Positions 1 through 64,000 of a stretch of DNA of 64,000 nucleotides are shown in pieces. The notes under the pieces are model-generated. The model was not told where the DNA came from. It was given only the letters and a program-made list of their open reading frames with translations, and did no database searches. Made by a program: the position numbers and the translations under genes. Source of the stretch: Gemmatimonadaceae bacterium (GTDB lineage Bacteria; Gemmatimonadota; Gemmatimonadetes; Gemmatimonadales; Gemmatimonadaceae); NCBI GenBank assembly GCA_036496605.1, contig DASXKV010000056.1, forward strand, positions 1 to 64,000. The letters run 5' to 3'. Positions within the stretch are counted from its first letter, which is position 1. Each line of letters begins with the position of its first letter.

Positions 1-135
1 CTATCCCCCATTTCCAGGCAGGTCACTCACGTGTTACGCACCCGTTCGCCGGTTGCCCTTGCGAGCCCCCGTGACTTGCATGTGTTAAGCACGCCGCCAG
101 CGTTCGTCCTGAGCCAGGATCAAACTCTCCAAGAG
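1..135 (-). rRNA. rrs: 16S ribosomal RNA, 5' end only (gene continues left of window)
   Basis: Read on the minus strand, 128 down to 109 gives the universal 16S 5' sequence AGAGTTTGATCCTGGCTCAG. It is followed by the conserved GACGAACGCTGGCGGCGTGC block and the ACATGCAAGTC block. The mature 5' end is placed about 7 nt before AGAGTTTG, by analogy with E. coli numbering. Only about 135 nt of the roughly 1500-nt gene are inside the window; the 23S, 5S and any spacer tRNAs lie outside it. The identity is certain. The exact 5' end is an estimate. Confidence 0.97.
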
Positions 136-302
136 AGTTGATATAGCTCTACCGAACGCGACCATCGGATACGATCCAATGATCGCATCCGGAATCACAG
201 AATTCGTGTTTGTTCTCTCCCTGCCGCCCACGTGAGCAGCAGATCAACGAGAGCCACCGCACGATTCTCTCACACTCGATTGTCAATCAGCGACTACTAA
301 AT

Positions 303-319
303 CCCCCAAGTTTTTGGGG
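303..319 (-). other. hairpin at the predicted 5' end of the rRNA transcript
   Basis: Immediately downstream of the predicted rRNA start, the minus strand reads CCCCAA-AAAC-TTGGGG, a perfect 6-bp stem with a 4-nt loop. It would form in the first 20 nt of the primary transcript. It has no T-tract where an intrinsic terminator would need one, so it is more likely a 5' leader structure. Its function is unknown. Confidence 0.5.
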
Positions 320-326
320 AACGCGA

Positions 327-354
327 AGTATAGCCCGAGTGATGGGAAGTTCAA
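327..354 (-). promoter_or_regulatory. rRNA operon sigma70-type promoter
   Basis: On the minus strand a -35 box TTGAAC (354-349) and a -10 box TATACT (332-327) are separated by 16 bp. They point into the 16S gene, about 190 nt upstream of its mature 5' end. The predicted transcription start is near 320. No A/T-rich UP element is visible upstream. Spacing and -10 match are good; the promoter is inferred from sequence alone. Confidence 0.7.
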
Positions 355-361
355 GTGGTAG

Positions 362-460
362 CTGGTCGTTGGTGATTGGTCGTTGGTGAATTCTGATTGC
401 CGGCGAGCTCTGCTCGCCGGCGCTCCCTTCACGAACAACCAATCACCAATCACCAATCAC
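362..460. repeat. 100-bp palindromic intergenic repeat, copy 1
   Basis: The outer arms are iterated TTGGTGATTGGT-like units on the left and ACCAATCACCAATCACC units on the right. They flank a perfect 10-bp GC hairpin (399-408 with 412-421, loop TCT, core GAGC-NNN-GCTC). The same architecture recurs at 19835-19942, including the shared GTGAATTC just left of the hairpin and a CGAAC-ACCAA box on the right. It lies between the rRNA promoter and the 3' end of the acidic-protein gene, where the hairpin could also terminate minus-strand transcription. Confidence 0.75.
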
Positions 461-466
461 CGAGCA

Positions 467-799
467 TCACTCCACGCGCCGCCCAGGCCGCTCGCTCTCG
501 TCATCCTCGCCGAGTTCCTCGTCGAGCTCCTCGAACTCGTCCTCGAAATCGTCGTCCTCATCCTCGTCGAGGTCGTCGTCGTCGAGGTCGTCCTCATCCT
601 CGTCGTCTTCGTCGTCCTCGTCGTCTTCATCGAGATCGTCGTCGTCGAAGTCGTCCTCGTCATCGAAGTCCACTTCATCGTCGAGATCATCGTCGTCGTC
701 GTCAACATCGTCGTCCAACGGCTCATCGTCGAGATCGTCATCATCGCGGCCGCCTCGTGGTGACAGCGACATCTCCGACGACTCGAACATGTCCGACAT
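467..799 (-). CDS. extremely acidic low-complexity protein (110 aa)
   Basis: Hypothetical protein. The N-terminus (about residues 1-18) is ordinary and includes SEMSLSPRGG. Residues about 19-103 are almost only Asp, Glu, Leu and Phe, encoded by a GAC/GAG trinucleotide-like run (about 530-740). The C-terminus ends RPGRRVE. There is no signal peptide or membrane segment. It lies 50 nt downstream of typA on the same strand and upstream of the rRNA operon promoter. Polyacidic tails of this kind are known in proteins that bind basic partners (ribosomal proteins, histone-like proteins), but no domain is recognised. The reverse frames here are Val/Glu and Thr/Met shadows of the same repeat. The unbroken frame with a normal N-terminus supports a real gene. 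Confidence 0.6.
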   Translation of the reverse strand: MSDMFESSEMSLSPRGGRDDDDLDDEPLDDDVDDDDDDLDDEVDFDDEDDFDDDDLDEDDEDDEDDEDEDDLDDDDLDEDEDDDFEDEFEELDEELGEDDESERPGRRVE

Positions 800-849
800 T
801 GCCCGGTTCTCCTTGCTGTGTAGTTAAACGAGGGATTGCGCGACGACTG

Positions 850-2691
850 TTAAATGGAGGCGCGCTCGCGCCCGCGCTTTGCCTCTCGCGAAAGCTTCTT
901 TCGATCCGATGCGCTGAGGGAGCGCTTGCGGAGTCGAATCGATTGCGGCGTCACCTCGATCAACTCATCGTCTTCGATATACTCGAGGGCTGCTTCGAGA
1001 GTCAACTCCCGCGGCGGCTCGAGCTGAATGTGCTCATCGGCGGACTTCGAGCGCATGTTCGTCAGCTTCTTTTCCTTCGTCGGATTGACGTCCATGTCAC
1101 CCGGCCGAGCACTCTCGCCAATAACCATTCCTTCGTACACTGCGTCACCCGGCGCAACAAAAAGCGTCGACCGCTCCTGGAGATTTGCGAGCGCGAATGC
1201 GACAATCGTGCCGTTTTCCATCGACACGAGTGAGCCGCGCGTTCGACCCGCGAGTGGCCCTGCCCACAATCCGTAGTCCAGGAAACGATGATGTAAAATG
1301 CCGGTCCCGCGTGTATCCGTCAGGAACTCGGAACGGTAGCCGAACAATCCCCGCGCCGGAATCCGATAGCGCAATCGAACGAGCCCCTGCCCGGGGTTTT
1401 TCATTTCGAGCATCTCGCCACGCCGCGGTCCCAGTTGCTCGATCACTACGCCAAGGAAATCCTCGGGCACGTCGATCATCAACTCCTCATACGGCTCGAG
1501 TCGTTCACCGTTGAGGCCCTCGCGCGTGATCACGCGCGGGCGCGAAACCTGGAACTCGTATCCCTCGCGGCGCATCGTCTCCATCAGAATGGAGAGGTGC
1601 AGCTCGCCGCGGCCAGAGACCGACCACGTGTCCGTCGAGTCGGTATCCTCGACGCGTAATGCGACGTTTTTTTCGAGCTCCCGCATAAGGCGCTCACGCA
1701 GCTGCCGCGACGTGACGAACTTTCCTTCCTTGCCGGCGAACGGGGAGTTGTTGACGATGAAATCGACCGAGATCGTCGGTTCCTCCACCGCGATGCCCTC
1801 GAGCCGCTCCGGCGATTCCACGTCCGCGATCGTGTGCCCGATCTCGACGCCTTCGAGCCCGGCGAGCGCAACGATCTCTCCCGCCGAAGCCTGCTCGACC
1901 TCGATGCGCTCCAGTCCCTCGAAGGTGTAGAGCTTCGTGGCGCGCGCGCGCTCCGTCGCCTGGTTCGTGTCGAGCGGCAAGAGCGCAACCGCATCACCGA
2001 CGTGCACCGTGCCGCGCTCGATGCGGCCGATGCCGAGCCGGCCGAGATACGGTGAGTGATCGATCGTCGAGATCAGCATCTGGAACGCGCCTTTCGAATC
2101 ACTCGGCGGAGCAGGCACATGCCTGACGATGGCCTCGAAGAGCGGCGTCAGGTCCGTTGCCGGCGTGTCGAGGCTGGCGGTCGCGACGCCGTCGCGAGCC
2201 GACGCGTAGACGACGGGCGCATCGAGCTGCGCCTCTTCCGCCTCGAGCTCGATCAAGAGATCGAGCACCTCGTCGTGCGTGCGTAGCGGATCGGCGCCGG
2301 CCCGATCGATCTTGTTGATGACGACGATGGGCGTACGACCCAGTCCCAACGCCTTGCGTAGAACGAAGCGCGTCTGCGGCATCGGTCCGTCGAACGCATC
2401 GACCACGAGCAACACGCCATCGACCATACGCAGGATGCGCTCGACCTCTCCGCCGAAGTCGGCGTGCCCGGGCGTATCGACGATATTGATCTTGGTGCCA
2501 CGCCAGCGGACCGACGTGTTCTTCGCGAGAATCGTTATTCCCCGCTCGCGTTCGAGCGGGTTCGAATCCATCACGCGCTCCTGGACGACCTGGTTCTCGC
2601 GAAATGCGCCCGCCTGCCGGAGCATCTTGTCCACGAGGGTTGTCTTGCCGTGATCGACGTGCGCGATGATGGCGATGTTGCGGATTTGCAT
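850..2691 (-). CDS. typA: ribosome-associated translational GTPase TypA/BipA
   Basis: TypA/BipA is a translation-factor GTPase that binds the 70S ribosome and matters in ribosome assembly and stress or cold growth. The sequence shows the G1 loop AHVDHGKTT at residues 10-18, the switch I region with [12 protein letters not shown]3 DTPGHADF and G4 [12 protein letters not shown]-like domains II, III and V follow, then the BipA-specific C-terminus. The length from the chosen ATG (613 aa) fits the family. The frame is open 69 codons further upstream, but those residues have no family match. A TATACT box lies only 8 nt before this ATG, so the mRNA may be leaderless. The gene is transcribed away from a small plus-strand gene and towards the acidic-protein gene. 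Confidence 0.95.
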
Positions 2692-2699
2692 AGCCTTGA

Positions 2700-2729
2700 A
2701 GTATAGCGGGAGGCGCAAAATCCAAACAA
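2700..2729 (-). promoter_or_regulatory. typA promoter, implying a leaderless or near-leaderless mRNA
   Basis: On the minus strand there is a TATACT -10 box (2705-2700), preceded after 18 bp by TTGTTT (2729-2724) as a weak -35. The -10 is identical to that of the rRNA promoter. The typA ATG begins at 2691, so initiation 6-8 nt below the -10 would place the 5' end at or within 2-3 nt of the start codon. No Shine-Dalgarno sequence precedes the ATG. Confidence 0.5.
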
Positions 2730-2838
2730 GCCAACCGGTCTGATGCGGCTGTGGGAATCGCGTGACACTTGCGTCGGAACTCATACGAATACACAATGCG
2801 GAAGGACGCTCAGACACGCCCTTCGCAGGAGGTGGCCC

Positions 2839-3051
2839 ATGAATGAGACCGACGAGGCTTCGCTGGAGAATTATCCCCACGGGCGAGGCTACGGGCACGA
2901 CTACATGCGTGGAGGTGAGGTGCTTGGCGGCTACGGCTACGCCGAGCGAGATGAATACGAGAAGTGTCGCGGCGAGCTATTGGAGAGCACATCGCAGGAC
3001 GCGATCGAGCTTCCGCCAGACGACAGCGAAGAAGCCGACACCAGAACCTGA
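2839..3051 (+). CDS. small Gly/Tyr-rich hypothetical protein (70 aa)
   Basis: Unrecognised small protein. The start is fixed by a strong Shine-Dalgarno AGGAGG (2827-2832) 6 nt before the ATG; the frame is open further upstream but without a ribosome site. The middle carries a Gly/Tyr/Arg/His-rich stretch (GRGYGHDYMRGG, then GGYGYAERDEYE), and the C-terminus is acidic (PPDDSEEAD). There is no signal peptide, membrane segment or cysteine pair; a single Cys is present. It is transcribed divergently from typA across a 147-bp gap and is followed by a G-tract element. It stands alone, so context gives no function. Confidence 0.65.
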   Translation: MNETDEASLENYPHGRGYGHDYMRGGEVLGGYGYAERDEYEKCRGELLESTSQDAIELPPDDSEEADTRT

Positions 3052-3058
3052 AAACGCA

Positions 3059-3089
3059 GGGGCTAGAGTTTAAGGGTTAGGGGCTGGGG
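3059..3089 (+). repeat. intergenic G-tract element (four G runs)
   Basis: GGGG, GGG, GGGG and GGGG runs occur at 3059, 3074, 3080 and 3086, with CTA/TTA-type spacers. This is a possible G-quadruplex motif on the plus strand, with one long 11-nt loop. It lies between two convergent genes (the 70-aa protein and the PilT-type ATPase). It resembles the G-tract elements at 10318, 18123, 21933 and 26804. Confidence 0.45.
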
Positions 3090-3133
3090 TTCACCCTTGC
3101 TCCGTCTTTTCGCACGCTCTGCCCTCGGCCCGA

Positions 3134-4918
3134 CTAGCGCTTCGCGCCGGCCTTCACTGCCGGTTTCGAGACCGGCGTCTCGTTTGCCTTGCCCTGTCCC
3201 TGGCTCGCGAGATCGGATTCCGCGAACGATACGTCGAGGCCGCGCTGCTTGAGCATCGACATGAAGTTCAGTTTGTCCACGGCCTTCATGTACGCTTCCT
3301 TCGGCTCGACGCGTCCACCGTCGACGTGCTCGATGAGCGCGTCGTTCAGCGTCACCATGCCGAGACGGCGCGACGTCTGCATGATCGAGTGAATCTGGAA
3401 CGTCTTTGCCTCACGAATGAGATTTGCGACGGCTGGAATCGACAACAGAATCTCGCGCGCCGCGACGCGGCCGCCGCCGATCTTCTTGCATAACGTTTGC
3501 GAGATGACGCCCTTGAGCGAATCGGAGAGCATGATGCGAATCTGCTCTTGTCGATCCGCTGGAAACTGATCGATGATGCGGTCGATCGTGCCTGGCGCCG
3601 TGGTCGTGTGCAGTGTTCCGAAGACGAGGTGGCCCGTTTCCGCCGTCTCGATCGCGATCGAGACGGTCTCCAGGTCGCGCAATTCACCGACGAGCACGAT
3701 GTCCGGATCCTCACGAAGCGCGGCGCGCAGCGCGCTCTTGAACGACTTGGTGTGAACTCCGACCTGTCGCTGCGTGATGATGCAGTTCTTATTCGGGTGC
3801 ACGAACTCGATCGGATCCTCGATCGTGATCACGTGATCATTACGGACGCGATTCACCATGTCGATCAGCGCGCACAGCGTCGTCGACTTGCCCGAACCCG
3901 TCGGACCCGTCACCAGCACCAAGCCTTTCGTCAGGTAGCAGAGATGCTGCACCTCCGTCGAGATCTGCATCTGATCGACAGTCACGACCTGCGAAGGAAT
4001 CTGCCGGAAGACGCCCGCGACTCCCATGCGATCTTTGAGCGCATTCGCACGGAAACGTGCGCAGCCAGGAATCTCATGCGCGAAGTCCGTGTCGTTCGAG
4101 TCGTGGAACTCGATCCGATTGCGCTCGGGCATGATCGAGCGAAGCATGCTGTCGAGATGCGCGTTCTCGAGTGCGTCCCATCCTTCGAGACGGTGCATCT
4201 CGCCGTGCAGGCGAATGATCGGCGGCTCACCGCAGCGCAAGTGCAGATCCGAGGCGCTTCGTTCGACCGTCGTGCGCAGCAACTGCTCGATCGTCGCTTT
4301 CGCCTCCTCGCTGCCCTCGAAGTCGTGAACGTGGTCCAGCGCCGCATTCGCGCTCGCGCCCGGCGCTGACGCCGATGGCGGAGTCACGGCGTGCGCGGGC
4401 GTCGGTACGGTCGCCATTGGAGGCGCACTGGGCCGAGCCACGTTAGGCATTGCCGCGATCGGTGTCAGCGTCGCGGGCGCCGCCGGCCGTGGCGACGCGG
4501 GCGTCGGCCGAGAAGTGACGCGTGGGGCCGGCTCGACCGGTGTGAACATCGATGTGCCGCTCTGGAGACCAGCCAACGGATCGAAGCCGCTACCTTCTTG
4601 CTCGGCACTCGGCACGCCACTTCCCGGCGTGATACGCGCCCGCCACTTGCCTCCCTCTTGCGCGGCTCGTACCGCGAACGCGCCGTCGGCGAACGTGTAA
4701 GTGAAATTGGCCGCCTTGGTCGTGTCGAGCGCTCGACCGGCATCCGGCGGTGCGATCTCCTTCAGCAGTCCCACCACCTGCTGCGCGGTGAGCGGCGACT
4801 TCGTCACGGCGCGCGCGGCGCCCTGAACCTCGAGCTTCGCCGGGTCGCCCTCGTCGAGCGTCAGGGCATCCGCCCTGTTGCTGATGACTGCGGAAAGAAG
4901 ACGGTCGAGTTGAGGCAT
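3134..4918 (-). CDS. pilT: PilT-type type IV pilus retraction ATPase with N-terminal extension (594 aa)
   Basis: Hexameric AAA-like ATPase of the secretion/pilus family, expected to power type IV pilus retraction at the inner membrane. The C-terminal 370 residues are a complete PilT core. They include SASDLHLRCGEPP in the N-terminal PAS-like domain, Walker A GPTGSGKST (about 336-344), Walker B-type DPDIVLVGELRD (about 402) and the His box GHLVFGTLHT. PilT proteins are usually about 350-370 aa. This one has about 210 extra N-terminal residues: a region resembling a second degenerate N-domain (residues 1-95), then an Ala/Pro-rich linker. A Lys/Ala/Pro tail follows the core. It lies 1 bp downstream of the repeat-domain gene at 4920-5390, so the two are probably co-expressed. 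Confidence 0.88.
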   Translation of the reverse strand: MPQLDRLLSAVISNRADALTLDEGDPAKLEVQGAARAVTKSPLTAQQVVGLLKEIAPPDAGRALDTTKAANFTYTFADGAFAVRAAQEGGKWRARITPGSGVPSAEQEGSGFDPLAGLQSGTSMFTPVEPAPRVTSRPTPASPRPAAPATLTPIAAMPNVARPSAPPMATVPTPAHAVTPPSASAPGASANAALDHVHDFEGSEEAKATIEQLLRTTVERSASDLHLRCGEPPIIRLHGEMHRLEGWDALENAHLDSMLRSIMPERNRIEFHDSNDTDFAHEIPGCARFRANALKDRMGVAGVFRQIPSQVVTVDQMQISTEVQHLCYLTKGLVLVTGPTGSGKSTTLCALIDMVNRVRNDHVITIEDPIEFVHPNKNCIITQRQVGVHTKSFKSALRAALREDPDIVLVGELRDLETVSIAIETAETGHLVFGTLHTTTAPGTIDRIIDQFPADRQEQIRIMLSDSLKGVISQTLCKKIGGGRVAAREILLSIPAVANLIREAKTFQIHSIMQTSRRLGMVTLNDALIEHVDGGRVEPKEAYMKAVDKLNFMSMLKQRGLDVSFAESDLASQGQGKANETPVSKPAVKAGAKR

Positions 4919-4919
4919 G

Positions 4920-5390
4920 TCAGGTCAGTTGGCTCACGCTCGCGATGAGAAACCGATTCACCAGGCACACCTGCTCGCCCCAGAAGACGGGCATGAATCG
5001 CTTCGCGTAGCCGTTCAGAAAGTCGAGGAGTCGGGTTTGTTCGCCGCGCTTTTCCAGCGGCACGAACCCGCTGATCGTGGACCCGTCGATGAGCGTAATC
5101 TCAACCGCCATCGCACCGTCGGGCATATCGGACGAGGGATCCCCTTCGGGCGCCGCCGTCTCCACACGAGTCACCTGAGCCTTCGCGACGAGGACGACTT
5201 CCTGTTCATTAAGAAAGAACGGGAAGAAGGGCGCATCCTCGTTCAGGAGATCGATCGGTTCCTGAGGCTCGGCACGGATCCTCGTGCGCTCCGCGAGGAA
5301 CACCTCGCCGTCGAGCCGGCGGCCGTCCGTGAGGACGACGCGGACGGCGCGACGCAACTTCTCAACTCGAAAGAGTCTTATGGTGTCCAT
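4920..5390 (-). CDS. two-repeat hypothetical protein coupled to pilT (156 aa)
   Basis: No named family assigned. The protein is an internal duplication. The first half has LTDGRRLDGEVFL, then IDLLNEDAPFFPFF. The second half has LIDGSTISGFVPL, then LLDFLNGYAKRFMPVFWG. Each half ends in a short hydrophobic strand and a V-R/S-V turn. The spacing suggests two small beta-barrel domains of about 60 residues, separated by a linker (PEGDPSSDMPDG). It has no signal peptide. The stop codon lies 1 bp before the pilT-type start, so they form one transcription unit. Context suggests a role linked to pilus motor function or regulation; that is inference only. Confidence 0.75.
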   Translation of the reverse strand: MDTIRLFRVEKLRRAVRVVLTDGRRLDGEVFLAERTRIRAEPQEPIDLLNEDAPFFPFFLNEQEVVLVAKAQVTRVETAAPEGDPSSDMPDGAMAVEITLIDGSTISGFVPLEKRGEQTRLLDFLNGYAKRFMPVFWGEQVCLVNRFLIASVSQLT

Positions 5391-5436
5391 AGCGGCAGGT
5401 TCTTCTCTGCCACCGACGCACTGCGCGCGACTCAGG

Positions 5437-6402
5437 TCACGGATGCAGGTGCAATTCGCGTTCGTACATCTCGCGACGCTCGAGCTGCACGGTCACGTGC
5501 TGGATACCCATCTCCTGAAGGAGATCGTGCGCGTTCTCGAGCACATCCTGATGGTTTTCCGGCTGCCTGACGATCGCGTGCACACTCATCGCGACGACGC
5601 CCGAGGTCACGGTCCAGATGTGCAGGTCGTGCACCGATTCGACTCCCGGTATGGACTGCAAGCGCGTTCGGACCGCTTCGAGGGCAATGTGCGGCGGTGC
5701 TGCCTCGAGCAGCACGTCGACGGCCTCACGCACGAGGCTCCACGCGCTGCCGATGATCAAGACCGTGCTGACGAGCGATGCGATCGGGTCCGCGATGATC
5801 CAGCCGGTCGTTCGCACGAACACGGCTGCAATGATCGTCCCGCCCGACGCGAGCAGATCGCCGAGCACGTGCAGGTAGGCACCGCGGACGTTCAGGCTCG
5901 CTCCATTCACCCCGTGCAGGATGTAGACAGCGATCACGTTCACGACGAGGCCGATGGCGGCAAAGACGAGCATCAAGCCGCCGGCGACATGCTCAGGATG
6001 GCTGAATCGCCGGATCGCTTCCCACACGATCCAGAACGAGATGAGTAGCAGCGTCGCGCCGTTCAGCAGGGCGGCGAGGATCTCCCAACGCAGGTACCCG
6101 TACGTCTTTTCCGGTCTGCTCGGCTGCCGGCACATCCATCCGACGAAGAGTGAAAGGCCAAGTGCGCCGGCGTCCGTAAGCATATGCCCGGCATCCGCAA
6201 GGAGCGCCAGCGAGTTCGACAGCAACCCACCTAAGACCTCGGCGATCATCAGGGCCAGCGTTAGGCCCAGCGCGATCTGGAGTGCTCGGGTGACAGAAGG
6301 GCGCGGCCCGTGAAGCCCATGCTCGTGCGCGCAGCCGGCATGATCCTGATCCGGGTCGTGCTCGTGCACGTGCTCTGTTGCTTGTGAGTGCGAATGGGCC
6401 AT
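5437..6402 (-). CDS. cation diffusion facilitator (CDF) metal/proton antiporter
   Basis: Inner-membrane exporter of divalent cations such as Zn, Co or Cd, driven by proton antiport. The N-terminus (residues 2-31) is His/Asp-rich, a typical metal-sensing tail. The two intramembrane metal sites are visible as HMLTD in the DAGHMLTD motif (70-77) and HVLGD at about residue 180. Six hydrophobic segments precede a cytoplasmic C-terminal domain with the family's VHDLHIWTV strand. The length of 321 aa is normal. It is divergent from the CorC-type gene at 6464 across a 61-bp gap. The subfamily looks CzcD/ZitB-like, but the metal specificity cannot be read from sequence. Confidence 0.93.
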   Translation of the reverse strand: MAHSHSQATEHVHEHDPDQDHAGCAHEHGLHGPRPSVTRALQIALGLTLALMIAEVLGGLLSNSLALLADAGHMLTDAGALGLSLFVGWMCRQPSRPEKTYGYLRWEILAALLNGATLLLISFWIVWEAIRRFSHPEHVAGGLMLVFAAIGLVVNVIAVYILHGVNGASLNVRGAYLHVLGDLLASGGTIIAAVFVRTTGWIIADPIASLVSTVLIIGSAWSLVREAVDVLLEAAPPHIALEAVRTRLQSIPGVESVHDLHIWTVTSGVVAMSVHAIVRQPENHQDVLENAHDLLQEMGIQHVTVQLERREMYERELHLHP

Positions 6403-6463
6403 GTCTCGGTGCTCCGACCCTGGTGCTGGCGAGGGACGATTGGATTAAGGTAGCTTACAGCCT

Positions 6464-7795
6464 GTGCTTACGCGCCTGATCGCCATTGTCGTACTGCTCA
6501 CGTTGAATGCCTTCTTCGTCGCCGCCGAGTTCGCGCTGGTCCGGTCGCGACGCACGCGCCTCGAAGCAATGGCACGCGCAGGAGACAAGTTGGCGCGTCT
6601 CGCGTTGCGTGCGACGGGCAACCTCCCGAGGCTCCTCTCCGCAAGCCAACTCGGCATCACCGTCGCAAGTTTGGCTCTCGGCGCCCTCGCTGAAGACGCG
6701 CTCGGCAGCAATCTGACGATCTGGCTCGATACGCTGCCGATCGGGTTTCGACTCGCGGTTCGCGTCGGCATCGCATCGGCAATCGCGATCACGATCGTTA
6801 CGTACTTGCACGTCGTCTTCGGGGAGTTGGCGCCGCGAAGCGTTGCGCTCGCGCATCCGGAGCGCTTCGCGAGACTGCTTGCGCCGCCGCTCATCATCTT
6901 CGAGACGATGGTTCGTCCCTTCACGATCGTACTCAACGGCTCAGCCGTTTTCGTGCTGCGAGTGGCGGGGCAATCTCCGCAGTCGCTCGACGAAGCCGTC
7001 CACTCGCCCGAGGAGCTTCGCATTCTTGTCGAGCAGAGTGAAGAGAAAGGCGCACTCGAGGCGGGCGACGCCGACATGCTCGAGGGAGTGTTCGAGTTCT
7101 CTGAAAAGAACGCTCGTGAGGTCATGACTCCGCGCACCGAGATCGACGCGCTGCCGTTGGATGCATCGTTGGATGAAACGCTGCAACTCATCGAGGAAAC
7201 TCAGCGGTCGCGGTATCCGGTTTACGAGGAGACGATCGACAACATCATCGGTCTCGTCCTCGCAAAAGACCTTCTGCCAGTTCTTCGCAATCCGCCCGTT
7301 CAATTTTCTTTGCGCGGGATCATGCGACCCGTACATGTCGTGCCGGGATCGCGCGAAGTCGAGGAAGTGCTCGCGGATTTCAAGCGCCTCAAGGAGCACA
7401 TGGCGATCGTACTCGACGAGTACGGAGGAACAGCGGGCGTCGTCACGATGGAGGACTTGCTCGAAGAGATCGTGGGCGAGATTCTCGACGAATACGACGA
7501 GCCGCCCGAGGCGCCGGAACGGGAAGGTCCGGACATCGTCGTCGTCGCCGGATCGACGCACATCAGCGAGCTGAATGAGCGATTTGGCCTCAGCGTGCCT
7601 GACGAGGATTACACGACGATTGGCGGATTCGTGTTCGGCGCGCTCGGTCGCTTGCCGGTAACGGGCGATCGGGTGACGGCCGGGAATGCGGTGTTCACGG
7701 TGCGCGAAATGGACGGCCGACGCATCGAATCGCTGGCGATCGACCTTCATGCCGCGGGCGACCGCCGTGCGGCAGTTCGCGCGGAAGAAGGCTAG
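6464..7795 (+). CDS. CorC/HlyC-type membrane protein (DUF21, CBS pair, transporter-associated domain)
   Basis: Member of the family often annotated hemolysin or CNNM/CorC, linked to magnesium/cobalt homeostasis. It begins with GTG at 6464. The first roughly 190 residues are a DUF21 domain with hydrophobic segments (NAFFVAAEFALVRSRR at the N-terminus). A CBS-domain pair follows at about 205-330 (VMTPRTEID, SRYPVYEE and the VLDEYGGTAGVVT signature). A CorC_HlyC C-terminal domain covers about 350-430. The length of 443 aa is typical. It is transcribed divergently from the CDF gene, so the two may be co-regulated metal transporters (inference). It ends facing pdxA across a palindromic gap. Confidence 0.92.
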   Translation: MLTRLIAIVVLLTLNAFFVAAEFALVRSRRTRLEAMARAGDKLARLALRATGNLPRLLSASQLGITVASLALGALAEDALGSNLTIWLDTLPIGFRLAVRVGIASAIAITIVTYLHVVFGELAPRSVALAHPERFARLLAPPLIIFETMVRPFTIVLNGSAVFVLRVAGQSPQSLDEAVHSPEELRILVEQSEEKGALEAGDADMLEGVFEFSEKNAREVMTPRTEIDALPLDASLDETLQLIEETQRSRYPVYEETIDNIIGLVLAKDLLPVLRNPPVQFSLRGIMRPVHVVPGSREVEEVLADFKRLKEHMAIVLDEYGGTAGVVTMEDLLEEIVGEILDEYDEPPEAPEREGPDIVVVAGSTHISELNERFGLSVPDEDYTTIGGFVFGALGRLPVTGDRVTAGNAVFTVREMDGRRIESLAIDLHAAGDRRAAVRAEEG

Positions 7796-7811
7796 TCGAG
7801 TGAGCGCGGGT

Positions 7812-7932
7812 CGCCCCCGGGGGCGGTGTGGCCTCCGTGCGCGGCGAGAGCGGGAGCGGGGCCGCTCCTGCTATCCGCGCGCACGGAACACCGACCGCCC
7901 CGGAGCGACCGCTCTCGCCGCGCACGGAAGCC
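7812..7932. terminator. nested palindromes between convergent corC-type gene and pdxA
   Basis: 7830-7853 pairs with 7909-7932 over 24 positions with one mismatch (core CCGTGCGCGGCGAGAGCGG). The left part, including the same CCGTGCG segment and GGGCGGTGT, can instead pair with 7875-7903. A small GGAGCGG/CCGCTCC hairpin lies between. The two long pairings are mutually exclusive. Placed between two convergent stop codons, the region probably acts as a two-way transcription barrier; no T-tract is evident. Confidence 0.5.
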
Positions 7933-7958
7933 AATCGTGCCCCGGAGTGACCGAGATC

Positions 7959-8900
7959 TCAAATACGGTCCGCCAATCGCACCGCGATCTGCGCCGCGAG
8001 GCGCATTGCTTCGATCATGCTCGAGGCATCGGCGATGCCGCGGCCCGCGATGTCGAGCGCGGTTCCGTGGTCGGGCGACGTTCGCGGAAACGGTAAGCCG
8101 AGCGTGACGTTCACCGCACTGCCGAACGCGGCGACCTTGATCGCCGTCATGCCCACGTCGTGATACGGAGCGATCACGGCATCGAACGCACCGCGCATTG
8201 CGCGCACGAAGACAGTATCCGCAGGGAATGGACCAGCGAGTGCGGCTCGTCTCGCCGCTGGGACCATGACTTCTTCGTCCTCGCGACCGAAACGCCCACT
8301 ATCTCCGCCGTGCGGATTCATCGCGCATAACGCGATCCGAGGCTCATCGATGCCGAACCAGTCACGGAGTCCGTCTCGCGTCGTCTGGGCAATCTCGACG
8401 ACGAGCTCGGTGGTGAGCGCGTTCGGCACGTCGCGCAAGGGCATGTGCGTCGTCGCGAGCACAACGCGCAACGGATTCGTCATCGACCCGTTAGGCCGCG
8501 TCGCCGCCAGCATCATCGCGACGCGAGTGTCGGTGAGCGCCGCGAGCATTTCGGTATGGCCGGGATACTCGTAGCCACCGGCGTGTAGCGCGGCCTTGTC
8601 GAGCGGAGCGGTCACGATCCCCTGGACGTCGCCGCGCAGGGCAAGCTCCACTGCGCGCTCGATCGCAAGACCGGCCAGTCGCCCCGCGGTTGCGGCGCTA
8701 CCGCCGGCTTGCCATACGCCGATCGCCTCGTCGACGTCGAGCGGCGTACCGGTCGGCCCGACGATCAAAAAACGAGCGCTCGCACGGACGCTGTCGTCGG
8801 CGAGCGCTTTTTCGATGATCTCCGGACCGATTCCGCGAACGTCACCCAACGTGACGGCGATGACGGGTTCGCGCGACAGGCTGCCGTCGCGCGTGTTCAC
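7959..8900 (-). CDS. pdxA: 4-hydroxythreonine-4-phosphate dehydrogenase PdxA
   Basis: NAD-dependent oxidation and decarboxylation of 4-phosphohydroxy-L-threonine in pyridoxal-5'-phosphate biosynthesis; cytoplasmic homodimer with a divalent metal. The sequence starts VTLGDVRGIGPEI (usually GDPAGIGPE). It keeps the metal-binding His regions YPGHTEM, PYHDVGMTAIK and TSPDHGTALDIAG, and ends with a helical IEAMRLA. At 313 aa it is slightly shorter than the common 330. It starts 4 nt inside the end of surA (ATGA-type overlap), so it is the last gene of the mfd / lipoprotein / surA / pdxA unit. The surA-pdxA adjacency is also known from Proteobacteria. Confidence 0.95.
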   Translation of the reverse strand: MNTRDGSLSREPVIAVTLGDVRGIGPEIIEKALADDSVRASARFLIVGPTGTPLDVDEAIGVWQAGGSAATAGRLAGLAIERAVELALRGDVQGIVTAPLDKAALHAGGYEYPGHTEMLAALTDTRVAMMLAATRPNGSMTNPLRVVLATTHMPLRDVPNALTTELVVEIAQTTRDGLRDWFGIDEPRIALCAMNPHGGDSGRFGREDEEVMVPAARRAALAGPFPADTVFVRAMRGAFDAVIAPYHDVGMTAIKVAAFGSAVNVTLGLPFPRTSPDHGTALDIAGRGIADASSMIEAMRLAAQIAVRLADRI

Positions 8901-10276
8901 CGTTCCGAGGTCTTGGTTCCTATTGCCGTTTGGTCGAGCCGAACGGAGACGTAGGCGCGCTTGCGCAGCGAGTCGAGATAGCGGCGGACACCGCCCTCTT
9001 CGGCAAGTCGGTTGCGGATGATCTCCTTCATCTCCTTGTACTCGTACTCGCCACCGGGATTCGCGCTGATCAGCTGGGCAACGACCACCTTCGGGATTCC
9101 CCGCTGCGGATCGGGAATCTCGAAGACGACGATGTCGTTAGGCGATTTCCCCGTGAACGCCTTCTGATACGACTCCGGCAAGGAGTCGCGCGGCATTGGA
9201 TCGAGGATGCTCGTCTCCTCTTTCGCCGCGTAGTCGTGATGCTTCTTCGCGAGTGAATCGAAGGGCGCGCCTGCCTTCCACTGCTTGGCCACGGTGTCGG
9301 CCTCACCGCGCGCTCGCATCAGATCGGCCGAGTCGAGCTTCGGACGAATCAGAATGTGTCGAGCCTTCACCTCGCCGGCGGCGACGCGATCGACGCGAAC
9401 GATGTGATACCCGAAGGGACTCTCGAACACGGGACTCAGCTCACCCGGCGGAAGCGACCAGACCCAGCGCTCGAATTCGGTGACATACTGTCCCCGGCGC
9501 GCCCAGCCAAGATCGCCCCCGGTTTCCTTCGTCGTCGGATCCATCGATTCGCGCTTCGCGAGCAGCGCGAAATCACCGCCCCGCTTGATCTCGGCAAGAA
9601 TCGATTCGGCTTTCGCCTTCGCGATCTCCTTGTTGATGACCGTCGGCTTCGGCGCGATGACGATCTGACGGAACGTTACCGTAGCGGGACGCCGCGGCAG
9701 CGACGCACGACTGCGCGCGAACGCATCCTGAACGTCCTTATCGGTCACGTTCGCGGGAATGATCTTGTTGTCCTCGCGCAGCTTCTGCATCGTGCGCTGC
9801 ATCGTCTGATCGCGCCGCATCTGCTCGACGAGCATGCGCCGATACTCCTCGGGACTGCCGAGGCCTGCCTTGGCCAGCTCCGATCGGAATTGCGTCTCGG
9901 TGGGGAAACGCGCCTTCACATCGCGAATCTGGCGATCGACCGCGGTGTTCAAGTCGTTATCCGGCACTTCGACCTTGAGCTCCTTCGCCTTCAGCAGCAA
10001 GAGCTCTTCGTCGACCATCGTGTTGAGCGTTTGTAGCTCATACGCGTGTAGCGCGGTCGAGTCCGTCGGCACCTGAACGCCGCGCTGCTGCTCCGAAAGA
10101 ATCCGCTGCTGCAGATCGAAATACGTAATCGGCTGGTCGCCGACGATCGCAACGATGCGATCCAGCGCGGCGTGCTGCTGGGCAGCTGGCTGAGCCGCCG
10201 GCTGCTGCGCGAGGAGTGGCGCGGCAAACAGCGTGATCGCCAGCGCGAGGAGTGACGGTTTTCGATTCATAGCCAT
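8897..10276 (-). CDS. surA: periplasmic peptidyl-prolyl isomerase/chaperone SurA
   Basis: Outer-membrane-protein chaperone with parvulin folds. A signal peptide (residues 1-23, ending LLAQQ) leads into a SurA N-domain with DRIVAIVGDQPITYFDL. Two PpiC/parvulin domains follow: the first (about 195-295) shows FRQIVIAPKP and ESPFGYHIVRVD, the second (about 300-400) shows VKARHILIRPK. The 459-aa length fits SurA. The chosen ATG at 10276 has CAGGG about 8 nt upstream; an ATG two codons later is an alternative. It sits between another parvulin lipoprotein gene and pdxA, in one direction. Clients would be outer-membrane barrels such as the one at 53706-54980 (inference). Confidence 0.93.
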   Translation of the reverse strand: MAMNRKPSLLALAITLFAAPLLAQQPAAQPAAQQHAALDRIVAIVGDQPITYFDLQQRILSEQQRGVQVPTDSTALHAYELQTLNTMVDEELLLLKAKELKVEVPDNDLNTAVDRQIRDVKARFPTETQFRSELAKAGLGSPEEYRRMLVEQMRRDQTMQRTMQKLREDNKIIPANVTDKDVQDAFARSRASLPRRPATVTFRQIVIAPKPTVINKEIAKAKAESILAEIKRGGDFALLAKRESMDPTTKETGGDLGWARRGQYVTEFERWVWSLPPGELSPVFESPFGYHIVRVDRVAAGEVKARHILIRPKLDSADLMRARGEADTVAKQWKAGAPFDSLAKKHHDYAAKEETSILDPMPRDSLPESYQKAFTGKSPNDIVVFEIPDPQRGIPKVVVAQLISANPGGEYEYKEMKEIIRNRLAEEGGVRRYLDSLRKRAYVSVRLDQTAIGTKTSER

Positions 10277-10317
10277 TCATTACCCTGAACGGGTCCCCAA
10301 GTGTCAACGCGGGCCGC

Positions 10318-10384
10318 GGGTAGAGGGTAGAGGGTAGAGGGTAGCGGTGACCCTCGAACCCTCTGCCCCCAACCCTCTGCCCTA
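10318..10384. repeat. iterated-unit palindrome with G-quadruplex motifs on both strands
   Basis: The left half is four perfect GGG runs spaced by TAGA (10318-10341). The right half carries complementary CCC runs at 10351, 10359, 10366, 10373 and 10380, spaced by TCTG-type units. Each strand can form an intramolecular G-quadruplex, or the two halves can pair as a hairpin. It lies in the 108-bp gap between the lipoprotein stop and the surA start, both on the minus strand. Confidence 0.6.
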
Positions 10385-11902
10385 CTACGGCTTCTTCGTC
10401 GGCTGCGGAGCGGGCGCGGTGGGCTGCGGAGCTGCGCCCGGTGTCGGAGCCGCGCCGCTCGGCGGCGCACCCGGCAACGGAACCTGCGATTTCGGCTGAT
10501 TCGCAGAACGACTCGAATCCGCCACCGCCCGAATCTTCTGCGCGCTCTGAACCGAGCGCTCGACGCCCGCGCTGTTGATCGACGACTTGAACTTCGACTG
10601 GAGGACCGCCGCGAGAGGCTGCGGCACTGGAACCGGCTGTGCCTGACCGCCAAGAATGCGATCGACGTACGACTCGACGCGGCTGGCGGCGAGGCGCTCG
10701 CGCTCGGGCGCCGTCTTCGCGCTATCGGCAAGCGCCTTTGGATCGATGGCAAGCTGCTGCCACAGCCCCTGCACGAGCTGCGCGAACTGGCCGTAGAGCT
10801 GCGTCTTGTCCTCGGCGCTGAGCGTCACTTTTGCACTGTCCGCCTTCTGCAGCATGACCTCACGCTGCGCGATCGACGACACGAAGTGCTTCACGATCGA
10901 ATCCGGAAGCTGCGGCAATTGACGTGACACCTGCATGTTCGGCGGCATCGTCTCGACCCAGCCCAGGAACTCGGAGACCGTGAGGTCACCGCCCTTGAAC
11001 GTCGCGAGCACCGAATTGTCCTTCTGGTGCTTCACGGGATCCGCGACCGCGCTCTTCGCGGCCGCTCCGCCATTTGGCTTGACTTCGATGTTGGCAGACT
11101 TGTCCAGGTTCGCGAGATAGACGCTATCAGCCTTGTTGACCGCGCCTTGGGAGTACTTCTGCGCGTAGTCGGCCCTGTCGACCTGCGAGAACGGCAGCCG
11201 CTGCACGATGTGAAAGCCATAGGTCGACTCGATGAGCGAGGGCCCGATCTGGCCCGGCTTGAGTGCGGCGACGCCGTTGGCGAAGGGGGGAACCATCGAG
11301 CCCTTCTCGTAGACGCCGAGATTGCCGCCCTTCCCCTTCCCGCTGGGATCGCTCGTGTACTTGTCGGCCATCTGAGCGAAGTTTGCGTTGTTCACAGTGG
11401 CGAGAACCGATTCGGCCTTCTTGCGAACCGAATCCTTCTGCGTTTGCGTCGCCGCCGGCGGGAAGGCAAAAAGAATATGGCGCGCCGCGTAGAGATCGCT
11501 GGCCGCCTGGTTGTAGCTGGCTTCGCTACCCGAATCGACCTTGAACGATTTCACGAGTGTGTCGGTGAACTTGCGCAGGCGCATGTTCTTGGTGATCGGC
11601 TCGACTGCCGCATCGATCGCCTTCTTATCCGTGAGCGAATCACCAACAGCGGCCGCGTGCGCGAGCAGCTGGTAGTTCACCCAGAGATCGGCAACGATTC
11701 CGGCGTTCTCCTTGGTGATCGGCACCGGCACCTTGGCATTGCCGAGGAGATCAGCGAGCCGAGAGACCGAGAGCTCCTGATCGGCCGCCTTTGCCGCGAC
11801 ATCGACGTGGGCGGTGAGCGCTTCCTTGAGTCCATCACACGCGCCGAGCGCGATTGTGAGGGACGCGGCCGCGACGAGTGCGAACAAGGGACGAGCACGC
11901 AT
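10385..11902 (-). CDS. SurA-like parvulin lipoprotein (505 aa)
   Basis: Probable periplasmic folding factor anchored by lipid. The start at 11902 gives a signal peptide with lipobox LGAC (cysteine at about residue 22). The longer upstream frame has no signal and runs into the mfd end. A PpiC-type domain spans roughly 150-265, with ARHILFAFPP, GGNLGVYEKGSMVPPF and TYGFHIVQRLP. The rest is helical. The C-terminus is a Pro/Ala-rich tail (about 460-505). Its organisation resembles SurA/PrsA chaperones rather than a free isomerase. It follows mfd by 58 nt and precedes surA, giving two tandem parvulins that may handle different clients. Confidence 0.85.
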   Translation of the reverse strand: MRARPLFALVAAASLTIALGACDGLKEALTAHVDVAAKAADQELSVSRLADLLGNAKVPVPITKENAGIVADLWVNYQLLAHAAAVGDSLTDKKAIDAAVEPITKNMRLRKFTDTLVKSFKVDSGSEASYNQAASDLYAARHILFAFPPAATQTQKDSVRKKAESVLATVNNANFAQMADKYTSDPSGKGKGGNLGVYEKGSMVPPFANGVAALKPGQIGPSLIESTYGFHIVQRLPFSQVDRADYAQKYSQGAVNKADSVYLANLDKSANIEVKPNGGAAAKSAVADPVKHQKDNSVLATFKGGDLTVSEFLGWVETMPPNMQVSRQLPQLPDSIVKHFVSSIAQREVMLQKADSAKVTLSAEDKTQLYGQFAQLVQGLWQQLAIDPKALADSAKTAPERERLAASRVESYVDRILGGQAQPVPVPQPLAAVLQSKFKSSINSAGVERSVQSAQKIRAVADSSRSANQPKSQVPLPGAPPSGAAPTPGAAPQPTAPAPQPTKKP

Positions 11903-11960
11903 GTGAAAGAAAACTCCGGAGCTGTAAGGGAGATTGAGCGAAGGCCGAGAGACGCTGGCG

Positions 11961-14900
11961 TTAGGCGACGAGGCTGCGCAACGCCCGGACGAGTCCGTCC
12001 AGCATTGGCGCACCCCCGAGTCGCGTCAGCTTGAGTGAGAGAGGAACTGCCCGCCTGACCTCGGCCTGAAACTGCACCTCGTGAAATGCCGCCGACAACC
12101 CCTTCATTCGGGGCGCGGCAGTGTCGCGAAAGTTAACACGAGCCTCGTTTCCACGCACGAGGATGCCTTCTATCCCCAAAGTCCCACCGAGGATCCGTAG
12201 TTGGGCAGTCGCGAACATCGTCTCGGCGGGTGGAGGGACCGGGCCGAAGCGATCGCGCAGCTCGCCGCGCAACGCTTCGAGGTCGCGCGGATCCTCGATG
12301 CGTGAGAGGCGGCGATAGACGTCCAGCTTCGCCTCGTGCGCCGGGACAAAATCATCGGGAAGGTAGTTCGGCAAATCGACGGAGACGTCCGCTGGGACGA
12401 GCTTCGGCGCGCCGTCGCCCTGAACGAGCCGGCGTACGGTCTCGTCGAGCATTCGCAAATACATATCGAACCCGACCGCGTGGACGAACCCCGATTGCTC
12501 GGGACCCAGAAGGTTGCCGGCACCACGCAGCTCGAGGTCTTTCAGGGCAATGCGATATCCGGCTCCGAGCTCCGTGTGATGCTCGAGAATCGAGAGACGC
12601 CGCTCGGCGTCGACGTCGACATTGTCCGGGACGAGGAGGTAGCAGTACGCCCGGCGGTGCGACCGGCCAACGCGTCCGCGCAGCTGATAGAGTTGCGCAA
12701 GTCCGAAATAGTCGGCGCGATTCACGAACATCGTGTTGGCGTTAGGTACATCCAGGCCCGATTCCACGATCATGGTGGAGACAAGTACGTCGACGGCGCC
12801 GTTGACAAACCGATGCATAACGTCCTCGAGCTCGCGCTCACGCATCTGTCCGTGCGCGACGGCGAGGCGCGCCCGCGGAACGACGCGCTGAATGTGGTCG
12901 GCGATGCCCTGGATAGTCTCTATACGATTGTGGACGAAGAACACCTGCCCGCCGCGATCGAGCTCACGCGAGATCCCCTCGTCGATGAGCCCGTCGTCCC
13001 ATGGCTCCACGTAAGTGAGCACGGGCGATCGGTCGCGAGGCGGTGTTTGCATCAACGTCATGTCGCGCAGACCGGCGAGTGAGAGATGCAACGTGCGCGG
13101 GATGGGCGTCGCGGTCAGCGTGAGCACGTCGGTCTCGAGCTTCAACTGCTTGAGCCGTTCCTTGTGCTTCACGCCGAAGCGATGCTCCTCGTCGACGATG
13201 ATCAAACCCACCCGCTTGAAGATGACGTCGGGACTGAGCAGCCGATGCGTACCGATGACGATGTCGATGGTGCCGTCGGCGAGCTGCGCGAGCACCGCCG
13301 ATTGCTCCTTCGGCGTCTGAAAGCGGCTCAACATCGCGACGCGCATGGGGAAGTCGGCGAGACGTTCGCCGAACGTGCGCGCGTGCTGGTCGGCGAGAAT
13401 CGTCGTGGGCACCAGAACGGCGACCTGACGCTCCGATTGCACGGCCTTGAAAGCCGCGCGAACGGCAATTTCCGTCTTGCCGTATCCGACGTCGCCAACG
13501 AGCAAGCGATCCATCGGCCTAACGCTTTCCATATCGCTCTTCACTTCAGCCGTCGCCTTTCGCTGGTCGGGCGTGTCCTCGAAGAGGAATGCCGACTCGA
13601 GCTGGCGCTGCCAGGCAGTGTCCGGGACGTGCGCAGCACGCGTCGCCACCTTCCGGCGAGCATAGAGGTCGAGCAACTCGACCGTCATCTCATGAATCGC
13701 TGTGCGGGTCTTCTCGCGCTGCTGTCCCCAACGCTTGCCACCGAGTTTGTGCAATCGCGGCGGCGGCGAATCTTCACTCACGTCGCTGGCCGACCGAAAG
13801 CGCTCGAGCTGGTCGATCCTGTAGAGCGGCACGTTCAACCGGTCGCCACCCTCGTACTCGATCACCGCGACTTCGATCGTGCTCTGTCCGACGAAGATCG
13901 TCTCGATACCGCGAAAGATGCCGACGCCGTGCTCGAGGTGAACGACGAAATCTCCTGGCTTGATCGCGAGCGTATCGATGGCGATGCCAGTCGCGTAGCG
14001 GCGCGCGCGGCGGATTCGCCGCTCGCGGCGGAAGATCTCGTGGTCGGTGAGAATGCGCAGTCCGGCGTGCGTATCGCGAGCAGGCACGACAAAACCGCCG
14101 TCGAGCACGCCGATCGACAAATGAGCCGGAGAAGGAGCGTACTCACCGTCGTTGAGGAGCTCGTCCAGTCGCTCGCACTGGCCCTCGTTGTCGCAGAGAA
14201 TGATCGTCGTTAGGTCATCGCGGATGAGCCGCTTGAGCTGCCTGATGTCGCGATCGATCGGCTCGGGCGGTCGGAGGGGAAACACAATCTCTGGCGGCTC
14301 CTCGCCCTCGACGAGGGAGACCACGCTCCCGAAGGCCTGGATGGCGCGCGCCGCCTCGTCAGGCGATATGAACAATTCGTCGCGTGAGACGGTGTCCTCG
14401 CCGCGCCGGCGCGCGAGCTCGATGTGGTGCTGCGCGTCGGCCCAGGTGCGCTTCAGCTCGGGCTCGAAGTGTGATCCGCGCGGTACGAAGAGAAGCGTGT
14501 CGGGTGGGAACAGCGTGACAATCGAAAGTCGGTCGGCAGTGGTGGCGTCGTCGCGTACCTGTCCGTCCACCGGCAACACGAGCGCGAGATCGACGGCTCG
14601 CGTGGAGCGCTGGGTGTTGATATCGAAGTACCGCAAATCGACGATCTCGTCGCCCCAGAGCTCCGCACGCACGGGCTCGGGCATGCCAAACGAGTAGACG
14701 TCGAAGATGCCGCCCCGAATGCTGAACTGGGCGACGTCCTCGACCATCGGAACGCGCTCGAAGCCGATCGATTCGAGGTGCGCGGCCAGCGACTCCAGGC
14801 GGTGAACACCTCCTTTGCGCAGCTCGACGCGCAGATCGCGCAGTGCGCGCGGCATGCGCGTTCGCTCGAGCAGGGCACGCGCGGTCGTGATGAGAACGTG

Positions 14901-15248
14901 GATCTCGCCGCGCGTTAGGCGCTCGAGCGTCTCGACGCGCTCGCCCGCGACCTCCATATGCGGCTCGGCTTCGCCGAAGCCTTCGCGCGGCGGATAGAGC
15001 GCGATCGGCGTCTCGTCCACGAGCGTGCCGAGATCGGCCAGCCAGCGTTCGGCCTCCGTGACACTCTCCGTCGCCACGACGAAGAATCGCGTCGTGAGGC
15101 GGCGCGAGAGGGCCGCGAGCACCGAGGCGTCGGCCGATCCGGGCAAGCCGCCAATCGTTCGCCGGTCGGCAGGCGCCGGAACAGTGTTGAGCAAACGCGT
15201 GAACGCAGGCAGGCGCTCGATCGCGTCGAGCAGCGGGGCGAGGGGCAT
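11961..15248 (-). CDS. mfd: transcription-repair coupling factor Mfd
   Basis: ATP-dependent translocase that removes RNA polymerase stalled at DNA lesions and recruits UvrA; here uvrA is encoded at 46093. Domains in order: UvrB-like N-terminal region (1-350), RNA-polymerase-interaction domain starting KPGDFVVHLEHGVGIFRG (about 445), helicase domain 1 with Walker A GDVGYGKTE (about 583) and DEEHRFG (about 685), helicase domain 2 (about 760-930) with LYQLRGRVGRSHRRAY, and a TRCF C-terminal domain. The length of 1095 aa is normal. The TAA stop lies inside a CGTTAGGC octamer. It follows the BatA-like gene by 17 bp and leads the lipoprotein-surA-pdxA run. Confidence 0.97.
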   Translation of the reverse strand: MPLAPLLDAIERLPAFTRLLNTVPAPADRRTIGGLPGSADASVLAALSRRLTTRFFVVATESVTEAERWLADLGTLVDETPIALYPPREGFGEAEPHMEVAGERVETLERLTRGEIHVLITTARALLERTRMPRALRDLRVELRKGGVHRLESLAAHLESIGFERVPMVEDVAQFSIRGGIFDVYSFGMPEPVRAELWGDEIVDLRYFDINTQRSTRAVDLALVLPVDGQVRDDATTADRLSIVTLFPPDTLLFVPRGSHFEPELKRTWADAQHHIELARRRGEDTVSRDELFISPDEAARAIQAFGSVVSLVEGEEPPEIVFPLRPPEPIDRDIRQLKRLIRDDLTTIILCDNEGQCERLDELLNDGEYAPSPAHLSIGVLDGGFVVPARDTHAGLRILTDHEIFRRERRIRRARRYATGIAIDTLAIKPGDFVVHLEHGVGIFRGIETIFVGQSTIEVAVIEYEGGDRLNVPLYRIDQLERFRSASDVSEDSPPPRLHKLGGKRWGQQREKTRTAIHEMTVELLDLYARRKVATRAAHVPDTAWQRQLESAFLFEDTPDQRKATAEVKSDMESVRPMDRLLVGDVGYGKTEIAVRAAFKAVQSERQVAVLVPTTILADQHARTFGERLADFPMRVAMLSRFQTPKEQSAVLAQLADGTIDIVIGTHRLLSPDVIFKRVGLIIVDEEHRFGVKHKERLKQLKLETDVLTLTATPIPRTLHLSLAGLRDMTLMQTPPRDRSPVLTYVEPWDDGLIDEGISRELDRGGQVFFVHNRIETIQGIADHIQRVVPRARLAVAHGQMRERELEDVMHRFVNGAVDVLVSTMIVESGLDVPNANTMFVNRADYFGLAQLYQLRGRVGRSHRRAYCYLLVPDNVDVDAERRLSILEHHTELGAGYRIALKDLELRGAGNLLGPEQSGFVHAVGFDMYLRMLDETVRRLVQGDGAPKLVPADVSVDLPNYLPDDFVPAHEAKLDVYRRLSRIEDPRDLEALRGELRDRFGPVPPPAETMFATAQLRILGGTLGIEGILVRGNEARVNFRDTAAPRMKGLSAAFHEVQFQAEVRRAVPLSLKLTRLGGAPMLDGLVRALRSLVA

Positions 15249-15265
15249 GTCGCGCGATCTTGCCG

Positions 15266-17113
15266 TTAGGCCGGGACAGTCGCTCGCCGTCGCACTCCGA
15301 CGAGCACACCTTCGGCAACGAGAAGCGCGAGCGCGGCGAACAGGATCGGCTCACCCACCGATCGCCGCGATGCGGAGCGGAACGAAAGCGTGGCGAGTTG
15401 AGTGCGGTCGGCAGCCGGGATCACTTGCTGCGCGTGAATCCGCCGACCCACGTCGTCCGCGCTGATCCGATCGAGTACCGATTCGCTCGATTCGGGATTC
15501 ACGACGAGCGCACCGACGCGCCGGCCGGCGCGCTCGAGAAAGTACGTGCCCGCGTGCGCCGGCGCCTGGAGATCGTCGCCGAGCGCGGAGCGCGCACCGC
15601 CGAGGTCCTCGATCGCGTCAGCCCAGCGCGGCCTCGGGAGCAATTGGCCTGGATTCGCGCCGACGACACCGCCGGGCTCGCCGACGAGATGCTCGGTGAG
15701 GACGTTGGCGAGCCACGGGACGAACGCGGCACGGATGGGAAAGGTCGTTGCCGCCGGATCGAGCGGCGACGCCACGATCGCATAACGAGGCCCGGCGACG
15801 ATCCACGGCTCGCGGCCCACGCGCGCAATCGTGTCGGCGTCGGCGCCGCCTTGTGGAACGAGCTCGTAGCGCGCGATCGCCGTGACGTCGACAAACGCGC
15901 CAGCTTGTGAATCGGGCACGGCGGTGCCTAACGTGTGCTCCCCGGAGACGGTGGTCTCGCCGCGGCGAGCAGCGCCGAAGCGCCAGGGCACGCCAACTCG
16001 TTCCAGCGCGCGATTCGCTGCGCCCAGGCGCACGGGATCGCTCGGCGCGAGGATGAGCGCCGGCAAGGACGTCAACTCGTCGGCCGACATGACGGCGATG
16101 TCGTGTCCATCGACGACGCGCCCATTGCCCTTGAGGACGTCAATCGCACTGCGAACAAACGGACCGGCTTCCGGCGACACGGATACCGCCGGCGGCGGGC
16201 CAATCCACACGGCGAAGTGCCTCACGTTGTCACCGGGCAGCTCGTCTGGTTCGAGCTCCACCGTTCCGTCCACCCAGCCACGCTCGGGCGGCGCGGCACG
16301 CATGAGTATTTCCTCACCAGGAGAAGCGGTCCCGCGCGCCAGTGAGCGGCCCCCAAGAGTGATGCGGTACGTTGTCGAGTCTTTGCTCATCACGCGGCCC
16401 ACGACCGCGCCGCGCGGCGTCCAGCGCTCAGGCCGAGCCTCCGCGGCGACGACCGCACGGTTGGCCGGAGGGGTTCCCCCGGGCAGCCAGAGCAGCACCT
16501 GCGTGTCGCCGACGTCCGTGTTCTGCGTCCAGGCCGTGCGCTGGCCATCCGTCAGAACGATGATCTGGCGCGAATCCAGACCTGCCGAACGCACCGCGCC
16601 TCCAGCGCGCGAGAGCGCGAGCGGCAGATTCCCCGCTCCCGCCAAGGGTTCGACGCGGTCGAGCTCCTCGCTCAGCGTCGCCTTGCCACCGCCGCGTACT
16701 CGGCCGTCCGCCGTAATCAGCCATAACCGATCGGTTGTGTTCGCGGAGCCAAGAATATCGTGCGCGGCAGCTCGAAATTGCTCGAGCAGTGGACGGCCAT
16801 TGACGACCAGCGTCGTGCTGAGCGAGTTGTCGAGCACGATGGCGAGCGCCGTTGGGGCATGGCCCGCGCCCGCGAGTCGCGTGACGGGACGCGCCGCCGC
16901 CGTGGCGATCAACAGCACGATCGCAACGCGCAGCAGCATGAGCAGGATGTTGCGCAGCTTGAGCGAACGGCTGTGCTCCTGCTCCGCACGGGCGAGATAT
17001 CGGGCGGCGGGAAAGTCGATGCGCGTGCCGATACGCCGTCGCAGCAGGTGGATCAGCAGCGGGATGAGCGCGGCAGCGCCGAGGAGGAGATAGAGCGGAG
17101 CGATCAGACCCAC
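15266..17113 (-). CDS. BatA-like membrane protein with von Willebrand A-like domain
   Basis: Aerotolerance-operon type protein. The N-terminus has a membrane helix (LYLLLGAAALIPLLIHLLRRR) and a second at about 60-80 (ILLMLLRVAIVLLIATAAARP), the usual PF07584-type BatA start. A VWA-like domain follows with DNSLST, a degenerate MIDAS replacing DxSxS, and LTDGQRTAW. A long beta-rich periplasmic or cytoplasmic region follows, then a C-terminal helix before the RRRAT tail. A GTG at 17113 is taken as start, 34 nt after the DUF58 stop; no good ribosome site is seen. The unit DUF58-BatA-like is typical, but the usual moxR ATPase gene is not next to it. Confidence 0.75.
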   Translation of the reverse strand: MGLIAPLYLLLGAAALIPLLIHLLRRRIGTRIDFPAARYLARAEQEHSRSLKLRNILLMLLRVAIVLLIATAAARPVTRLAGAGHAPTALAIVLDNSLSTTLVVNGRPLLEQFRAAAHDILGSANTTDRLWLITADGRVRGGGKATLSEELDRVEPLAGAGNLPLALSRAGGAVRSAGLDSRQIIVLTDGQRTAWTQNTDVGDTQVLLWLPGGTPPANRAVVAAEARPERWTPRGAVVGRVMSKDSTTYRITLGGRSLARGTASPGEEILMRAAPPERGWVDGTVELEPDELPGDNVRHFAVWIGPPPAVSVSPEAGPFVRSAIDVLKGNGRVVDGHDIAVMSADELTSLPALILAPSDPVRLGAANRALERVGVPWRFGAARRGETTVSGEHTLGTAVPDSQAGAFVDVTAIARYELVPQGGADADTIARVGREPWIVAGPRYAIVASPLDPAATTFPIRAAFVPWLANVLTEHLVGEPGGVVGANPGQLLPRPRWADAIEDLGGARSALGDDLQAPAHAGTYFLERAGRRVGALVVNPESSESVLDRISADDVGRRIHAQQVIPAADRTQLATLSFRSASRRSVGEPILFAALALLVAEGVLVGVRRRATVPA

Positions 17114-17147
17114 GAGCAGCTTATATGAAGTCCCGCTCCTCGCGTCG

Positions 17148-18104
17148 TCATGGCAATGCCTGACGAGCGGCGAACGCGCGACGCAGCGGCACACCGAACG
17201 GAGCGTCCGTAAAGATCAGCTCATACGTCGCGCCGATCGAAGTGAACATCGTGCGCCACTCGTCGATTACTTCGCCCACGGTCTGCCGATACGCGGCGCG
17301 AACGTCGGCCACGCTTGCCGCGATCTCGAGCGCGCTCTCCGGATCGACGAAGACCGCTTCGCCGCTCGAGGGCAGCTCACGCTCCGCCGGATCCATGAGG
17401 TGCAGGACCGTGACGTCGTGGCCAACGGCGCGAAGACCACGGACCGCTCGCTCGACTTCGGGAATGTCCATGAGTAAATCTGAAACAAGTACGATCATTC
17501 CTCGCCGGCTGATGAGACGGGCAGCCTGCTCGAGTGCGGCGGGAGCAGACGATGCGCGGCCCGCGCCGGATTCCTCGAGCGCAGCCACCACGCGGCGCCA
17601 CTGCCCATTTCGCGCGCGCGGCGGTACGGCGCTCCGAATCTCCGAGTCGAATCGGACGAGACCGACGGCGTCGCGCTGTCTCAGCAGTAAGAGCGCCAGT
17701 GCGGCAGTCAGGCGTTCGCCGTACGCCAGCTTCGTGAGTCGCGGTCCATTTGGCTGCTCCGTACCGGCGAGGGCGTAGAGCTGCTGACCGCTCCACACCA
17801 TCGATTTGCTGACGTCGAGCACGATGCTCGCCCGGAGGTTCGTCTCTTCTTCGTATTGCTTCACCACCCAGCGGTCGGCGCGAGCGGCGATCTTCCAATC
17901 GATGTATCGGGGGTCGTCGCCAGGCTGGTATGGGCGGTACTCGGCGAACTCCACCGAGAAACCCTTGCGGGGCGATCGGTGCAGTCCTGACATGAATCCG
18001 TCGACGATCCAGCGAGCGACGATCTCGATTCGACCCAGGGCTGCGAGACTGGCCGGATCGAACAGATCGGCCCGCGGCGCCTGGGCGTTTGAAGCCGCGT
18101 CCAT
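17148..18104 (-). CDS. DUF58 domain protein
   Basis: DUF58 proteins have a VWA-like fold and usually work with a MoxR AAA ATPase. The signature region YRPYQPGDDPRYIDWK is present (about residues 56-71), followed by KQYEEETNLRASIVLDVSKSM with the DxSxS metal site. A later strand, IVLVSDLLMD, matches the VWA core. The length of 318 aa is typical. It starts at 18104, with the divergent lipoprotein gene starting at 18286. It reads into the BatA-like gene with a 34-nt gap. No moxR is present in the window. Chaperone-like assembly or stress tolerance has been suggested for the family. Confidence 0.88.
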   Translation of the reverse strand: MDAASNAQAPRADLFDPASLAALGRIEIVARWIVDGFMSGLHRSPRKGFSVEFAEYRPYQPGDDPRYIDWKIAARADRWVVKQYEEETNLRASIVLDVSKSMVWSGQQLYALAGTEQPNGPRLTKLAYGERLTAALALLLLRQRDAVGLVRFDSEIRSAVPPRARNGQWRRVVAALEESGAGRASSAPAALEQAARLISRRGMIVLVSDLLMDIPEVERAVRGLRAVGHDVTVLHLMDPAERELPSSGEAVFVDPESALEIAASVADVRAAYRQTVGEVIDEWRTMFTSIGATYELIFTDAPFGVPLRRAFAARQALP

Positions 18105-18122
18105 GACGCGCGGAAGCTAGGC

Positions 18123-18155
18123 GGGAGGAGGGGGTAGGGTCCAGGGACCTAGGGG
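18123..18155 (+). repeat. G-tract element upstream of DUF58 gene
   Basis: Five G runs (GGG 18123, GGGGG 18130, GGG 18137, GGG 18144, GGGG 18152) with 2-5 nt spacers make a strong quadruplex-type motif on the plus strand. It lies in the 181-bp divergent gap, 19-51 bp upstream of the DUF58 start codon, so it would be template-side for that gene. Confidence 0.5.
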
Positions 18156-18254
18156 CAAATGGAGGAAGACAGACACCCACCTAACACTTCGCGGGGCTCG
18201 ATCGTATTCTTTTATAGGCAGGGGAACTTGCGGGCCCAAGATTTGTATGCCTAT

Positions 18255-18264
18255 TTGTATACAA
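18255..18264. promoter_or_regulatory. TTGTATACAA palindrome in the divergent promoter region
   Basis: A perfect 10-bp palindrome TTGTATACAA lies 21 nt upstream of the lipoprotein ATG at 18286, with another TTGTAT at 18244. It could be part of a -10 region (TATACA) or a small operator; sequence alone does not decide. Confidence 0.3.
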
Positions 18265-18285
18265 CACTCTCGGAGACGTGAAGTC

Positions 18286-19833
18286 ATGCGCACAACGCGA
18301 CTCATGCTGCCCTGGTCTGCGGTGGTGCTCTTCTCCGGCGCTCTTGCTGGTTGCGCCACAACCGCGAGCCATGCTGGGGATGGTTTGCGAGAGACTGAAG
18401 CAAGTCTCGTTCAGACGACGCCGGACGAGTGGCGTCAGCTGAGAGACTCCGCTAGGGCGCAGGAAGTCGCGGACGAAGTAGGCCCGAGGGCATCGATCAC
18501 CGCTGACTTCGATTACGCCGGGGGAAGTCGCCAAGTCGACGCGACGTTTCACATGTACGACGACGCATATGTCATCGTCGGCCATCTCGACGCGAGCGGG
18601 CGGCTCAAGATCGTATTCCCGTCCCAACCTGGTGACGACGGTTTCGTCCGCGGCGACAAGATCTATCACGTGCCGTCATTCTTTGCTGGCTTCGTGGACG
18701 ACTATGCATGGCGCTACTCCAATGATTACCGATATCGCTATCACAGCGCCGCGAGCAAATACGATTCGTACGATGCGAGCCTCGGCTACGTGTTCGTGAT
18801 TGCTTCATGGAGGCCGATGCGGCTCGATCGCATCGCCGATGGTAATCGATGGACCACGTACGACGTCTCCGATGTCAGCTACATGCAGGACCCGCGCGAA
18901 GCGATCGAGGAGCTTGGCTCCCTCATCGCTGGAGACAATCGTGAGGCATACACGATCGAGTACGCGCATTACACGACGACGAACTACGGCACGTACTCGA
19001 TGAGCAGCGCGGATTATCTCTACAGCAATGGCTGCTCCGGCTACTCGTCGTTCGGTTATTCGCGTTTCTTCACTCCATTCCTGTTCTCGCCGTATTCTGG
19101 TTTCGGGTACAGCCAGGGGGGCTGCTACTCCCAACCGTACTATTACGGCTATCCCGTCGCGTACACACCGACGGCTGTCGCTCCACCGCCCGTCAATCCT
19201 CGCGGCCGTCCCGCGATTCCAATCGGAGCGCCAGTCTTCCACGGACCGGGCGCAGAGACGGGTACCGTTGCGGTGCACCGGCCGGACGCGGCAAACTCGA
19301 CGCCGACTTCCGGCACCGGCGCGAACTCCGCTCTGAAGATCGGCACGTACCATCGGCCAGGGTTGATCGCCGAGGACGCACCAGGGCCGCATATTCGCGG
19401 ACAGGGACGCGTCACTGGCACCGAGATTTCTCCTTCGTCGCGTCCGACGATTCAACAGATGATCGGCTCGCGGCGCACCGATCAGGGTGGTCAGTCTTCG
19501 GCTCTGGGCGATGCCAGAATCCGAAATGCCGGCGCTCGCGATAACGGATGGTCGTCCACGAACCGAGGTGGAGTGAACATCACGCGGAGTGGCGCCGAAG
19601 CGGGAAGTCGCTGGAATGGCGATAACGGCAATCGTCCCGCCCACGCTTCCGGCGGCGAGTCCCACGCCTACACGCCGCCTTCGCGCAGTGCGCCGGCGCG
19701 CACCGAAGGACACTCTGCGCCGCGCGGCGAAGCGTCGCATGCCGCCCCGGCGCGCAGCGAGCCGGCCGCGCGATCGGCGCCGGCGAGGTCCTCCTCCGGC
19801 TCATCGAGCTCCGGATCGTCGAAGAAGCCGTGA
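18286..19833 (+). CDS. lipoprotein with DUF4384-like domain and low-complexity C-terminus
   Basis: The ATG at 18286 has GGAG 10 nt upstream and gives a lipoprotein signal with lipobox LAGC (Cys about 23). Residues about 70-160 resemble DUF4384 (FHMYDDAYVIVGHLDASGRL, then VFPSQPGDDGFVRGDKIYHVP), a beta domain found in surface lipoproteins. The middle (about 210-300) is rich in Tyr, Ser and Gly (CSGYSSFGYSRFF). The last 110 residues are a Ser/Ala/Pro/Arg repeat tail, with TPP and SAPAR units, ending SSGSSSSGSSKKP. An earlier in-frame ATG at 18247 would break the signal peptide. Probably an envelope protein; function unknown. It is divergent from the DUF58 operon. Confidence 0.75.
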   Translation: MRTTRLMLPWSAVVLFSGALAGCATTASHAGDGLRETEASLVQTTPDEWRQLRDSARAQEVADEVGPRASITADFDYAGGSRQVDATFHMYDDAYVIVGHLDASGRLKIVFPSQPGDDGFVRGDKIYHVPSFFAGFVDDYAWRYSNDYRYRYHSAASKYDSYDASLGYVFVIASWRPMRLDRIADGNRWTTYDVSDVSYMQDPREAIEELGSLIAGDNREAYTIEYAHYTTTNYGTYSMSSADYLYSNGCSGYSSFGYSRFFTPFLFSPYSGFGYSQGGCYSQPYYYGYPVAYTPTAVAPPPVNPRGRPAIPIGAPVFHGPGAETGTVAVHRPDAANSTPTSGTGANSALKIGTYHRPGLIAEDAPGPHIRGQGRVTGTEISPSSRPTIQQMIGSRRTDQGGQSSALGDARIRNAGARDNGWSSTNRGGVNITRSGAEAGSRWNGDNGNRPAHASGGESHAYTPPSRSAPARTEGHSAPRGEASHAAPARSEPAARSAPARSSSGSSSSGSSKKP

Positions 19834-19834
19834 T

Positions 19835-19942
19835 CGGTGATTGGTTGGTGGTGATTGGTGGTTTGTGAATTCGGAGTCCCGCGAGCGTCGCTCGCGGGAC
19901 ATTCCTTATCTACGAACCACCAAAGACCAATGACCAACTACT
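19835..19942. repeat. 100-bp palindromic intergenic repeat, copy 2
   Basis: Begins 2 bp after the lipoprotein stop. The left arm has GTGATTGG units, then GTTTGTGAATTC. The centre is a perfect 10-bp hairpin (19877-19886 with 19890-19899, loop GTC). The right arm has ACGAACCACCAA and GACCAATGACCAA. It matches copy 1 (362-460) in unit sequence, hairpin length, loop size and the GAGC-NNN-GCTC core, although the stem bases differ. It probably also works as a 3' end structure for the lipoprotein mRNA. Confidence 0.75.
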
Positions 19943-20132
19943 AGAGAGGAGGCCTCGCGCGCGGTTCTTTTTTGCACGGCTATATTTCGCCCTGCGCTGA
20001 GACTACGTCCGGCTGTGTGGTGCCGACGCGAGTCGCGCCTTCTGCCGACCGATCTCTGATCGCTGTTCGACCCCGGTCATCCGGCCGCCCTTCGGTCGCC
20101 ATCCATTTTCACGTCAACAGCATCCGGCTCGC
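19943..20132 (+). promoter_or_regulatory. lepA upstream region with candidate -10
   Basis: No gene. A TATATT at 19980-19985 (context CACGGCTATATTTCG) is a plausible -10, but no -35 is clear. If used, it leaves a leader of about 140 nt before the TTG start of lepA at 20133. The leader contains small GC hairpins but nothing that can be named as a riboswitch. Confidence 0.35.
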
Positions 20133-21932
20133 TTGAAGCTCGATCATATTCGCAACTTCTGCATCGTCGCGCACATCGATCACGGGAAGTCGACCCTGGC
20201 CGACCGTCTGATCGAGGCCACGGGCGCGCTGCAGAAGCGTGAAATGAAGGAGCAGGTGCTCGACACACTCGACCTCGAGCGCGAGCGCGGCATCACCATC
20301 AAGCTCAACGCCGTGCGGATGACGTATACGGCAAAGAGCGGCGAAGCCTACGAGCTGAACCTCATCGATACGCCCGGGCACGTCGACTTCACGTACGAGG
20401 TATCGCGCTCGCTCGCGGCATGCGAAGGCGCGATCCTCGTCGTCGACGCCTCACAAGGCATTCAGGCGCAGACGCTGTCGAACCTCTTTCTCGCGCTCGA
20501 CGCCGGACTCGAGATCATTCCCGTCCTCAACAAGATCGATTTGCCGGGCGCGGAACCGGAGCGGCGCAAGCAAGAGGTGCACGATCTGATCGGCGCCGAC
20601 CCCGACGACATTCTCCTCGTGAGTGCCAAGGAAGGAATCGGGATCGACGCCCTGCTCGAGGCGATCGTCGCCCGCGTTCCGGCGCCCACCGGGGACGTGA
20701 ACGCGCCCGTGCGCGCGTTGATCTTCGACTCGTACTACGACAAGTATCGCGGTTCGATTCCGAGCATTCGCGTCGTCGATGGGTCGATCAGGCCGGGCCA
20801 GCACATCGTCTTTGCGGCCGGCTCGGGACAGGATTACGAAGTTGCTGAAGTCGGCTATCTGCAGCTGCGGCAGGTGCCGACGGACGAGCTCGGCCCCGGA
20901 GAAGTGGGATACGTGGTCGCCAACGTACGCTCGGTGAAGGAGACGCGTGCCGGCGACACGATCATGGACGCGGAGCGCCGTGCGGAAAGTGCGCTTCCGG
21001 GCTACCGGGATGTTCACTCGATGGTGTTCGCAGGACTCTACCCGACGGACACGACGCAGTACGAAACGCTCCGCGACGCGCTGGAGAAGTTGCAGCTCAA
21101 CGATGCGTCGCTCCACTACGAGCCCGAGACATCGACCGCGTTAGGCTTCGGCTTTCGCTCCGGGTTCCTTGGCCTGCTGCACATGGAGATCGTGCAGGAG
21201 CGACTGGAGCGCGAGTTCGATCTCGATCTGGTGACGACGGTCCCGAGCGTGGAGTACCACGTTTTTCGGACCGACGGGCAGGAGGAGCTGATCGAGAATC
21301 CATCGATGATGCCGGCAGCGGGCGTCGTCGACCGCGTCGAGGAGCCGTTCGTCAAAGCGCGGATCATGGCGCCCGCCGAGTACATCGGGCCGATCATGAC
21401 GTTGGGCACCGAGCGACGCGGCGTGTACAAGAACATGACCTATCTGGACACGACCCGGGTGGAATTCGATTGGGAGTTCCCCCTGGCCGAAATAATCCTG
21501 GACTTCTTCGATCGCCTGAAGACAATCAGTCGCGGCTACGCGAGTCTCGACTACGAATTTCTCGAGTATCGAACGAGCGATCTCGTGAAGCTCGACATGC
21601 TCATCAACGGCGATCCGGTTGACGCCTTCTCGGTCATCATCCATCGCGACAAGGCCTATGACTGGGGCCGGAAGATCGCCGACAAGCTGAAGGAGCTGAT
21701 TCCGCGGCAACTCTTCGAGGTCGCGATCCAGGCCGCGATCGGCAACAAGGTGATCGCGCGAACGACCGTGAAGCCGCTCCGCAAAGACGTTCTCGCCAAG
21801 TGCTATGGGGGCGACATCACCCGCAAACGCAAACTGCTCGAGAAGCAGAAGGAAGGAAAAAAGCGGATGAAGCAGGTCGGCTCGGTCGAGATTCCCCAGG
21901 AGGCGTTCCTCGCGGTCTTGCAAGTGGATTGA
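20133..21932 (+). CDS. lepA: elongation factor 4 (LepA)
   Basis: Translational GTPase related to EF-G that acts on the ribosome (reported back-translocation or initiation/assembly roles). G motifs: AHIDHGKST (14-22), [28 protein letters not shown]. The LepA-specific C-terminal domain is clear, with [20 protein letters not shown], the positively charged loop that enters the peptidyl-transferase region. The length of 599 aa is exact for the family. TTG is the start and there is no convincing Shine-Dalgarno sequence. It is the second translation-type GTPase in the window besides typA. The gene is followed after 32 bp by the heptosyltransferase gene. Confidence 0.97.
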
Positions 21933-21963
21933 GGGGCTAGCTACCACGGCCCGGGGGCTAGGG
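21933..21963 (+). repeat. short G-tract element after lepA
   Basis: GGGG (21933), GGGGG (21953) and GGG (21961) runs with GCTAG words fill the gap between the lepA stop and the next GTG start. It is a weaker relative of the elements at 3059 and 26804 and overlaps the next gene's ribosome-site region. Confidence 0.35.
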
Positions 21964-21964
21964 A

Positions 21965-22996
21965 GTGGAGACTCGCGCGAATCTCGTCGTACAGACTTCC
22001 TTTCTCGGCGACACCGTCCTCACGACGCCGTTGCTTGCGTATCTCGGCGAGCGCGCGCCGGTCGACGTCGTCGTGACTCCCGCGTCAGCTCCGCTCCTGG
22101 CGAACAATCCGTCGATCCGTGACCTGATCGTCTACGACAAACGGGATCGCGATCGAGGCCTCGGCGGATTCGTTAGGCTTGCGCGGTGGCTACGTGCAAA
22201 TCGTTATGCGCGCGCATACCTCACGCAGGGTTCGATGCGAAGCGCGGCACTGGTCCTGGCCGCGCGCATTCACGAGCGCGTCGGGTTCGCGACTTCCGCC
22301 GGGAAGCGGCTCTATACGAGGCGCGTGCCCTACATCGAGAACGAGCATCACGCCATGCGCCTCCTGCGATTGGCGACTGGCGACGCGAAGCTCACGCGAA
22401 CCGATACTCAGCCACGACTCTATCCGGGAGGCGATGAAAGACGCGCCGTCGACGCGTTTCTGACCCAGCGTGGATGGACTGGCGAGCCGTTGATCGCGCT
22501 CGCGCCGGGAAGCGTCTGGGCGACGAAGCGCTGGCCACACTATGCGGAGCTTTCAGGCGAAATCGGCGGCCGTCTTGCAATTGTCGGATCCGCCGCGGAT
22601 CGCGAGCTCGCGGCCGAGATCACTCGTGCAGCGGGACCGCGCGCGATCGATTGCACAGGGAGCTTGTCGCTGCTCGGGTCGGCGGAGCTGATCGGGCGAG
22701 CGCGCGTGCTCGTCACAAACGATTCATCTCCTCTCCACCTCGCGTCGGCCATGGGCACGCCGACGGTGGCGATCTTTGGCCCTACGGTCCCCGAGTTTGG
22801 CTTTGGACCGCTCGCGCCGCGATCGATAGCGCTCGGCATCACTACGCTGGCGTGCCGTCCGTGCGATCGCCACGGCCCGCAGCGCTGCCCACTGGGCCAT
22901 TGGCGCTGCATGCGCGAGATTACGCCGCGCCGCGTCGCGGACGCGGTGCAGGAGCTCGCGGCGTCCTCGCCTCCTTTTCATCCGTCCCCCCGTTGA
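21965..22996 (+). CDS. glycosyltransferase family 9 (heptosyltransferase-like)
   Basis: Likely ADP-heptose:LPS heptosyltransferase (WaaF/RfaF-like), adding heptose to the lipopolysaccharide inner core on the cytoplasmic side. The N-terminus METRANLVVQTSFLGDTVLT is the GT9 start, with the conserved G-D. The sugar-nucleotide site region has APGSVWATKRWP. The C-terminal signature is TNDSSPLHLASAMGTPTVAIFGPT. A Cys-rich segment near the end (CRPCDRHGPQRCPLGHWRC) is common in this family. GTG is the start. It supports a diderm envelope. It ends 2 nt before the ROK kinase start, so transcription is shared. Confidence 0.85.
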   Translation: METRANLVVQTSFLGDTVLTTPLLAYLGERAPVDVVVTPASAPLLANNPSIRDLIVYDKRDRDRGLGGFVRLARWLRANRYARAYLTQGSMRSAALVLAARIHERVGFATSAGKRLYTRRVPYIENEHHAMRLLRLATGDAKLTRTDTQPRLYPGGDERRAVDAFLTQRGWTGEPLIALAPGSVWATKRWPHYAELSGEIGGRLAIVGSAADRELAAEITRAAGPRAIDCTGSLSLLGSAELIGRARVLVTNDSSPLHLASAMGTPTVAIFGPTVPEFGFGPLAPRSIALGITTLACRPCDRHGPQRCPLGHWRCMREITPRRVADAVQELAASSPPFHPSPR

Positions 22997-22998
22997 GC

Positions 22999-24009
22999 AT
23001 GGTGACCAAGAAACGACATCGCTACATCGTCGGCGTCGATCTCGGCGGAACGAACATCGTCGCGGGCGCGATGTTGGAGGACGGGTCGGAGCATTATGGC
23101 ATGCGCTCGATCGCGACGTCGCCCGAACTGGGCGCCGAGGGCGTCGCCGATCGCATCGTTGGGCTCGTGGAGGGCGTGATTCTCGACACGATCGCGCAGA
23201 CCGACGCACATCGCCGGGACTTCATGGGCGTCGGCGTGGGCGCGCCAGGTCCTCTCGATCGCGAGCGCGGCGTCGTCATCGTCGCGCCGAATCTCGGCTG
23301 GCGTGATTTCCCGTTACTCGATCACATCACGAAGCATCTCGGCATGCCGGCCACGCTCGACAACGACGCGAATTGCGCGACGGTCGGCGAGTGGTGGCAG
23401 GGCGCGGCGAAGGGCGGACGCAACGTGGTGGGAATGACGATCGGCACCGGCATCGGCGGTGGATTGATCATCGACGGCCAGCTCTTTCACGGCTCGTCGG
23501 ACGTCGCCGGTGAAATTGGCCACACGACCATCGATCTGAACGGACGCCATTGCAAGTGCGGCAACTACGGCTGTCTCGAGGCGTACGCGTCCGGGCCGGC
23601 GATCGCGACGCGCGCGCGCGAGATTCTCGTGCGCGAAGAGACGGCATCGCTGCTGCCGAGTCTCGTCGGCGGCCAACTCGAGCGGGTGACGGCGCAAACG
23701 GTCTATGATGCCGCGAAGCAGGGCGACGCGGTCGCCAACGAGATCGTACGCGACACGGCGCGCTACCTCGGCGCGGGCGTTGCGAACTTGCTCAACACGT
23801 TCAACGCCGACGTCGTCGTCATCGCCGGCGGCGTGACGCAGGCGGGCGATGCGTTGTTCGTGCCGCTGCAAGCCGAGGTGCGTCGGCGCGCGTTCAGGCC
23901 CGCGGTCGAGGCGGCACGCATTGTCCCTGGCGCGCTTCCCGGAACGGCAGGCGTCGTCGGCGCGGTCGCGACGTTTCGCATGGGGAAAGGCCTCGGCCTC
24001 GAGGCTTGA
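22999..24009 (+). CDS. ROK-family sugar kinase (glucokinase-like)
   Basis: ATP-dependent hexose kinase of the ROK family. The phosphate loop is VGVDLGGTN (about 11-19). The sugar-binding motif EIGHTTID is followed by the ROK zinc site CKCGNYGCLEAYASG. A second ATP motif, VVVIAGGV, lies near residue 273. The length of 336 aa fits glucokinases of this type. The ATG at 22999 comes 2 nt after the previous stop. The frame is open 175 codons further upstream, but that portion is a shadow of the heptosyltransferase. Substrate (glucose, N-acetylglucosamine or other) cannot be fixed from sequence. Confidence 0.9.
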   Translation: MVTKKRHRYIVGVDLGGTNIVAGAMLEDGSEHYGMRSIATSPELGAEGVADRIVGLVEGVILDTIAQTDAHRRDFMGVGVGAPGPLDRERGVVIVAPNLGWRDFPLLDHITKHLGMPATLDNDANCATVGEWWQGAAKGGRNVVGMTIGTGIGGGLIIDGQLFHGSSDVAGEIGHTTIDLNGRHCKCGNYGCLEAYASGPAIATRAREILVREETASLLPSLVGGQLERVTAQTVYDAAKQGDAVANEIVRDTARYLGAGVANLLNTFNADVVVIAGGVTQAGDALFVPLQAEVRRRAFRPAVEAARIVPGALPGTAGVVGAVATFRMGKGLGLEA

Positions 24010-24030
24010 GCCACGGGCCGTGGTAGCTTC

Positions 24031-25032
24031 ATGACGTCATCCAAACGCCGCATCGGCGTGATCGGCACTTTCGTCTGGGACGTGATCTACGGCAGAGACG
24101 CTCGCGCCGTACCCGTCGAGGAATGGGGCGGCATCAGCTACGCCATGGCCGGCCTGGATGCCGCGCTTCCCGACGACTGGGAGATTGTGCCCCTCATCAA
24201 GGTGGGCGACGACCTCGCTGCGCGAGCGCAGGCCTTTTTCCGGGCGTTGCGTCACGCCGCGCCCGATGCGGCACTGGTCGAGGTCGCGGCGCCGAATCAA
24301 CGCGTCGAGCTGCGCTACCACACGGAGGATCGGCGTAGCGAATTTCTCAGCGGTGGTGTGCCGGGATGGTCGTGGGCCGGGCTCAAGCCATTGCTCGATC
24401 TCGCGCGTGTCGAGGCGCTCTACGTGAATTTCCTGAGCGGGTGGGAGCTGGATCTCCAGACGATGCTCCTGCTTCGCCAGTACTTTCGGGGCCCCATCTA
24501 CTGTGACCTGCACATGAAGGTCATGGCCGTCCAGCCGAATGGGCTGCGCACACCGGAGCCGCTGCCTAACGTGGCCGACTGGTGCAGCTGCTTCGACCTT
24601 CTACAGGTCAACGAGGACGAGATGGCGATGATGGCGCCGGATCCGATGGCGCTATCCGCGACGGCGCTCGCGGCGGGCGTTTCGTGTCTCGTCGTGACGC
24701 TCGCGAAGCGAGGCGCGGTGTATTTTGCGGCGCCGGGTTTCGACGCGATCGGCGACCTCCCGCCGCGCGGCGGATTGTCGACGTCGCCGCGGGGCGGTAC
24801 GGGACCGCTCGGAGCAGTGCGAACCGCGCTCGTACCCGGGGCGGCGACCCGCACCGGGGATCCCACAGGTTGCGGGGACGTGTGGGGTGCAACGTATTTT
24901 TCTCGCCTCATTGCGGGCGACCGACTGATCGACGCGCTCACCGCCGCGCATCGTGCGGCGGCGCGCAATGTCGAGCACCGGGGAGCAACCGGACTCGCAA
25001 ACTTTCTTCGCGGAGAGCTGAGCCTCAGGTGA
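24031..25032 (+). CDS. PfkB/ribokinase-family carbohydrate kinase
   Basis: Cytoplasmic kinase of the ribokinase superfamily. Visible features are the N-terminal GVIGTFVWDVIYG and the C-terminal PfkB signature GDPTGCGDVWGATYFSRL (catalytic Asp in GCGD, about residue 285). The usual anion-hole DTxGAGD has become DPTGCGD, still functional-looking. An insertion rich in Gly/Pro/Arg at about 245-280 is not in the core fold. The length of 333 aa is normal. Substrate unknown; sugars or nucleosides are possible. The last codons overlap the GTG of the STAS-HATPase gene (GTGA), implying translational coupling. Confidence 0.82.
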   Translation: MTSSKRRIGVIGTFVWDVIYGRDARAVPVEEWGGISYAMAGLDAALPDDWEIVPLIKVGDDLAARAQAFFRALRHAAPDAALVEVAAPNQRVELRYHTEDRRSEFLSGGVPGWSWAGLKPLLDLARVEALYVNFLSGWELDLQTMLLLRQYFRGPIYCDLHMKVMAVQPNGLRTPEPLPNVADWCSCFDLLQVNEDEMAMMAPDPMALSATALAAGVSCLVVTLAKRGAVYFAAPGFDAIGDLPPRGGLSTSPRGGTGPLGAVRTALVPGAATRTGDPTGCGDVWGATYFSRLIAGDRLIDALTAAHRAAARNVEHRGATGLANFLRGELSLR

Positions 25033-25946
25033 CGACCGTCGTCAACGTACCACCCTCGCTGGACGATCATTCGTTCGACGAAGTCCTGCGCCAGTTGACG
25101 ACTGTTTCGAGTGACACGAAAGTGCTCCTCGATGCGCGTCATGTTCGCTGGGCATCGCCGTTCGGTCTCACCGCATTGCTCACGCTCGCGCAGACGCGTG
25201 CCGAGATGCCGGCTCTCGCTGTTCCAGAGCTCGAGGAGACGGCGTCATACTGGGCCCGCGCCGGATTCTTTCGCCACGCGGAAGAGTTGTACGAGCTTCA
25301 CGGCACCTATCCGAAGCGCGCAGGCGCCGCCGACAGCAATGTGCTGCTCGAGATCACCAGTGTCGCGAAGAGCGAGGATGTACACGATGTCGTCGGTCGG
25401 ATACAACAAAAAGCGCAATTGATGCTTCGTGAGCTCAATCTCGATGCGAAGGCGACCGTCGGCTTCGCGATGACCCTGTCGGAGATCTGTCAGAACATCG
25501 TCGAACACGCAGGACGCGGCGGCTGGGTAATGGTGCAGACTTATCGATGGACGAAGCGGCTCGGCCGACGCGTCGTCGTCATCGCCGTCGCCGACGCGGG
25601 CGTCGGCTTTCGCCAGTCTCTCGAGAGCGCGCCGGGCAAGGAGCGGGGGGATCGATGGGACGATGGGGCAGCGCTGGAGGACGCCGTCATTCGTGGTGTA
25701 AGCCGGTTTCGTGATCCCGGTCGCGGACAAGGCCTCGCCGGCGTGCGACGCTATCTCGGTCGCTGGGACGGCAAGCTTGCCGTTCGCAGCGGTACGGCTC
25801 GCATCGCTATAGTTCCGAACTGGGACGACGACGTAGCACTGGCCAAGCACTTGCCTCCCTTCCCCGGCGCCCAGGTTCAGGTCACGATTCCAGAGCGCGC
25901 ACCAGTGCAATCCTCGCCGCACGCTTCTGCCCGAACCAAGCGATGA
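25029..25946 (+). CDS. STAS-like domain fused to a GHKL (HATPase) anti-sigma-type domain
   Basis: Regulatory protein, 305 aa. Residues 1-110 look like a STAS domain (VLLDARHVRWASPFGLTALL, as in SpoIIAA-type antagonists). Residues about 130-285 form a histidine-kinase-like ATPase. Its N-box is LSEICQNIVEHAG, its G1 box VADAGVGF and its G2-type GRGQGLAGVRRYL. In RsbW/SpoIIAB systems the ATPase and the STAS protein are separate and oppose each other; here they are one chain. GTG start at 25029 overlaps the PfkB stop. The stop overlaps the next ATG. Probable partner switch in signal transduction (inference from domains). Confidence 0.8.
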   Translation: MTTVVNVPPSLDDHSFDEVLRQLTTVSSDTKVLLDARHVRWASPFGLTALLTLAQTRAEMPALAVPELEETASYWARAGFFRHAEELYELHGTYPKRAGAADSNVLLEITSVAKSEDVHDVVGRIQQKAQLMLRELNLDAKATVGFAMTLSEICQNIVEHAGRGGWVMVQTYRWTKRLGRRVVVIAVADAGVGFRQSLESAPGKERGDRWDDGAALEDAVIRGVSRFRDPGRGQGLAGVRRYLGRWDGKLAVRSGTARIAIVPNWDDDVALAKHLPPFPGAQVQVTIPERAPVQSSPHASARTKR

Positions 25947-26500
25947 TGAATCACATCGATCTCAGCTCGGTGTTACGACAGACCGTTGCGTGCGAGTTGT
26001 ACTCGAATCTCGTGACGCGACCGACGGGAGCCGCCGTCCGCGATCAGATCGAGCGATTGCTCGTCGACGTGCGCGACCGCACACTGACGGTGATCGACTT
26101 CTCGCAGGTCTCGATGATCGATTTTTCCTGCGCCGACGAGGTGATCGCCAAGCTGCTGCTGCGTTACGAAGCCGACAATCCGCCACGCGAGGCGTACTTT
26201 CTCTTTCGCGGCGTGACCGAAGAGCACTGGGAGGCAATCGAGGCGGTGCTCGAACGACGAGGGCTCGCGCTGGTGCTCGAGCAGGCGGATGGGATTCACG
26301 TCGTCGGCACGCTGAGCGCCGATGAGCGTCGCGTCTGGGAGATGGCGCAGAAGATCGGCCGCGCGGCGTCGACGGAGTTGGCCGCGGCGCTGGACGCCCC
26401 GGCCCACGAGGTCGCGCAGGCGCTCGAGCAGCTCCGGCGACGCCGACTCGTTATGCGCGTCGGCGACGACTACGTGGTGGTGGGAGCGCATCGTGGCTGA
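25943..26500 (+). CDS. STAS-like (DUF4325-type) protein with C-terminal winged-helix-like domain
   Basis: 185 aa. The first 100 residues resemble the DUF4325 STAS-like family (LTVIDFSQVSMIDFSCADEV, with a Ser/Cys at the phosphorylation-loop position). Residues about 125-180 look like a small winged helix (RVWEMAQKIGRAAS, then LAAALDAPAHEVAQAL). The ATG overlaps the STAS-HATPase stop (ATGATGA), and the next gene begins inside its end. A second STAS-type chain next to an ATPase fits a switch whose output could be DNA binding; that output is inferred. Confidence 0.72.
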   Translation: MMNHIDLSSVLRQTVACELYSNLVTRPTGAAVRDQIERLLVDVRDRTLTVIDFSQVSMIDFSCADEVIAKLLLRYEADNPPREAYFLFRGVTEEHWEAIEAVLERRGLALVLEQADGIHVVGTLSADERRVWEMAQKIGRAASTELAAALDAPAHEVAQALEQLRRRRLVMRVGDDYVVVGAHRG

Positions 26501-26801
26501 CGATACCCTCAATCGGCCCCTCCGCGTCGCGCGGCTCATGGCGACGAGTGCGCGGGATGCGGAGCGCGGACCGATGGTGTTCATGCATCCCGAGAATGCG
26601 CGTGAGCGTTTGCTCATCGACGGTGAGCTCGTGTGGGTGTACGGGCCGCGCCGGCACGAATTGGCGACCGTCCGCTTCGACGAGACGGTGCCCTTCGGCG
26701 ACGTCGTGCTGCGGGACGTGGTCGGCGCGTCACCTTCCGAGATCGTACGCGTCATCAAACCAGACCTCGACAGCCGGGGGCGTCGCGGTGCCCTGGCGTA
26801 A
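26493..26801 (+). CDS. small predicted beta protein, third member of the STAS module (102 aa)
   Basis: GTG start overlapping the previous stop by 8 nt. The segment LIDGELVWVYGPRRHELATV, followed by PFGDVVLRDVVG, reads like one half of a double-psi beta-barrel of the aspartate-decarboxylase/molybdopterin-binding C-terminal type. It is short and no cofactor motif is obvious, so this is a pattern impression only. There is no signal peptide. The tail RGRRGALA is basic. Tight coupling to the two STAS genes suggests a shared pathway, perhaps as the target of the switch. Confidence 0.6.
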   Translation: MADDTLNRPLRVARLMATSARDAERGPMVFMHPENARERLLIDGELVWVYGPRRHELATVRFDETVPFGDVVLRDVVGASPSEIVRVIKPDLDSRGRRGALA

Positions 26802-26803
26802 GA

Positions 26804-26889
26804 GGGGCTAGGGGTTGGGGACTAGGGGCTAGAGCAGTGCCTGATGATAGCCGCTTGGTCCCAAGCCCTAGCCCCTAGCCCCTAGCCCC
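26804..26889. repeat. paired G-quadruplex / hairpin element of iterated GGGGCTA units
   Basis: Left half: GGGG at 26804, 26811, 26817 and 26825 with 2-4 nt spacers (CTA, TT, ACTA), a perfect plus-strand quadruplex motif. Right half: CCC/CCCC at 26860, 26866, 26872, 26879 and 26886 with CTAG-type spacers, the minus-strand version. The halves can also pair into a long imperfect hairpin around a 30-nt loop. It lies between the small beta-protein gene and the PLP-enzyme gene and is the best example of this element class here. Confidence 0.65.
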
Positions 26890-26896
26890 TTCCAAC

Positions 26897-28057
26897 ATGC
26901 CCAGCCGCCGACATCGCACGCTCGACCTCGCGACGCTCGCGCTGCACGCGGGCGACGACCAGCACGATGCCGATACGCCGGTCGTCTCGCCCATTTATCA
27001 ATCGGTAAACTTCAATCAGGAAGTCGGGACCGCCGAGGGGTTGCGCTACCCTCGTTATGGCAATTCGCCGAACGCGGAGACCGTGCAGCGTCGGGTTGCC
27101 GCCCTCGAGGGTTCGGAGGCGGCAGTCCTGCTCGCCAGCGGACAAGGCGCAACGGCGTGCGCGCTGCTCGCGCTGCTGCGTCCCGGCGACCATCTCCTGG
27201 CGAGCGCGTGGATCTACGGCGGAACGCAACGCCTCTTCTCGCAGGAGTTCGCGACGCTCGGCATCGACGTCTCGCTCCTCGATCCCACCGAGACTCGCGT
27301 CTGGCGACGCAAGATGCGCAAGGAGACGCGCGCGATCTTTCTCGAGTCGCCGGTGAATCCCACGTGTCGCGTGCTCGACCTTCGCCCGGTGAGCCACTTC
27401 ACACAGGAAGAAGGGATCGCGCTCGTCGTCGACTCGACATTTGCAAGCCCGGTGAATCTGCGACCGATCGAGCACGGCGCCGACGTCGTCATTCATTCGG
27501 CAACGAAGTATCTCAACGGCCACCACGACGTGTTAGGCGGCATCGTCTGTGGGACCGAGGCGTACATCGAAGAAGTCCGGCAGAAGATGACGCTCTGGGG
27601 CCAGGCGCCGGATCCGTTCGCCTCGTGGCTGCTCGAGCGCGGTCTCAAGACGCTCGACGTGCGTATTCGACGCCACAACGAGAACGCGATGCAGATCGCG
27701 CAGTGGTGCAGCGAACGCAAGGAAATCAAGCGCGTGCACTACCCAGGACTCCCATCACACCCTGATTACGAGGTCGCGCGCACGCTTCTTGATGGGTTCG
27801 GCGGCATGATGGCGCTCGAACTCTCTGGCGGAGCGCGCGCCGCCGAGCGGTTCGTGCGGAAGCTCAAGTTGTTCCGGCACGCCCCCAGTCTCGGCGGTGT
27901 GGACTCCCTCGTCTCGGAACCGCGTTTCACGTCACACGAGCACGTGGAGCCGGAACAGCGAGCGCGCGCCGGCGTGCCTGACGGATTTCTCCGTCTCAGC
28001 GTCGGCATCGAGTCGGCCGTAGACCTCATCGCCGATATCGAGCAGGCGCTTCGCTGA
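26897..28057 (+). CDS. Cys/Met-metabolism PLP enzyme (cystathionine synthase/lyase family)
   Basis: Fold-type I PLP enzyme using cystathionine, O-acyl-homoserine or methionine as substrate. The PLP lysine lies in VIHSATKYLNGHHDVLGG (about residues 195-212). Other family marks are YGNSPNAETVQRRVAALEG, SGQGATACALLALL and ESPVNPTCRV. The N-terminal HAGD is typical. The length of 386 aa fits. It could be cystathionine gamma-synthase/lyase or O-succinylhomoserine sulfhydrylase (MetZ-like); the sequence does not separate them. No S-box or other riboswitch is seen upstream, only the G-tract element. The next gene starts after 7 nt. Confidence 0.88.
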   Translation: MPSRRHRTLDLATLALHAGDDQHDADTPVVSPIYQSVNFNQEVGTAEGLRYPRYGNSPNAETVQRRVAALEGSEAAVLLASGQGATACALLALLRPGDHLLASAWIYGGTQRLFSQEFATLGIDVSLLDPTETRVWRRKMRKETRAIFLESPVNPTCRVLDLRPVSHFTQEEGIALVVDSTFASPVNLRPIEHGADVVIHSATKYLNGHHDVLGGIVCGTEAYIEEVRQKMTLWGQAPDPFASWLLERGLKTLDVRIRRHNENAMQIAQWCSERKEIKRVHYPGLPSHPDYEVARTLLDGFGGMMALELSGGARAAERFVRKLKLFRHAPSLGGVDSLVSEPRFTSHEHVEPEQRARAGVPDGFLRLSVGIESAVDLIADIEQALR

Positions 28058-28064
28058 GTACTGC

Positions 28065-29213
28065 ATGACGGAACTCGCACGACCAACTCTCGGAGATCGC
28101 AGGCGCACCGAGCGCCGTACGAATCAGAATCTCGCCGAGCTGACGCTGCCGGAGTTCCGGCGCATGCTAGTGACGACGACGCTGTTCGTCATCGTCCTCG
28201 TGCTGTTCCTCTGGATGGTGCGCACCGTCATTATCGCGACCATCCTTGGCGTCGTGGTCGCCGTGTATCTGCGGCCGGTGTACCTGCGGATCCTCAAGGG
28301 CATTCCGAACAAGTCGGCGTCGGCGACGATCACGCTGCTCATTCTGATCGTTCCCGTCATCGCGTTGCTGATCTACAGCTACATGGAAGTCGCCGATGTC
28401 GCGACGTACGTCGACGCGCATCGAACCGAGATCGCCGGGAAGATCGATGCCGCGCTGCACCGTCTTCCGTTCATGCAGAACGCGAACACGGGCGAATCAG
28501 TCGAACGTTGGGTCGTCATCGCGTCGAACTACGGCACGAGCATACCTAACGCGATTCGCGCCGCACTCGGCACCTTCGCGATTGCCGCGACGATTTTCGT
28601 GTTTACGGCGTTCTACTTCATGATCGACGCCGAACGCATTGCCGCCTACCTGCGAAGCAAGATCGCACCGCGGTATCAGGAGCTGATGGCGTCGCTCGAG
28701 GAAAACGTGCGGGGCGTACTGTACGGCGCGATCTATTCGACTTTTCTGACACAGGCGATCAAGTCAGTAATCATTCTCTTGATGAACCTGGCCTTTCACG
28801 TTCCACTGGCCGGTGTCCTCGCGATTCTGTCTTTCATCATTGGCTTCTTCCCGATCGTCGGCTCGTGGAGCGTGTATGTTCCCGTCGCGTGCTGGCTGGC
28901 CATCTTCCGCGACGCCCCGGGCCAGGCGGTCGTCATGCTGTTGATCGGATTCTTCGTGAACACGATCTACATTTCGACCTTCCTCCGACCCAAGATCGCC
29001 GCCGAGCGATCGAAGGTCCTGAACTTCTACTGGATGTTGGTGGGTCTTGTGACGGGCGTGTATACGTTCGGGCTGGTGGGGATTCTACTGGGCCCAATCG
29101 TGATTGGCCTGCTCAAGGCCATCCTCGATACAATCACGACGAGCGCCAATTGGCGACTGTTGGACGCGGATGGTGACGGTCTTACCGACGATGCGTCTGA
29201 CAGTATGCCATGA
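28065..29213 (+). CDS. AI-2E family transporter/permease (PF01594 type)
   Basis: Inner-membrane protein with about eight hydrophobic segments. These include a pair near residues 35-75 with an LRPVYLRILKG motif, and four towards the C-terminus (GVLAILSFIIGFFPIVGSW). The family members transport small molecules or serve as sodium/proton exchangers; AI-2 export is only one reported role. The length of 382 aa is normal. The cytosolic tail ends LDADGDGLTDDASD, which matches an acidic calcium-binding-loop pattern. Its stop overlaps the ftsE ATG (ATGA), so it is cotranscribed with the FtsEX genes. Confidence 0.88.
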   Translation: MTELARPTLGDRRRTERRTNQNLAELTLPEFRRMLVTTTLFVIVLVLFLWMVRTVIIATILGVVVAVYLRPVYLRILKGIPNKSASATITLLILIVPVIALLIYSYMEVADVATYVDAHRTEIAGKIDAALHRLPFMQNANTGESVERWVVIASNYGTSIPNAIRAALGTFAIAATIFVFTAFYFMIDAERIAAYLRSKIAPRYQELMASLEENVRGVLYGAIYSTFLTQAIKSVIILLMNLAFHVPLAGVLAILSFIIGFFPIVGSWSVYVPVACWLAIFRDAPGQAVVMLLIGFFVNTIYISTFLRPKIAAERSKVLNFYWMLVGLVTGVYTFGLVGILLGPIVIGLLKAILDTITTSANWRLLDADGDGLTDDASDSMP

Positions 29214-29908
29214 TTCGCTTCACCAAAGTCACCAAGGAATACCCACGCCTCGGCGCGGCGCTGAGCAACGCTTCATTCAGCGTGGCCAAGGGCGAGTTCG
29301 TGTTCCTCACCGGGCCGAGCGGCGCCGGGAAGAGCACGATTCTCAAGCTCATCTACATGGAAGAGCGCCCGACGAGCGGTGAAGTTCGCGTCGGCGGCAT
29401 GAGCTCGGTGACGATTCGACATCGGGAAGTCCCAAAGCTCCGTCGGCGGCTCGGGATCGTCTTCCAGGATTTCCGTCTGCTGGAAGATCGAACCGCGGAA
29501 GCCAACGTCGCCTTTGCGCTCGAGGTCACCGGCGCTCCGCGCTCGGCGATCGGAAACAAAGTCGCCCGCGTCCTGACGCAGGTTGGGTTGGCATCGAAGG
29601 CGACGTCCTATCCGCGACAGCTCTCGGGTGGTGAGCAACAGCGCGTCGCGATTGCACGTGCGCTCGTCAACGATCCTCTCTTGCTGGTCGCGGACGAGCC
29701 GACGGGCAATCTCGACGACCGCGCAACCCGCGGCGTGTTTCAGCTCCTTCGCGAGATCAACGCCAGTGGAACGGCCGTCATCATGGCGACCCACAATCTC
29801 GAGCTGATTCGCCGCTCCGACTGCCGTACCATCGAGCTCAATCACGGTCAGATCGTGTTCGACTCTGCCGAAGCGGCGCAAGCCGCCATCGAGCGGTTCG
29901 CCGAATAA
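29210..29908 (+). CDS. ftsE: cell-division ABC ATPase FtsE
   Basis: Cytoplasmic ATPase of the FtsEX complex that controls peptidoglycan hydrolase activation at the septum. Walker [10 protein letters not shown] (about 37-45), signature [15 protein letters not shown], Walker [14 protein letters not shown] and the H-loop MATHN are all present. The length of 232 aa is typical. It begins within the end of the AI-2E-type gene and is followed 15 nt later by ftsX and then an envC-like gene, the classical order. Confidence 0.95.
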
Positions 29909-29923
29909 CTACGCCCCGGACCT

Positions 29924-30772
29924 ATGCCAGCAGCTCGCGACGCCTTCTCCGCCTTTCGGCGTGCCCCGCTTCTCAGCGCGTTGAGCATAACGACGATTGC
30001 GTTTTCACTCTTCGCCGTTGGTCTGTTCGGGCTTGTCGTGCTCAACATTCGTCAGGCGCTGGAGAAGCTCGAGGAGCGCGTCGAGATTCGGGCCTTCGTA
30101 TCGGAGAAGACACCGGTCGAGCAGATCGCGCTCGCTGCGGGTGACGTCGCCAGATATCCAGAGGTGCAGAGCGTCGATCTCGTGACGCAGGAGCAAGCGC
30201 TCGAGCGCGCGCGGCGCGAGCTGGGTGAGTTCAAGGATGTGTTCGAAGCGGAGTTCTTGCCACCGTCGATCGACATCCGCCTGAAACCGGGATATCGCGA
30301 TCCGGAATCGGTGAAGCAGGTCGCCGCTCGACTCAAAGCGTTGCCGATCGTCGACGACGTCCGGTTCGGCGAAGAGTGGATCGCGCAGCTTTACCGTTTG
30401 CGCAACATCGCCGGCGTCGCCGGCGTCGCGCTCGGGCTCGCGTTTGCCGCGGTCGCGGTGATCATCATCGGCTCGACGATCCGCATGGCGGTGCTCGCGC
30501 GCAGCCGCGAGATCTCGATCATGCGCCTCGTCGGAGCGACGGACGGCTACATCCGCCGGCCCTTTCTGATCGAAGGGTTCATGAAGGGGGTGCTTGGCGG
30601 TGCGCTGGCGTTGTGCCTAACGTGGCTCGCGATCTGGATCGTAGGCGCGTATCTCAACTTCCAGACCGTCTTCTTCGATCAAACGATCGCGATCGTCGGC
30701 CTGGCCGGCGGCGCGATGATGGGGTTCTTCGGGAGCGCCTTTTCGGTTGGCCGACATCTGCGGCGGGTGTAA
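29924..30772 (+). CDS. ftsX: cell-division permease FtsX
   Basis: Membrane partner of FtsE. An N-terminal helix (about 20-40) leads into a periplasmic loop (about 45-160), with VEIRAFVSEKTP and PPSIDIRLKPGYRD, the extracytoplasmic domain that contacts EnvC-type activators. Three C-terminal helices follow, with SREISIMRLVGATDGYIRRP, the FtsX coupling motif. The length of 282 aa is usual. It has no ATPase motif of its own. The stop is 2 nt before the next ATG, so ftsE-ftsX-envC form one unit. Confidence 0.94.
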   Translation: MPAARDAFSAFRRAPLLSALSITTIAFSLFAVGLFGLVVLNIRQALEKLEERVEIRAFVSEKTPVEQIALAAGDVARYPEVQSVDLVTQEQALERARRELGEFKDVFEAEFLPPSIDIRLKPGYRDPESVKQVAARLKALPIVDDVRFGEEWIAQLYRLRNIAGVAGVALGLAFAAVAVIIIGSTIRMAVLARSREISIMRLVGATDGYIRRPFLIEGFMKGVLGGALALCLTWLAIWIVGAYLNFQTVFFDQTIAIVGLAGGAMMGFFGSAFSVGRHLRRV

Positions 30773-30774
30773 CC

Positions 30775-31971
30775 ATGGGCGGAGCGCGAAGCGTTTGGCG
30801 TAGAGGGTTGCTCGGTGCCCTGGCGCTGACGATTGCTTCGGCTGCGCCGCTCCACGCGCAGGACAAGCTTCGCGCGCAGCGGGAAGAGCTCGATCGCATT
30901 CGCCAGGAGCGCGCCGACCTCGAGCGACGAATGCTCGAGTTGCGCGCGAGCGTCCACGACCTCTCGGAAGAAGTCGCCAACCTCAACGCGCGGCGCGAGG
31001 CGACCGAGCGTCTTGTCGCCGCACTCGATCGCCAGCTGGCGAGCATCAACAGCGACGTCGACGAGGCGTCGCAGAACATGATTCGCACCGAAACCGAGCT
31101 CGCCGACAAACGCGCGACCTTGAAGCTGCGACTCGTGGACATCTACAAGCGCGGCCCGCTGTTCACCGCCGAGGTCCTGCTGTCCGCGCAGTCGTTCGGC
31201 GAGCTCGTTGCCCGATACAAGTATCTGCATACGCTCGCGCTGCACGACCGCGCGCTCGTCGCGCGTGTCGAGGAGCTACGCGATCAGGTTGGCCGCGATC
31301 ACGACCGGCTCGTTCACCTTCAGGAGGCGCTCGAGCAGAATCGCAACGATAAGCGCATGGAGGAGGACAACCTTCGCGGCCTGGAGCAGGAGCGCTCGTC
31401 GAAGCTGGCCGAGACACAGCTGAGTGCCCGTCGAACGGAGCAGAGTATCGATCGGCTGCGTCGAACCGAGGCGCAGATCGCCACGACGATCGCATCGCTC
31501 GAAGCGGACCGGCGGCGCACCGAGAACAGTCGTGGAGTTGCGTCAGCGCACAGCACGAGCTCGATCAAGACGAGCGATTACGGCCAGCTCGACTGGCCCG
31601 TTGACGGACCGCTCGTTTACTCGTACGGCAAGGCGCAGACGGCGAGCAATGCGACGATTCGCTGGAATGGCGTCGGCATTCGCGCTGCGGTCGGCACCGC
31701 GGTTCACTCGGTCGCCGACGGCACCGTCGTCAGCGTTGGTTCGTTAGGCACGTACGGCACCACGATCATCATCGAGCATGGCGGTGGGGATTATTCCATC
31801 TATGGCTCGCTCGCCCGCGCCGACGTGCGATTGCATGAAACCGTGACCAAGGGCCAGCAGATCGGCACGGTCGGCGTCTCCGATCCCGATTTACCTCCGC
31901 ATCTTCATTTCGAGATCCGGCATGGCGGCCCGGCGGTCGATCCGGCGAGCTGGCTCCGCGGCGAGCGATAA
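30775..31971 (+). CDS. envC: EnvC-like murein hydrolase activator with degenerate M23 domain
   Basis: Periplasmic partner of FtsX. A signal peptide (1-25, ASAAPLHA/QD) precedes a long coiled coil (about 28-265, Glu/Arg/Leu-rich with heptads). A C-terminal LytM/M23-type domain covers about 270-398. The active-site His of the first M23 motif is replaced: WNGVGIRAAVG takes the place of HxGxD. The later HLHFEIR is retained. Loss of the first zinc ligands matches E. coli EnvC, which activates amidases rather than cutting peptidoglycan itself. It follows ftsX by 2 nt. The frame is open further upstream, but that stretch is a shadow of ftsX. Confidence 0.85.
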   Translation: MGGARSVWRRGLLGALALTIASAAPLHAQDKLRAQREELDRIRQERADLERRMLELRASVHDLSEEVANLNARREATERLVAALDRQLASINSDVDEASQNMIRTETELADKRATLKLRLVDIYKRGPLFTAEVLLSAQSFGELVARYKYLHTLALHDRALVARVEELRDQVGRDHDRLVHLQEALEQNRNDKRMEEDNLRGLEQERSSKLAETQLSARRTEQSIDRLRRTEAQIATTIASLEADRRRTENSRGVASAHSTSSIKTSDYGQLDWPVDGPLVYSYGKAQTASNATIRWNGVGIRAAVGTAVHSVADGTVVSVGSLGTYGTTIIIEHGGGDYSIYGSLARADVRLHETVTKGQQIGTVGVSDPDLPPHLHFEIRHGGPAVDPASWLRGER

Positions 31972-31980
31972 ACGAGAGAT

Positions 31981-32196
31981 ATGAACGTCACCAAGCGCTG
32001 TACGGTATGCGCCCGGTTTCGCGCGTACGAGGTCGAGGACCGTTACTGCGTCGTCTGCGGCCACGAGTCGCTCGAAGGTGAATGCGCCTGCGGCCGCCGC
32101 TACGACTACCTGCGCGACGAAGACGATGAGGTGACGCTGCACTGCCCTCGTTGCGGAAAAGTCCTGCGCGGACGTCAGAAAGAATACGATGCCTGA
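31981..32196 (+). CDS. zinc-ribbon-type small protein (71 aa)
   Basis: Unnamed. Four cysteine pairs are visible: CTVC (about 7-10), CVVC (about 23-26), CAC and CPRC (about 55-58), the usual layout of one or two zinc ribbons. The rest is charged, with DYLRDEDDE and a basic tail. There is no signal. ATG is 9 nt after the EnvC-like stop. The last codons overlap the nfo start by 8 nt. Context with endonuclease IV could suggest a nucleic-acid role, but this is not established. Confidence 0.75.
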   Translation: MNVTKRCTVCARFRAYEVEDRYCVVCGHESLEGECACGRRYDYLRDEDDEVTLHCPRCGKVLRGRQKEYDA

Positions 32197-33109
32197 GCGG
32201 CCGCGGCCGCCAAAGAAGATCGTCCGAAAGAAGCCAGCGCCAACCAATCTCCTGCTCGGCGCGCACATCTCGATTGCCGGCGGCACGTCTCAAGCGCCGG
32301 CCCGCGCCAGAGCGATCGGCGCGACGGCGATGCAGATCTTCACGAAGATGGCCAGTCGTTGGGCGGAGCGCGCATGCGCCGACGACGAATGCATGGCCTT
32401 TCGCGCCGCGCTCGCGGACACGGATGTGCGCGCGACCGCGGCACATGATTCGTACTTGATAAACCTCGCGAGCCCGGACCCGACGCTGCGTCGTCGCTCG
32501 ATCGAGTCGTTCGTTGCCGAGCTCGCGCGTTGCGAGGCACTCGGTCTCGACTACCTCGTCTCGCATCCGGGCAACTACATCGACGACCGGGCCAGCGGCA
32601 TCCAACGCAACGCCGACGCGATTACCGAGTCGCTCGAGCGTGTGCCGGGCAGGACGGTGCTCTGCATGGAGCTCACGTCGGGTGCGGGGACGGCCATCGG
32701 ATCCTCGTTCGAGGAGCTTGCGCAACTCATCGAACGCGTAGTACCGAACGGTCGCGAGCGTATGGGAGTTTGCGTCGACACATGCCACGCCTACTCAGCC
32801 GGCTATGATCTCGTTCGCGACTTCGACAACGTCTGGCGGCGCTTTGCCGACATCGTCGGGATGCCGCGCCTTCGAGTGATGCACCTCAACGACTCGAAGA
32901 CCCCCTTCGCGTCGCGCCGCGACCGACACGAACTGATCGGCGAAGGATCGCTCGGCGCAAAACCGTTTCGTCGCATTATGACCGATGAGCGTTTCGTCGC
33001 CGTTCCGAAGCTGATCGAAACGCCGAAACTCGACGACGCAACGAAGACGGACTCGCGGATGCTCGCGCGCCTGCGGCGCTACGCGTCGGCACCATTGACC
33101 AAGTCCTAA
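32189..33109 (+). CDS. nfo: endonuclease IV (AP endonuclease)
   Basis: Base-excision-repair enzyme that cuts 5' of abasic sites; three-zinc TIM barrel. Conserved parts seen: LLGAHISIAGG, YLVSHPGNYID, CMELTSGAGTAIG, CVDTCHAYSAGYD, HLNDSKTPFASRRDRHE and LIETPK. These carry most of the expected His/Asp/Glu zinc ligands. The N-terminus has an extra basic segment (PRPPKKIVRKK) before the barrel. The length of 306 aa fits. It overlaps the zinc-ribbon gene and is the last gene of this run; maeB follows after 57 nt. Confidence 0.95.
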   Translation: MPERPRPPKKIVRKKPAPTNLLLGAHISIAGGTSQAPARARAIGATAMQIFTKMASRWAERACADDECMAFRAALADTDVRATAAHDSYLINLASPDPTLRRRSIESFVAELARCEALGLDYLVSHPGNYIDDRASGIQRNADAITESLERVPGRTVLCMELTSGAGTAIGSSFEELAQLIERVVPNGRERMGVCVDTCHAYSAGYDLVRDFDNVWRRFADIVGMPRLRVMHLNDSKTPFASRRDRHELIGEGSLGAKPFRRIMTDERFVAVPKLIETPKLDDATKTDSRMLARLRRYASAPLTKS

Positions 33110-33166
33110 CCCTCTTTCCCTCTCACGGTTAGCGGGTCCATTCTGCTATTGTTCTTGTCTGCCCCT

Positions 33167-35488
33167 ATGACAAAGAAACAAGACGCACTCGACTACCACT
33201 CGCGCGGCCGACCCGGAAAAATCGCCGTCGTCCCGACGAAGCCGCTGACGAATCAGCGGGACCTCTCGCTCGCCTACTCGCCTGGTGTCGCCGAGCCCTG
33301 CCTCGAGATCAAGCGCGACGCGGACCTCGCTTACTCGTACACCGCGAAGGGCAACCTCGTCGCCGTCGTCACCAACGGTACCGCCGTCCTCGGCCTCGGC
33401 AATATCGGCGCGCTCGCCGGCAAGCCCGTGATGGAAGGCAAGGGCAATCTCTTCAAGCAATTCGCGGACATCGACGTCTTCGACATCGAAGTCGGTTCGG
33501 AGAACGCGGACGACGTCATCAAGTTTTGTCAGCTGCTCGAGCCAACGGTCGGCGGTATCAATCTCGAGGACATTCGCGCTCCGGATTGTTTCTACATCGA
33601 GGAAACGCTCCGCAAGACGATGCGGATTCCCGTGTTTCACGATGATCAACACGGGACGGCAATCATCTCCGGTGCGGCACTGCTCAACGCGCTCGAGATC
33701 GTCGAGAAAGCGATCGAAGATGTGATCGTCGTTTTCTCGGGTGCAGGAGCCGCGGCCATCTCCACCGCCGAACACTATGTCCGGCTTGGCGTGAAGCGTG
33801 AGCATATACTCATGTGTGACCGGCAGGGCGTGATCTACAAGGGCCGCACCGGCGACATGGATCCGTACAAGGCGCGCTTCCAGGTGCAAACCAGGGCGCG
33901 CACGATCGCCGACGCACTCGAGGGCGCCGACGTCTTCGTCGGATTGTCCGTCGCCGGCGCGGTCACCGGCGAAATGATCGCGAAGATGGCGCCGAAGCCG
34001 ATCGTGTTCGCGTTGGCCAATCCCGTACCGGAAATTCTGCCTGACGAGGTCCGCGCGGTTCGCGACGACGCGATCATTGCCACGGGCCGGAGCGACTACC
34101 CGAACCAGGTCAACAACGTCCTCGGCTTTCCATTCATCTTCCGCGGCGCGCTCGACGTACGCGCGACCGAGATCAACGAGGAGATGAAGATGGCAGCGAC
34201 ACGCGCGCTCGCGTTGCTCGCGAAGCAGGACGTGCCCGACAGCGTCGCATCGCTCTACGGATTGCGCCAAGTACAATTCGGTCCGGATTACCTGATTCCC
34301 TTTCCATTTGACCCGCGTGTCCTGCTCTGGATCGCGCCGGCGGTCGCGTGGGCGGCCGTTGCCAGCGGTGCAGCGAACGACTTCGTCGAGCTCGACGCGT
34401 ACCGCGAACGCCTCGAGGCGCGACTCGGCCGCGCGCGCGGCGTCATGCGCGGCGTGATCAATCGCGCGAGCTCGAATCCGAAGCGCGTCGTGTATCCCGA
34501 AGGTGAGGAGCCGAAGATCATACGAGCCGCTCAGATTGTGGTCGATGAGGGCATTGCCGAGCCCATACTGCTCGGGAACCGTGCCGCCATCGAGCGCGCG
34601 GCGTCGCAGATGAGCATTTCGCTGGACGACATCGTGATCGAGGATCCGTCGAGCTCACCATTGCGCGAAGCGTACGCGCACTTCATGTGGGCGAGGCGTC
34701 AGCGAAAAGGAATGAGCCTCGAAGAGGCTCGCCGTCGTCTCTACAACGGCAATTACTTTGGATCGTGCATGGTCGCTCGGGGCGATGCGGATGCCTTGCT
34801 CTCCGGCGTCAACCTGCACTATCCCGAGACGATCCGGCCAGCACTCGAGGTCGTGGGAGCCCATCCCAAATCGGGTCTCGTGAGCGGCATGTACATGCTC
34901 GTGTTCGAGAAGCACGTGGTATTCTGCGCCGACACGACGGTGAACATCGATCCGACGGCCGAGCAGTTGGCGCAGATCGCATACGCCGCCAGCCGGGTGA
35001 CACGGAACTTCGGGATCGAGCCACGGATTTCAATGCTCTCGTTCTCGAATTTCGGCTCCGTGCGTCACCCCGAGGCAGAGAAAGTGGCCCGAGCAGTTCA
35101 GTTACTGCGGCAGCGCGACCCGTCGTTGATCGTGGATGGAGAGATGCAGGCGGACACGGCTCTCGATACCGAGATTCTTCAGCGCGACTATCCATTCAGC
35201 GCGCTCAAGTCCCAGGCGAACGTCCTGATCTTTCCGAACCTGAGCGCCGGCAACATCGCATACAAGTTGCTGGATCACCTGGGTGGGGCAACGGCGATCG
35301 GACCTATCCTCGTCGGAATGAGCCGCCCCGTGCACGTACTCGAGCGCGGAGCCGATGTCCAGGACATCGTCAACATGACCGCGGTTGCGGTCGTCGACGC
35401 GCAGGGCCGCACACAGCCAGCGGAGCCAGCAGCGGCGCGTACCACGCCGGCGAACGGCATCGCGCCGACAGTCTACTCGAGGTTATGA
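33167..35488 (+). CDS. maeB: NADP-type malic enzyme with C-terminal phosphotransacetylase-like domain
   Basis: Oxidative decarboxylation of malate to pyruvate. The N-terminal 420 residues are a malic enzyme: [11 protein letters not shown], the FHDDQHGTA metal region, [12 protein letters not shown] nucleotide loop, ALANPVPEI. Residues about 430-760 are a Pta-like domain ([24 protein letters not shown]-type end), which in MaeB proteins is regulatory (acetyl-CoA binding) and usually not active. The ATG at 33167 is chosen; the frame continues 6 codons upstream to a TTG. No Shine-Dalgarno is seen, and a TATTGT lies 14 nt before the ATG, so the leader may be very short. The stop overlaps the pckA start. 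Confidence 0.93.
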
Positions 35489-37119
35489 CCCATATGGCAA
35501 CACAGACGCAACCGCAGCAGGAAGCAGCAGACATTCAAGGACGAGTCGGGTTGGAGGCCCAGGGACTCGAGCCTAACGGCGAGGTCCATTGGAACCTCGT
35601 TGCCGCGGTGCTGATCCAGAATGCGGCGCGGCGCGCCGAGGGTGATTTCGCCGAAATGGGACCTTTTGTCGCCATTACTTCACCCCACACCGGGCGGTCT
35701 CCGAACGACAAGTTTGTCGTGCGTGAGCCACAGTCGGAACGGGATGTCGACTGGGGCAAGGTGAACCAGCCGATGGCGCCAGAGAAGTTCGAGACACTGC
35801 TCGCCGACGTGCGCGCCTATCTGAATGGTCGCGAGGAGCTCTTCGTTCAGGACCTCTACTGCGGGGCTGATCCGAAGTATCGGCTATCGGTTCGCTATGT
35901 CTCGCCGAGCGCGTGGCACATGGCGTTCGTCCGGAACATGTTCATTCGGCCGAACGTCGCCGAACTGGCCACCTTCGATCCGAACTTCACCGTGCTTCAC
36001 GCGCCGGAGTTCCAGGCCGACCCGACGAAACACGGCACGCGCTCCAGCACGTTCATCATTCTGAATCTCGCAAAGCGGATGATCCTCATTGGCGGCACGC
36101 GCTACGCCGGTGAGTTGAAGAAGGCCATGTTCACCGTGATGAATTACTACCTGCCTAAGCAGGGCGTTCTGTCGATGCACTGCTCGGCAAACGTCGGCAA
36201 GGCGGGAGACTGCGCGCTGTTCTTCGGCCTGTCCGGCACCGGCAAGACGACGTTGTCGGCCGATCCGGAGCGGTCCCTCATCGGCGACGACGAGCATGGA
36301 TGGTCGACCGAAGGAACGTTCAATTTTGAAGGCGGCTGCTACGCGAAGGTGATCAATTTGTCGGCCGACAACGAGCCAGACATTTATCGTACCACGCAAA
36401 TGTTCGGCACGATCCTCGAGAATGTGGTCCTCGATCCAATCACGAGAAAGGTGAAATTCGAGGATCAATCGATCACGGAGAATACCCGCGCATCGTATCC
36501 GCTACACTACATCCCGCATTTCGTACCTAACGGGCGCGCGGGACATCCGAAGAATATCGTCTTCCTCACGGCAGACGCATACGGCGTTCTCCCACCGGTC
36601 GCGAAGCTCACGCGCGATCAGGCGATGTACTACTTCCTCTCTGGCTACACCGCGAAGGTCGCGGGCACGGAGCGTGGGGTGAAGGAACCTCAGGCAACAT
36701 TCTCGTCGTGCTTTGGCGCGGTCTTTCTCGTTTGGCACCCCTGGACGTATGCGGAGATGCTCGGGCGGCTCATCGAGGAACATCATGCCGACGTCTGGCT
36801 CGTCAACACGGGGTGGACGGGCGGCGCGTACGGCGTCGGCACGCGGATGAAGCTCTCGCACACACGGAAAATGGTGCACGCGCTGTTGCGCGGCGATCTC
36901 GCGAGCGCGAAGACGATGGTCGATCCAACGTTCGGGCTTGCCGTCCCAACGGAGATCACCGACGTCCCGAAATCGATCCTGCAACCGCGCCAGACCTGGA
37001 ACGACGGCGCGGCATACGATGCTCAGGCAAAGAAGCTCGCTGGCATGTTCCAGGAGAACTTCAAGAAGTTTGAATCGTTTGTCAGCGAAGCGGTTCGCAG
37101 TGCAGGTCCCCGGGTCTGA
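35485..37119 (+). CDS. pckA: ATP-dependent phosphoenolpyruvate carboxykinase
   Basis: First committed step of gluconeogenesis: oxaloacetate + ATP to PEP + CO2 + ADP. The P-loop FGLSGTGKTTLS, ATP/metal motif IGDDEHGW, HCSANVG and ENTRASYPLHYIP are all clear. This places it in the ATP-using class rather than the GTP class. 544 aa from the ATG at 35485 (ATGA overlap with maeB); an ATG at 35494 is an alternative. The maeB-pckA pair suggests control of flux between C4 acids and C3 compounds during growth on organic acids or acetate. Confidence 0.96.
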   Translation: MTHMATQTQPQQEAADIQGRVGLEAQGLEPNGEVHWNLVAAVLIQNAARRAEGDFAEMGPFVAITSPHTGRSPNDKFVVREPQSERDVDWGKVNQPMAPEKFETLLADVRAYLNGREELFVQDLYCGADPKYRLSVRYVSPSAWHMAFVRNMFIRPNVAELATFDPNFTVLHAPEFQADPTKHGTRSSTFIILNLAKRMILIGGTRYAGELKKAMFTVMNYYLPKQGVLSMHCSANVGKAGDCALFFGLSGTGKTTLSADPERSLIGDDEHGWSTEGTFNFEGGCYAKVINLSADNEPDIYRTTQMFGTILENVVLDPITRKVKFEDQSITENTRASYPLHYIPHFVPNGRAGHPKNIVFLTADAYGVLPPVAKLTRDQAMYYFLSGYTAKVAGTERGVKEPQATFSSCFGAVFLVWHPWTYAEMLGRLIEEHHADVWLVNTGWTGGAYGVGTRMKLSHTRKMVHALLRGDLASAKTMVDPTFGLAVPTEITDVPKSILQPRQTWNDGAAYDAQAKKLAGMFQENFKKFESFVSEAVRSAGPRV

Positions 37120-37131
37120 GCGTTCGGCCCT

Positions 37132-37290
37132 ATGCCAGAATTGGGTTCGTTCATGACAGATCTCGGGAAAGCGGCCGAGCTTGAGGCTCGAGAGGTGTGG
37201 GACGCGAATTGTGCGAAGGGGGCGAATCCAAGCGTGCGCACGAAAGCGATGATCGCGCAAGCCCATGATTGTGAATGGCTGGAGGATTGA
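37132..37290 (+). CDS. possible 52-aa protein after pckA
   Basis: A short open frame, ATG at 37132 to TGA at 37288-37290, gives a mixed-composition peptide (EVWDANCAKGANPSVRTKAM). No ribosome site precedes it, and its third-position GC (about 60% by eye) looks lower than the neighbours. It may simply be noncoding sequence in the pckA-HD gap. It is listed because it is the only plausible frame there. Confidence 0.2.
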   Translation: MPELGSFMTDLGKAAELEAREVWDANCAKGANPSVRTKAMIAQAHDCEWLED

Positions 37291-37485
37291 GAACCTCGCG
37301 CCCGGTTCGTCGCCTTCACCAAGAAGGATCTCGCGAGAGGAGTGCCCGCTCGACAGCGCTGCAAGGCCAGTCGATTGGATTCGCTTCAGATTGGCGTCAT
37401 TGGCGTCCAAAGATCTTGATCTCTTTTCGCCGCACCGCCGGCGCGGAATGTGTGCGACCTCGGTTTACGCTCTGAATTTTGATTT
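37291..37485. other. noncoding gap before HD gene
   Basis: No convincing gene on either strand. The last 40 bases are AT-richer (GTTTACGCTCTGAATTTTGATTT) and probably carry the promoter of the HD-domain gene, but no -35/-10 pair is good enough to name. Confidence 0.4.
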
Positions 37486-38802
37486 ATGCACCAAAGCCGC
37501 TCGCTGATGGCGCGTGAGATGCCCGAGCGACAAATGGAGATCATCCGCGATCCGTTGTGGAACAATATCGCCGTCGACACGTTGGCGATGCGACTCGTCG
37601 ATACGCCGGCATTCCAGCGTCTCCGCTACGTGCGTCAGTTGGGCCTCGCGTTTCTCGTCTATCCCGGCGCCACGCACACCCGATTCGAGCACGCGCTCGG
37701 CACATATCATCTCGCTCGACGCGCGCTGGCGCTCCTCGATGAGCGAGGCGCCCTCGCGGGCATCTCGAAGGTCGATTGCTCCACCGTCCGCGTCGCCGCG
37801 CTGTTGCACGACATCGGTCACTATCCCTTCTCCCATGCGCTCGAGGAGATCGGCGCGCTGCATCACGAGGAGGTTGCGCGGCCGCTGATCACGAGCGGCG
37901 CCGTTGCCGACGCGCTGAGCGGCGCGATGAGTGACGACACCCCCGATCAGATCATGGCGCTCATTCGCGGCGCCAGCGCGAGTCCCTTGCAGCGTCTCAT
38001 CTCGGGCTCACTCGATCTCGACAAGCTCGATTACCTGCGACGCGATGCCTTTATGTGCGGCGTGCCATACGGCGAGATCGACGTCGATCGTCTCTTGAAT
38101 TCACTCACGGTGGTGCAGGCAGACGACGGCGCGGAGATCGGCATCGTCGAGAAGGGGCTCTCGGCACTCGAATCGCTGCTCTTCGCCCGGTACCAGATGT
38201 ACCGCAATGTGTACTGGCATCACGCGGTGCGAAGCGCGACGGCGATGTACAAGCGCCTCGTCGAAGATGCCGTGAACGCCGGCTCGCTCGACGCGGCGAC
38301 CCTGGCCGGCTTCACCGATGAGGGTTTGCTACACGATCTGGCACGGCGAGCACCGAGCCCGTTGCTCGTCGCCTTGCGTGAGCGCCGGCTCTTCAAACGC
38401 GCCTTCCAGTGTCCCGCCGGCGACCTGGCGCCCGAGGCAGCCGAGTGGATCGCGGATGATCGAACGCTCACTCGGCGCGTCGAGGATGCGGTTGCCGCAG
38501 AGCTCGGGCTGAACCGGGGGGAGCTCCTGCTCGACTATCCCACCAAGACACAGATGCTGGGTCTGGACATCCCGGTGCAACGGCGCAACGGCGACGTATT
38601 TCGCCTCACGACGCACGGCGAAGGGGCGATCAACCTGCCGAAGCTTGCCGAGGAATTCTATCGGTCCGCGCGATGGTTACGCGTGTTCACCCGTCGTCCC
38701 GTTCAACTGCGTCGCGACCAGGTCCTCGGAATAGTCACGCGCTCGCGTGACGACGTGTGTTCATCTCTCGATCACGGTCGATCGCTACTCCTGTCATCCT
38801 GA
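37486..38802 (+). CDS. HD-domain phosphohydrolase (dNTPase/SAMHD1-like)
   Basis: HD hydrolase, 438 aa. Metal-binding pattern: THTRFEHALG (first His), LLHDIGHYPFSHALE (HD), and the later Asp in SGSLDLDKLDYLRRDA. This matches the YpgQ/SAMHD1 relatives that hydrolyse phosphate esters such as dNTPs. Start 37486 is the first ATG; other ATGs at 37507 and 37519 are possible, and none has a good ribosome site. The last three codons and the stop lie in a 13-bp palindrome, so the C-terminus seems to have been set by that element. It is convergent with the serine hydrolase. Confidence 0.85.
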   Translation: MHQSRSLMAREMPERQMEIIRDPLWNNIAVDTLAMRLVDTPAFQRLRYVRQLGLAFLVYPGATHTRFEHALGTYHLARRALALLDERGALAGISKVDCSTVRVAALLHDIGHYPFSHALEEIGALHHEEVARPLITSGAVADALSGAMSDDTPDQIMALIRGASASPLQRLISGSLDLDKLDYLRRDAFMCGVPYGEIDVDRLLNSLTVVQADDGAEIGIVEKGLSALESLLFARYQMYRNVYWHHAVRSATAMYKRLVEDAVNAGSLDAATLAGFTDEGLLHDLARRAPSPLLVALRERRLFKRAFQCPAGDLAPEAAEWIADDRTLTRRVEDAVAAELGLNRGELLLDYPTKTQMLGLDIPVQRRNGDVFRLTTHGEGAINLPKLAEEFYRSARWLRVFTRRPVQLRRDQVLGIVTRSRDDVCSSLDHGRSLLLSS

Positions 38803-38825
38803 GGAGCCCTTCGCTCCTCAGGATG
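38795..38825. terminator. 13-bp palindrome between convergent genes
   Basis: CATCCTGAGGAGC (38795-38807) pairs perfectly with 38813-38825 around a CCTTC loop. It contains the HD gene's TGA stop and lies 11 bp before the serine-hydrolase stop on the other strand. TCATCCTGAGGAGC is a widespread repeat-like word in GC-rich genomes (recalled, not checked). It probably acts as a bidirectional terminator; no T-run is visible. Confidence 0.6.
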
Positions 38826-38836
38826 ATGGAGACGGC

Positions 38837-40663
38837 CTAACGCTTCGGCGCAAAAGTCAAGGTCGGTCGCGGCGATGGCTGGATGAGCTTTAATGATTTG
38901 ACGCCGCCATTGGCCATCTCGTACTCGACGAAGAATCCCGCCGGCACATTGTTCCCCGTCATGCGGAATCGCGTCGGCGAGTCTGCGAGAAGGGTGTACA
39001 CCGGCTGACCCGGCACCGTCAGCTTCAACTCGCCGTCGTACGTCACGTCAATCGCGAGCGCCGGCGTCTCGGAGACGAACTTCCCCGTGAGCCTGCCGGC
39101 CTCGTTCGCCGCAAGTACGATCTTCCGCGACGTGTCGGCGGCCTCGGGACGGCGGCTGAAAGTACCGATCCCCTCGAAGTCGACGCTCTTGACCTTGCCG
39201 TCAGCGCCTAACGCGAACGTCACGAAGCTGGGACCCACCGCACGGTTGGTCCACTTTGCGCGGAACGTGTCGTAGTGCCAGTGCTCGAGCTCTCCGTCGA
39301 ATGCCGTGCCATACGACATCTTGAGCACGCCATTCGCGAACCGAACGTTCGCGTCGCCGTACATGCTGTCGCTGTACACACCGACGTACTGGTCGAGCGA
39401 GAGTGACGGTTTGGTGTTCACCGCGCGCTGAGCGAGACGCTTTTGTTCGGCCTCCTTGGCTTGCGCACGCAACTTATCGTACTGCTTGAGGAATTCACCG
39501 TTCCAGTCACGTGCCGGCTCGCTGAGCAGTGCGTCGAACATGCGGTACATCGCAATCGCCGGCACCGGCGACCCATTCGCGTTCGTGAGGATCACCATGC
39601 CCAGCTTCTCCTCCGGCATCAGCGCGACCATCGCGCTCATTCCATCGATGTTGCCGCCGTGCTGATCGAGCTCGCGTCCTCGATAATCCTGGAGGAACCA
39701 GCCCATCCCGTACGCCTCGAGATGCGTGTACGGATTGATCTGCTTCGAGTCCGCGCCGACGGGGATCGTCATCTGTGACGTGTGCGTCTCGCCGAGCGCG
39801 GACGGGCTGACGAGCGACTTGCCGTTGACGCTGCCTTGCGCGAGCTGAAAGCGAACCCACTTGATCATGTCCGCCACGTTCGAGTTGATCGCGCCAGCCG
39901 GTCCAATATTGTCGATGTTGTGCCACGGCACGACGATCAACGTGTCGTTGACCTCGACGTGCGGCGTCGCGACGTTCGTCTTGCCGGCAAGGTCGCGGAC
40001 CGACGTGTTGCTCTCCGTCATGCCTAACGGCATGAAGATCCGCTCGCGCACCAGCTCGTCCCACGATTTGCCGGCGGCGTGCGCGACGGCCTGTCCGGCG
40101 GCCAGGTACATGATGTTCTGGTAGCCGAAGTGGGAACGAACGCTCCAGGTCGGCTTCAGGAAACGCACCCGGCGCAGGATCTCGTCGCGATCGTAATCCG
40201 TGGCGTACCACATCAAGTCGCCGCGCTCGAGGCCACTCCGGTGCGTGAGCAGATCGCGCAGCGTGAGCTCGCGCGTGACGTACGGATCGAAGAGCTGCAA
40301 GCCGGGCAGGTACTTCGTCGCGGCATCGTCCCAGTGCATCTTGCCCTGATCGACCATCATGGCGGCGAGCGTCGCGGTGAACGCCTTCGAGCTCGACCCG
40401 ATCGCGAAGAGCGTATGCTCATCCACCGGCTGTGTCGTTCCCATCGTGCGCGTGCCGTAACCCTTCATCAGCACGATCGAGTCGTTCCTGACGACCGCGA
40501 TCGCGAGGCCTGGCACGTTCCAGTCCTGCATCGCCTTTGCGATGTACTGGTCGAATCCCGCGAGCGAGGGCTTCGGGGCAGGTTTTTGTGCGAGTGCCGG
40601 CGTGACACACGTCAGCGCGGCAAGGGCGAAGGCCGTGCGCAGTGCAGAGCGACGCATTTGCAT
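38837..40663 (-). CDS. secreted serine hydrolase of the beta-lactamase/class C family
   Basis: Exported penicillin-binding-protein-like hydrolase. Start 40663 is chosen because GAGG lies 6 nt upstream; it gives a signal peptide (FALAALTCVTPALAQ). The catalytic SxxK is GSSSKAFTA (about residue 90). The YxN motif is YQN (about 179), and HGG takes the place of the KTG motif (HGGNIDGM, about 335). The N-terminal 370 residues are the hydrolase fold. The C-terminal 200 residues are a beta-rich DUF3471-type region (YVGVYSDSMYG). Substrate unknown: peptides, peptidoglycan or esters. The TAG stop is within GCCTAACG. Monocistronic. Confidence 0.9.
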   Translation of the reverse strand: MQMRRSALRTAFALAALTCVTPALAQKPAPKPSLAGFDQYIAKAMQDWNVPGLAIAVVRNDSIVLMKGYGTRTMGTTQPVDEHTLFAIGSSSKAFTATLAAMMVDQGKMHWDDAATKYLPGLQLFDPYVTRELTLRDLLTHRSGLERGDLMWYATDYDRDEILRRVRFLKPTWSVRSHFGYQNIMYLAAGQAVAHAAGKSWDELVRERIFMPLGMTESNTSVRDLAGKTNVATPHVEVNDTLIVVPWHNIDNIGPAGAINSNVADMIKWVRFQLAQGSVNGKSLVSPSALGETHTSQMTIPVGADSKQINPYTHLEAYGMGWFLQDYRGRELDQHGGNIDGMSAMVALMPEEKLGMVILTNANGSPVPAIAMYRMFDALLSEPARDWNGEFLKQYDKLRAQAKEAEQKRLAQRAVNTKPSLSLDQYVGVYSDSMYGDANVRFANGVLKMSYGTAFDGELEHWHYDTFRAKWTNRAVGPSFVTFALGADGKVKSVDFEGIGTFSRRPEAADTSRKIVLAANEAGRLTGKFVSETPALAIDVTYDGELKLTVPGQPVYTLLADSPTRFRMTGNNVPAGFFVEYEMANGGVKSLKLIQPSPRPTLTFAPKR

Positions 40664-40738
40664 TGGGGACCTCGGGAGGGGAATCGAACGCAGCGCGGCC
40701 AATATCGCGCTTCGCACGGCGACGCGAAAGCTACCTTC

Positions 40739-40927
40739 CTAGCGCGCTTCCTGTTCCAGCGGCCGTTCGCGTCCTCTCGCTTCAGCGAGCTTGCGGGCGA
40801 TGCCGCGATAGAACGCCGCGTCGTCGCGCCGGCCTTCCTCGTCGAGACTCAGGGCGGCGCGCTCGAGCGCGTAGAGAATGTTTCCAAGGTACAGCGCGGC
40901 AATGCTCGCGACCGTCTCGTCCGTCAT
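40739..40927 (-). CDS. 62-aa protein coupled to PP2C phosphatase
   Basis: Small helical protein with no family assigned. The ATG overlaps the phosphatase stop (ATGA), so it is expected to be translated together with it. The sequence has a hydrophobic N-terminal half (ASIAALYLGNILYALERAAL) and a strongly charged C-terminal half. It has no signal and no cysteines. Co-translation suggests an accessory of the PP2C/FHA unit; that is inference. Confidence 0.65.
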   Translation of the reverse strand: MTDETVASIAALYLGNILYALERAALSLDEEGRRDDAAFYRGIARKLAEARGRERPLEQEAR

Positions 40928-41724
40928 GACACCCGCGGCTGGGTGGCCATCGGCCCAGTCGGCGTATCAGTGCGCGCGCCATCGACGTCGGTAATCTCGA
41001 CGACGATCGCCGTTATGTTGTCGAGTCCACCGCGGCCGTTCGCCTCGGAGATCAATGCGTGCACCTTGCGATCCGGTGTTGCCCGCGAGATGAGCAGTGT
41101 CTGAAGACGGCGATCGTCCACCATTCCGGTGAGGCCGTCGCTCGCGACGAGGAACACGTCGCCGAGCTTTACCTCACCGCGGTACACGTCGGGTTCCACC
41201 TCGGGGCTCGCGCCGACGCAGCGCGTGATCACGTTGCTGTACGGGTGATAGCGCGCCTGCTCCGGCGTGAGGAACCCGGCGTCGACCTGCTCCTGTACGT
41301 ACGAGTGATCCTTCGTGAGCTGGATGAGGGCTCCATCGCGAAGGAGGTAGACGCGCGAGTCGCCAACCTGGCCGATGAGATACCGGCGTCCGGCGATGAG
41401 CAGCACGGACACCGTCGTACCCATCCCCTGCTTGTCGACCTCCGTCAGCGTTCGGTCATGGATCTTCCGATTCGCGTTCTTGAGAGCATCGGTGATCAGC
41501 CGATCGACACCATTGGTCTCGAGATCGCGAATTTCAAGGAGATCCCGCCGCACGATTTGTACGGCCATTTCGCTCGCGACCTCGCCCGCAGCGTGGCCGC
41601 CCATGCCATCCGCAACGATGAAGAGGCCGCGCTTGTCGTCCGTCTCCGCCGCGAAATTGTCTTCGTTGCCGGAGCGGATCATCCCGACATCGGTCCGAGC
41701 AGCGTGAAGCAGACGCACTATCAA
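40924..41724 (-). CDS. PP2C-family Ser/Thr protein phosphatase (Stp1-like)
   Basis: Mn/Mg-dependent phosphatase that reverses Ser/Thr kinase signalling. Metal ligands are seen in GNEDNF (Asp about 22), VADGMGGHAAG (Asp about 39), ASDGLTGM and GGLDNITAI. The length of 266 aa is that of the soluble StP type, and there is no membrane segment. The gene starts 4 nt after the triple-FHA gene stop and overlaps the 62-aa gene. The phosphatase, FHA protein and the kinase at 51035 could form one pathway although they are not adjacent. Confidence 0.93.
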   Translation of the reverse strand: MIVRLLHAARTDVGMIRSGNEDNFAAETDDKRGLFIVADGMGGHAAGEVASEMAVQIVRRDLLEIRDLETNGVDRLITDALKNANRKIHDRTLTEVDKQGMGTTVSVLLIAGRRYLIGQVGDSRVYLLRDGALIQLTKDHSYVQEQVDAGFLTPEQARYHPYSNVITRCVGASPEVEPDVYRGEVKLGDVFLVASDGLTGMVDDRRLQTLLISRATPDRKVHALISEANGRGGLDNITAIVVEITDVDGARTDTPTGPMATQPRVS

Positions 41725-41728
41725 CTCG

Positions 41729-43189
41729 TCAGCTCTTCAAGAGGTAGAAAGCAACAGCGACGGCGGCGATCACGATGATAACCCACTTCCACGCGAAACC
41801 TCCACCTGTCGCACGCTCGGGCGCCGCGACAGGCGCTGGCTTCGCCGGCGCGGTCGCTCGCGGTTGACGCGGTGGGATCTTGCTCCGATCGATCGGCGTC
41901 GACGCAATCGCGCGCGTGCTCTTCGCGGCCGGCACCGGCACATCGGCGGCCCGGAACGTCAGCTTCACTCCGCCAAAGCGTACATCCGGCGCACCGTCGA
42001 GCCGCCGCTCGTGCGTGAGTCGCGAGCCACCCACATATGTACCATTCGTCGAGCTCAGATCGATGAGATACCAACCATCCTCTCGACGCTGCAGCTTCGC
42101 GTGGATATCCGACACGCTGTCGTCGTCGATGACGACGTCGTTGTGCGTGCCCCGACCGACGTGCGCGAGCGGCACGCGCACCTCAAAGCGCTTCCCGCGT
42201 GACACGCCCTCGTTGATGACCTCGAGGATGGCCAGCACCGGTCGAGAATCGGCAGCTGCCGGCGCTGCCAGCCCTGCCGGTGACGGCTGTGCGGCAGCAG
42301 CAGCCGGCGCGGGCTCGGGCGCGGGTGCATCGGGCACCGCGGAAACACGAAGCGTCGTGTCGGCGGGCGCTGCGGGCGCGACGGATGGCATCGGCCCCGC
42401 GGTGTCGTCGCTCGTCGACGATGGTTGCTTCGGACGCTCTGCACGTGCGCTCGTGGCAACTGGAGCGGGAGAAGCGGGCGCTTGCGAAGTCAGAGGCGTC
42501 GCCCCGGCCGGCATCGTCGCTGCCGGCATCGTTCCGGAAATGATCACGTCCGCGTAAAAACGAAATTCCTCGCCGCCAACGCGAACCACGTCCGATCGAT
42601 TGAGCACTTGCGACTGCAGAACGCGTACGCCATTCACGTGCACGCCGTTCGTGCTGTGATCATGCAACAGATATCCGCGCTCGGACGGAACGATTTCGGC
42701 GTGCCGTCGCGAGACTTCGTTCTGCGCGACGACGACATCGGAGCTTGCGTCCCGCCCAATCGTGATCCCGCGCTCGGGCACGAGATACTCCTTTCCGTCG
42801 ACGAGTGACACGAGACGTCCACCGGAGCCGATCGTCGCACGAGGCGCGCCGGGACGCTTTTCGAGGATGGACCGCACCTCGCTTTGCATCACGTGACGCG
42901 TTGTCCCGCCCTTGGTATCCTCCGCATAAAACAGCTCGCGCCCAGCGACCTCGATCTTGTCGCCGTGCATCAAGGGCGTGGGCTCGGCGCCGAGCGGAAC
43001 ACCGTTCACTTTCACGGCGGCATCGCCACTGCGCTGGATCACCGACTGACCCTCGGCGAGGTCGATCACCGCCTGCGTCCCAATGCGTTCATCGTCTGAG
43101 ACCCGAATGTCGACGTCGGCACCGCCACCGAGTCGCGTCTTACCAGGCCCGAGCGTGTGTTGACTGTCATTGATTCGGAGGACCGGCAT
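41729..43189 (-). CDS. triple FHA-domain protein with C-terminal membrane anchor
   Basis: Phosphothreonine-reading protein. FHA1 (about 5-90) lacks the usual Arg/Ser/His and looks degenerate (GGGADVDI, RIGTQAVI). FHA2 (about 110-205) is canonical: IGRDASSDVV, SRRHAEI, TNGVHVNG. FHA3 (about 320-425) is also canonical: VGRGTHNDVV, SDIHAKL, SSTNGTYVGG. An Ala/Pro linker separates 2 and 3. A single helix (about 465-483) ends the chain, so the FHA domains face the cytoplasm as a tail-anchored protein. It is followed by the PP2C gene at 4 nt and coupled to it by direction. Confidence 0.88.
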   Translation of the reverse strand: MPVLRINDSQHTLGPGKTRLGGGADVDIRVSDDERIGTQAVIDLAEGQSVIQRSGDAAVKVNGVPLGAEPTPLMHGDKIEVAGRELFYAEDTKGGTTRHVMQSEVRSILEKRPGAPRATIGSGGRLVSLVDGKEYLVPERGITIGRDASSDVVVAQNEVSRRHAEIVPSERGYLLHDHSTNGVHVNGVRVLQSQVLNRSDVVRVGGEEFRFYADVIISGTMPAATMPAGATPLTSQAPASPAPVATSARAERPKQPSSTSDDTAGPMPSVAPAAPADTTLRVSAVPDAPAPEPAPAAAAAQPSPAGLAAPAAADSRPVLAILEVINEGVSRGKRFEVRVPLAHVGRGTHNDVVIDDDSVSDIHAKLQRREDGWYLIDLSSTNGTYVGGSRLTHERRLDGAPDVRFGGVKLTFRAADVPVPAAKSTRAIASTPIDRSKIPPRQPRATAPAKPAPVAAPERATGGGFAWKWVIIVIAAVAVAFYLLKS

Positions 43190-43365
43190 CGGTTACGCTG
43201 GCGCGGCGGACAGTCGCGCGCTGAGCGCGCGCGAACCCGGAAGCTCCTGCGAGCGCAGCGAGCAGGGGTCGGCAGAAACTACTCCAGCCCCCGCAACGCT
43301 CGCAAGCGGTGAAAAATGCGATAGTTGACGCGTTGCACGCGCGCAACGGACGATACGTGAACCGC
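43190..43365. other. gap between ABC exporter and FHA gene
   Basis: No gene. Contains small hairpins: GCGCGC-TGA-GCGCGC near 43216-43231 and CGTTGC-ACGCGC-GCAACG near 43333-43350. The first lies within 30 nt of the FHA start and could be an end structure for the ABC gene or an upstream control element. No promoter can be named with confidence. Confidence 0.4.
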
Positions 43366-45255
43366 TCACATTCCGCTGACGAGCGCGTCCCTGCCAGCTG
43401 TGCGCTCCCTCCCGCTGCCTCGTCCAACGGCCGCTCCGGTCTGCAATCGATACAGTCGCTCGTACAGACCACCTTTCGCCATCAACTGCCGATGCGTACC
43501 GCGTTCGCGCACTTGACCATGGTGAAGCACGAGGATCTCGTCTGCTCCCACGATCGTGCTCAGGCGATGCGCAATCGCGATTGTAGTGCGACCGCTCATC
43601 AGCACGGCGAGCGCGCTCTGAATCTCCGCCTCGATCTCGCTATCGACCGCGCTCGTCGCCTCATCGAGAATCAGCAGCGCCGGATCGGCGGCGATCGCGC
43701 GAGCGAATGAGAGAAGCTGTCGCTCCCCAACGCTGATCGACGCTCCCCGCTCGCCGAGCACGTGCGAGTATCCCTCCGGCAGGCGACGAATGATGCGATC
43801 GGCGCCCACACGCGAAGCCGCCGCGGTGACCTGCTCCTCACTCAATGGATTCGACAGACGAATGTTGCTCGTGATGTCACCGGCGAACAGGAAAATGTCC
43901 TGCTGTACATAGCCAATCAACGAGCGGAGCTCGTCGATGGGCATCTCACGAATGTCGACGCCGTTTACCGTGATGCGTCCGCGCTGCGGATCATAGAACC
44001 GCAGCAAGAGATTCACGATCGTGGTCTTCCCTGCCCCCGTGTGACCCACAAGCGCGAGCGTCTGTCCCGGTTCGGCCCGGAAGCTCACCCCTTTGAGCAC
44101 CCACTCCGGCGACTGCTCACCTGTCGTCGTTCGCGCCACATGAGCGATGTCATACGCGAACCACACGTCGTGAAATTCGACGGTCACCTTCCGCGAGGTG
44201 AGGTGACGCGCTCCGTCCTTCGGCGTCAACGCGGACGTTCCGGCAGCGATTGGCGTGTCGATGAGCTTGAAAATGCGCTCGGACGCTGCCATCGCTTGCT
44301 GCAGCATGTTGTACTTATCGGAGAGATCCTGTAGCGGATCGAAGAAGCGCCGCACGAGTTGGAGAAACGCGGCAACCGTCCCCACCGTCAATGCGCCGAT
44401 CTCTACACGTCGCGCGCCGGCAACGATCAAGCTCGCCAGTGCCACCGTCGTCAGGATTTCGATTGCGGGGAAATAGAGTGCATAGACGCGAATCGATTTG
44501 AGATGTGCGTCCAGATGGTCGCGATTCAGTCTGTCGAATCGCGCCGCCTCGTCTCGCTCGCGACTGAAGAGCTGGACGATTCGCATCCCCGTGATGTGTT
44601 CCTGCAGGTAAGCATTGATGCGCGCGAGACGCGTTCGAATCTCTCGATAGGCAGAGCGCACAGAGCGTTGGAAGATGCTCGACGTCATCCAGACGAACGG
44701 AATCACAGCAAACGACGCCAGCGCGAGTCGCCAATCGATAATGAGCATCAACACGCTGATCGCAACCAGCGTGAAGAGGTCGCCCATTCCCGAGACAACT
44801 CCTGCGGTAAAGAGGTCGTTCAGAGACTCGACATCGGACGTAACGCGCGTGATCAGTCGACCGACGGGATTTCGATCGAAGAACGCGACCGGCAGCTCCT
44901 GCAGATGCGCAAACAATTCGTGACGTAGATCGCGCATCACGCGCTGGCCAAGCAGACTCGTGAGCAGAGTCTCGCCGTACGAGGCGACGAATGAGAACGC
45001 GAGCGCGAGCGCAAAAAGGCCCGCCATTCGACCAGCGGCCGCGACATCGCGCGCGGGTAATGCGACGTCGATGACCCGTTGAGTCAGCATCGGCCCAACG
45101 AGTTGAAGCACGCCTTCGCCAGCGAGCAACGAGAGCGACCCCATGACGAGCCACCCGTAAGGCCGCGCGTAACGCAGGAGCCGGCGCATCAGCCGACCGT
45201 CGTAGGCTTTCCCGAGTGCGTCTTCCTCGTGGTATTCGGTTACGGGCGACGACAT
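43366..45255 (-). CDS. ABC exporter, MsbA/multidrug type (fused membrane and ATPase domains)
   Basis: Homodimeric half-transporter. The first about 320 residues contain six hydrophobic segments with the exporter loop EHITGMRIVQLFSRE. The ATPase domain has Walker A GHTGAGKTT, the C-motif SVGERQLLSFARAI, Walker B LLILDEATSAVD and the H-loop IAHRLSTI. The order TMD then NBD and the 629-aa length fit MsbA/LmrA-like lipid or drug exporters. An Arg/Gly-rich tail extends beyond the NBD. Substrate is not predictable. Divergent from the GlsB gene across 138 bp. Confidence 0.92.
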   Translation of the reverse strand: MSSPVTEYHEEDALGKAYDGRLMRRLLRYARPYGWLVMGSLSLLAGEGVLQLVGPMLTQRVIDVALPARDVAAAGRMAGLFALALAFSFVASYGETLLTSLLGQRVMRDLRHELFAHLQELPVAFFDRNPVGRLITRVTSDVESLNDLFTAGVVSGMGDLFTLVAISVLMLIIDWRLALASFAVIPFVWMTSSIFQRSVRSAYREIRTRLARINAYLQEHITGMRIVQLFSRERDEAARFDRLNRDHLDAHLKSIRVYALYFPAIEILTTVALASLIVAGARRVEIGALTVGTVAAFLQLVRRFFDPLQDLSDKYNMLQQAMAASERIFKLIDTPIAAGTSALTPKDGARHLTSRKVTVEFHDVWFAYDIAHVARTTTGEQSPEWVLKGVSFRAEPGQTLALVGHTGAGKTTIVNLLLRFYDPQRGRITVNGVDIREMPIDELRSLIGYVQQDIFLFAGDITSNIRLSNPLSEEQVTAAASRVGADRIIRRLPEGYSHVLGERGASISVGERQLLSFARAIAADPALLILDEATSAVDSEIEAEIQSALAVLMSGRTTIAIAHRLSTIVGADEILVLHHGQVRERGTHRQLMAKGGLYERLYRLQTGAAVGRGSGRERTAGRDALVSGM

Positions 45256-45393
45256 TGTCGTAAGGTAACGGCCCGGGCAGGCCGGTTTCGAGATGCTTCA
45301 GTCCGGCTTTACCGGCCGCGCAACGACCACTGTGGTACATCGGTTGCGTTTTTGGCGGGTGCGGTTCTACCCCCAATTTTTGGAGGAGACAGT

Positions 45394-45666
45394 ATGGGTA
45401 TCGTAGCGTGGATAGTTCTGGGCCTCATCGCCGGCGCAATTGCGAAGGCGATCATGCCGGGCAAAGATCCAGGCGGCGTCATCGTGACGATTCTCATCGG
45501 GATCGTAGGTGCGTTCCTTGGTGGGTTCCTCGGCAATCTGGTTACTGGAACCGGGTTGAATGGATTTTCATTGTGGAGCATTCTGCTCGCAGTACTCGGT
45601 GCGCTGTTGTTGCTGTGGATTTATCGAATGACAACCCGGGGCCGGCCGACGACACCTACCGTCTGA
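45394..45666 (+). CDS. GlsB/YeaQ/YmgE family small membrane protein, copy 1
   Basis: Stress-associated, transglycosylase-associated membrane protein of 90 aa. Strong GGAGGAG at 45382-45388 precedes the ATG by 5 nt. Three hydrophobic segments, with MGIVAWIVLGLIAGAIAKAI and KDPGGVIVTILIGIVGAFLGG; the PGKDPGG turn is the family mark. Followed by a perfect intrinsic terminator, so it is its own transcript. A second copy follows at 45793. Confidence 0.93.
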   Translation: MGIVAWIVLGLIAGAIAKAIMPGKDPGGVIVTILIGIVGAFLGGFLGNLVTGTGLNGFSLWSILLAVLGALLLLWIYRMTTRGRPTTPTV

Positions 45667-45693
45667 CGCAAGGCCGCTCGTAGGACGTCACAG

Positions 45694-45726
45694 GGCCGGC
45701 GCGATGACGCGCCGGCCACTTTTTTT
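45694..45726 (+). terminator. intrinsic terminator after GlsB copy 1
   Basis: Perfect 10-bp stem GGCCGGCGCG / CGCGCCGGCC with loop ATGA (45694-45717), followed by AC and seven T (45720-45726). It is the clearest rho-independent terminator in the window. It ends the first GlsB transcript and separates it from the second paralog. Confidence 0.95.
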
Positions 45727-45792
45727 GTGCTTTATCGAGATGTTCTTCTCTGGACTTATAGCTTTGAGCCGACAGCTGACCTTCCTTTCGAA

Positions 45793-46065
45793 ATGCCCCT
45801 CTGGCTCTATTGGCTCGTTCTCGGCCTCATCGCCGGGTCACTCGCGAAGTGGATTCTGCCGGGCCGAGATCCGGCCGGATGTCTGTTCACCATCCTCCTG
45901 GGAATCGGCGGCGCGTTGTTAGGCGGTCTTATCGGCTCGTATGTCGGCTGGGGAAAGGTCACCCAGGGCGAGCTCGATCTCCGTTCGATCGGTATTGCGA
46001 CAGTCGGGGCCATCGTGGTGCTCATCATCGGCAGGATCCTGCGCGCCTTGACAAAGCGCACGTGA
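45793..46065 (+). CDS. GlsB/YeaQ/YmgE family small membrane protein, copy 2
   Basis: 90 aa. The ATG at 45793 begins PLWLYWLVLGLIAGSLAK; the PGRDPAG turn corresponds to PGKDPGG in copy 1. The frame is open 22 codons further upstream, but those do not fit the family. No Shine-Dalgarno sequence precedes the ATG. Three hydrophobic segments, with a longer periplasmic loop (VGWGKVTQGELD) than copy 1. A probable -10 TTATAG lies about 30 nt upstream. Ends 27 nt before uvrA. Confidence 0.9.
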   Translation: MPLWLYWLVLGLIAGSLAKWILPGRDPAGCLFTILLGIGGALLGGLIGSYVGWGKVTQGELDLRSIGIATVGAIVVLIIGRILRALTKRT

Positions 46066-46092
46066 CCGCGCCCTTCGGTTAACTTTCGCCCC

Positions 46093-48960
46093 ATGAAGGA
46101 CGCCATCGTCGTGCGGGGCGCGCGACAACACAATCTCAAAGGCTTCGATCTTCGAATTCCGCGACGGGCATTCACCGTCGTCACTGGCCCATCGGGCTCC
46201 GGGAAATCATCCCTCGCCTTTGACACCATCTACGCCGAGGGCCAGCGCCGATATGTCGAGTCGTTGTCCGCCTATGCGCGGCAATTCCTCGAGCGCATGG
46301 AGAAGCCGGACGTCGACTCCATAGATGGCCTCTCGCCGGCCGTTGCGATCGAGCAGAAGAATCCCACGAAGACGTCTCGATCGACGGTTGGAACGGCCAC
46401 GGAGATTTACGACTACCTCCGCTTGCTCTGGGCGCGGATCGGACGCACGTATTGCCCGCTCTGCGGGCGCGAGATGAAGCCGGATAGGGTGCAGTCGGTT
46501 GCCGATGCCGTCGCCGAGCTCACCCCGGGCACTCGCTTCTCCGTTGCCTTTCCGCTTCGAATGTCGGACGAGGTGACGCACGAGGTCGTCGTCGACAACC
46601 TGCGCGCCGCCGGTTTTCTTCGACTCAGCATCGACGGGACCGTTAGGCATCTCGACGAGCTGGATGCACTGCCGATCGATGTGACCTTCGCGAAAGAAGT
46701 ACTCGTCGTCGTCGATCGTCTCGCGGCTGGCGACGACGCACGCGGCCGACTCGTCGATGCCGTCGGGACAGCATTTCGCGAGGGCGACGGAGACTGCGTG
46801 ATTCTCTTCAACGAGGCGGTGACGTCGCCGCGATTCCCACTTGCCGCCTCACGATGGCGCTTCACCGAGCGGTTCGAGTGCGCGAACGATGGGACGCGCG
46901 CACCCGCCCCGACGCCGCAGCTATTCTCGTTCAATAGTCCGCGCGGAGCATGCAAACGTTGTAACGGATTCGGCGCGACGCTCGAGTACGATGAGGCGCT
47001 CATCGTTCCCTATCCGGATCGTTCGCTGCGCGATGGCGCGATCGATCCGTGGCGCATGCCGCGTTATGACAATAAGCGTCGAGCACTTTCGGAATACGCA
47101 AAGCGCGAGCGCATACCGACCGATGTCTCCTGGCAGAAGCTCTCCGCGGCGCAGCGGCAGAAGCTGCTGCACGCGCGCGTACGCGGCTACAAGGGCATTT
47201 TCCCGTTTCTCGTCGATCTCGAGGAAAAGCGCTACAAGCAGTACATCCGCGTATTCCTCCGACAGTATCAGAGCGCTCGTGAATGCCCCGATTGCCACGG
47301 CGCCAAGCTGCAACCTGAATCGCTGCAGGTTCGAGTCAACGACCGCAGCATTGCCGAGGTGAGCGAACTGCCGGTCGACCGGCTGCTCGAGTGGATGTCG
47401 TCGGTCTCGTTGACGGCGTTCGAGCGCGAGGTTGCTGCCCACATCCTCAAGGAGGCGCGCGATCGCGTCCAGTTCCTGTGCGAGGTGGGACTCAATTACC
47501 TGACGCTCAATCGGGCGACGCGAACGTTGTCGGGCGGCGAATCGCAGCGCATCGGTCTCGCGAATTCCTTGGGATCGCAGCTCGTCGATACACTCTACGT
47601 GCTCGACGAGCCGTCGATTGGCCTGCACCCGCGCGACACCGAGCGTCTCCTCCGTCTCCTGCATCGTCTGCGCGACGCGGGCAATACGGTTCTTGTCGTC
47701 GAGCACGACCCGGAGACGATCCGCGCGGCCGATTTCATGGTGGAGCTGGGACCGGGCAGTGGCGAGCGTGGTGGACAGGTGGTCTTTGCCGGGCCGATGT
47801 CTCGCGTGGCCGAGAGCGCGCTCACCGGCGCGTACCTCACGGGACAGCGCGAGATCCCGCTCCCCGCTCGGCGTCGGCGCATCGGCCCCCGTTGGATCAC
47901 CCTCACCGGCGCTCGCGAGCACAATCTCAAAGGCCTCGACGTCCGCATCCCGTTAGGCGCGGTAACGTGTGTGACGGGCGTCTCGGGTTCCGGAAAGAGT
48001 ACGCTCGTGCACGACGTGCTGATGCGGGCGCTCGAGCTCCGCATTCACGGAGAACACAGCGCGAAACGGCATCTTGGCGAGGCTGTCGGTGCATTCGACA
48101 CGATCACGGGTGTCGAGGCCCTCGACGACGTCGTGATGATCGATCAGAGCCCGATCGGCAAGTCACCGCGGTCCAATCCAGTCACGTACGTCAAGGCGTT
48201 CGACGAGATCCGGCGCATTTTTGCCGACGCGCCGCTCAGCCGCCAGCGCGGCTACACGGCGGGCACGTTCAGCTTCAACGTCGCCGGTGGCCGTTGCGAG
48301 ACGTGTGAGGGCGCGGGCTATCTCGAGGTCGAGATGGTCTTCATGGCCGACGTGTACGTCCCGTGTGACGACTGCGGGGCCAGGCGATTCAAGCCCGAGG
48401 TTCTCGACGTGCGAGTGAACGGTCGCACGATCTTCGAGGTACTCGAGCTGACCGTCGACGAAGCAATTCGCTTCTTCCCACGCGAAGAGAAGCTCGGTCA
48501 GGCGCTGTGGCAGCTGCAGCAAGTCGGCCTCGGATATCTCCGGCTTGGTCAACCGGCAACGACGCTCTCCGGTGGCGAGGCCCAACGACTGAAGATCGCG
48601 CGCGAGTTGGCGCTCGCGAGTAAGAAGAGTGGTAAGAAGCTCTATATCATGGACGAGCCGACCACGGGGCTCCATCTCGAAGACATTCGCCGCCTTGCCC
48701 AGGTGTTCGATCGCCTCGTCGACGCGGGGCACACGCTGCTAATCATCGAGCACAACCTCGATGTCATCAAGTTGGCCGACTGGGTGATCGATCTCGGTCC
48801 GGAAGCGGGCGATCGCGGCGGCGAAGTGGTGGCGAGCGGGCGTCCGGAAGACGTCGCGCGCATGGAGCAGTCGCACACCGGACGCTGGCTTCGGACCGTG
48901 CTGCCCGGTGGCGACCGCCGCGCAGCGCCCCTCACTCTGGAGAGCGCCGTCCTCGTTTGA
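46093..48960 (+). CDS. uvrA: excinuclease ABC subunit A
   Basis: Damage-recognition ATPase of nucleotide excision repair. Two ABC ATPase modules are present: Walker A TGPSGSGKSS (about 32-41) and TGVSGSGKST (about 630-640). Signatures are TLSGGESQRIGLANSLGS and TTLSGGEAQRLKIARELA. Zinc modules: CPLCGREMK, CKRCNGF, CPDCHGAK and CETCEGAGYLEVE with CDDCG. The length of 955 aa is normal. Mfd encoded at 11961 would hand lesions to it. It ends inside the preceding frame of the lipoprotein gene, which starts at 49031. Confidence 0.97.
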   Translation: MKDAIVVRGARQHNLKGFDLRIPRRAFTVVTGPSGSGKSSLAFDTIYAEGQRRYVESLSAYARQFLERMEKPDVDSIDGLSPAVAIEQKNPTKTSRSTVGTATEIYDYLRLLWARIGRTYCPLCGREMKPDRVQSVADAVAELTPGTRFSVAFPLRMSDEVTHEVVVDNLRAAGFLRLSIDGTVRHLDELDALPIDVTFAKEVLVVVDRLAAGDDARGRLVDAVGTAFREGDGDCVILFNEAVTSPRFPLAASRWRFTERFECANDGTRAPAPTPQLFSFNSPRGACKRCNGFGATLEYDEALIVPYPDRSLRDGAIDPWRMPRYDNKRRALSEYAKRERIPTDVSWQKLSAAQRQKLLHARVRGYKGIFPFLVDLEEKRYKQYIRVFLRQYQSARECPDCHGAKLQPESLQVRVNDRSIAEVSELPVDRLLEWMSSVSLTAFEREVAAHILKEARDRVQFLCEVGLNYLTLNRATRTLSGGESQRIGLANSLGSQLVDTLYVLDEPSIGLHPRDTERLLRLLHRLRDAGNTVLVVEHDPETIRAADFMVELGPGSGERGGQVVFAGPMSRVAESALTGAYLTGQREIPLPARRRRIGPRWITLTGAREHNLKGLDVRIPLGAVTCVTGVSGSGKSTLVHDVLMRALELRIHGEHSAKRHLGEAVGAFDTITGVEALDDVVMIDQSPIGKSPRSNPVTYVKAFDEIRRIFADAPLSRQRGYTAGTFSFNVAGGRCETCEGAGYLEVEMVFMADVYVPCDDCGARRFKPEVLDVRVNGRTIFEVLELTVDEAIRFFPREEKLGQALWQLQQVGLGYLRLGQPATTLSGGEAQRLKIARELALASKKSGKKLYIMDEPTTGLHLEDIRRLAQVFDRLVDAGHTLLIIEHNLDVIKLADWVIDLGPEAGDRGGEVVASGRPEDVARMEQSHTGRWLRTVLPGGDRRAAPLTLESAVLV

Positions 48961-49030
48961 CTTTGCGGGTCCCCTTCCTACCTTTGGTCGCGCCGAGAGC
49001 CGGTTTACGACCCGAAGAAGGGATGAACGC

Positions 49031-51016
49031 TTGCGGAGGCAACGCAGCTACGCTGGTCTTGTCGTCGCGATCGCTGCCGCCGGAATCGTCAGCGCTTTTG
49101 TCGCGTGCTCGGACTTCACGCCGCCAGGCGCCGCCGGTAGTTCCTCCACACTCTCCGTCAATCCGAAGACGGTCCACCTCAACGTCGGCGGCGACACGCA
49201 GCTCACAGCCATCGGTGCCTCGGGCGCAATCGTCTGGTCGTCGAACGACGACAGTATCGCAACGGTGAGCTTCGGGAAGGTCACCGCCGTGGCCAGTGGA
49301 TCGGCGACGATCCGCGCGGTGAGCGGCACGAGTCAAGCAACGTCTCGCGTGACCGTTACGACGCCGGCGGCCGTCGCGCTGTCGACGACGAATCTCTTCT
49401 TCGACGGAGTCGCATCGGGAGTCATTCCCGATTCGCAGAGCGTTGACGTCACGAACGCCGGCCAGGATTCGCTGAGCGGACTCACCATCGACAGCGTGAC
49501 CTACGGCGCCGCAGCGACCGGCTGGCTCGATGCGAGCCTAACGCAAACCACCGCGCCGGCGAAGTTGATCCTTCGCCCCAAGACGACCGCGCTCGTCGTC
49601 GGCTCGTACACCGCGAGCGTCTCGGTGTCGTCGCCCTTACTCGGCCTTCCACCGCAGCTCATCGCCGTGCGCTTCACGCTGATTCGGCCGGCAGCGATTT
49701 CTCTCTCGAGCACTACCGCGTCGTTCAGCCTGCAGCAAGGCGCGGCCTTACCGTCGCAGCAGTCGATCACCGTGAGCGACGGCGGCGACGCGCCGCTCAC
49801 CGGTCTCTCGACGGGCACGATCGTCTACTCGTCAGGCGCCAGCGGTTGGCTCGATGCCAGTGTTGCGCCGAACGCGGCGCCGGCTTCGCTGTTGCTCCAG
49901 CCCAACACCTCGGGCCTGGCACCGGGAGACTACACTGCCACCGTACCGGTGACGTCGACGATCGCCGGAGTCGTCCCGGCCATGGTCACGGTCACCTACC
50001 ACGTCACGGCGGCACCGCCTCCTCCGGTGATCGTCGTGAGTCCGCCGACCGCGACTTTCACCGCGGGCAAGAACTTTGGCTCGCTTCCAGTTCAACAATC
50101 GATCTCGATCACGAGCTCCGGCATCGGCACGGTGAGCGGATTGAGTGCAACGGCGAGCTACACGGGCCCGGTCACCAATTGGCTCGCTACGCTGACGTTC
50201 ACCGGCAACGTCACGACAGCGCCGACGACGCTCAACGTGCAGCCGAACACCACCGGCCTGGCGGCGGGTGTGTACACCGCGACGATTCACCTCGCCTCGA
50301 CGACGACGGGTGTCGTCGCGAAGGACATACCGGTCACGTACGTCATCGACGATCTCGTCCTCGACCAGTCGTCGATCCAGTTCCTCACAACCACGAGTAC
50401 GCCGCCCGCGGCTCGAGTCGTGAGCGTCTCGAATGCGGGCAGTGGCAGCATCACGGGAGTGACCGCCACCGTCGCACTGCTCTCGGGTCGTGCCGACGCA
50501 AGCTGGTCCTGGTTGTCGGCGTCACTCGCGAGCACGGTGCCCCAATCACCGAGCGCGACTTCGCTCACGCTCACGGCCGGCCTTGCCGACTCGTTAGGTG
50601 ACTTCACGGCGCTGGTGACCGTCGCCGCGCCGGGAATGGTCTCCAAGACGGTCAACGTCAGCTACCGTCGCCAGGCGACGATGGCGGGTGACGTATTGCC
50701 GATCCTGCAGATGCCGTCATGTTTCAATTGCCACTCGTCACCCACTGCGACCAACGTTAATATCGGCTTCGCGAACACTGACGAGGCGTACAGTTCTCTC
50801 CTCAACATCAACACCACCGGTAACGCCAATGGCCACACCTACGTCGTCGCCGGTGACTCGTTGAACAGCAACCTGTTCAAGCTGCTCAACGGCTTGGCGC
50901 CGACTGGCTATTTCAACATGCCGTTCCCGTGTTCCAACAACAATGCGTCTTGTATAAATTCTCAACTTCGAACGCGAATCTATATCTGGATTCAACAGGG
51001 GGCGCTCAAGCCGTGA
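49031..51016 (+). CDS. Ig-like/beta-repeat lipoprotein with C-terminal CxxCH motif (661 aa)
   Basis: Outer-surface candidate. TTG start at 49031 with AAGGG about 9 nt upstream; lipobox FVAC (Cys about 26). Residues about 35-110 form a Big_2-type domain (LNVGGDTQLTAIG, WSSNDDSIATV). Then come four beta domains of about 100 residues, each with a SVDVTNAG/SITVSDGG/SISITSSG-like core and LxPxTTxLxxGxYTA, the pattern of secreted BACON/Ig-like modules. The last 90 residues contain FNCHSSPT (CxxCH), a possible covalent haem site, and NTDEAYSSLLNINTTGNAN typical of planctomycete-type cytochromes. No other haem ligand was identified. Confidence 0.72.
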   Translation: MRRQRSYAGLVVAIAAAGIVSAFVACSDFTPPGAAGSSSTLSVNPKTVHLNVGGDTQLTAIGASGAIVWSSNDDSIATVSFGKVTAVASGSATIRAVSGTSQATSRVTVTTPAAVALSTTNLFFDGVASGVIPDSQSVDVTNAGQDSLSGLTIDSVTYGAAATGWLDASLTQTTAPAKLILRPKTTALVVGSYTASVSVSSPLLGLPPQLIAVRFTLIRPAAISLSSTTASFSLQQGAALPSQQSITVSDGGDAPLTGLSTGTIVYSSGASGWLDASVAPNAAPASLLLQPNTSGLAPGDYTATVPVTSTIAGVVPAMVTVTYHVTAAPPPPVIVVSPPTATFTAGKNFGSLPVQQSISITSSGIGTVSGLSATASYTGPVTNWLATLTFTGNVTTAPTTLNVQPNTTGLAAGVYTATIHLASTTTGVVAKDIPVTYVIDDLVLDQSSIQFLTTTSTPPAARVVSVSNAGSGSITGVTATVALLSGRADASWSWLSASLASTVPQSPSATSLTLTAGLADSLGDFTALVTVAAPGMVSKTVNVSYRRQATMAGDVLPILQMPSCFNCHSSPTATNVNIGFANTDEAYSSLLNINTTGNANGHTYVVAGDSLNSNLFKLLNGLAPTGYFNMPFPCSNNNASCINSQLRTRIYIWIQQGALKP

Positions 51017-51034
51017 GCGCCGCACGAACCGTCG

Positions 51035-53701
51035 ATGCCCGATAGCCCGAGCCAATCGACCCCGCGAGCCGTAGCGACTGCGTACGTCGACGACGTCGCC
51101 TGGCGCGCCGTCGTCGATGCGACCCAGGGCGCGTACGAGGTCCTCGCGGAGCTTGCGCGCGACAGCGAGGGGGCTGTCGCGTTCATCGGCCGGCCGCTCG
51201 CCGGGGGCGAGCTGCTCGTTCTCAAGCTCGAGCCCGAGGCGCCTGACGAGACAGGCGTTCGCCACTACTCGCTGTTCGAGCTGAAGAAGCTCGACGATGC
51301 GGTTCCCGCGCCACACATCAACTGTCCCGTCTGCGCCGCGCTCGTCGGTGCGTGGCGTCCTCGATGTCCGGCCTGCGGTGTCATTATCGCCGCGGGCAGC
51401 GACGGCCCGGTTGGAACCGATGTGCTGCTCGCGTTCTATCGGTTCGTGTCCAGCCGGCACGATGTAATCGGCGAGCTCGCCACCGAAGGCGCCGGCCCGC
51501 CCGCCTACCTCGTTCGTGCCCGCGACGGCACCCAGCACTCCCTGGTACGTCTCGCGTTAGGCGGCACGGCTGGTGCGGGAGCGATGCGTTACGTCGTCGA
51601 CGTCTTGCCGCTCGTCGGAGCCGCGGGCGGCGCTCCGGGCGCACCGACGCGTCTCACCCTCGATCTCGCGGCGTCGACTTCCGCGGTCGCTGTGCCGGCG
51701 GCGACGTCGGGCGGCGAGCGCACCTGCCCACAATGCGGCGCGCGCTTTGGGGCAGGCACGCTCTTCTGCCCACTCGACGGCGCCAGTCTTCGACCAGTCA
51801 CCTCTGGCGCGGACCTCATCGGCCAGCTCATCGACGATCGCTACTATATCGAGCAGCGGCTCGGCGAGGGAGGAATGGGCGAGGTGTACGTCGCCCACCA
51901 GGTGCGCACGGGACGCAAGTGCGCGCTCAAGCTCATGCACCTGTCGATGACGCAGGATCCGGACGCTGTCGGTCGATTCCGTCGTGAGGCGTCGAGCGCG
52001 TGCGCGATCTCTCATCCGCATGTCGCGACCATTTTCGACTCGGGCGAGACCACCGATCGCCGCCCCTACTTCGCTATGGAATTCGTCGATGGCCGATCGC
52101 TCTCGCAGGCGATCCGGGACGAAGGCCGGCTGGATACGTGGCGCGCGACGGACATCGCGCGGCAAATCGCGCTCGGCCTCGCTGCGGCGCACGATCTCGA
52201 CATCGTCCACCGCGATCTCAAGCCGGAGAACGTCATGCTTGGCGCCGCGCGCGGCGGCATGGACTATGTGAAGCTGGTCGACTTCGGCATCGCCAAGCCG
52301 ACGACGACCGTGGCGGGGAACACGATAACCCGCACCGGTTTCATACTCGGCACTCCGGCGTACATGAGCCCAGAGCAGCTCTGCGCGGACAAGCTCGATG
52401 GCCGGAGCGATCTCTACTCGTTGGGGTGCGTGCTTTATGAAATGCTCACTGGCGAAACGCCGTTTGGCGGGAGCAGCCTCGAGAAGTTGATGATGCACCG
52501 CCTCACCGAGGATCCGCCGCACCCGCGGACACTCAATGAGCAAATACCGCCGCTTCTCGACGAGATCGTGACACGCCTGCTCGCGCGCTCAGCGGATGAT
52601 CGCTATCCAGACGCCCACGCGGCCGCCGAGGTACTCGGCGCGGCACAGGATACGCTGGAGGGTCCGCGTCCGACGACCGGCGTCGGCGGGCGTGGTGGGC
52701 CGTTAGGCATGCGGACGCCCACCCCGAAGCCCCGCCCGACGCCGGTCGGAAGCGTCGCGGTCACCGCGGGGAATCGTCCGCCGCGCCGCTCGCGCGACAA
52801 CGTTCCACCCGCGCCGCTCTCCCCGGCAATCCCCTTCCGAACGCCAGCGTTCGGCGTTCCGCGCGTCAGCGACGCAACCCTCGAGCGGCTGACTGCCGCT
52901 CGCCGGAATCGCCTGCGCGTCATTACCGGAGCAGCAGCGGTCGTTCTCGTCGCCGGCGGTGCGTTCGCGGCATGGCGCCTAACGGCTCACACCGCGGCGC
53001 CAGTTCAGCCACCGGCTCCCGTTGCTCGAGACTCCGTGAGGAGCGCGCTGCCCCCCGCGCGCGACACGCAGTCGGTGCCAGCCGCCGTGGCCGAACAGGT
53101 GAAGTCGCCCGGGCGCCGCACCGACACGGCGCGTGCTCCGAAGTCAACGGCAAAACCACCCGCTGCGATCGTCACCCACTCCGACCCGACGGCCTCTCAG
53201 GCAGTGACGCAGGCTCCAGCGACGACGGTCGCACCGGTCACGCCGTCGATCACGACCACCACGCCTCCGCGGGACACAAAGCCACTCGAGGTCGCTCCCC
53301 TGCCCGCTGCGGCGGCACCAGTCAACGATGCCAAGGCACGCGCCGACGCGGCGGAGGCGCAGCGCGCCGAAGTCGCCCGCGCTCGGGAGTCGATCGACTC
53401 ATACGTGCGCGCCATTGGCGCAAAGCAGCTCGAGACGCTGCAGCAGCTCTTCCCGAGCATGAATCGGCAGACGCGCGACGGCTACGACGCGTTCTTCAAC
53501 AGCGTCTCCGATCTCTCGACGCAGCTCATCGGGACGCCGGACGTCAGCCTGCACGGTGCAACGGCCGACGCCCAATTCGTGGCCGAGATGAAGTACCGCG
53601 ATCCGTCGCGTGGCAACGTGAGCCAACGCACCTCGTACCGCGCAAAGCTCCAGCGCACGGATCGGGGATGGATCATCGTCAGTCTCGGCGCGGCGCAGTG
53701 A
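51035..53701 (+). CDS. transmembrane Ser/Thr protein kinase with two zinc ribbons
   Basis: Hanks-type kinase, 888 aa. Order: N-terminal region (1-90), zinc ribbon CPVCAALVGAWRPRCPACG (about 98-116), a beta region, second ribbon CPQCGARFGAGTLFCPLDG (about 230-248), kinase domain (about 270-530), Ala/Pro linker, one membrane helix (about 630-650), Thr/Ala-rich stretch, and an NTF2/SnoaL-like extracytoplasmic domain (about 775-885). Catalytic features: LGEGGMGEVY, the ALKLM lysine, HRDLKPENV, DFGIAKP, GTPAYMSPEQL. ATG at 51035. A soluble-domain sensor with metal sites is unusual. Its stop is 4 bp from the convergent barrel gene. Confidence 0.88.
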   Translation: MPDSPSQSTPRAVATAYVDDVAWRAVVDATQGAYEVLAELARDSEGAVAFIGRPLAGGELLVLKLEPEAPDETGVRHYSLFELKKLDDAVPAPHINCPVCAALVGAWRPRCPACGVIIAAGSDGPVGTDVLLAFYRFVSSRHDVIGELATEGAGPPAYLVRARDGTQHSLVRLALGGTAGAGAMRYVVDVLPLVGAAGGAPGAPTRLTLDLAASTSAVAVPAATSGGERTCPQCGARFGAGTLFCPLDGASLRPVTSGADLIGQLIDDRYYIEQRLGEGGMGEVYVAHQVRTGRKCALKLMHLSMTQDPDAVGRFRREASSACAISHPHVATIFDSGETTDRRPYFAMEFVDGRSLSQAIRDEGRLDTWRATDIARQIALGLAAAHDLDIVHRDLKPENVMLGAARGGMDYVKLVDFGIAKPTTTVAGNTITRTGFILGTPAYMSPEQLCADKLDGRSDLYSLGCVLYEMLTGETPFGGSSLEKLMMHRLTEDPPHPRTLNEQIPPLLDEIVTRLLARSADDRYPDAHAAAEVLGAAQDTLEGPRPTTGVGGRGGPLGMRTPTPKPRPTPVGSVAVTAGNRPPRRSRDNVPPAPLSPAIPFRTPAFGVPRVSDATLERLTAARRNRLRVITGAAAVVLVAGGAFAAWRLTAHTAAPVQPPAPVARDSVRSALPPARDTQSVPAAVAEQVKSPGRRTDTARAPKSTAKPPAAIVTHSDPTASQAVTQAPATTVAPVTPSITTTTPPRDTKPLEVAPLPAAAAPVNDAKARADAAEAQRAEVARARESIDSYVRAIGAKQLETLQQLFPSMNRQTRDGYDAFFNSVSDLSTQLIGTPDVSLHGATADAQFVAEMKYRDPSRGNVSQRTSYRAKLQRTDRGWIIVSLGAAQ

Positions 53702-53705
53702 CGGT

Positions 53706-54980
53706 TTAGAAGTTCCTCTCCAGTCCGACCGTCCACGTTGCCTTCGGCCGCATTCCTCCCTCGGAGATGGGGAAGAGGACGTTGCCGACAAAAATGAAGC
53801 CGGCGCCGACCAATAGCTTCCCTCCCATCGACGCCCCGACGATGTCGTCCCTTCCACTGGGAATGTTGGTTCGCGGCACGACGGTCCCGTCGATGAATAC
53901 CGCGGGCTTCGGCAGCGTCAGCTTGTCGGTGCCCACCGGCCATTCCCCAACGACGTCGGCGGCGAGCGTGAACGGCGCCGCGATCAGCGCGTCGAAGCCG
54001 ACGGCCGAGAGTATCCCGGAATTCTGATCGACGCCGGAGCGATACAGATATCCGATGTCGGCGTGCGGCGTGAATTGCTTCAGCGTGAGGGACGTGATGA
54101 ACCAGCTGACCACCGACGTTTTGCCGGTCCCGAGCAAATCCTCCTTCTTGCCCGTCGGCAGACGCACATCGGCGAGAAACGCTGCACCGCCGATCGGCGA
54201 TTGAACGAGATTGAACTTTGCTCGTATGGACACGTCGCCGATGCCGCTCTGCATTGCCGAGCCACGCGCCGTATCGACGAGCTGCGGGTCGGTCGCCGTC
54301 CCCTTCCAGTAGTGATTGATCGCGCTCGTTGCCGGTACGATCGTTCCGATGCTTGTCCCGCTCACCGACAAATTCACGAACGGAATCGCAAAGCCGATGT
54401 CCACGTTGTTCGTGATCCCCCATGTTGCCGATAGCGCAAACACCGAAACGCTCGCCTGCAGCGACGTGGCGACGTGAATGGTGTCGAGCTCGATAATCGG
54501 ATCGCCCAGTCCCGGGGGCGGCACGTCCTGGTGCGTGAGAGTCATCTGCAGGTTGGTGAGCGGAACACCTCGCAGGGAAGCGAATGAGCTCTCGGTGTAC
54601 TTCCCGCTGATGACGAGTCGTCCGCGGCCGAGGGTCTGTGAGCGCTCGCCAAAGATCGGACCAGTCGATTGGGCGGTCGCCGTGGGCAGGCCGGCGGCGT
54701 CGAAGACGAACGTCGTGCCGCTACTCGTCGCGCCAAGCGGTACGTTGGCGACGCTGTTGGTAATCGCATCATTCAGAAAGTCGACGACCACCTCGCCGAC
54801 GGCCTCCGCATCAGGATTGTAGTGTGTCCCGTGGAAGCCTGTCGACAGCGAGAGGCATATCAGCGAGCTGCACGTCCCGAAATGGAATATCTCGCGCACC
54901 TTTGAGCGCACGTCGTCTTGTGCCCGGGCGGAAGAAACGACGACTACGACCGCAACGAGGGCCTGCAGCAGCTTCGCCAT
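53706..54980 (-). CDS. outer-membrane beta-barrel protein
   Basis: Start 54980 gives a signal peptide (LLQALVAVVVVVSSARAQ) and a 424-aa protein; GAGG lies about 7 nt upstream. The longer frame has no signal. The sequence alternates short beta strands (GRLVISGKYTESS, NNVDIGFAIPFVNL, SIRAKFNLVQSP, FTLAADVVGEWPVG) and ends in the aromatic carboxy-terminal WTVGLERNF, the Bam recognition signature. It is similar in style to transporter-type (MetA-pathway) barrels. Function unknown; probably folded by SurA-type chaperones. Convergent with the kinase. Confidence 0.78.
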   Translation of the reverse strand: MAKLLQALVAVVVVVSSARAQDDVRSKVREIFHFGTCSSLICLSLSTGFHGTHYNPDAEAVGEVVVDFLNDAITNSVANVPLGATSSGTTFVFDAAGLPTATAQSTGPIFGERSQTLGRGRLVISGKYTESSFASLRGVPLTNLQMTLTHQDVPPPGLGDPIIELDTIHVATSLQASVSVFALSATWGITNNVDIGFAIPFVNLSVSGTSIGTIVPATSAINHYWKGTATDPQLVDTARGSAMQSGIGDVSIRAKFNLVQSPIGGAAFLADVRLPTGKKEDLLGTGKTSVVSWFITSLTLKQFTPHADIGYLYRSGVDQNSGILSAVGFDALIAAPFTLAADVVGEWPVGTDKLTLPKPAVFIDGTVVPRTNIPSGRDDIVGASMGGKLLVGAGFIFVGNVLFPISEGGMRPKATWTVGLERNF

Positions 54981-55142
54981 ACGCGCGCCTCGGGAAAGCT
55001 CGGAGGGTGTCCAGGAGGGACCGCACAATCTCCGGGCTCCAAGCGATCTCGGCAAGACCCTGAACGAAATTTGATGTGCGGTTCTCGTGTCGTCGGGCAA
55101 CGTCGTTAGGCGTCGTCGGAGCCCGGTGTTGCCAGGTCCGGC

Positions 55143-55172
55143 TTGGTAAATTGGGATTCGTTCGGCTAGATT
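55143..55172 (+). promoter_or_regulatory. tRNA-Asn promoter
   Basis: TTGGTA (55143-55148), 18-bp spacer, TAGATT (55167-55172). Expected start at about 55179, 5 nt before the tRNA 5' end. The location supports it more than the boxes themselves. Confidence 0.5.
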
Positions 55173-55183
55173 GGGTGGTCTAT

Positions 55184-55256
55184 TCCCCGATAGCTCAGTT
55201 GGTAGAGCGCTCGACTGTTAATCGAGTGGTCGTAGGTTCGAGTCCTACTCGGGGAG
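55184..55256 (+). tRNA. tRNA-Asn (GUU)
   Basis: Acceptor TCCCCGA pairs with TCGGGGA (55249-55255) and a G discriminator follows. The D-arm is GCTC-AGTTGGTA-GAGC. The anticodon stem CTCGA/TCGAG encloses loop CTGTTAA with GTT at 55217-55219. The T-arm is CGTAGGTTCGAGTCCTACT-like with GGTTCGAGTCC. CCA is not encoded. The structure is complete. Confidence 0.97.
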
Positions 55257-55264
55257 CTGTCATG

Positions 55265-55300
55265 AACGGCCAAGGTGCGACGCACCTTGGCCGTTTGCTT
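55265..55300 (+). terminator. intrinsic terminator of tRNA-Asn
   Basis: A perfect 14-bp stem (55265-55278 with 55282-55295, AACGGCCAAGGTGC core, loop GAC) is followed by TTTGCTTT. It ends the tRNA transcript before purE. Confidence 0.85.
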
Positions 55301-55365
55301 TGGCACCTGGATTTGAGTTGCGCGGCGGGATGCCCTTTATTTCCCGCGACACCGCTCAGAGGACC

Positions 55366-55938
55366 ATGCCGAGCACCAACGCAATGAAGTCAGACCGAAA
55401 AGCGAAAGGTCAGGGCGCTTCACGCCAGAAGGATGACGCGCCCTGGATCGGCGTCATCATGGGCAGCAAGTCGGACCTCAAGTACTTGCAGCCGGCAGTC
55501 GACTTACTGACCGAGCTCCGCGTTCCCCACGAGGTGCGGATCGTCTCCGCGCATCGCACACCGGATTGGATGTTCGAGTACGCTTCCACGGCCGAATCGC
55601 GAGGCCTCGAAGTGATCATTGCGGCCGCAGGCGGCGCGGCGCATTTGCCGGGCATGGTCGCAGCCAAGACGATCCTGCCCGTACTTGGCGTGCCCGTTCC
55701 AGCGACGCTGCTCAACGGACTCGACTCGCTGCTTTCGATTGTCCAGATGCCCAAGGGCGTGCCCGTCGGTACGCTGGCGATCGGCGAGCCAGGAGCCGCG
55801 AACGCCGCGTTGCTCGCGGTGTCGATCGTATCGACAACGCGTCCCGAGCTCCGCGAGCGGTTGCGCGCATGGCGCGCTCAGCGCAGCGCGGAGGTCCTGG
55901 AGGCGCGCGACATCGTCCGAGGCGGCGGAAGCGGATGA
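55366..55938 (+). CDS. purE: 5-(carboxyamino)imidazole ribonucleotide mutase PurE
   Basis: De novo purine synthesis: converts N5-CAIR to CAIR. Conserved [10 protein letters not shown] start, SAHRTP, the [12 protein letters not shown] loop and [23 protein letters not shown] are present. The start is uncertain: TTG 55300, ATG 55330, 55366 and 55384 are in frame. 55366 is chosen, with AGAGGA just before it, but it gives an unusually long basic N-terminus (about 25 residues before the core). The stop overlaps the purK ATG (ATGA). With PurK it avoids the need for a direct AIR carboxylase. Confidence 0.93.
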
Positions 55939-57098
55939 CGCCGACCATCCTTCCCGGCGCGACGATCGGCATTCTCGGCGGCGGACAACTCGGCCGCATG
56001 ACCGCGATGGCAGCGCGCACACTTGGATATGATGTGCACGTGCTCGACCCGGATCCGGAGTGCGCCGCGAAAGCCGTGGTGGATCGTCTCGTCACGGCGC
56101 GTTTCGATGACGCAGGCGCAGCGGCCGATCTCGCGCAGCATTGCGATGTGGTGACGCTCGAGATCGAGCAGATCTCGACCGCGAGTCTCGACGCCGCGGC
56201 TCGCCACGCACCAGTTCGTCCGTCGTCGAAGTTGTTAGGCATCGTGCAGGATCGCGCGCTGCAGAAACGGTGGTTGACTGACGCGGGATTCCCCGTTGGC
56301 CCGTATGCCGAAGTCGCCGACGCTGATTCCGTTCGACGCACGGTGAGCAAACTCGGAGCGCTGGTCGTCAAAGCGACACGCGGCGGTTACGACGGTCGCA
56401 GCCAGGTCCGCGTCGGCGGCGTTGCCGACTCCAGCACGGCGTGGGCAAGCCTGGTTGGACCGTCCGGCGGTGCGCGACACGCCGTCGCGGAGCAAGCGCT
56501 CGATCTCGAGTCGGAGCTCTCGGCGATGATCGCGCGGTCACCCAACGGCGAAACCGCCGTGTATCCGCCCGCACTCAACTATCACGAGCGGCAGGTCCTG
56601 TCATGGTCCGTGATCCCGGCACCCCTGCCGGCCGACCTCGTGAAGCGCGCGACATCGCTCGCGCGCGGCATCGCCGACGCCGCCGGCCTCGAGGGCCTCC
56701 TCGCGGTTGAGATGTTTCTCACCACGAGTGGTCAGCTATTCGTGAATGAGCTCGCGCCGCGACCGCACAATTCCTTTCACGAAACGGAGCTGGCCTGCCC
56801 GACGAGCCAGTTCGAACAGCTCGTTCGCGCCGTGTGCAACTTGCCACTCGGCGATACGTCCATCGTTCGCCCTGCGGCGATCGTGAATCTCTTCGGCGAT
56901 CTCTGGACTGACGGCGTTCCACGCTTCGACGCCGCGCTCGCCGAACCGATGACACGACTCCATCTCTACGGCAAGCGCGTTGCCCGGCCTGGGCGCAAGA
57001 TGGGCCACATCTCCGCCTACGGCGACACCGCAGACGCCGCCTTATCGCGTGCACACGCCGCCGTGGCTCGACTCACCGCGGCAAGGAACGTTGGATGA
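55935..57098 (+). CDS. purK: N5-carboxyaminoimidazole ribonucleotide synthase PurK
   Basis: ATP-grasp enzyme making N5-CAIR from AIR, bicarbonate and [15 protein letters not shown] at the N-terminus, ATP-grasp [13 protein letters not shown] and the metal region [14 protein letters not shown] are clear. The length of 387 aa is normal. It overlaps purE at its start, and its stop overlaps the ackA ATG. Two purine genes are therefore translationally tied to acetate kinase. Confidence 0.95.
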
Positions 57099-58339
57099 AC
57101 GTCCTCGTGCTCAATGCCGGCTCGTCGACCCTCAAGTTCCAACTCGTTCGCACGGATCAGGAACGCATGGCGGCGGGCACGGACGAGCGGTTGGCGCGCG
57201 GGCAGTACGATCGCATCGGTGGCGAGACGATCTACGCCGTGACGACCAAGGACGGTGCGACCTTTCGCGGCACGGCGCCGCTCCGCGACCACCGCGCGGC
57301 AATTGAGCATCTTCTCACGTGGCTCGCGAGCGATTCGTCCGGCGTTCCGATTTCGAGCATTGCGGAGATCGAGGCCGTCGGCCATCGCGTCACACACGGT
57401 GGCGAGCGTTTCTGGCGGTCGGTCCGCATCGACGACGACGTCGTAGACGGAATCGAAGAGACCATCGAGCTCGCTCCGCTGCACAATCCGAACAACCTCA
57501 AGGGCATCCAGGCGGCGCGCGCCGCGCTCGGTCCGGGTATCCCGCAGGTTGCCGTGTTCGACACGGCGTTCCACCACACGTTGCCGGATTGGGCCTATCT
57601 CTACGCGTTGCCCTATCAGTGGTATCGCCGCCATCGCATCCGACGCTACGGCTTTCACGGCACGTCGTACCGGTACGTCGCGTATCGATATCGTACGATC
57701 ACCGGACGAAGTCGTGAGCAAACCAAGATCATCGCGCTGCATCTCGGCAACGGCTGCTCGGCCTGTGCGATCAACGCGGGCTCCTCGGTCGATACCTCGA
57801 TGGGCTTTACTCCGCTCGAAGGCCTTGTGATGGGAACGCGATCCGGCGATCTCGATCCCGCGATTCTCGACCACGTCGCCTCGAAGGAAGGCTACTCCTC
57901 TCCGGAGATTGAGGGAATCCTCAACAAGCAATCCGGCCTTCTGGGCATATCCGGTCTCACCAACGACATGCGGGAACTGCTCGCCGAGGAAGCGGAGCAC
58001 GGCGACCGCCGCGCACGGCTCGCGATCGACCTCTTCGCCTACCGCGCACGGAAGTACATCGGCAGCTACCTGGCGGCGATGAATGGCGCGGACGCTTTGA
58101 TCTTTGCCGGCGGCGTCGGCGAGAACGCGAGCACCGTGCGCGCGCGAATCTGCGACGGGCTCCAGTGGATGGGGATCGTCATCGACCCGGAGCGGAACGC
58201 CGCCACGATCGACGGCAAGGAAGGCCGCATCGACGCCGGGGAGTCGCGCGTCGAAGTCTGGGTCATCCCGACCGATGAGGAATTGCTCATCGCCCGCGAC
58301 GCGGTCCGGGTCGTTCTCGGCATCGAGCATCCGAGTTGA
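57095..58339 (+). CDS. ackA: acetate kinase
   Basis: Interconverts acetate + ATP and acetyl phosphate. N-terminal [21 protein letters not shown], the catalytic region [27 protein letters not shown] and [10 protein letters not shown] are all present. The length of 414 aa is typical. It starts in the end of purK. No true pta gene was seen; the Pta-like part of maeB is probably regulatory. The next gene begins at the stop. Confidence 0.96.
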
Positions 58340-58347
58340 CCTCTGCC

Positions 58348-59466
58348 ATGCAGATCGCCGACTTCACTCTCGAGCGATACTTCGCGCGCTGGGAATTCAA
58401 CGTCCGCCATGTGCTTTGCGCGTCCGATCTCGAGGCGCTTTCGCTCCAGGAGCTCCTCGCGCTCGCCGATCCGCCGGCTCGCGCTCTCTGGGACGGTCTC
58501 CGCCTTGGCTACACCGAGTCCCTCGGCCATCCCGTGCTGCGCGCCGAGATCGCGCGTCTGTATGCGACGGCCACCTCGGAAGACGTGATCACTTTCGTCG
58601 GCGCCGAGGAAGCGATCTTCCTCGCGATGCATGCGCTGCTCACCGCGGGCGATCACGCCGTGGTTCTCTGGCCTGCCTATCAGTCGCTCTACGAAGTCGC
58701 GCGCTCCATCGGCGCGTCGGTGAGCCTGGTCGCGCTCGAACCGCATTCCTGGGCGTTCGACCCGGACGCTGTACTCGACGCCCTTGAACCCAATACGCGC
58801 CTCGCGGTCGTCAACTTTCCCCACAGCCCAACGGGCGCGCTGGCGTCGTCCGACGCCTTCGAGTACCTAACGACGCAGCTCGAGCAACGCGGCATCGCGC
58901 TCTTCTCCGACGAAGTGTATCGGGGTCTCGAGTTCGACGTAGCACAACGGTTGCCGGCCGCCGTCGATGTTGGAAGTAAAACACTCAGCCTGGGCGTCCT
59001 CTCCAAGACCTATGCGCTCGCGGGTCTCCGCATTGGATGGATCGTAACGCACGATGCCATGCTGCGCGATCGCCTTGCGCGGCTGAAGGACTACACGACC
59101 ATCTGTGGAAGTGCGCCCAGCGAGATTCTCGCAATCATCGCGCTGCGCGCCCGTGAGCGCGTGGTCGCGCGGAGCCGGTCGATCATCGGCGCCAATCTTC
59201 CACTCCTCGATGCGTTCTTCGATCGGCACGCCGAGCGATTCTCCTGGGTGCGGCCGCTGGCAGGTAGCGTCGCCTTTCCTCGTCTGCGAACCGATGCCGC
59301 TGGCGCGATCGACCGCTTCTGCGACGAGCTGGTCGAGCGCGAGGGCGTCCTGCTCCTCCCTGGCTCCCGCTTCGCGCACCCCGGTAATCACTTTCGCATC
59401 GGCTTCGGACGTGCCGATATGCCAGCGGCGCTGGAGCGATTGGAGGAGTTCGTCCTTCGCAGTTGA
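58348..59466 (+). CDS. class I/II PLP-dependent aminotransferase
   Basis: Fold-type I aminotransferase, 372 aa from the ATG at 58348; a TTG at 58336 overlaps the ackA stop and is an alternative. The PLP Lys is in LGVLSKTYALAGLRIGW (about 220-235). Other marks are NFPHSPTGA (Asn/Pro of the PLP pocket), DEVYRGLEF and the C-terminal HFRIGFGR, the Arg binding the alpha-carboxylate. Amino-acid specificity cannot be told. It is the last gene of the purE-purK-ackA run. Confidence 0.88.
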   Translation: MQIADFTLERYFARWEFNVRHVLCASDLEALSLQELLALADPPARALWDGLRLGYTESLGHPVLRAEIARLYATATSEDVITFVGAEEAIFLAMHALLTAGDHAVVLWPAYQSLYEVARSIGASVSLVALEPHSWAFDPDAVLDALEPNTRLAVVNFPHSPTGALASSDAFEYLTTQLEQRGIALFSDEVYRGLEFDVAQRLPAAVDVGSKTLSLGVLSKTYALAGLRIGWIVTHDAMLRDRLARLKDYTTICGSAPSEILAIIALRARERVVARSRSIIGANLPLLDAFFDRHAERFSWVRPLAGSVAFPRLRTDAAGAIDRFCDELVEREGVLLLPGSRFAHPGNHFRIGFGRADMPAALERLEEFVLRS

Positions 59467-59530
59467 GCGAGGCCCATCGCTCTCGGACTCGACGATGGCG
59501 CCCTCGGCCGTTCGGCACTTCCCTTGCGAC

Positions 59531-59574
59531 AGGAGGATTACTCCATGGCCGGTCAGGCATCGTTATTGGAGTAA
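59531..59574 (+). promoter_or_regulatory. 9-codon leader ORF with perfect ribosome site (MAGQASLLE)
   Basis: AGGAGG at 59531-59536 lies 8 nt before an ATG at 59545. The frame reads M-A-G-Q-A-S-L-L-E and stops with TAA at 59572-59574. Its last codons form the GGAG that serves as the ribosome site for the next GTG at 59577, only 2 nt after the stop. This arrangement is expected for translational coupling. Confidence 0.5.
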
Positions 59575-59576
59575 TC

Positions 59577-60266
59577 GTGAGCACTTCGACAACCAATCGT
59601 TCGTCCGCCGTCGAGCAAGTCACCGAAGCAATGCTCGCAGGCGCTCTGTTCGGCTACGCAGCGGAGCAACGCGGCCGAAGGGCCGTCAGCGCGCGGGTCG
59701 TTGGATCGGCGCTGCTCCTCGCCGCCTTTGCTCCTTCGCTTGTCCGTCGGCTCCTGCGTGCAGGCGCCGCACGTCGGCGCGTCCATCTGCGCACCACGCT
59801 CGAGCTCGACAGACCAGTTCACGAAGTCTTTGAGTTCTGCCGCGACTTCGAGAACTTCCCGCGCGTCATTCAGTCGCTCCACAACGTCACCGATTTTCAG
59901 GACGGACGCTCGCGATGGGAAGTCATGTCTCCAGGAGGGGAGATTCTCTCCTGGGATGCGCAAGTGACCAAGTACGTGCCTAACGTCGTTCTTGCCTGGC
60001 AGTCGCTTCCCGGCTCTATCGTCGATTGCAACGGTGTCATCCGCTTTGCGCCGACGCCGAATGGAGGCACCGAACTTCGGATCCAGATCCAATACGACCC
60101 ACGACACACCGATTTGTCGGACGCCGTTCGCGCGCTCTTCGACGTGTCCCGAAAGAAGCAACTCGAGGCCGATCTCGCGCGGGCAAATTTCTACTTCACC
60201 ACGCACGCGCGAATCCCCGAGTCGCGTTCGGAGGCCGAAGGCAACGAGGCCTCGACGATCGCCTAA
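59577..60266 (+). CDS. SRPBCC-family protein with N-terminal membrane segment
   Basis: GTG start at 59577, with GGAG 5 nt upstream inside the leader ORF's stop region; 229 aa. A hydrophobic segment (about 45-65, VVGSALLLAAFAPSLVRRLL) follows a short N-terminus. The rest is a polyketide-cyclase/START-like domain: VFEFCRDFENFPRVIQSLHNV, WEVMSPGGEILSW, PNGGTELRIQIQYD and a long C-terminal helix. It resembles membrane-linked YndB/CoxG-like proteins. Possible lipid or hydrophobic-ligand binding. The stop is in a GCCTAACG octamer, with another one just after it. Confidence 0.82.
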   Translation: MSTSTTNRSSAVEQVTEAMLAGALFGYAAEQRGRRAVSARVVGSALLLAAFAPSLVRRLLRAGAARRRVHLRTTLELDRPVHEVFEFCRDFENFPRVIQSLHNVTDFQDGRSRWEVMSPGGEILSWDAQVTKYVPNVVLAWQSLPGSIVDCNGVIRFAPTPNGGTELRIQIQYDPRHTDLSDAVRALFDVSRKKQLEADLARANFYFTTHARIPESRSEAEGNEASTIA

Positions 60267-60311
60267 CGTCTGTCGTCGTCCCGTCCCGCACCGCCTAACG
60301 GGAAACCGATC

Positions 60312-61166
60312 TCAGCTCGGCGAAGGCTTTTCTCCCTGTGCCTGCGGCGCGGCGGCCCGGTCGGTGCTTCGCCGGCCCCATTGCCGACGATCCGCGATCG
60401 GCGTCACACCAGTCTCCGGCGTCGTCGCCGTGTGGAGTTCGAACAACCGGAATGGCGGTCGGTCCGGATACGCTGCCTTCAGCACCGGATGCGCGACATT
60501 GTAAACCGGAATCCCCTTCGACGTCTTCCCCTCGGGCCGGCCCTTGTGCGCGTGACCGTGAAACACCGCCGTCACGTCGAAGCGCGTCAGTGGCTCCTCG
60601 AGACGACTCGAGCCGAGATACGAATAGATCTCGAGTGGCTCGCCTTCCACCGTCTCGCGGATGGGAGCGTAATGCAGTATTGCGATGCGATGCTCCGTAT
60701 GTAATCGCGCAAGCGCCGATTCCAGCTTGAGCGCTTCGTTCACCGCTTCATGCACGAACTGCTTGATGATCGGCTCGCCCCAGGCGCCGAGCGCAGCGCG
60801 GCCGAAGCCTCCACAGAATCCGCGCACGCCGGCGAATCCCACACCGTGCGTCTCGAACGTGTCTCCGTCGAGCATCTTCACACCGGCGTCCGAGAGGATC
60901 TTCACAAGCTCCACTTCCTCGCCCGACTCATAATCGTGATTGCCGAGCACTGCGACGATGGGCACCTGCACGGTCGTCGTCAGGTCGCGCGCCAGAACCT
61001 TTGCTTCCTCCGCGAGCCCGTAATCCGTGAGATCGCCTGCGAGCACGAGCACGTCCGCGCTCTCGGTGATTTGCGCGAACAGCGGCTGCAACGCGCCGTG
61101 CGAATCCTTCGAGTAGTGGATGTCGCTCACTGCCGCCACTCGCACTACGTCCGGCCCCATTGCCAT
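60312..61166 (-). CDS. calcineurin-like metallophosphoesterase
   Basis: Dimetal phosphoesterase, 284 aa. Metal motifs in order: AAVSDIHYSK (D-x-H), LAGDLTDYG (GD), LGNHDYE (GNHD), HYAP and FHGHAHKG (GHxH). There is no signal peptide; the C-terminal 30 residues are Arg/Ala/Gln-rich. Start 61166 has AGAGGA about 6 nt upstream; an ATG two codons later is possible. It is divergent from the nucleotidyltransferase gene across 102 bp. Substrate may be a nucleotide or a phosphodiester; not determined. Confidence 0.92.
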   Translation of the reverse strand: MAMGPDVVRVAAVSDIHYSKDSHGALQPLFAQITESADVLVLAGDLTDYGLAEEAKVLARDLTTTVQVPIVAVLGNHDYESGEEVELVKILSDAGVKMLDGDTFETHGVGFAGVRGFCGGFGRAALGAWGEPIIKQFVHEAVNEALKLESALARLHTEHRIAILHYAPIRETVEGEPLEIYSYLGSSRLEEPLTRFDVTAVFHGHAHKGRPEGKTSKGIPVYNVAHPVLKAAYPDRPPFRLFELHTATTPETGVTPIADRRQWGRRSTDRAAAPQAQGEKPSPS

Positions 61167-61268
61167 TTTCGTCCTCTCTCACGTTCGGCTACTGCCGTTA
61201 CCGACAGATTCGGGCCAGCAGATCAACTCCGTGTCGTCTAGCCTCGGAATTGCACTTCACTCCGGTAC

Positions 61269-62075
61269 ATGGCTTATCAACTGACCTTCGACGATCCGGG
61301 ACGCGACACCAATACGTTCTATCGCCGCACGCTGCACGTGCTGAGCGATGCGCGAGTTCCCTTTCTCGTCGGCGGCTCGCACGCCATTCTGCACTACACC
61401 GGCATCATTCGCGAAACGAAGGATTTTGATCTCTTCGTCCGTCGCGCCGATGTTGAAAAAGCTCTCGAGTCACTCGCGCTCGCCGGTTACTGGACGCAAG
61501 TCACGTTTCCGCATTGGCTCGCCAAAGCCAGACAGGGGACGGATCACGTCGATCTCGTGTTCAGCTCCGGCAATGGCGTCTGCCGCGTCGACGATGGCTG
61601 GTTCGATCACGCCATCGAGGCTGAGGTGCTCGGGATGCCGGTGAAGATCGCACCAGTCGAGGAGCTGCTGTGGCAGAAATCGTTCGTCATGGAGCGCGAG
61701 CGGTACGACGGCGCTGACATCATGCACCTCCTGCGCACGTGCGCGGAAACGATCGATTGGGCGCGTCTGATGCAACGCTTCGAGCAGCACTGGCAGATGT
61801 TCTTGCTCAACCTCTTGCTGTTTGGTTTCGTGTACCCGTCCGAGCGACATCGCGTTCCGCCTCACGTCCTCGGCGAGTTGCTCTCGCGATTCCAGGCGGA
61901 GATCGACAGTCCGGCGACGGAAGACCGCGTCTGCCGCGGCACGCTCCTTTCCCGGGCCCAGTATCTCCTCGATATCGGCCAGTACGGATATCAGGATGCT
62001 CGTATCGCCCCACGTGGCAACATGAGCGCCGAAGATTGCGTGTACTGGACCTGGGCGATCGAGAACGTGGACTGA
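61269..62075 (+). CDS. nucleotidyltransferase-fold protein
   Basis: 268 aa. An NTase-like motif is seen: VGGSHAILHYTGIIRETKDFDLFV, read in pieces as GGSHA (about 34-40) and KDFDLFV (about 52-58), matching GS...DxD. C-terminal half: helical with DWARLMQRF and YVYPSERHRVPPH. No zinc site. It could be an AbiEii-like or minor NTase-fold enzyme that modifies nucleic acid or nucleotides. Its companion gene, across the divergent promoter, is a phosphoesterase. No toxin-antitoxin-type small partner is evident. Confidence 0.72.
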   Translation: MAYQLTFDDPGRDTNTFYRRTLHVLSDARVPFLVGGSHAILHYTGIIRETKDFDLFVRRADVEKALESLALAGYWTQVTFPHWLAKARQGTDHVDLVFSSGNGVCRVDDGWFDHAIEAEVLGMPVKIAPVEELLWQKSFVMERERYDGADIMHLLRTCAETIDWARLMQRFEQHWQMFLLNLLLFGFVYPSERHRVPPHVLGELLSRFQAEIDSPATEDRVCRGTLLSRAQYLLDIGQYGYQDARIAPRGNMSAEDCVYWTWAIENVD

Positions 62076-62156
62076 GCGACGATATTCCAACCGTCGGCGC
62101 GGTTCCGGTGTCTTACTCGACGTTGGTGCTGCATAACTCACCCCACGTCGAGAGCC

Positions 62157-63233
62157 ATGCTCGCCATTCGATCGGTACTACATACCACACTCGGCACAGG
62201 CATCGCCGTCGCGGCACTCACCTCCGCGCTCGCCGCGCAAACGGAACGCCGTACACTCTCGGGCGACCGCGTCGCGATCTACAATCTCGCGGGTAAGCTT
62301 CGCGTCGAATCGGCAAGCGGGTCCGACGTGGTCGTCGAGATCACGCGCGGTGGGCGTGACGCGCGCGAGCTTCGCGTCGAACAAGGAACGATCGGCGATC
62401 GTGAGGCATTGCGCATCATCTATCCGGCGGATCGGGTGGTGTATCCAGAGCTTGGACGCTCGGATCACAGCACGGTCAGCGTTCGCGACGACGGAACGTG
62501 GGGCGACGAGAGCTCGCGGCGAAATCCGGATCGAGAGCGGAACCGGATCGAGATCAGCGCCGCCGGTTCCGGTTTGGAAGCCTGGGCGGACATCCGTGTA
62601 CTCGTGCCGCACGGCCAACACATTGTCGTTCGCAATGCCGTGGGTGAAGCGCGCATAACGACCGTCGATGCGGATCTCTCCGTCGACGTGAACAACGCCA
62701 CCGTCACCGCCGAGCGCACGCGCGGTCGACTCTCGCTCAACACGGGCTCCGGCAGCGTGTCGCTGACGGACGCGCAGGGCGACGTCAACCTCGACACGGG
62801 CTCGGGTTCCGTGACGATCGCCGGAATCAGAGGGCAAACGCTTCACATGGATACTGGGTCCGGATCCATTCAGGGGCGAGATATCGACGTCGATGATCTG
62901 AAGGCCGACGTTGGATCCGGCGGCGTGCGACTCGAGCGCGTTCGAGCGAGCAGCGTCGACGTCGACGCCGGGAGCGGCGGCACGGAGCTCGAGCTGCTGT
63001 CGACCGTCGATCGACTGAAGATCGATGCGGGGTCAGGCGGCGTTACCGTACGTCTCCCGGAATCACTGAACGCCAACGTCGACATCGAGACCGGCAGCGG
63101 CGGCATCGACACGGATTTCGCCGTTCAGGTCACGCGCTTCGAGAAGCGTCACATGGTCGGCAAGATCGGCGACGGCCGCGGCCAGATCCGGATCGAGAGC
63201 GGCTCCGGCAACGTCAGGCTCCTGAAGGGGTAA
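62157..63233 (+). CDS. DUF4097 domain beta-helical protein
   Basis: Signal peptide (about 1-27, VAALTSALAAQ). The remaining 330 residues have repeated NTGSGSVSL, DTGSGSVTI, DTGSGSIQG, AGSGGTEL and AGSGGVTV units spaced by 18-22 residues. This is the DUF4097 (putative adhesin) pattern of right-handed beta-helix rungs. An Arg/Asp-rich segment occurs at about 120-135. Probably a periplasmic or outer-membrane-associated scaffold. It ends 62 nt before a hairpin and the convergent regulator. Confidence 0.85.
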   Translation: MLAIRSVLHTTLGTGIAVAALTSALAAQTERRTLSGDRVAIYNLAGKLRVESASGSDVVVEITRGGRDARELRVEQGTIGDREALRIIYPADRVVYPELGRSDHSTVSVRDDGTWGDESSRRNPDRERNRIEISAAGSGLEAWADIRVLVPHGQHIVVRNAVGEARITTVDADLSVDVNNATVTAERTRGRLSLNTGSGSVSLTDAQGDVNLDTGSGSVTIAGIRGQTLHMDTGSGSIQGRDIDVDDLKADVGSGGVRLERVRASSVDVDAGSGGTELELLSTVDRLKIDAGSGGVTVRLPESLNANVDIETGSGGIDTDFAVQVTRFEKRHMVGKIGDGRGQIRIESGSGNVRLLKG

Positions 63234-63294
63234 TCAGAATCGGTTCTGCAGTTCGCACGGCCGTGCTGTGGGGGCGCGGTTGCTGCGGGCGACG

Positions 63295-63326
63295 CGTGAG
63301 AGGAGCGAAGTACTGCTTCTCTCACG
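63295..63326 (+). terminator. hairpin after DUF4097 gene
   Basis: CGTGAGAGGAGC (63295-63306) pairs with 63315-63326, 12 bp with one G-U pair, loop 8 nt. A TTTAATAG follows. It overlaps the stop of the minus-strand regulator and likely serves both ends. Confidence 0.6.
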
Positions 63327-64000
63327 TATCGTTTAATAGTCCCGACGTTCGCGCATAATCCGCGAGCTCGCCGCGCGACGTCAGCCCGAGCTTCGAAAAA
63401 ATATTCGAGAGATGCGTGCTCACCGTACGGGAAGAGATGTCGAGCGCAGCACCGATCTCCTTGTTCGACTGACGATCCGCGACGAGCCGGACGATCTCGA
63501 GCTCGCGACCCGTTAGGCCCGCCGCTCCCTCTGCGTGTGACCGCACCGGCGGCCTCGCGCCAAGCTCGCGCAACTGCTCGCGCGTCGCCTTGAGCTCCGG
63601 CTCGGCACCGAGCCGCGCGAACACCTCGTGAGCGCGGCGCAGCTCGCGCGTCGCTCCCTCTCGGTCGCCCGTCTCGGCGAGCGCTCGCGCCAATTGCCGC
63701 CGCACGCGCGCCGCATCAGGGACATACGGAATTGCCTCCAGCTGCTCGGCCACCGTGCGCAGCATCTCGACCGATCGCGATTTGTTGCCCTGCAGCAGCT
63801 CGGCGAGCGCCACCGACGCATCGGCCCACGCGAGGCCGAGGCGATGGTCGAGACGTCCGGCGTCGCGCCGCAATCGTTGGCCCACACGCAGCGCGCGTCT
63901 CATGTCGCTCTTCCAGAGCGCCGCCTCGGCGATTACCGGCATCAGCCGATGCACCGCCCAGACGACGTACCCAGACGCATCGGCGATCTCGAGGCCGCGT
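63322..64000 (-). CDS. LuxR-type transcriptional regulator, C-terminal part (truncated at the window edge)
   Basis: The frame stays open to 64000, so the N-terminus is outside. Residues present: a helical TPR-like region (RRALRVGQRLR, LARALAETGDREGATRELRRAHEVF) and a C-terminal LuxR HTH (LTGRELEIVRLVADRQSNKEIGAALDISSRTVSTHLSNIF, in pieces GRELEIVRL and SRTVSTH). TPR plus LuxR fits the MalT/LuxR large ATPase type (AAA domain probably upstream) or a TPR-LuxR factor. A GTG at 63954 would give a 210-aa protein, but sequence upstream of it looks coding too. Confidence 0.85.
   Translation of the reverse strand, partial: RGLEIADASGYVVWAVHRLMPVIAEAALWKSDMRRALRVGQRLRRDAGRLDHRLGLAWADASVALAELLQGNKSRSVEMLRTVAEQLEAIPYVPDAARVRRQLARALAETGDREGATRELRRAHEVFARLGAEPELKATREQLRELGARPPVRSHAEGAAGLTGRELEIVRLVADRQSNKEIGAALDISSRTVSTHLSNIFSKLGLTSRGELADYARTSGLLNDT

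Follow-up and report, generated by a model that had tools for sequence, protein, structure and literature searches.

The locus examined here raises the question of what three overlapping genes, placed directly behind two sugar kinase genes, do together, and whether they form a partner switch acting on DNA. For switches built from GHKL kinases and STAS proteins, the role known in most cases is the control of sigma factors. The window, i.e., the whole stretch of 64,000 nucleotides that was analysed, belongs to contig C56; the genome measures 5.97 Mb, and its closest relatives in the collection of named genomes are Gemmatimonadota MAGs. A first-pass annotation, made from the sequence alone, described three genes overlapping start to stop after sugar kinases and a heptosyltransferase. 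The genes concerned are the following.

21965-22996, + strand: GT9 heptosyltransferase-family gene (PF01075)
23000-24009, + strand: ROK-family sugar kinase, start approximate (PF00480; TIGR00744 just below cut-off)
24031-25032, + strand: PfkB-family sugar kinase of the same operon, its stop overlapping the P1 start (PF00294)
25029-25946, + strand: P1, pseudo-STAS domain and GHKL ATPase, 305 aa (PF13581 and PF02518 above cut-off; AlphaFold model, AF2, pLDDT 91; Foldseek)
25946-26500, + strand: P2, DUF4325-type STAS domain and winged helix, 184 aa, or 185 if the start is at 25943 (AF2 pLDDT 95; DUF4325 in 5/34 family members)
26493-26801, + strand: P3, stand-alone double-psi beta-barrel, 102 aa, family-specific (PF01568, 2.3e-7)

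P1 extends from a GTG at 25029 to a TGA ending at 25946, and with its GTGA it overlaps the end of the preceding PfkB gene, stop codon included, by 4 nt. P2 begins at an ATG at 25943 or 25946, overlapping P1 by 1-4 nt, and ends with a TGA at 26500, while P3 runs from a GTG at 26493 to a TAA at 26801 and overlaps P2 by 8 nt. In close pairs, the dN/dS values (0.20 for P1, 0.15-0.34 for P2, and 0.09-0.30 for P3) indicate purifying selection on all three, which are thus genes and not chance frames. The overlapping layout is therefore confirmed, as is the place after the sugar kinases and the heptosyltransferase, and the sugar-kinase context is conserved throughout the class. Between P3 and the gene of a Cys/Met-metabolism enzyme, positions 26802-26892 contain an imperfect inverted repeat of CCCCTAG-type units (GGGGCTAGGGG...CCCTAGCCCCTAGCCCC), with a predicted fold of -63.5 kcal/mol (z -5.2). 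A similar element lies elsewhere in the same genome (L161:1950-2060), and the exact 15-mer of the repeat was not found in the loci of other genomes (among 204 loci); the element would seem to be a hairpin repeat that is dispersed in this genome and specific to it.

Within the class (Gemmatimonadota), P1 and P2 are each present in 141 of the 149 sampled genomes (~95%), almost always as one match. Either gene is found alone only in contig-end or fragmentary cases, and families f6 and f9 have neither. The two are same-strand neighbours in all 68 class loci examined. Upstream of the pair lie PfkB in 61/65 loci (on the same strand), ROK in 58/64, LepA in 59/63, and GT9 in 31/63, and the Cys/Met-metabolism enzyme follows the pair in 43/63. 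In family f8, the gap between P1 and P2 is larger, ~1.4 kb in one locus (L145, genome G010) and ~0.55 kb in another (L146, G029). The class-internal part of the P1 tree was used alone, the branches of the plasmid relatives being very long; its branching broadly tracks the families, which is consistent with vertical inheritance of P1 within the class. Stable synteny alone, without a functional link, might explain why the pair keeps its place after the kinases.

P3 shows a different distribution. It is present in 30/30 genomes of the window's own family; outside, only weak matches are found (1 in 119 other genomes), within frames of 687-756 aa. The conservation of the trio, which the first-pass annotation had proposed as a check, thus extends to one family only. 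The trio is ruled out as a functional unit, and P1 and P2, not the trio, are the conserved core of the module. By its distribution, P3 is taken to be an add-on of one family. Its sequence matches PF01568 (Molydop_binding) over 56 residues (31.2 bits against a cut-off of 26.8; E 2.3e-7), all 24 aligned relatives match this family at E 0.01 or better, and the nearest solved structures are TMAO/DMSO reductases. The 102-aa beta protein had been read as a possible half double-psi barrel; the double-psi barrel stands, and the half barrel is rejected, given the Pfam match and a length that suffices for one whole barrel.

P1 scores just above the cut-off of PF13581 (HATPase_c_2; 27.7 bits against 27.4) and also above that of PF02518 (HATPase_c). 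The STAS part is more divergent, with STAS_2 matched by 4 of 33 relatives and STAS by one, and the P1 profile matches the structure of a stage II sporulation STAS protein at E 0.002. Foldseek with the P1 model retrieved the STAS protein TM1442 (prob 1.00) as well as SpoIIAB/RsbW. Pfam, AF2, and Foldseek thus agree with the proposed fusion of a STAS domain to a GHKL ATPase, and all 108 P1 homologues have the predicted N, G1, and G2 boxes without variation in their key residues.

25155-25166, + strand: P1 loop S43-P44-F45-G46, at the site of Asp-Ser-Ser-Gly in SpoIIAA (P44 and G46 in 108/108)
25476-25508, + strand: P1 N box L150-H160, LSEICQNIVEH (E152, N156, and H160 invariant in 108/108)
25593-25607, + strand: P1 G1 box DAGVG (D189, G191, and G193 invariant in 108/108)
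25722-25736, + strand: P1 G2 box RGQGL (R232, G233, and G235 invariant in 108/108)

Glu152 occupies the position of the catalytic base in proteins of the SpoIIAB type. The position matching the phosphoserine of SpoIIAA is F in the window and Y, N, F, or A in nearly all homologues; a serine is found in only 3/108, the other 105 being non-Ser.

For P2, the AF2 model has the strand-helix alternation of STAS domains, followed by a winged helix, and the P2 family matches DUF4325 at 3e-6 at best. The window protein itself reaches only 12 bits against PF14213 (DUF4325; cut-off 23), and its Nitrospirota relatives (G149 and G151) exceed this cut-off. AF2, Foldseek, and the matches of these relatives bear out the earlier assignment of the second gene to a DUF4325-type STAS protein with a winged-helix-like end, and structure prediction upholds the domain calls in both P1 and P2.

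26120-26140, + strand: P2 motif D59-F-S61-C-A-D-E65, with the candidate phosphoserine Ser61 at 26126-26128 (D59, S61, and E65 invariant in 105/105)
26318-26479, + strand: P2 C-terminal winged helix-turn-helix, residues 125-178 (AF2 secondary structure; Foldseek)

In the model, one helix spans residues 60-75, which places Ser61 at the start of helix 2. Presumably, this is the position of Ser58 in SpoIIAA; in both P1 and P2, the equivalent of Ser58 was assigned from the motif and from where helix 2 begins in the model rather than by superposition. Among the 105 homologues, D59, E65, R25, G28, and R32 are as invariant as Ser61. The pattern is that of an intact kinase domain whose fused STAS domain lacks the serine, together with a STAS partner that has it.

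The pair also occurs in Desulfobacterota and Nitrospirota, and in a divergent form on plasmids of four more phyla. P2 was found in 15 of 247 Desulfobacterota genomes, which include all 8 strong carriers of P1, although the two genes need not adjoin (hypergeometric 2e-11, uncorrected for phylogeny). The other 7 of the 15 (six genomes and G326) have no P1 orthologue, so that P2 may not need this P1, or may work with a kinase that escaped recognition. At least four of these six genomes exhibit a GalT-like gene directly after P2. In one such clade (L094, L077, L079, and L080), a TrmFO-like gene, P2, and the GalT-like gene follow in this order, a sugar link with genes named by eye from sequence; a GT9-like gene, named likewise, lies ~4 kb downstream in L094.

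On plasmids, tblastn and profile searches identified P1-P2 pairs in Nostoc, Janibacter, Cytobacillus, Pseudomonas, Alicyclobacillus, and Sphingobium, with P1 first and 6-130 nt between the genes. The position of Ser61 is a serine in all six P2 relatives, and the winged helix of most of the class is also found on the Nostoc, Janibacter, Cytobacillus, and Sphingobium plasmids. ThiF-type adenylyltransferase genes lie near the Cytobacillus, Sphingobium, and Janibacter pairs. The plasmid pairs L173, L174, and L176, close to ThiF/E1-like genes together with DUF6527 and DarT/macro genes or a multiubiquitin gene, lie near ubiquitin-like conflict loci.

A GHKL gene lies directly upstream of a DUF4325 gene, or is fused to it, in the window, in the 68 class loci, in the six plasmid pairs, and in Nitrospirota loci. 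A GHKL ORF adjoins the DUF4325 gene in about two thirds of the loci of a Nitrospirota-centred sample, and in most of the high-scoring DUF4325 loci sampled it is found beside or fused to it. In L191, Pfam recognises HTH, HATPase_c_2, and DUF4325 in one chain of 388 aa, and by sequence L196, L198, and L199 encode similar HTH-GHKL-DUF4325 chains. Such single-chain fusions provide good evidence for GHKL and DUF4325 functioning as partners. These four chains (~365-388 aa), from Nitrospirota-related genomes, have an alanine in place of the DUF4325 serine. Several DUF4325 branches, one-chain fusions included, have Ala or Pro at this position, so a phosphoserine mechanism need not hold throughout the cassette. 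In a full-text literature search, no paper was about DUF4325 by its title or abstract, and the mentions seen were incidental, e.g., in a gene table. Searches for the combination of STAS, winged helix, and HATPase, for Gemmatimonas STAS proteins, and for STAS-like with ATP-binding proteins returned nothing relevant. The P1/P2 switch thus appears to be previously unstudied.

Taken together, these features make a partner switch formed by P1 and P2 plausible, and we lean towards a two-protein GHKL-kinase/STAS switch in which P1 binds P2 and phosphorylates Ser61, with an output mainly through protein contacts. P1 would be an ATP-binding enzyme, having all catalytic residues, and its own STAS domain is probably a built-in pseudo-substrate or docking domain, since the phosphorylatable serine is lost. 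The STAS domain of P2 would be the partner, with Ser61 as the likely site of phosphorylation (or gating). Following the precedent of SpoIIAB/RsbW, phosphorylation of Ser61 by bound P1 would change the binding partners of P2. The output that is conserved would probably be a contact between proteins, one that may involve the sugar kinases of the operon; to this, the winged helix may add a lineage-variable DNA-binding or docking function. The binding between P1 and P2, the phosphorylation, the input, the output, and the role of P3 are what we infer. In a bolder version, P1 would set the phosphorylation of P2, and P2 would gate both the ROK and the PfkB kinase by protein contacts, as a class-wide core regulator and a metabolic, not sigma-factor, partner switch; we regard this as rather improbable.

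The output had been suggested to be DNA binding: P1 would phosphorylate the STAS domain of P2 and thereby switch the binding of the winged helix to operator DNA, such as that of its own sugar-kinase operon. The winged helix is predicted with high confidence, resembles those of MarR and Z-alpha proteins (Foldseek), and recurs in most of the class and on four of the plasmids, and HTH domains are fused to GHKL-DUF4325 in single chains. Nevertheless, this part of P2 evolves rapidly. When the window is compared with L032, its nearest relative, the STAS part gives a dN of 0.038 and the winged helix one of 0.312, and two further pairs concur (overall, 0.31-0.52 in the winged helix versus 0.04-0.18 in the STAS part, i.e., about 3-8 times). 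Its median net charge is 0, and the recognition helix is not conserved, varying widely among homologues. Moreover, two genomes of one genus of the window's own family (g5) have a P2 of ~120 aa reduced to the STAS domain, and a clade of the sister family (G004, G027, G030, G081, G142, G144, and G048) has a P2 of ~140 aa from which helices 1-2 of the winged helix are deleted; both lineages retain P1, Ser61, and an intact operon, and the g5 genomes also keep P3. Judged from these losses, the winged helix is a dispensable part of P2. DNA binding may occur in many lineages, but the rapid evolution of the winged helix, its near-neutral charge, and its loss or degradation in two families make DNA binding unlikely as the conserved or ancestral essential output. 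The claim of a DNA-binding output is therefore unsupported in that role, and the toggling of P2 on an operator is, in our estimate, unlikely.

The SpoIIAB/SpoIIAA-type folds of the pair also suggest a second anti-sigma/anti-anti-sigma pathway into the Rsb-type general stress response of the genome. The same genome has a separate locus (L161, G000:C8:23626-26107) encoding STAS, HATPase_c_2, and SpoIIE phosphatase proteins, i.e., an RsbV-RsbW-RsbU pattern, so P1/P2 is an additional module. This type of locus is widespread in the class and is missing together with P1/P2 in f6 and f9: the SpoIIE-phosphatase locus was found in 0/6 class genomes without P1/P2 versus 51/55 with it (Fisher p 4e-6, a value confounded by shared ancestry). 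However, the co-loss is confined to two families and thus amounts to one or two events, and P1/P2 persist without a strong SpoIIE-type phosphatase in G025, G028, G031, and G052. The one strong SpoIIE-type phosphatase of the window's genome lies in the RsbV-RsbW-like locus. A link between P1/P2 and the phosphatase was accordingly rejected, the co-loss being phylogenetically confounded and the phosphatase part of that separate locus. In addition, no sigma factor or phosphatase gene was recognised in the P1/P2 neighbourhoods seen (for sigma factors, those of the class and of Desulfobacterota). We consider this second pathway highly doubtful. Alternatively, Ser61 may be structural and take part in no phosphotransfer, P1 being an ATP-driven conformational partner of DUF4325 in a nucleotide-gated assembly. 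The Ala or Pro found in some DUF4325 proteins paired with or fused to GHKL would agree with this, whereas the serine of all 105 subfamily members and all six plasmid relatives, together with the invariant Glu152 at the SpoIIAB-type catalytic base position, argues for phosphotransfer and makes a purely structural Ser61 decidedly unlikely.

If the metabolic reading holds, a kinase that carries an inactive version of its own substrate domain would drive the metabolic partner switch of a whole class. What sets P1/P2 apart is a dead STAS domain fused to the kinase, a place behind two sugar kinases, and a presence, usually in one copy, in ~95% of the sampled class genomes, against the background of GHKL/STAS switches known mainly for the control of sigma factors. 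The function of one GHKL-DUF4325 member would give a function to a cassette found in several phyla, on plasmids, and in one-chain proteins, and the lineages without the winged helix make the question of a DNA-binding output directly testable.

With regard to known systems, P3 shares its domain match with the C-terminal domain (PF01568) of DMSO-reductase-type enzymes; unlike these domains, it stands alone (102 aa), without fusion to an enzyme, and adjoins a signalling pair. The N-terminal part of the PADLOC DrmA profile (positions 107-249 of 1750, ~140 positions) matches P1 at 5e-10, and this DISARM profile comprises GHKL and then DUF4325 segments in the order of P1-P2, as seen through the Pseudomonas pair. 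Unlike DISARM loci, the P1/P2 neighbourhood has housekeeping genes and neither a helicase nor other DISARM genes, and with a partial profile match only, membership in DISARM/DrmA is ruled out. P1/P2 share the pairing with GHKL neighbours seen in the DUF4325 family (PF14213), and the Nitrospirota relatives belong to it by score. Compared with typical members, the window P2 falls below the cut-off, carries a winged helix, and has DFSCADE in place of SFADE; compared with other GHKL-DUF4325 pairs, P1/P2 are core-genome, single-copy, and apparently vertically inherited. With RsbW/RsbV and SpoIIAB/SpoIIAA, P1 shares the GHKL kinase fold and the N, G1, and G2 boxes, and P2 is likewise a STAS partner that has a serine where helix 2 begins. 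Unlike RsbW and SpoIIAB, P1 carries its own serine-less STAS domain, and unlike RsbV and SpoIIAA, P2 is of the DUF4325 type with a winged helix. The operon, in contrast to those of the Rsb and SpoII systems, encodes neither a sigma factor nor a PP2C phosphatase, in line with the earlier remark that the locus matches no known Rsb or SpoII operon. We therefore file P1/P2 as a variant of the GHKL/STAS switch outside the Rsb/SpoII systems; in our best reading, it is a partner switch of a GHKL kinase and a STAS protein that departs from the canonical type, and it represents, within the core genome, a GHKL-DUF4325 cassette that is widespread but has had no functional study.
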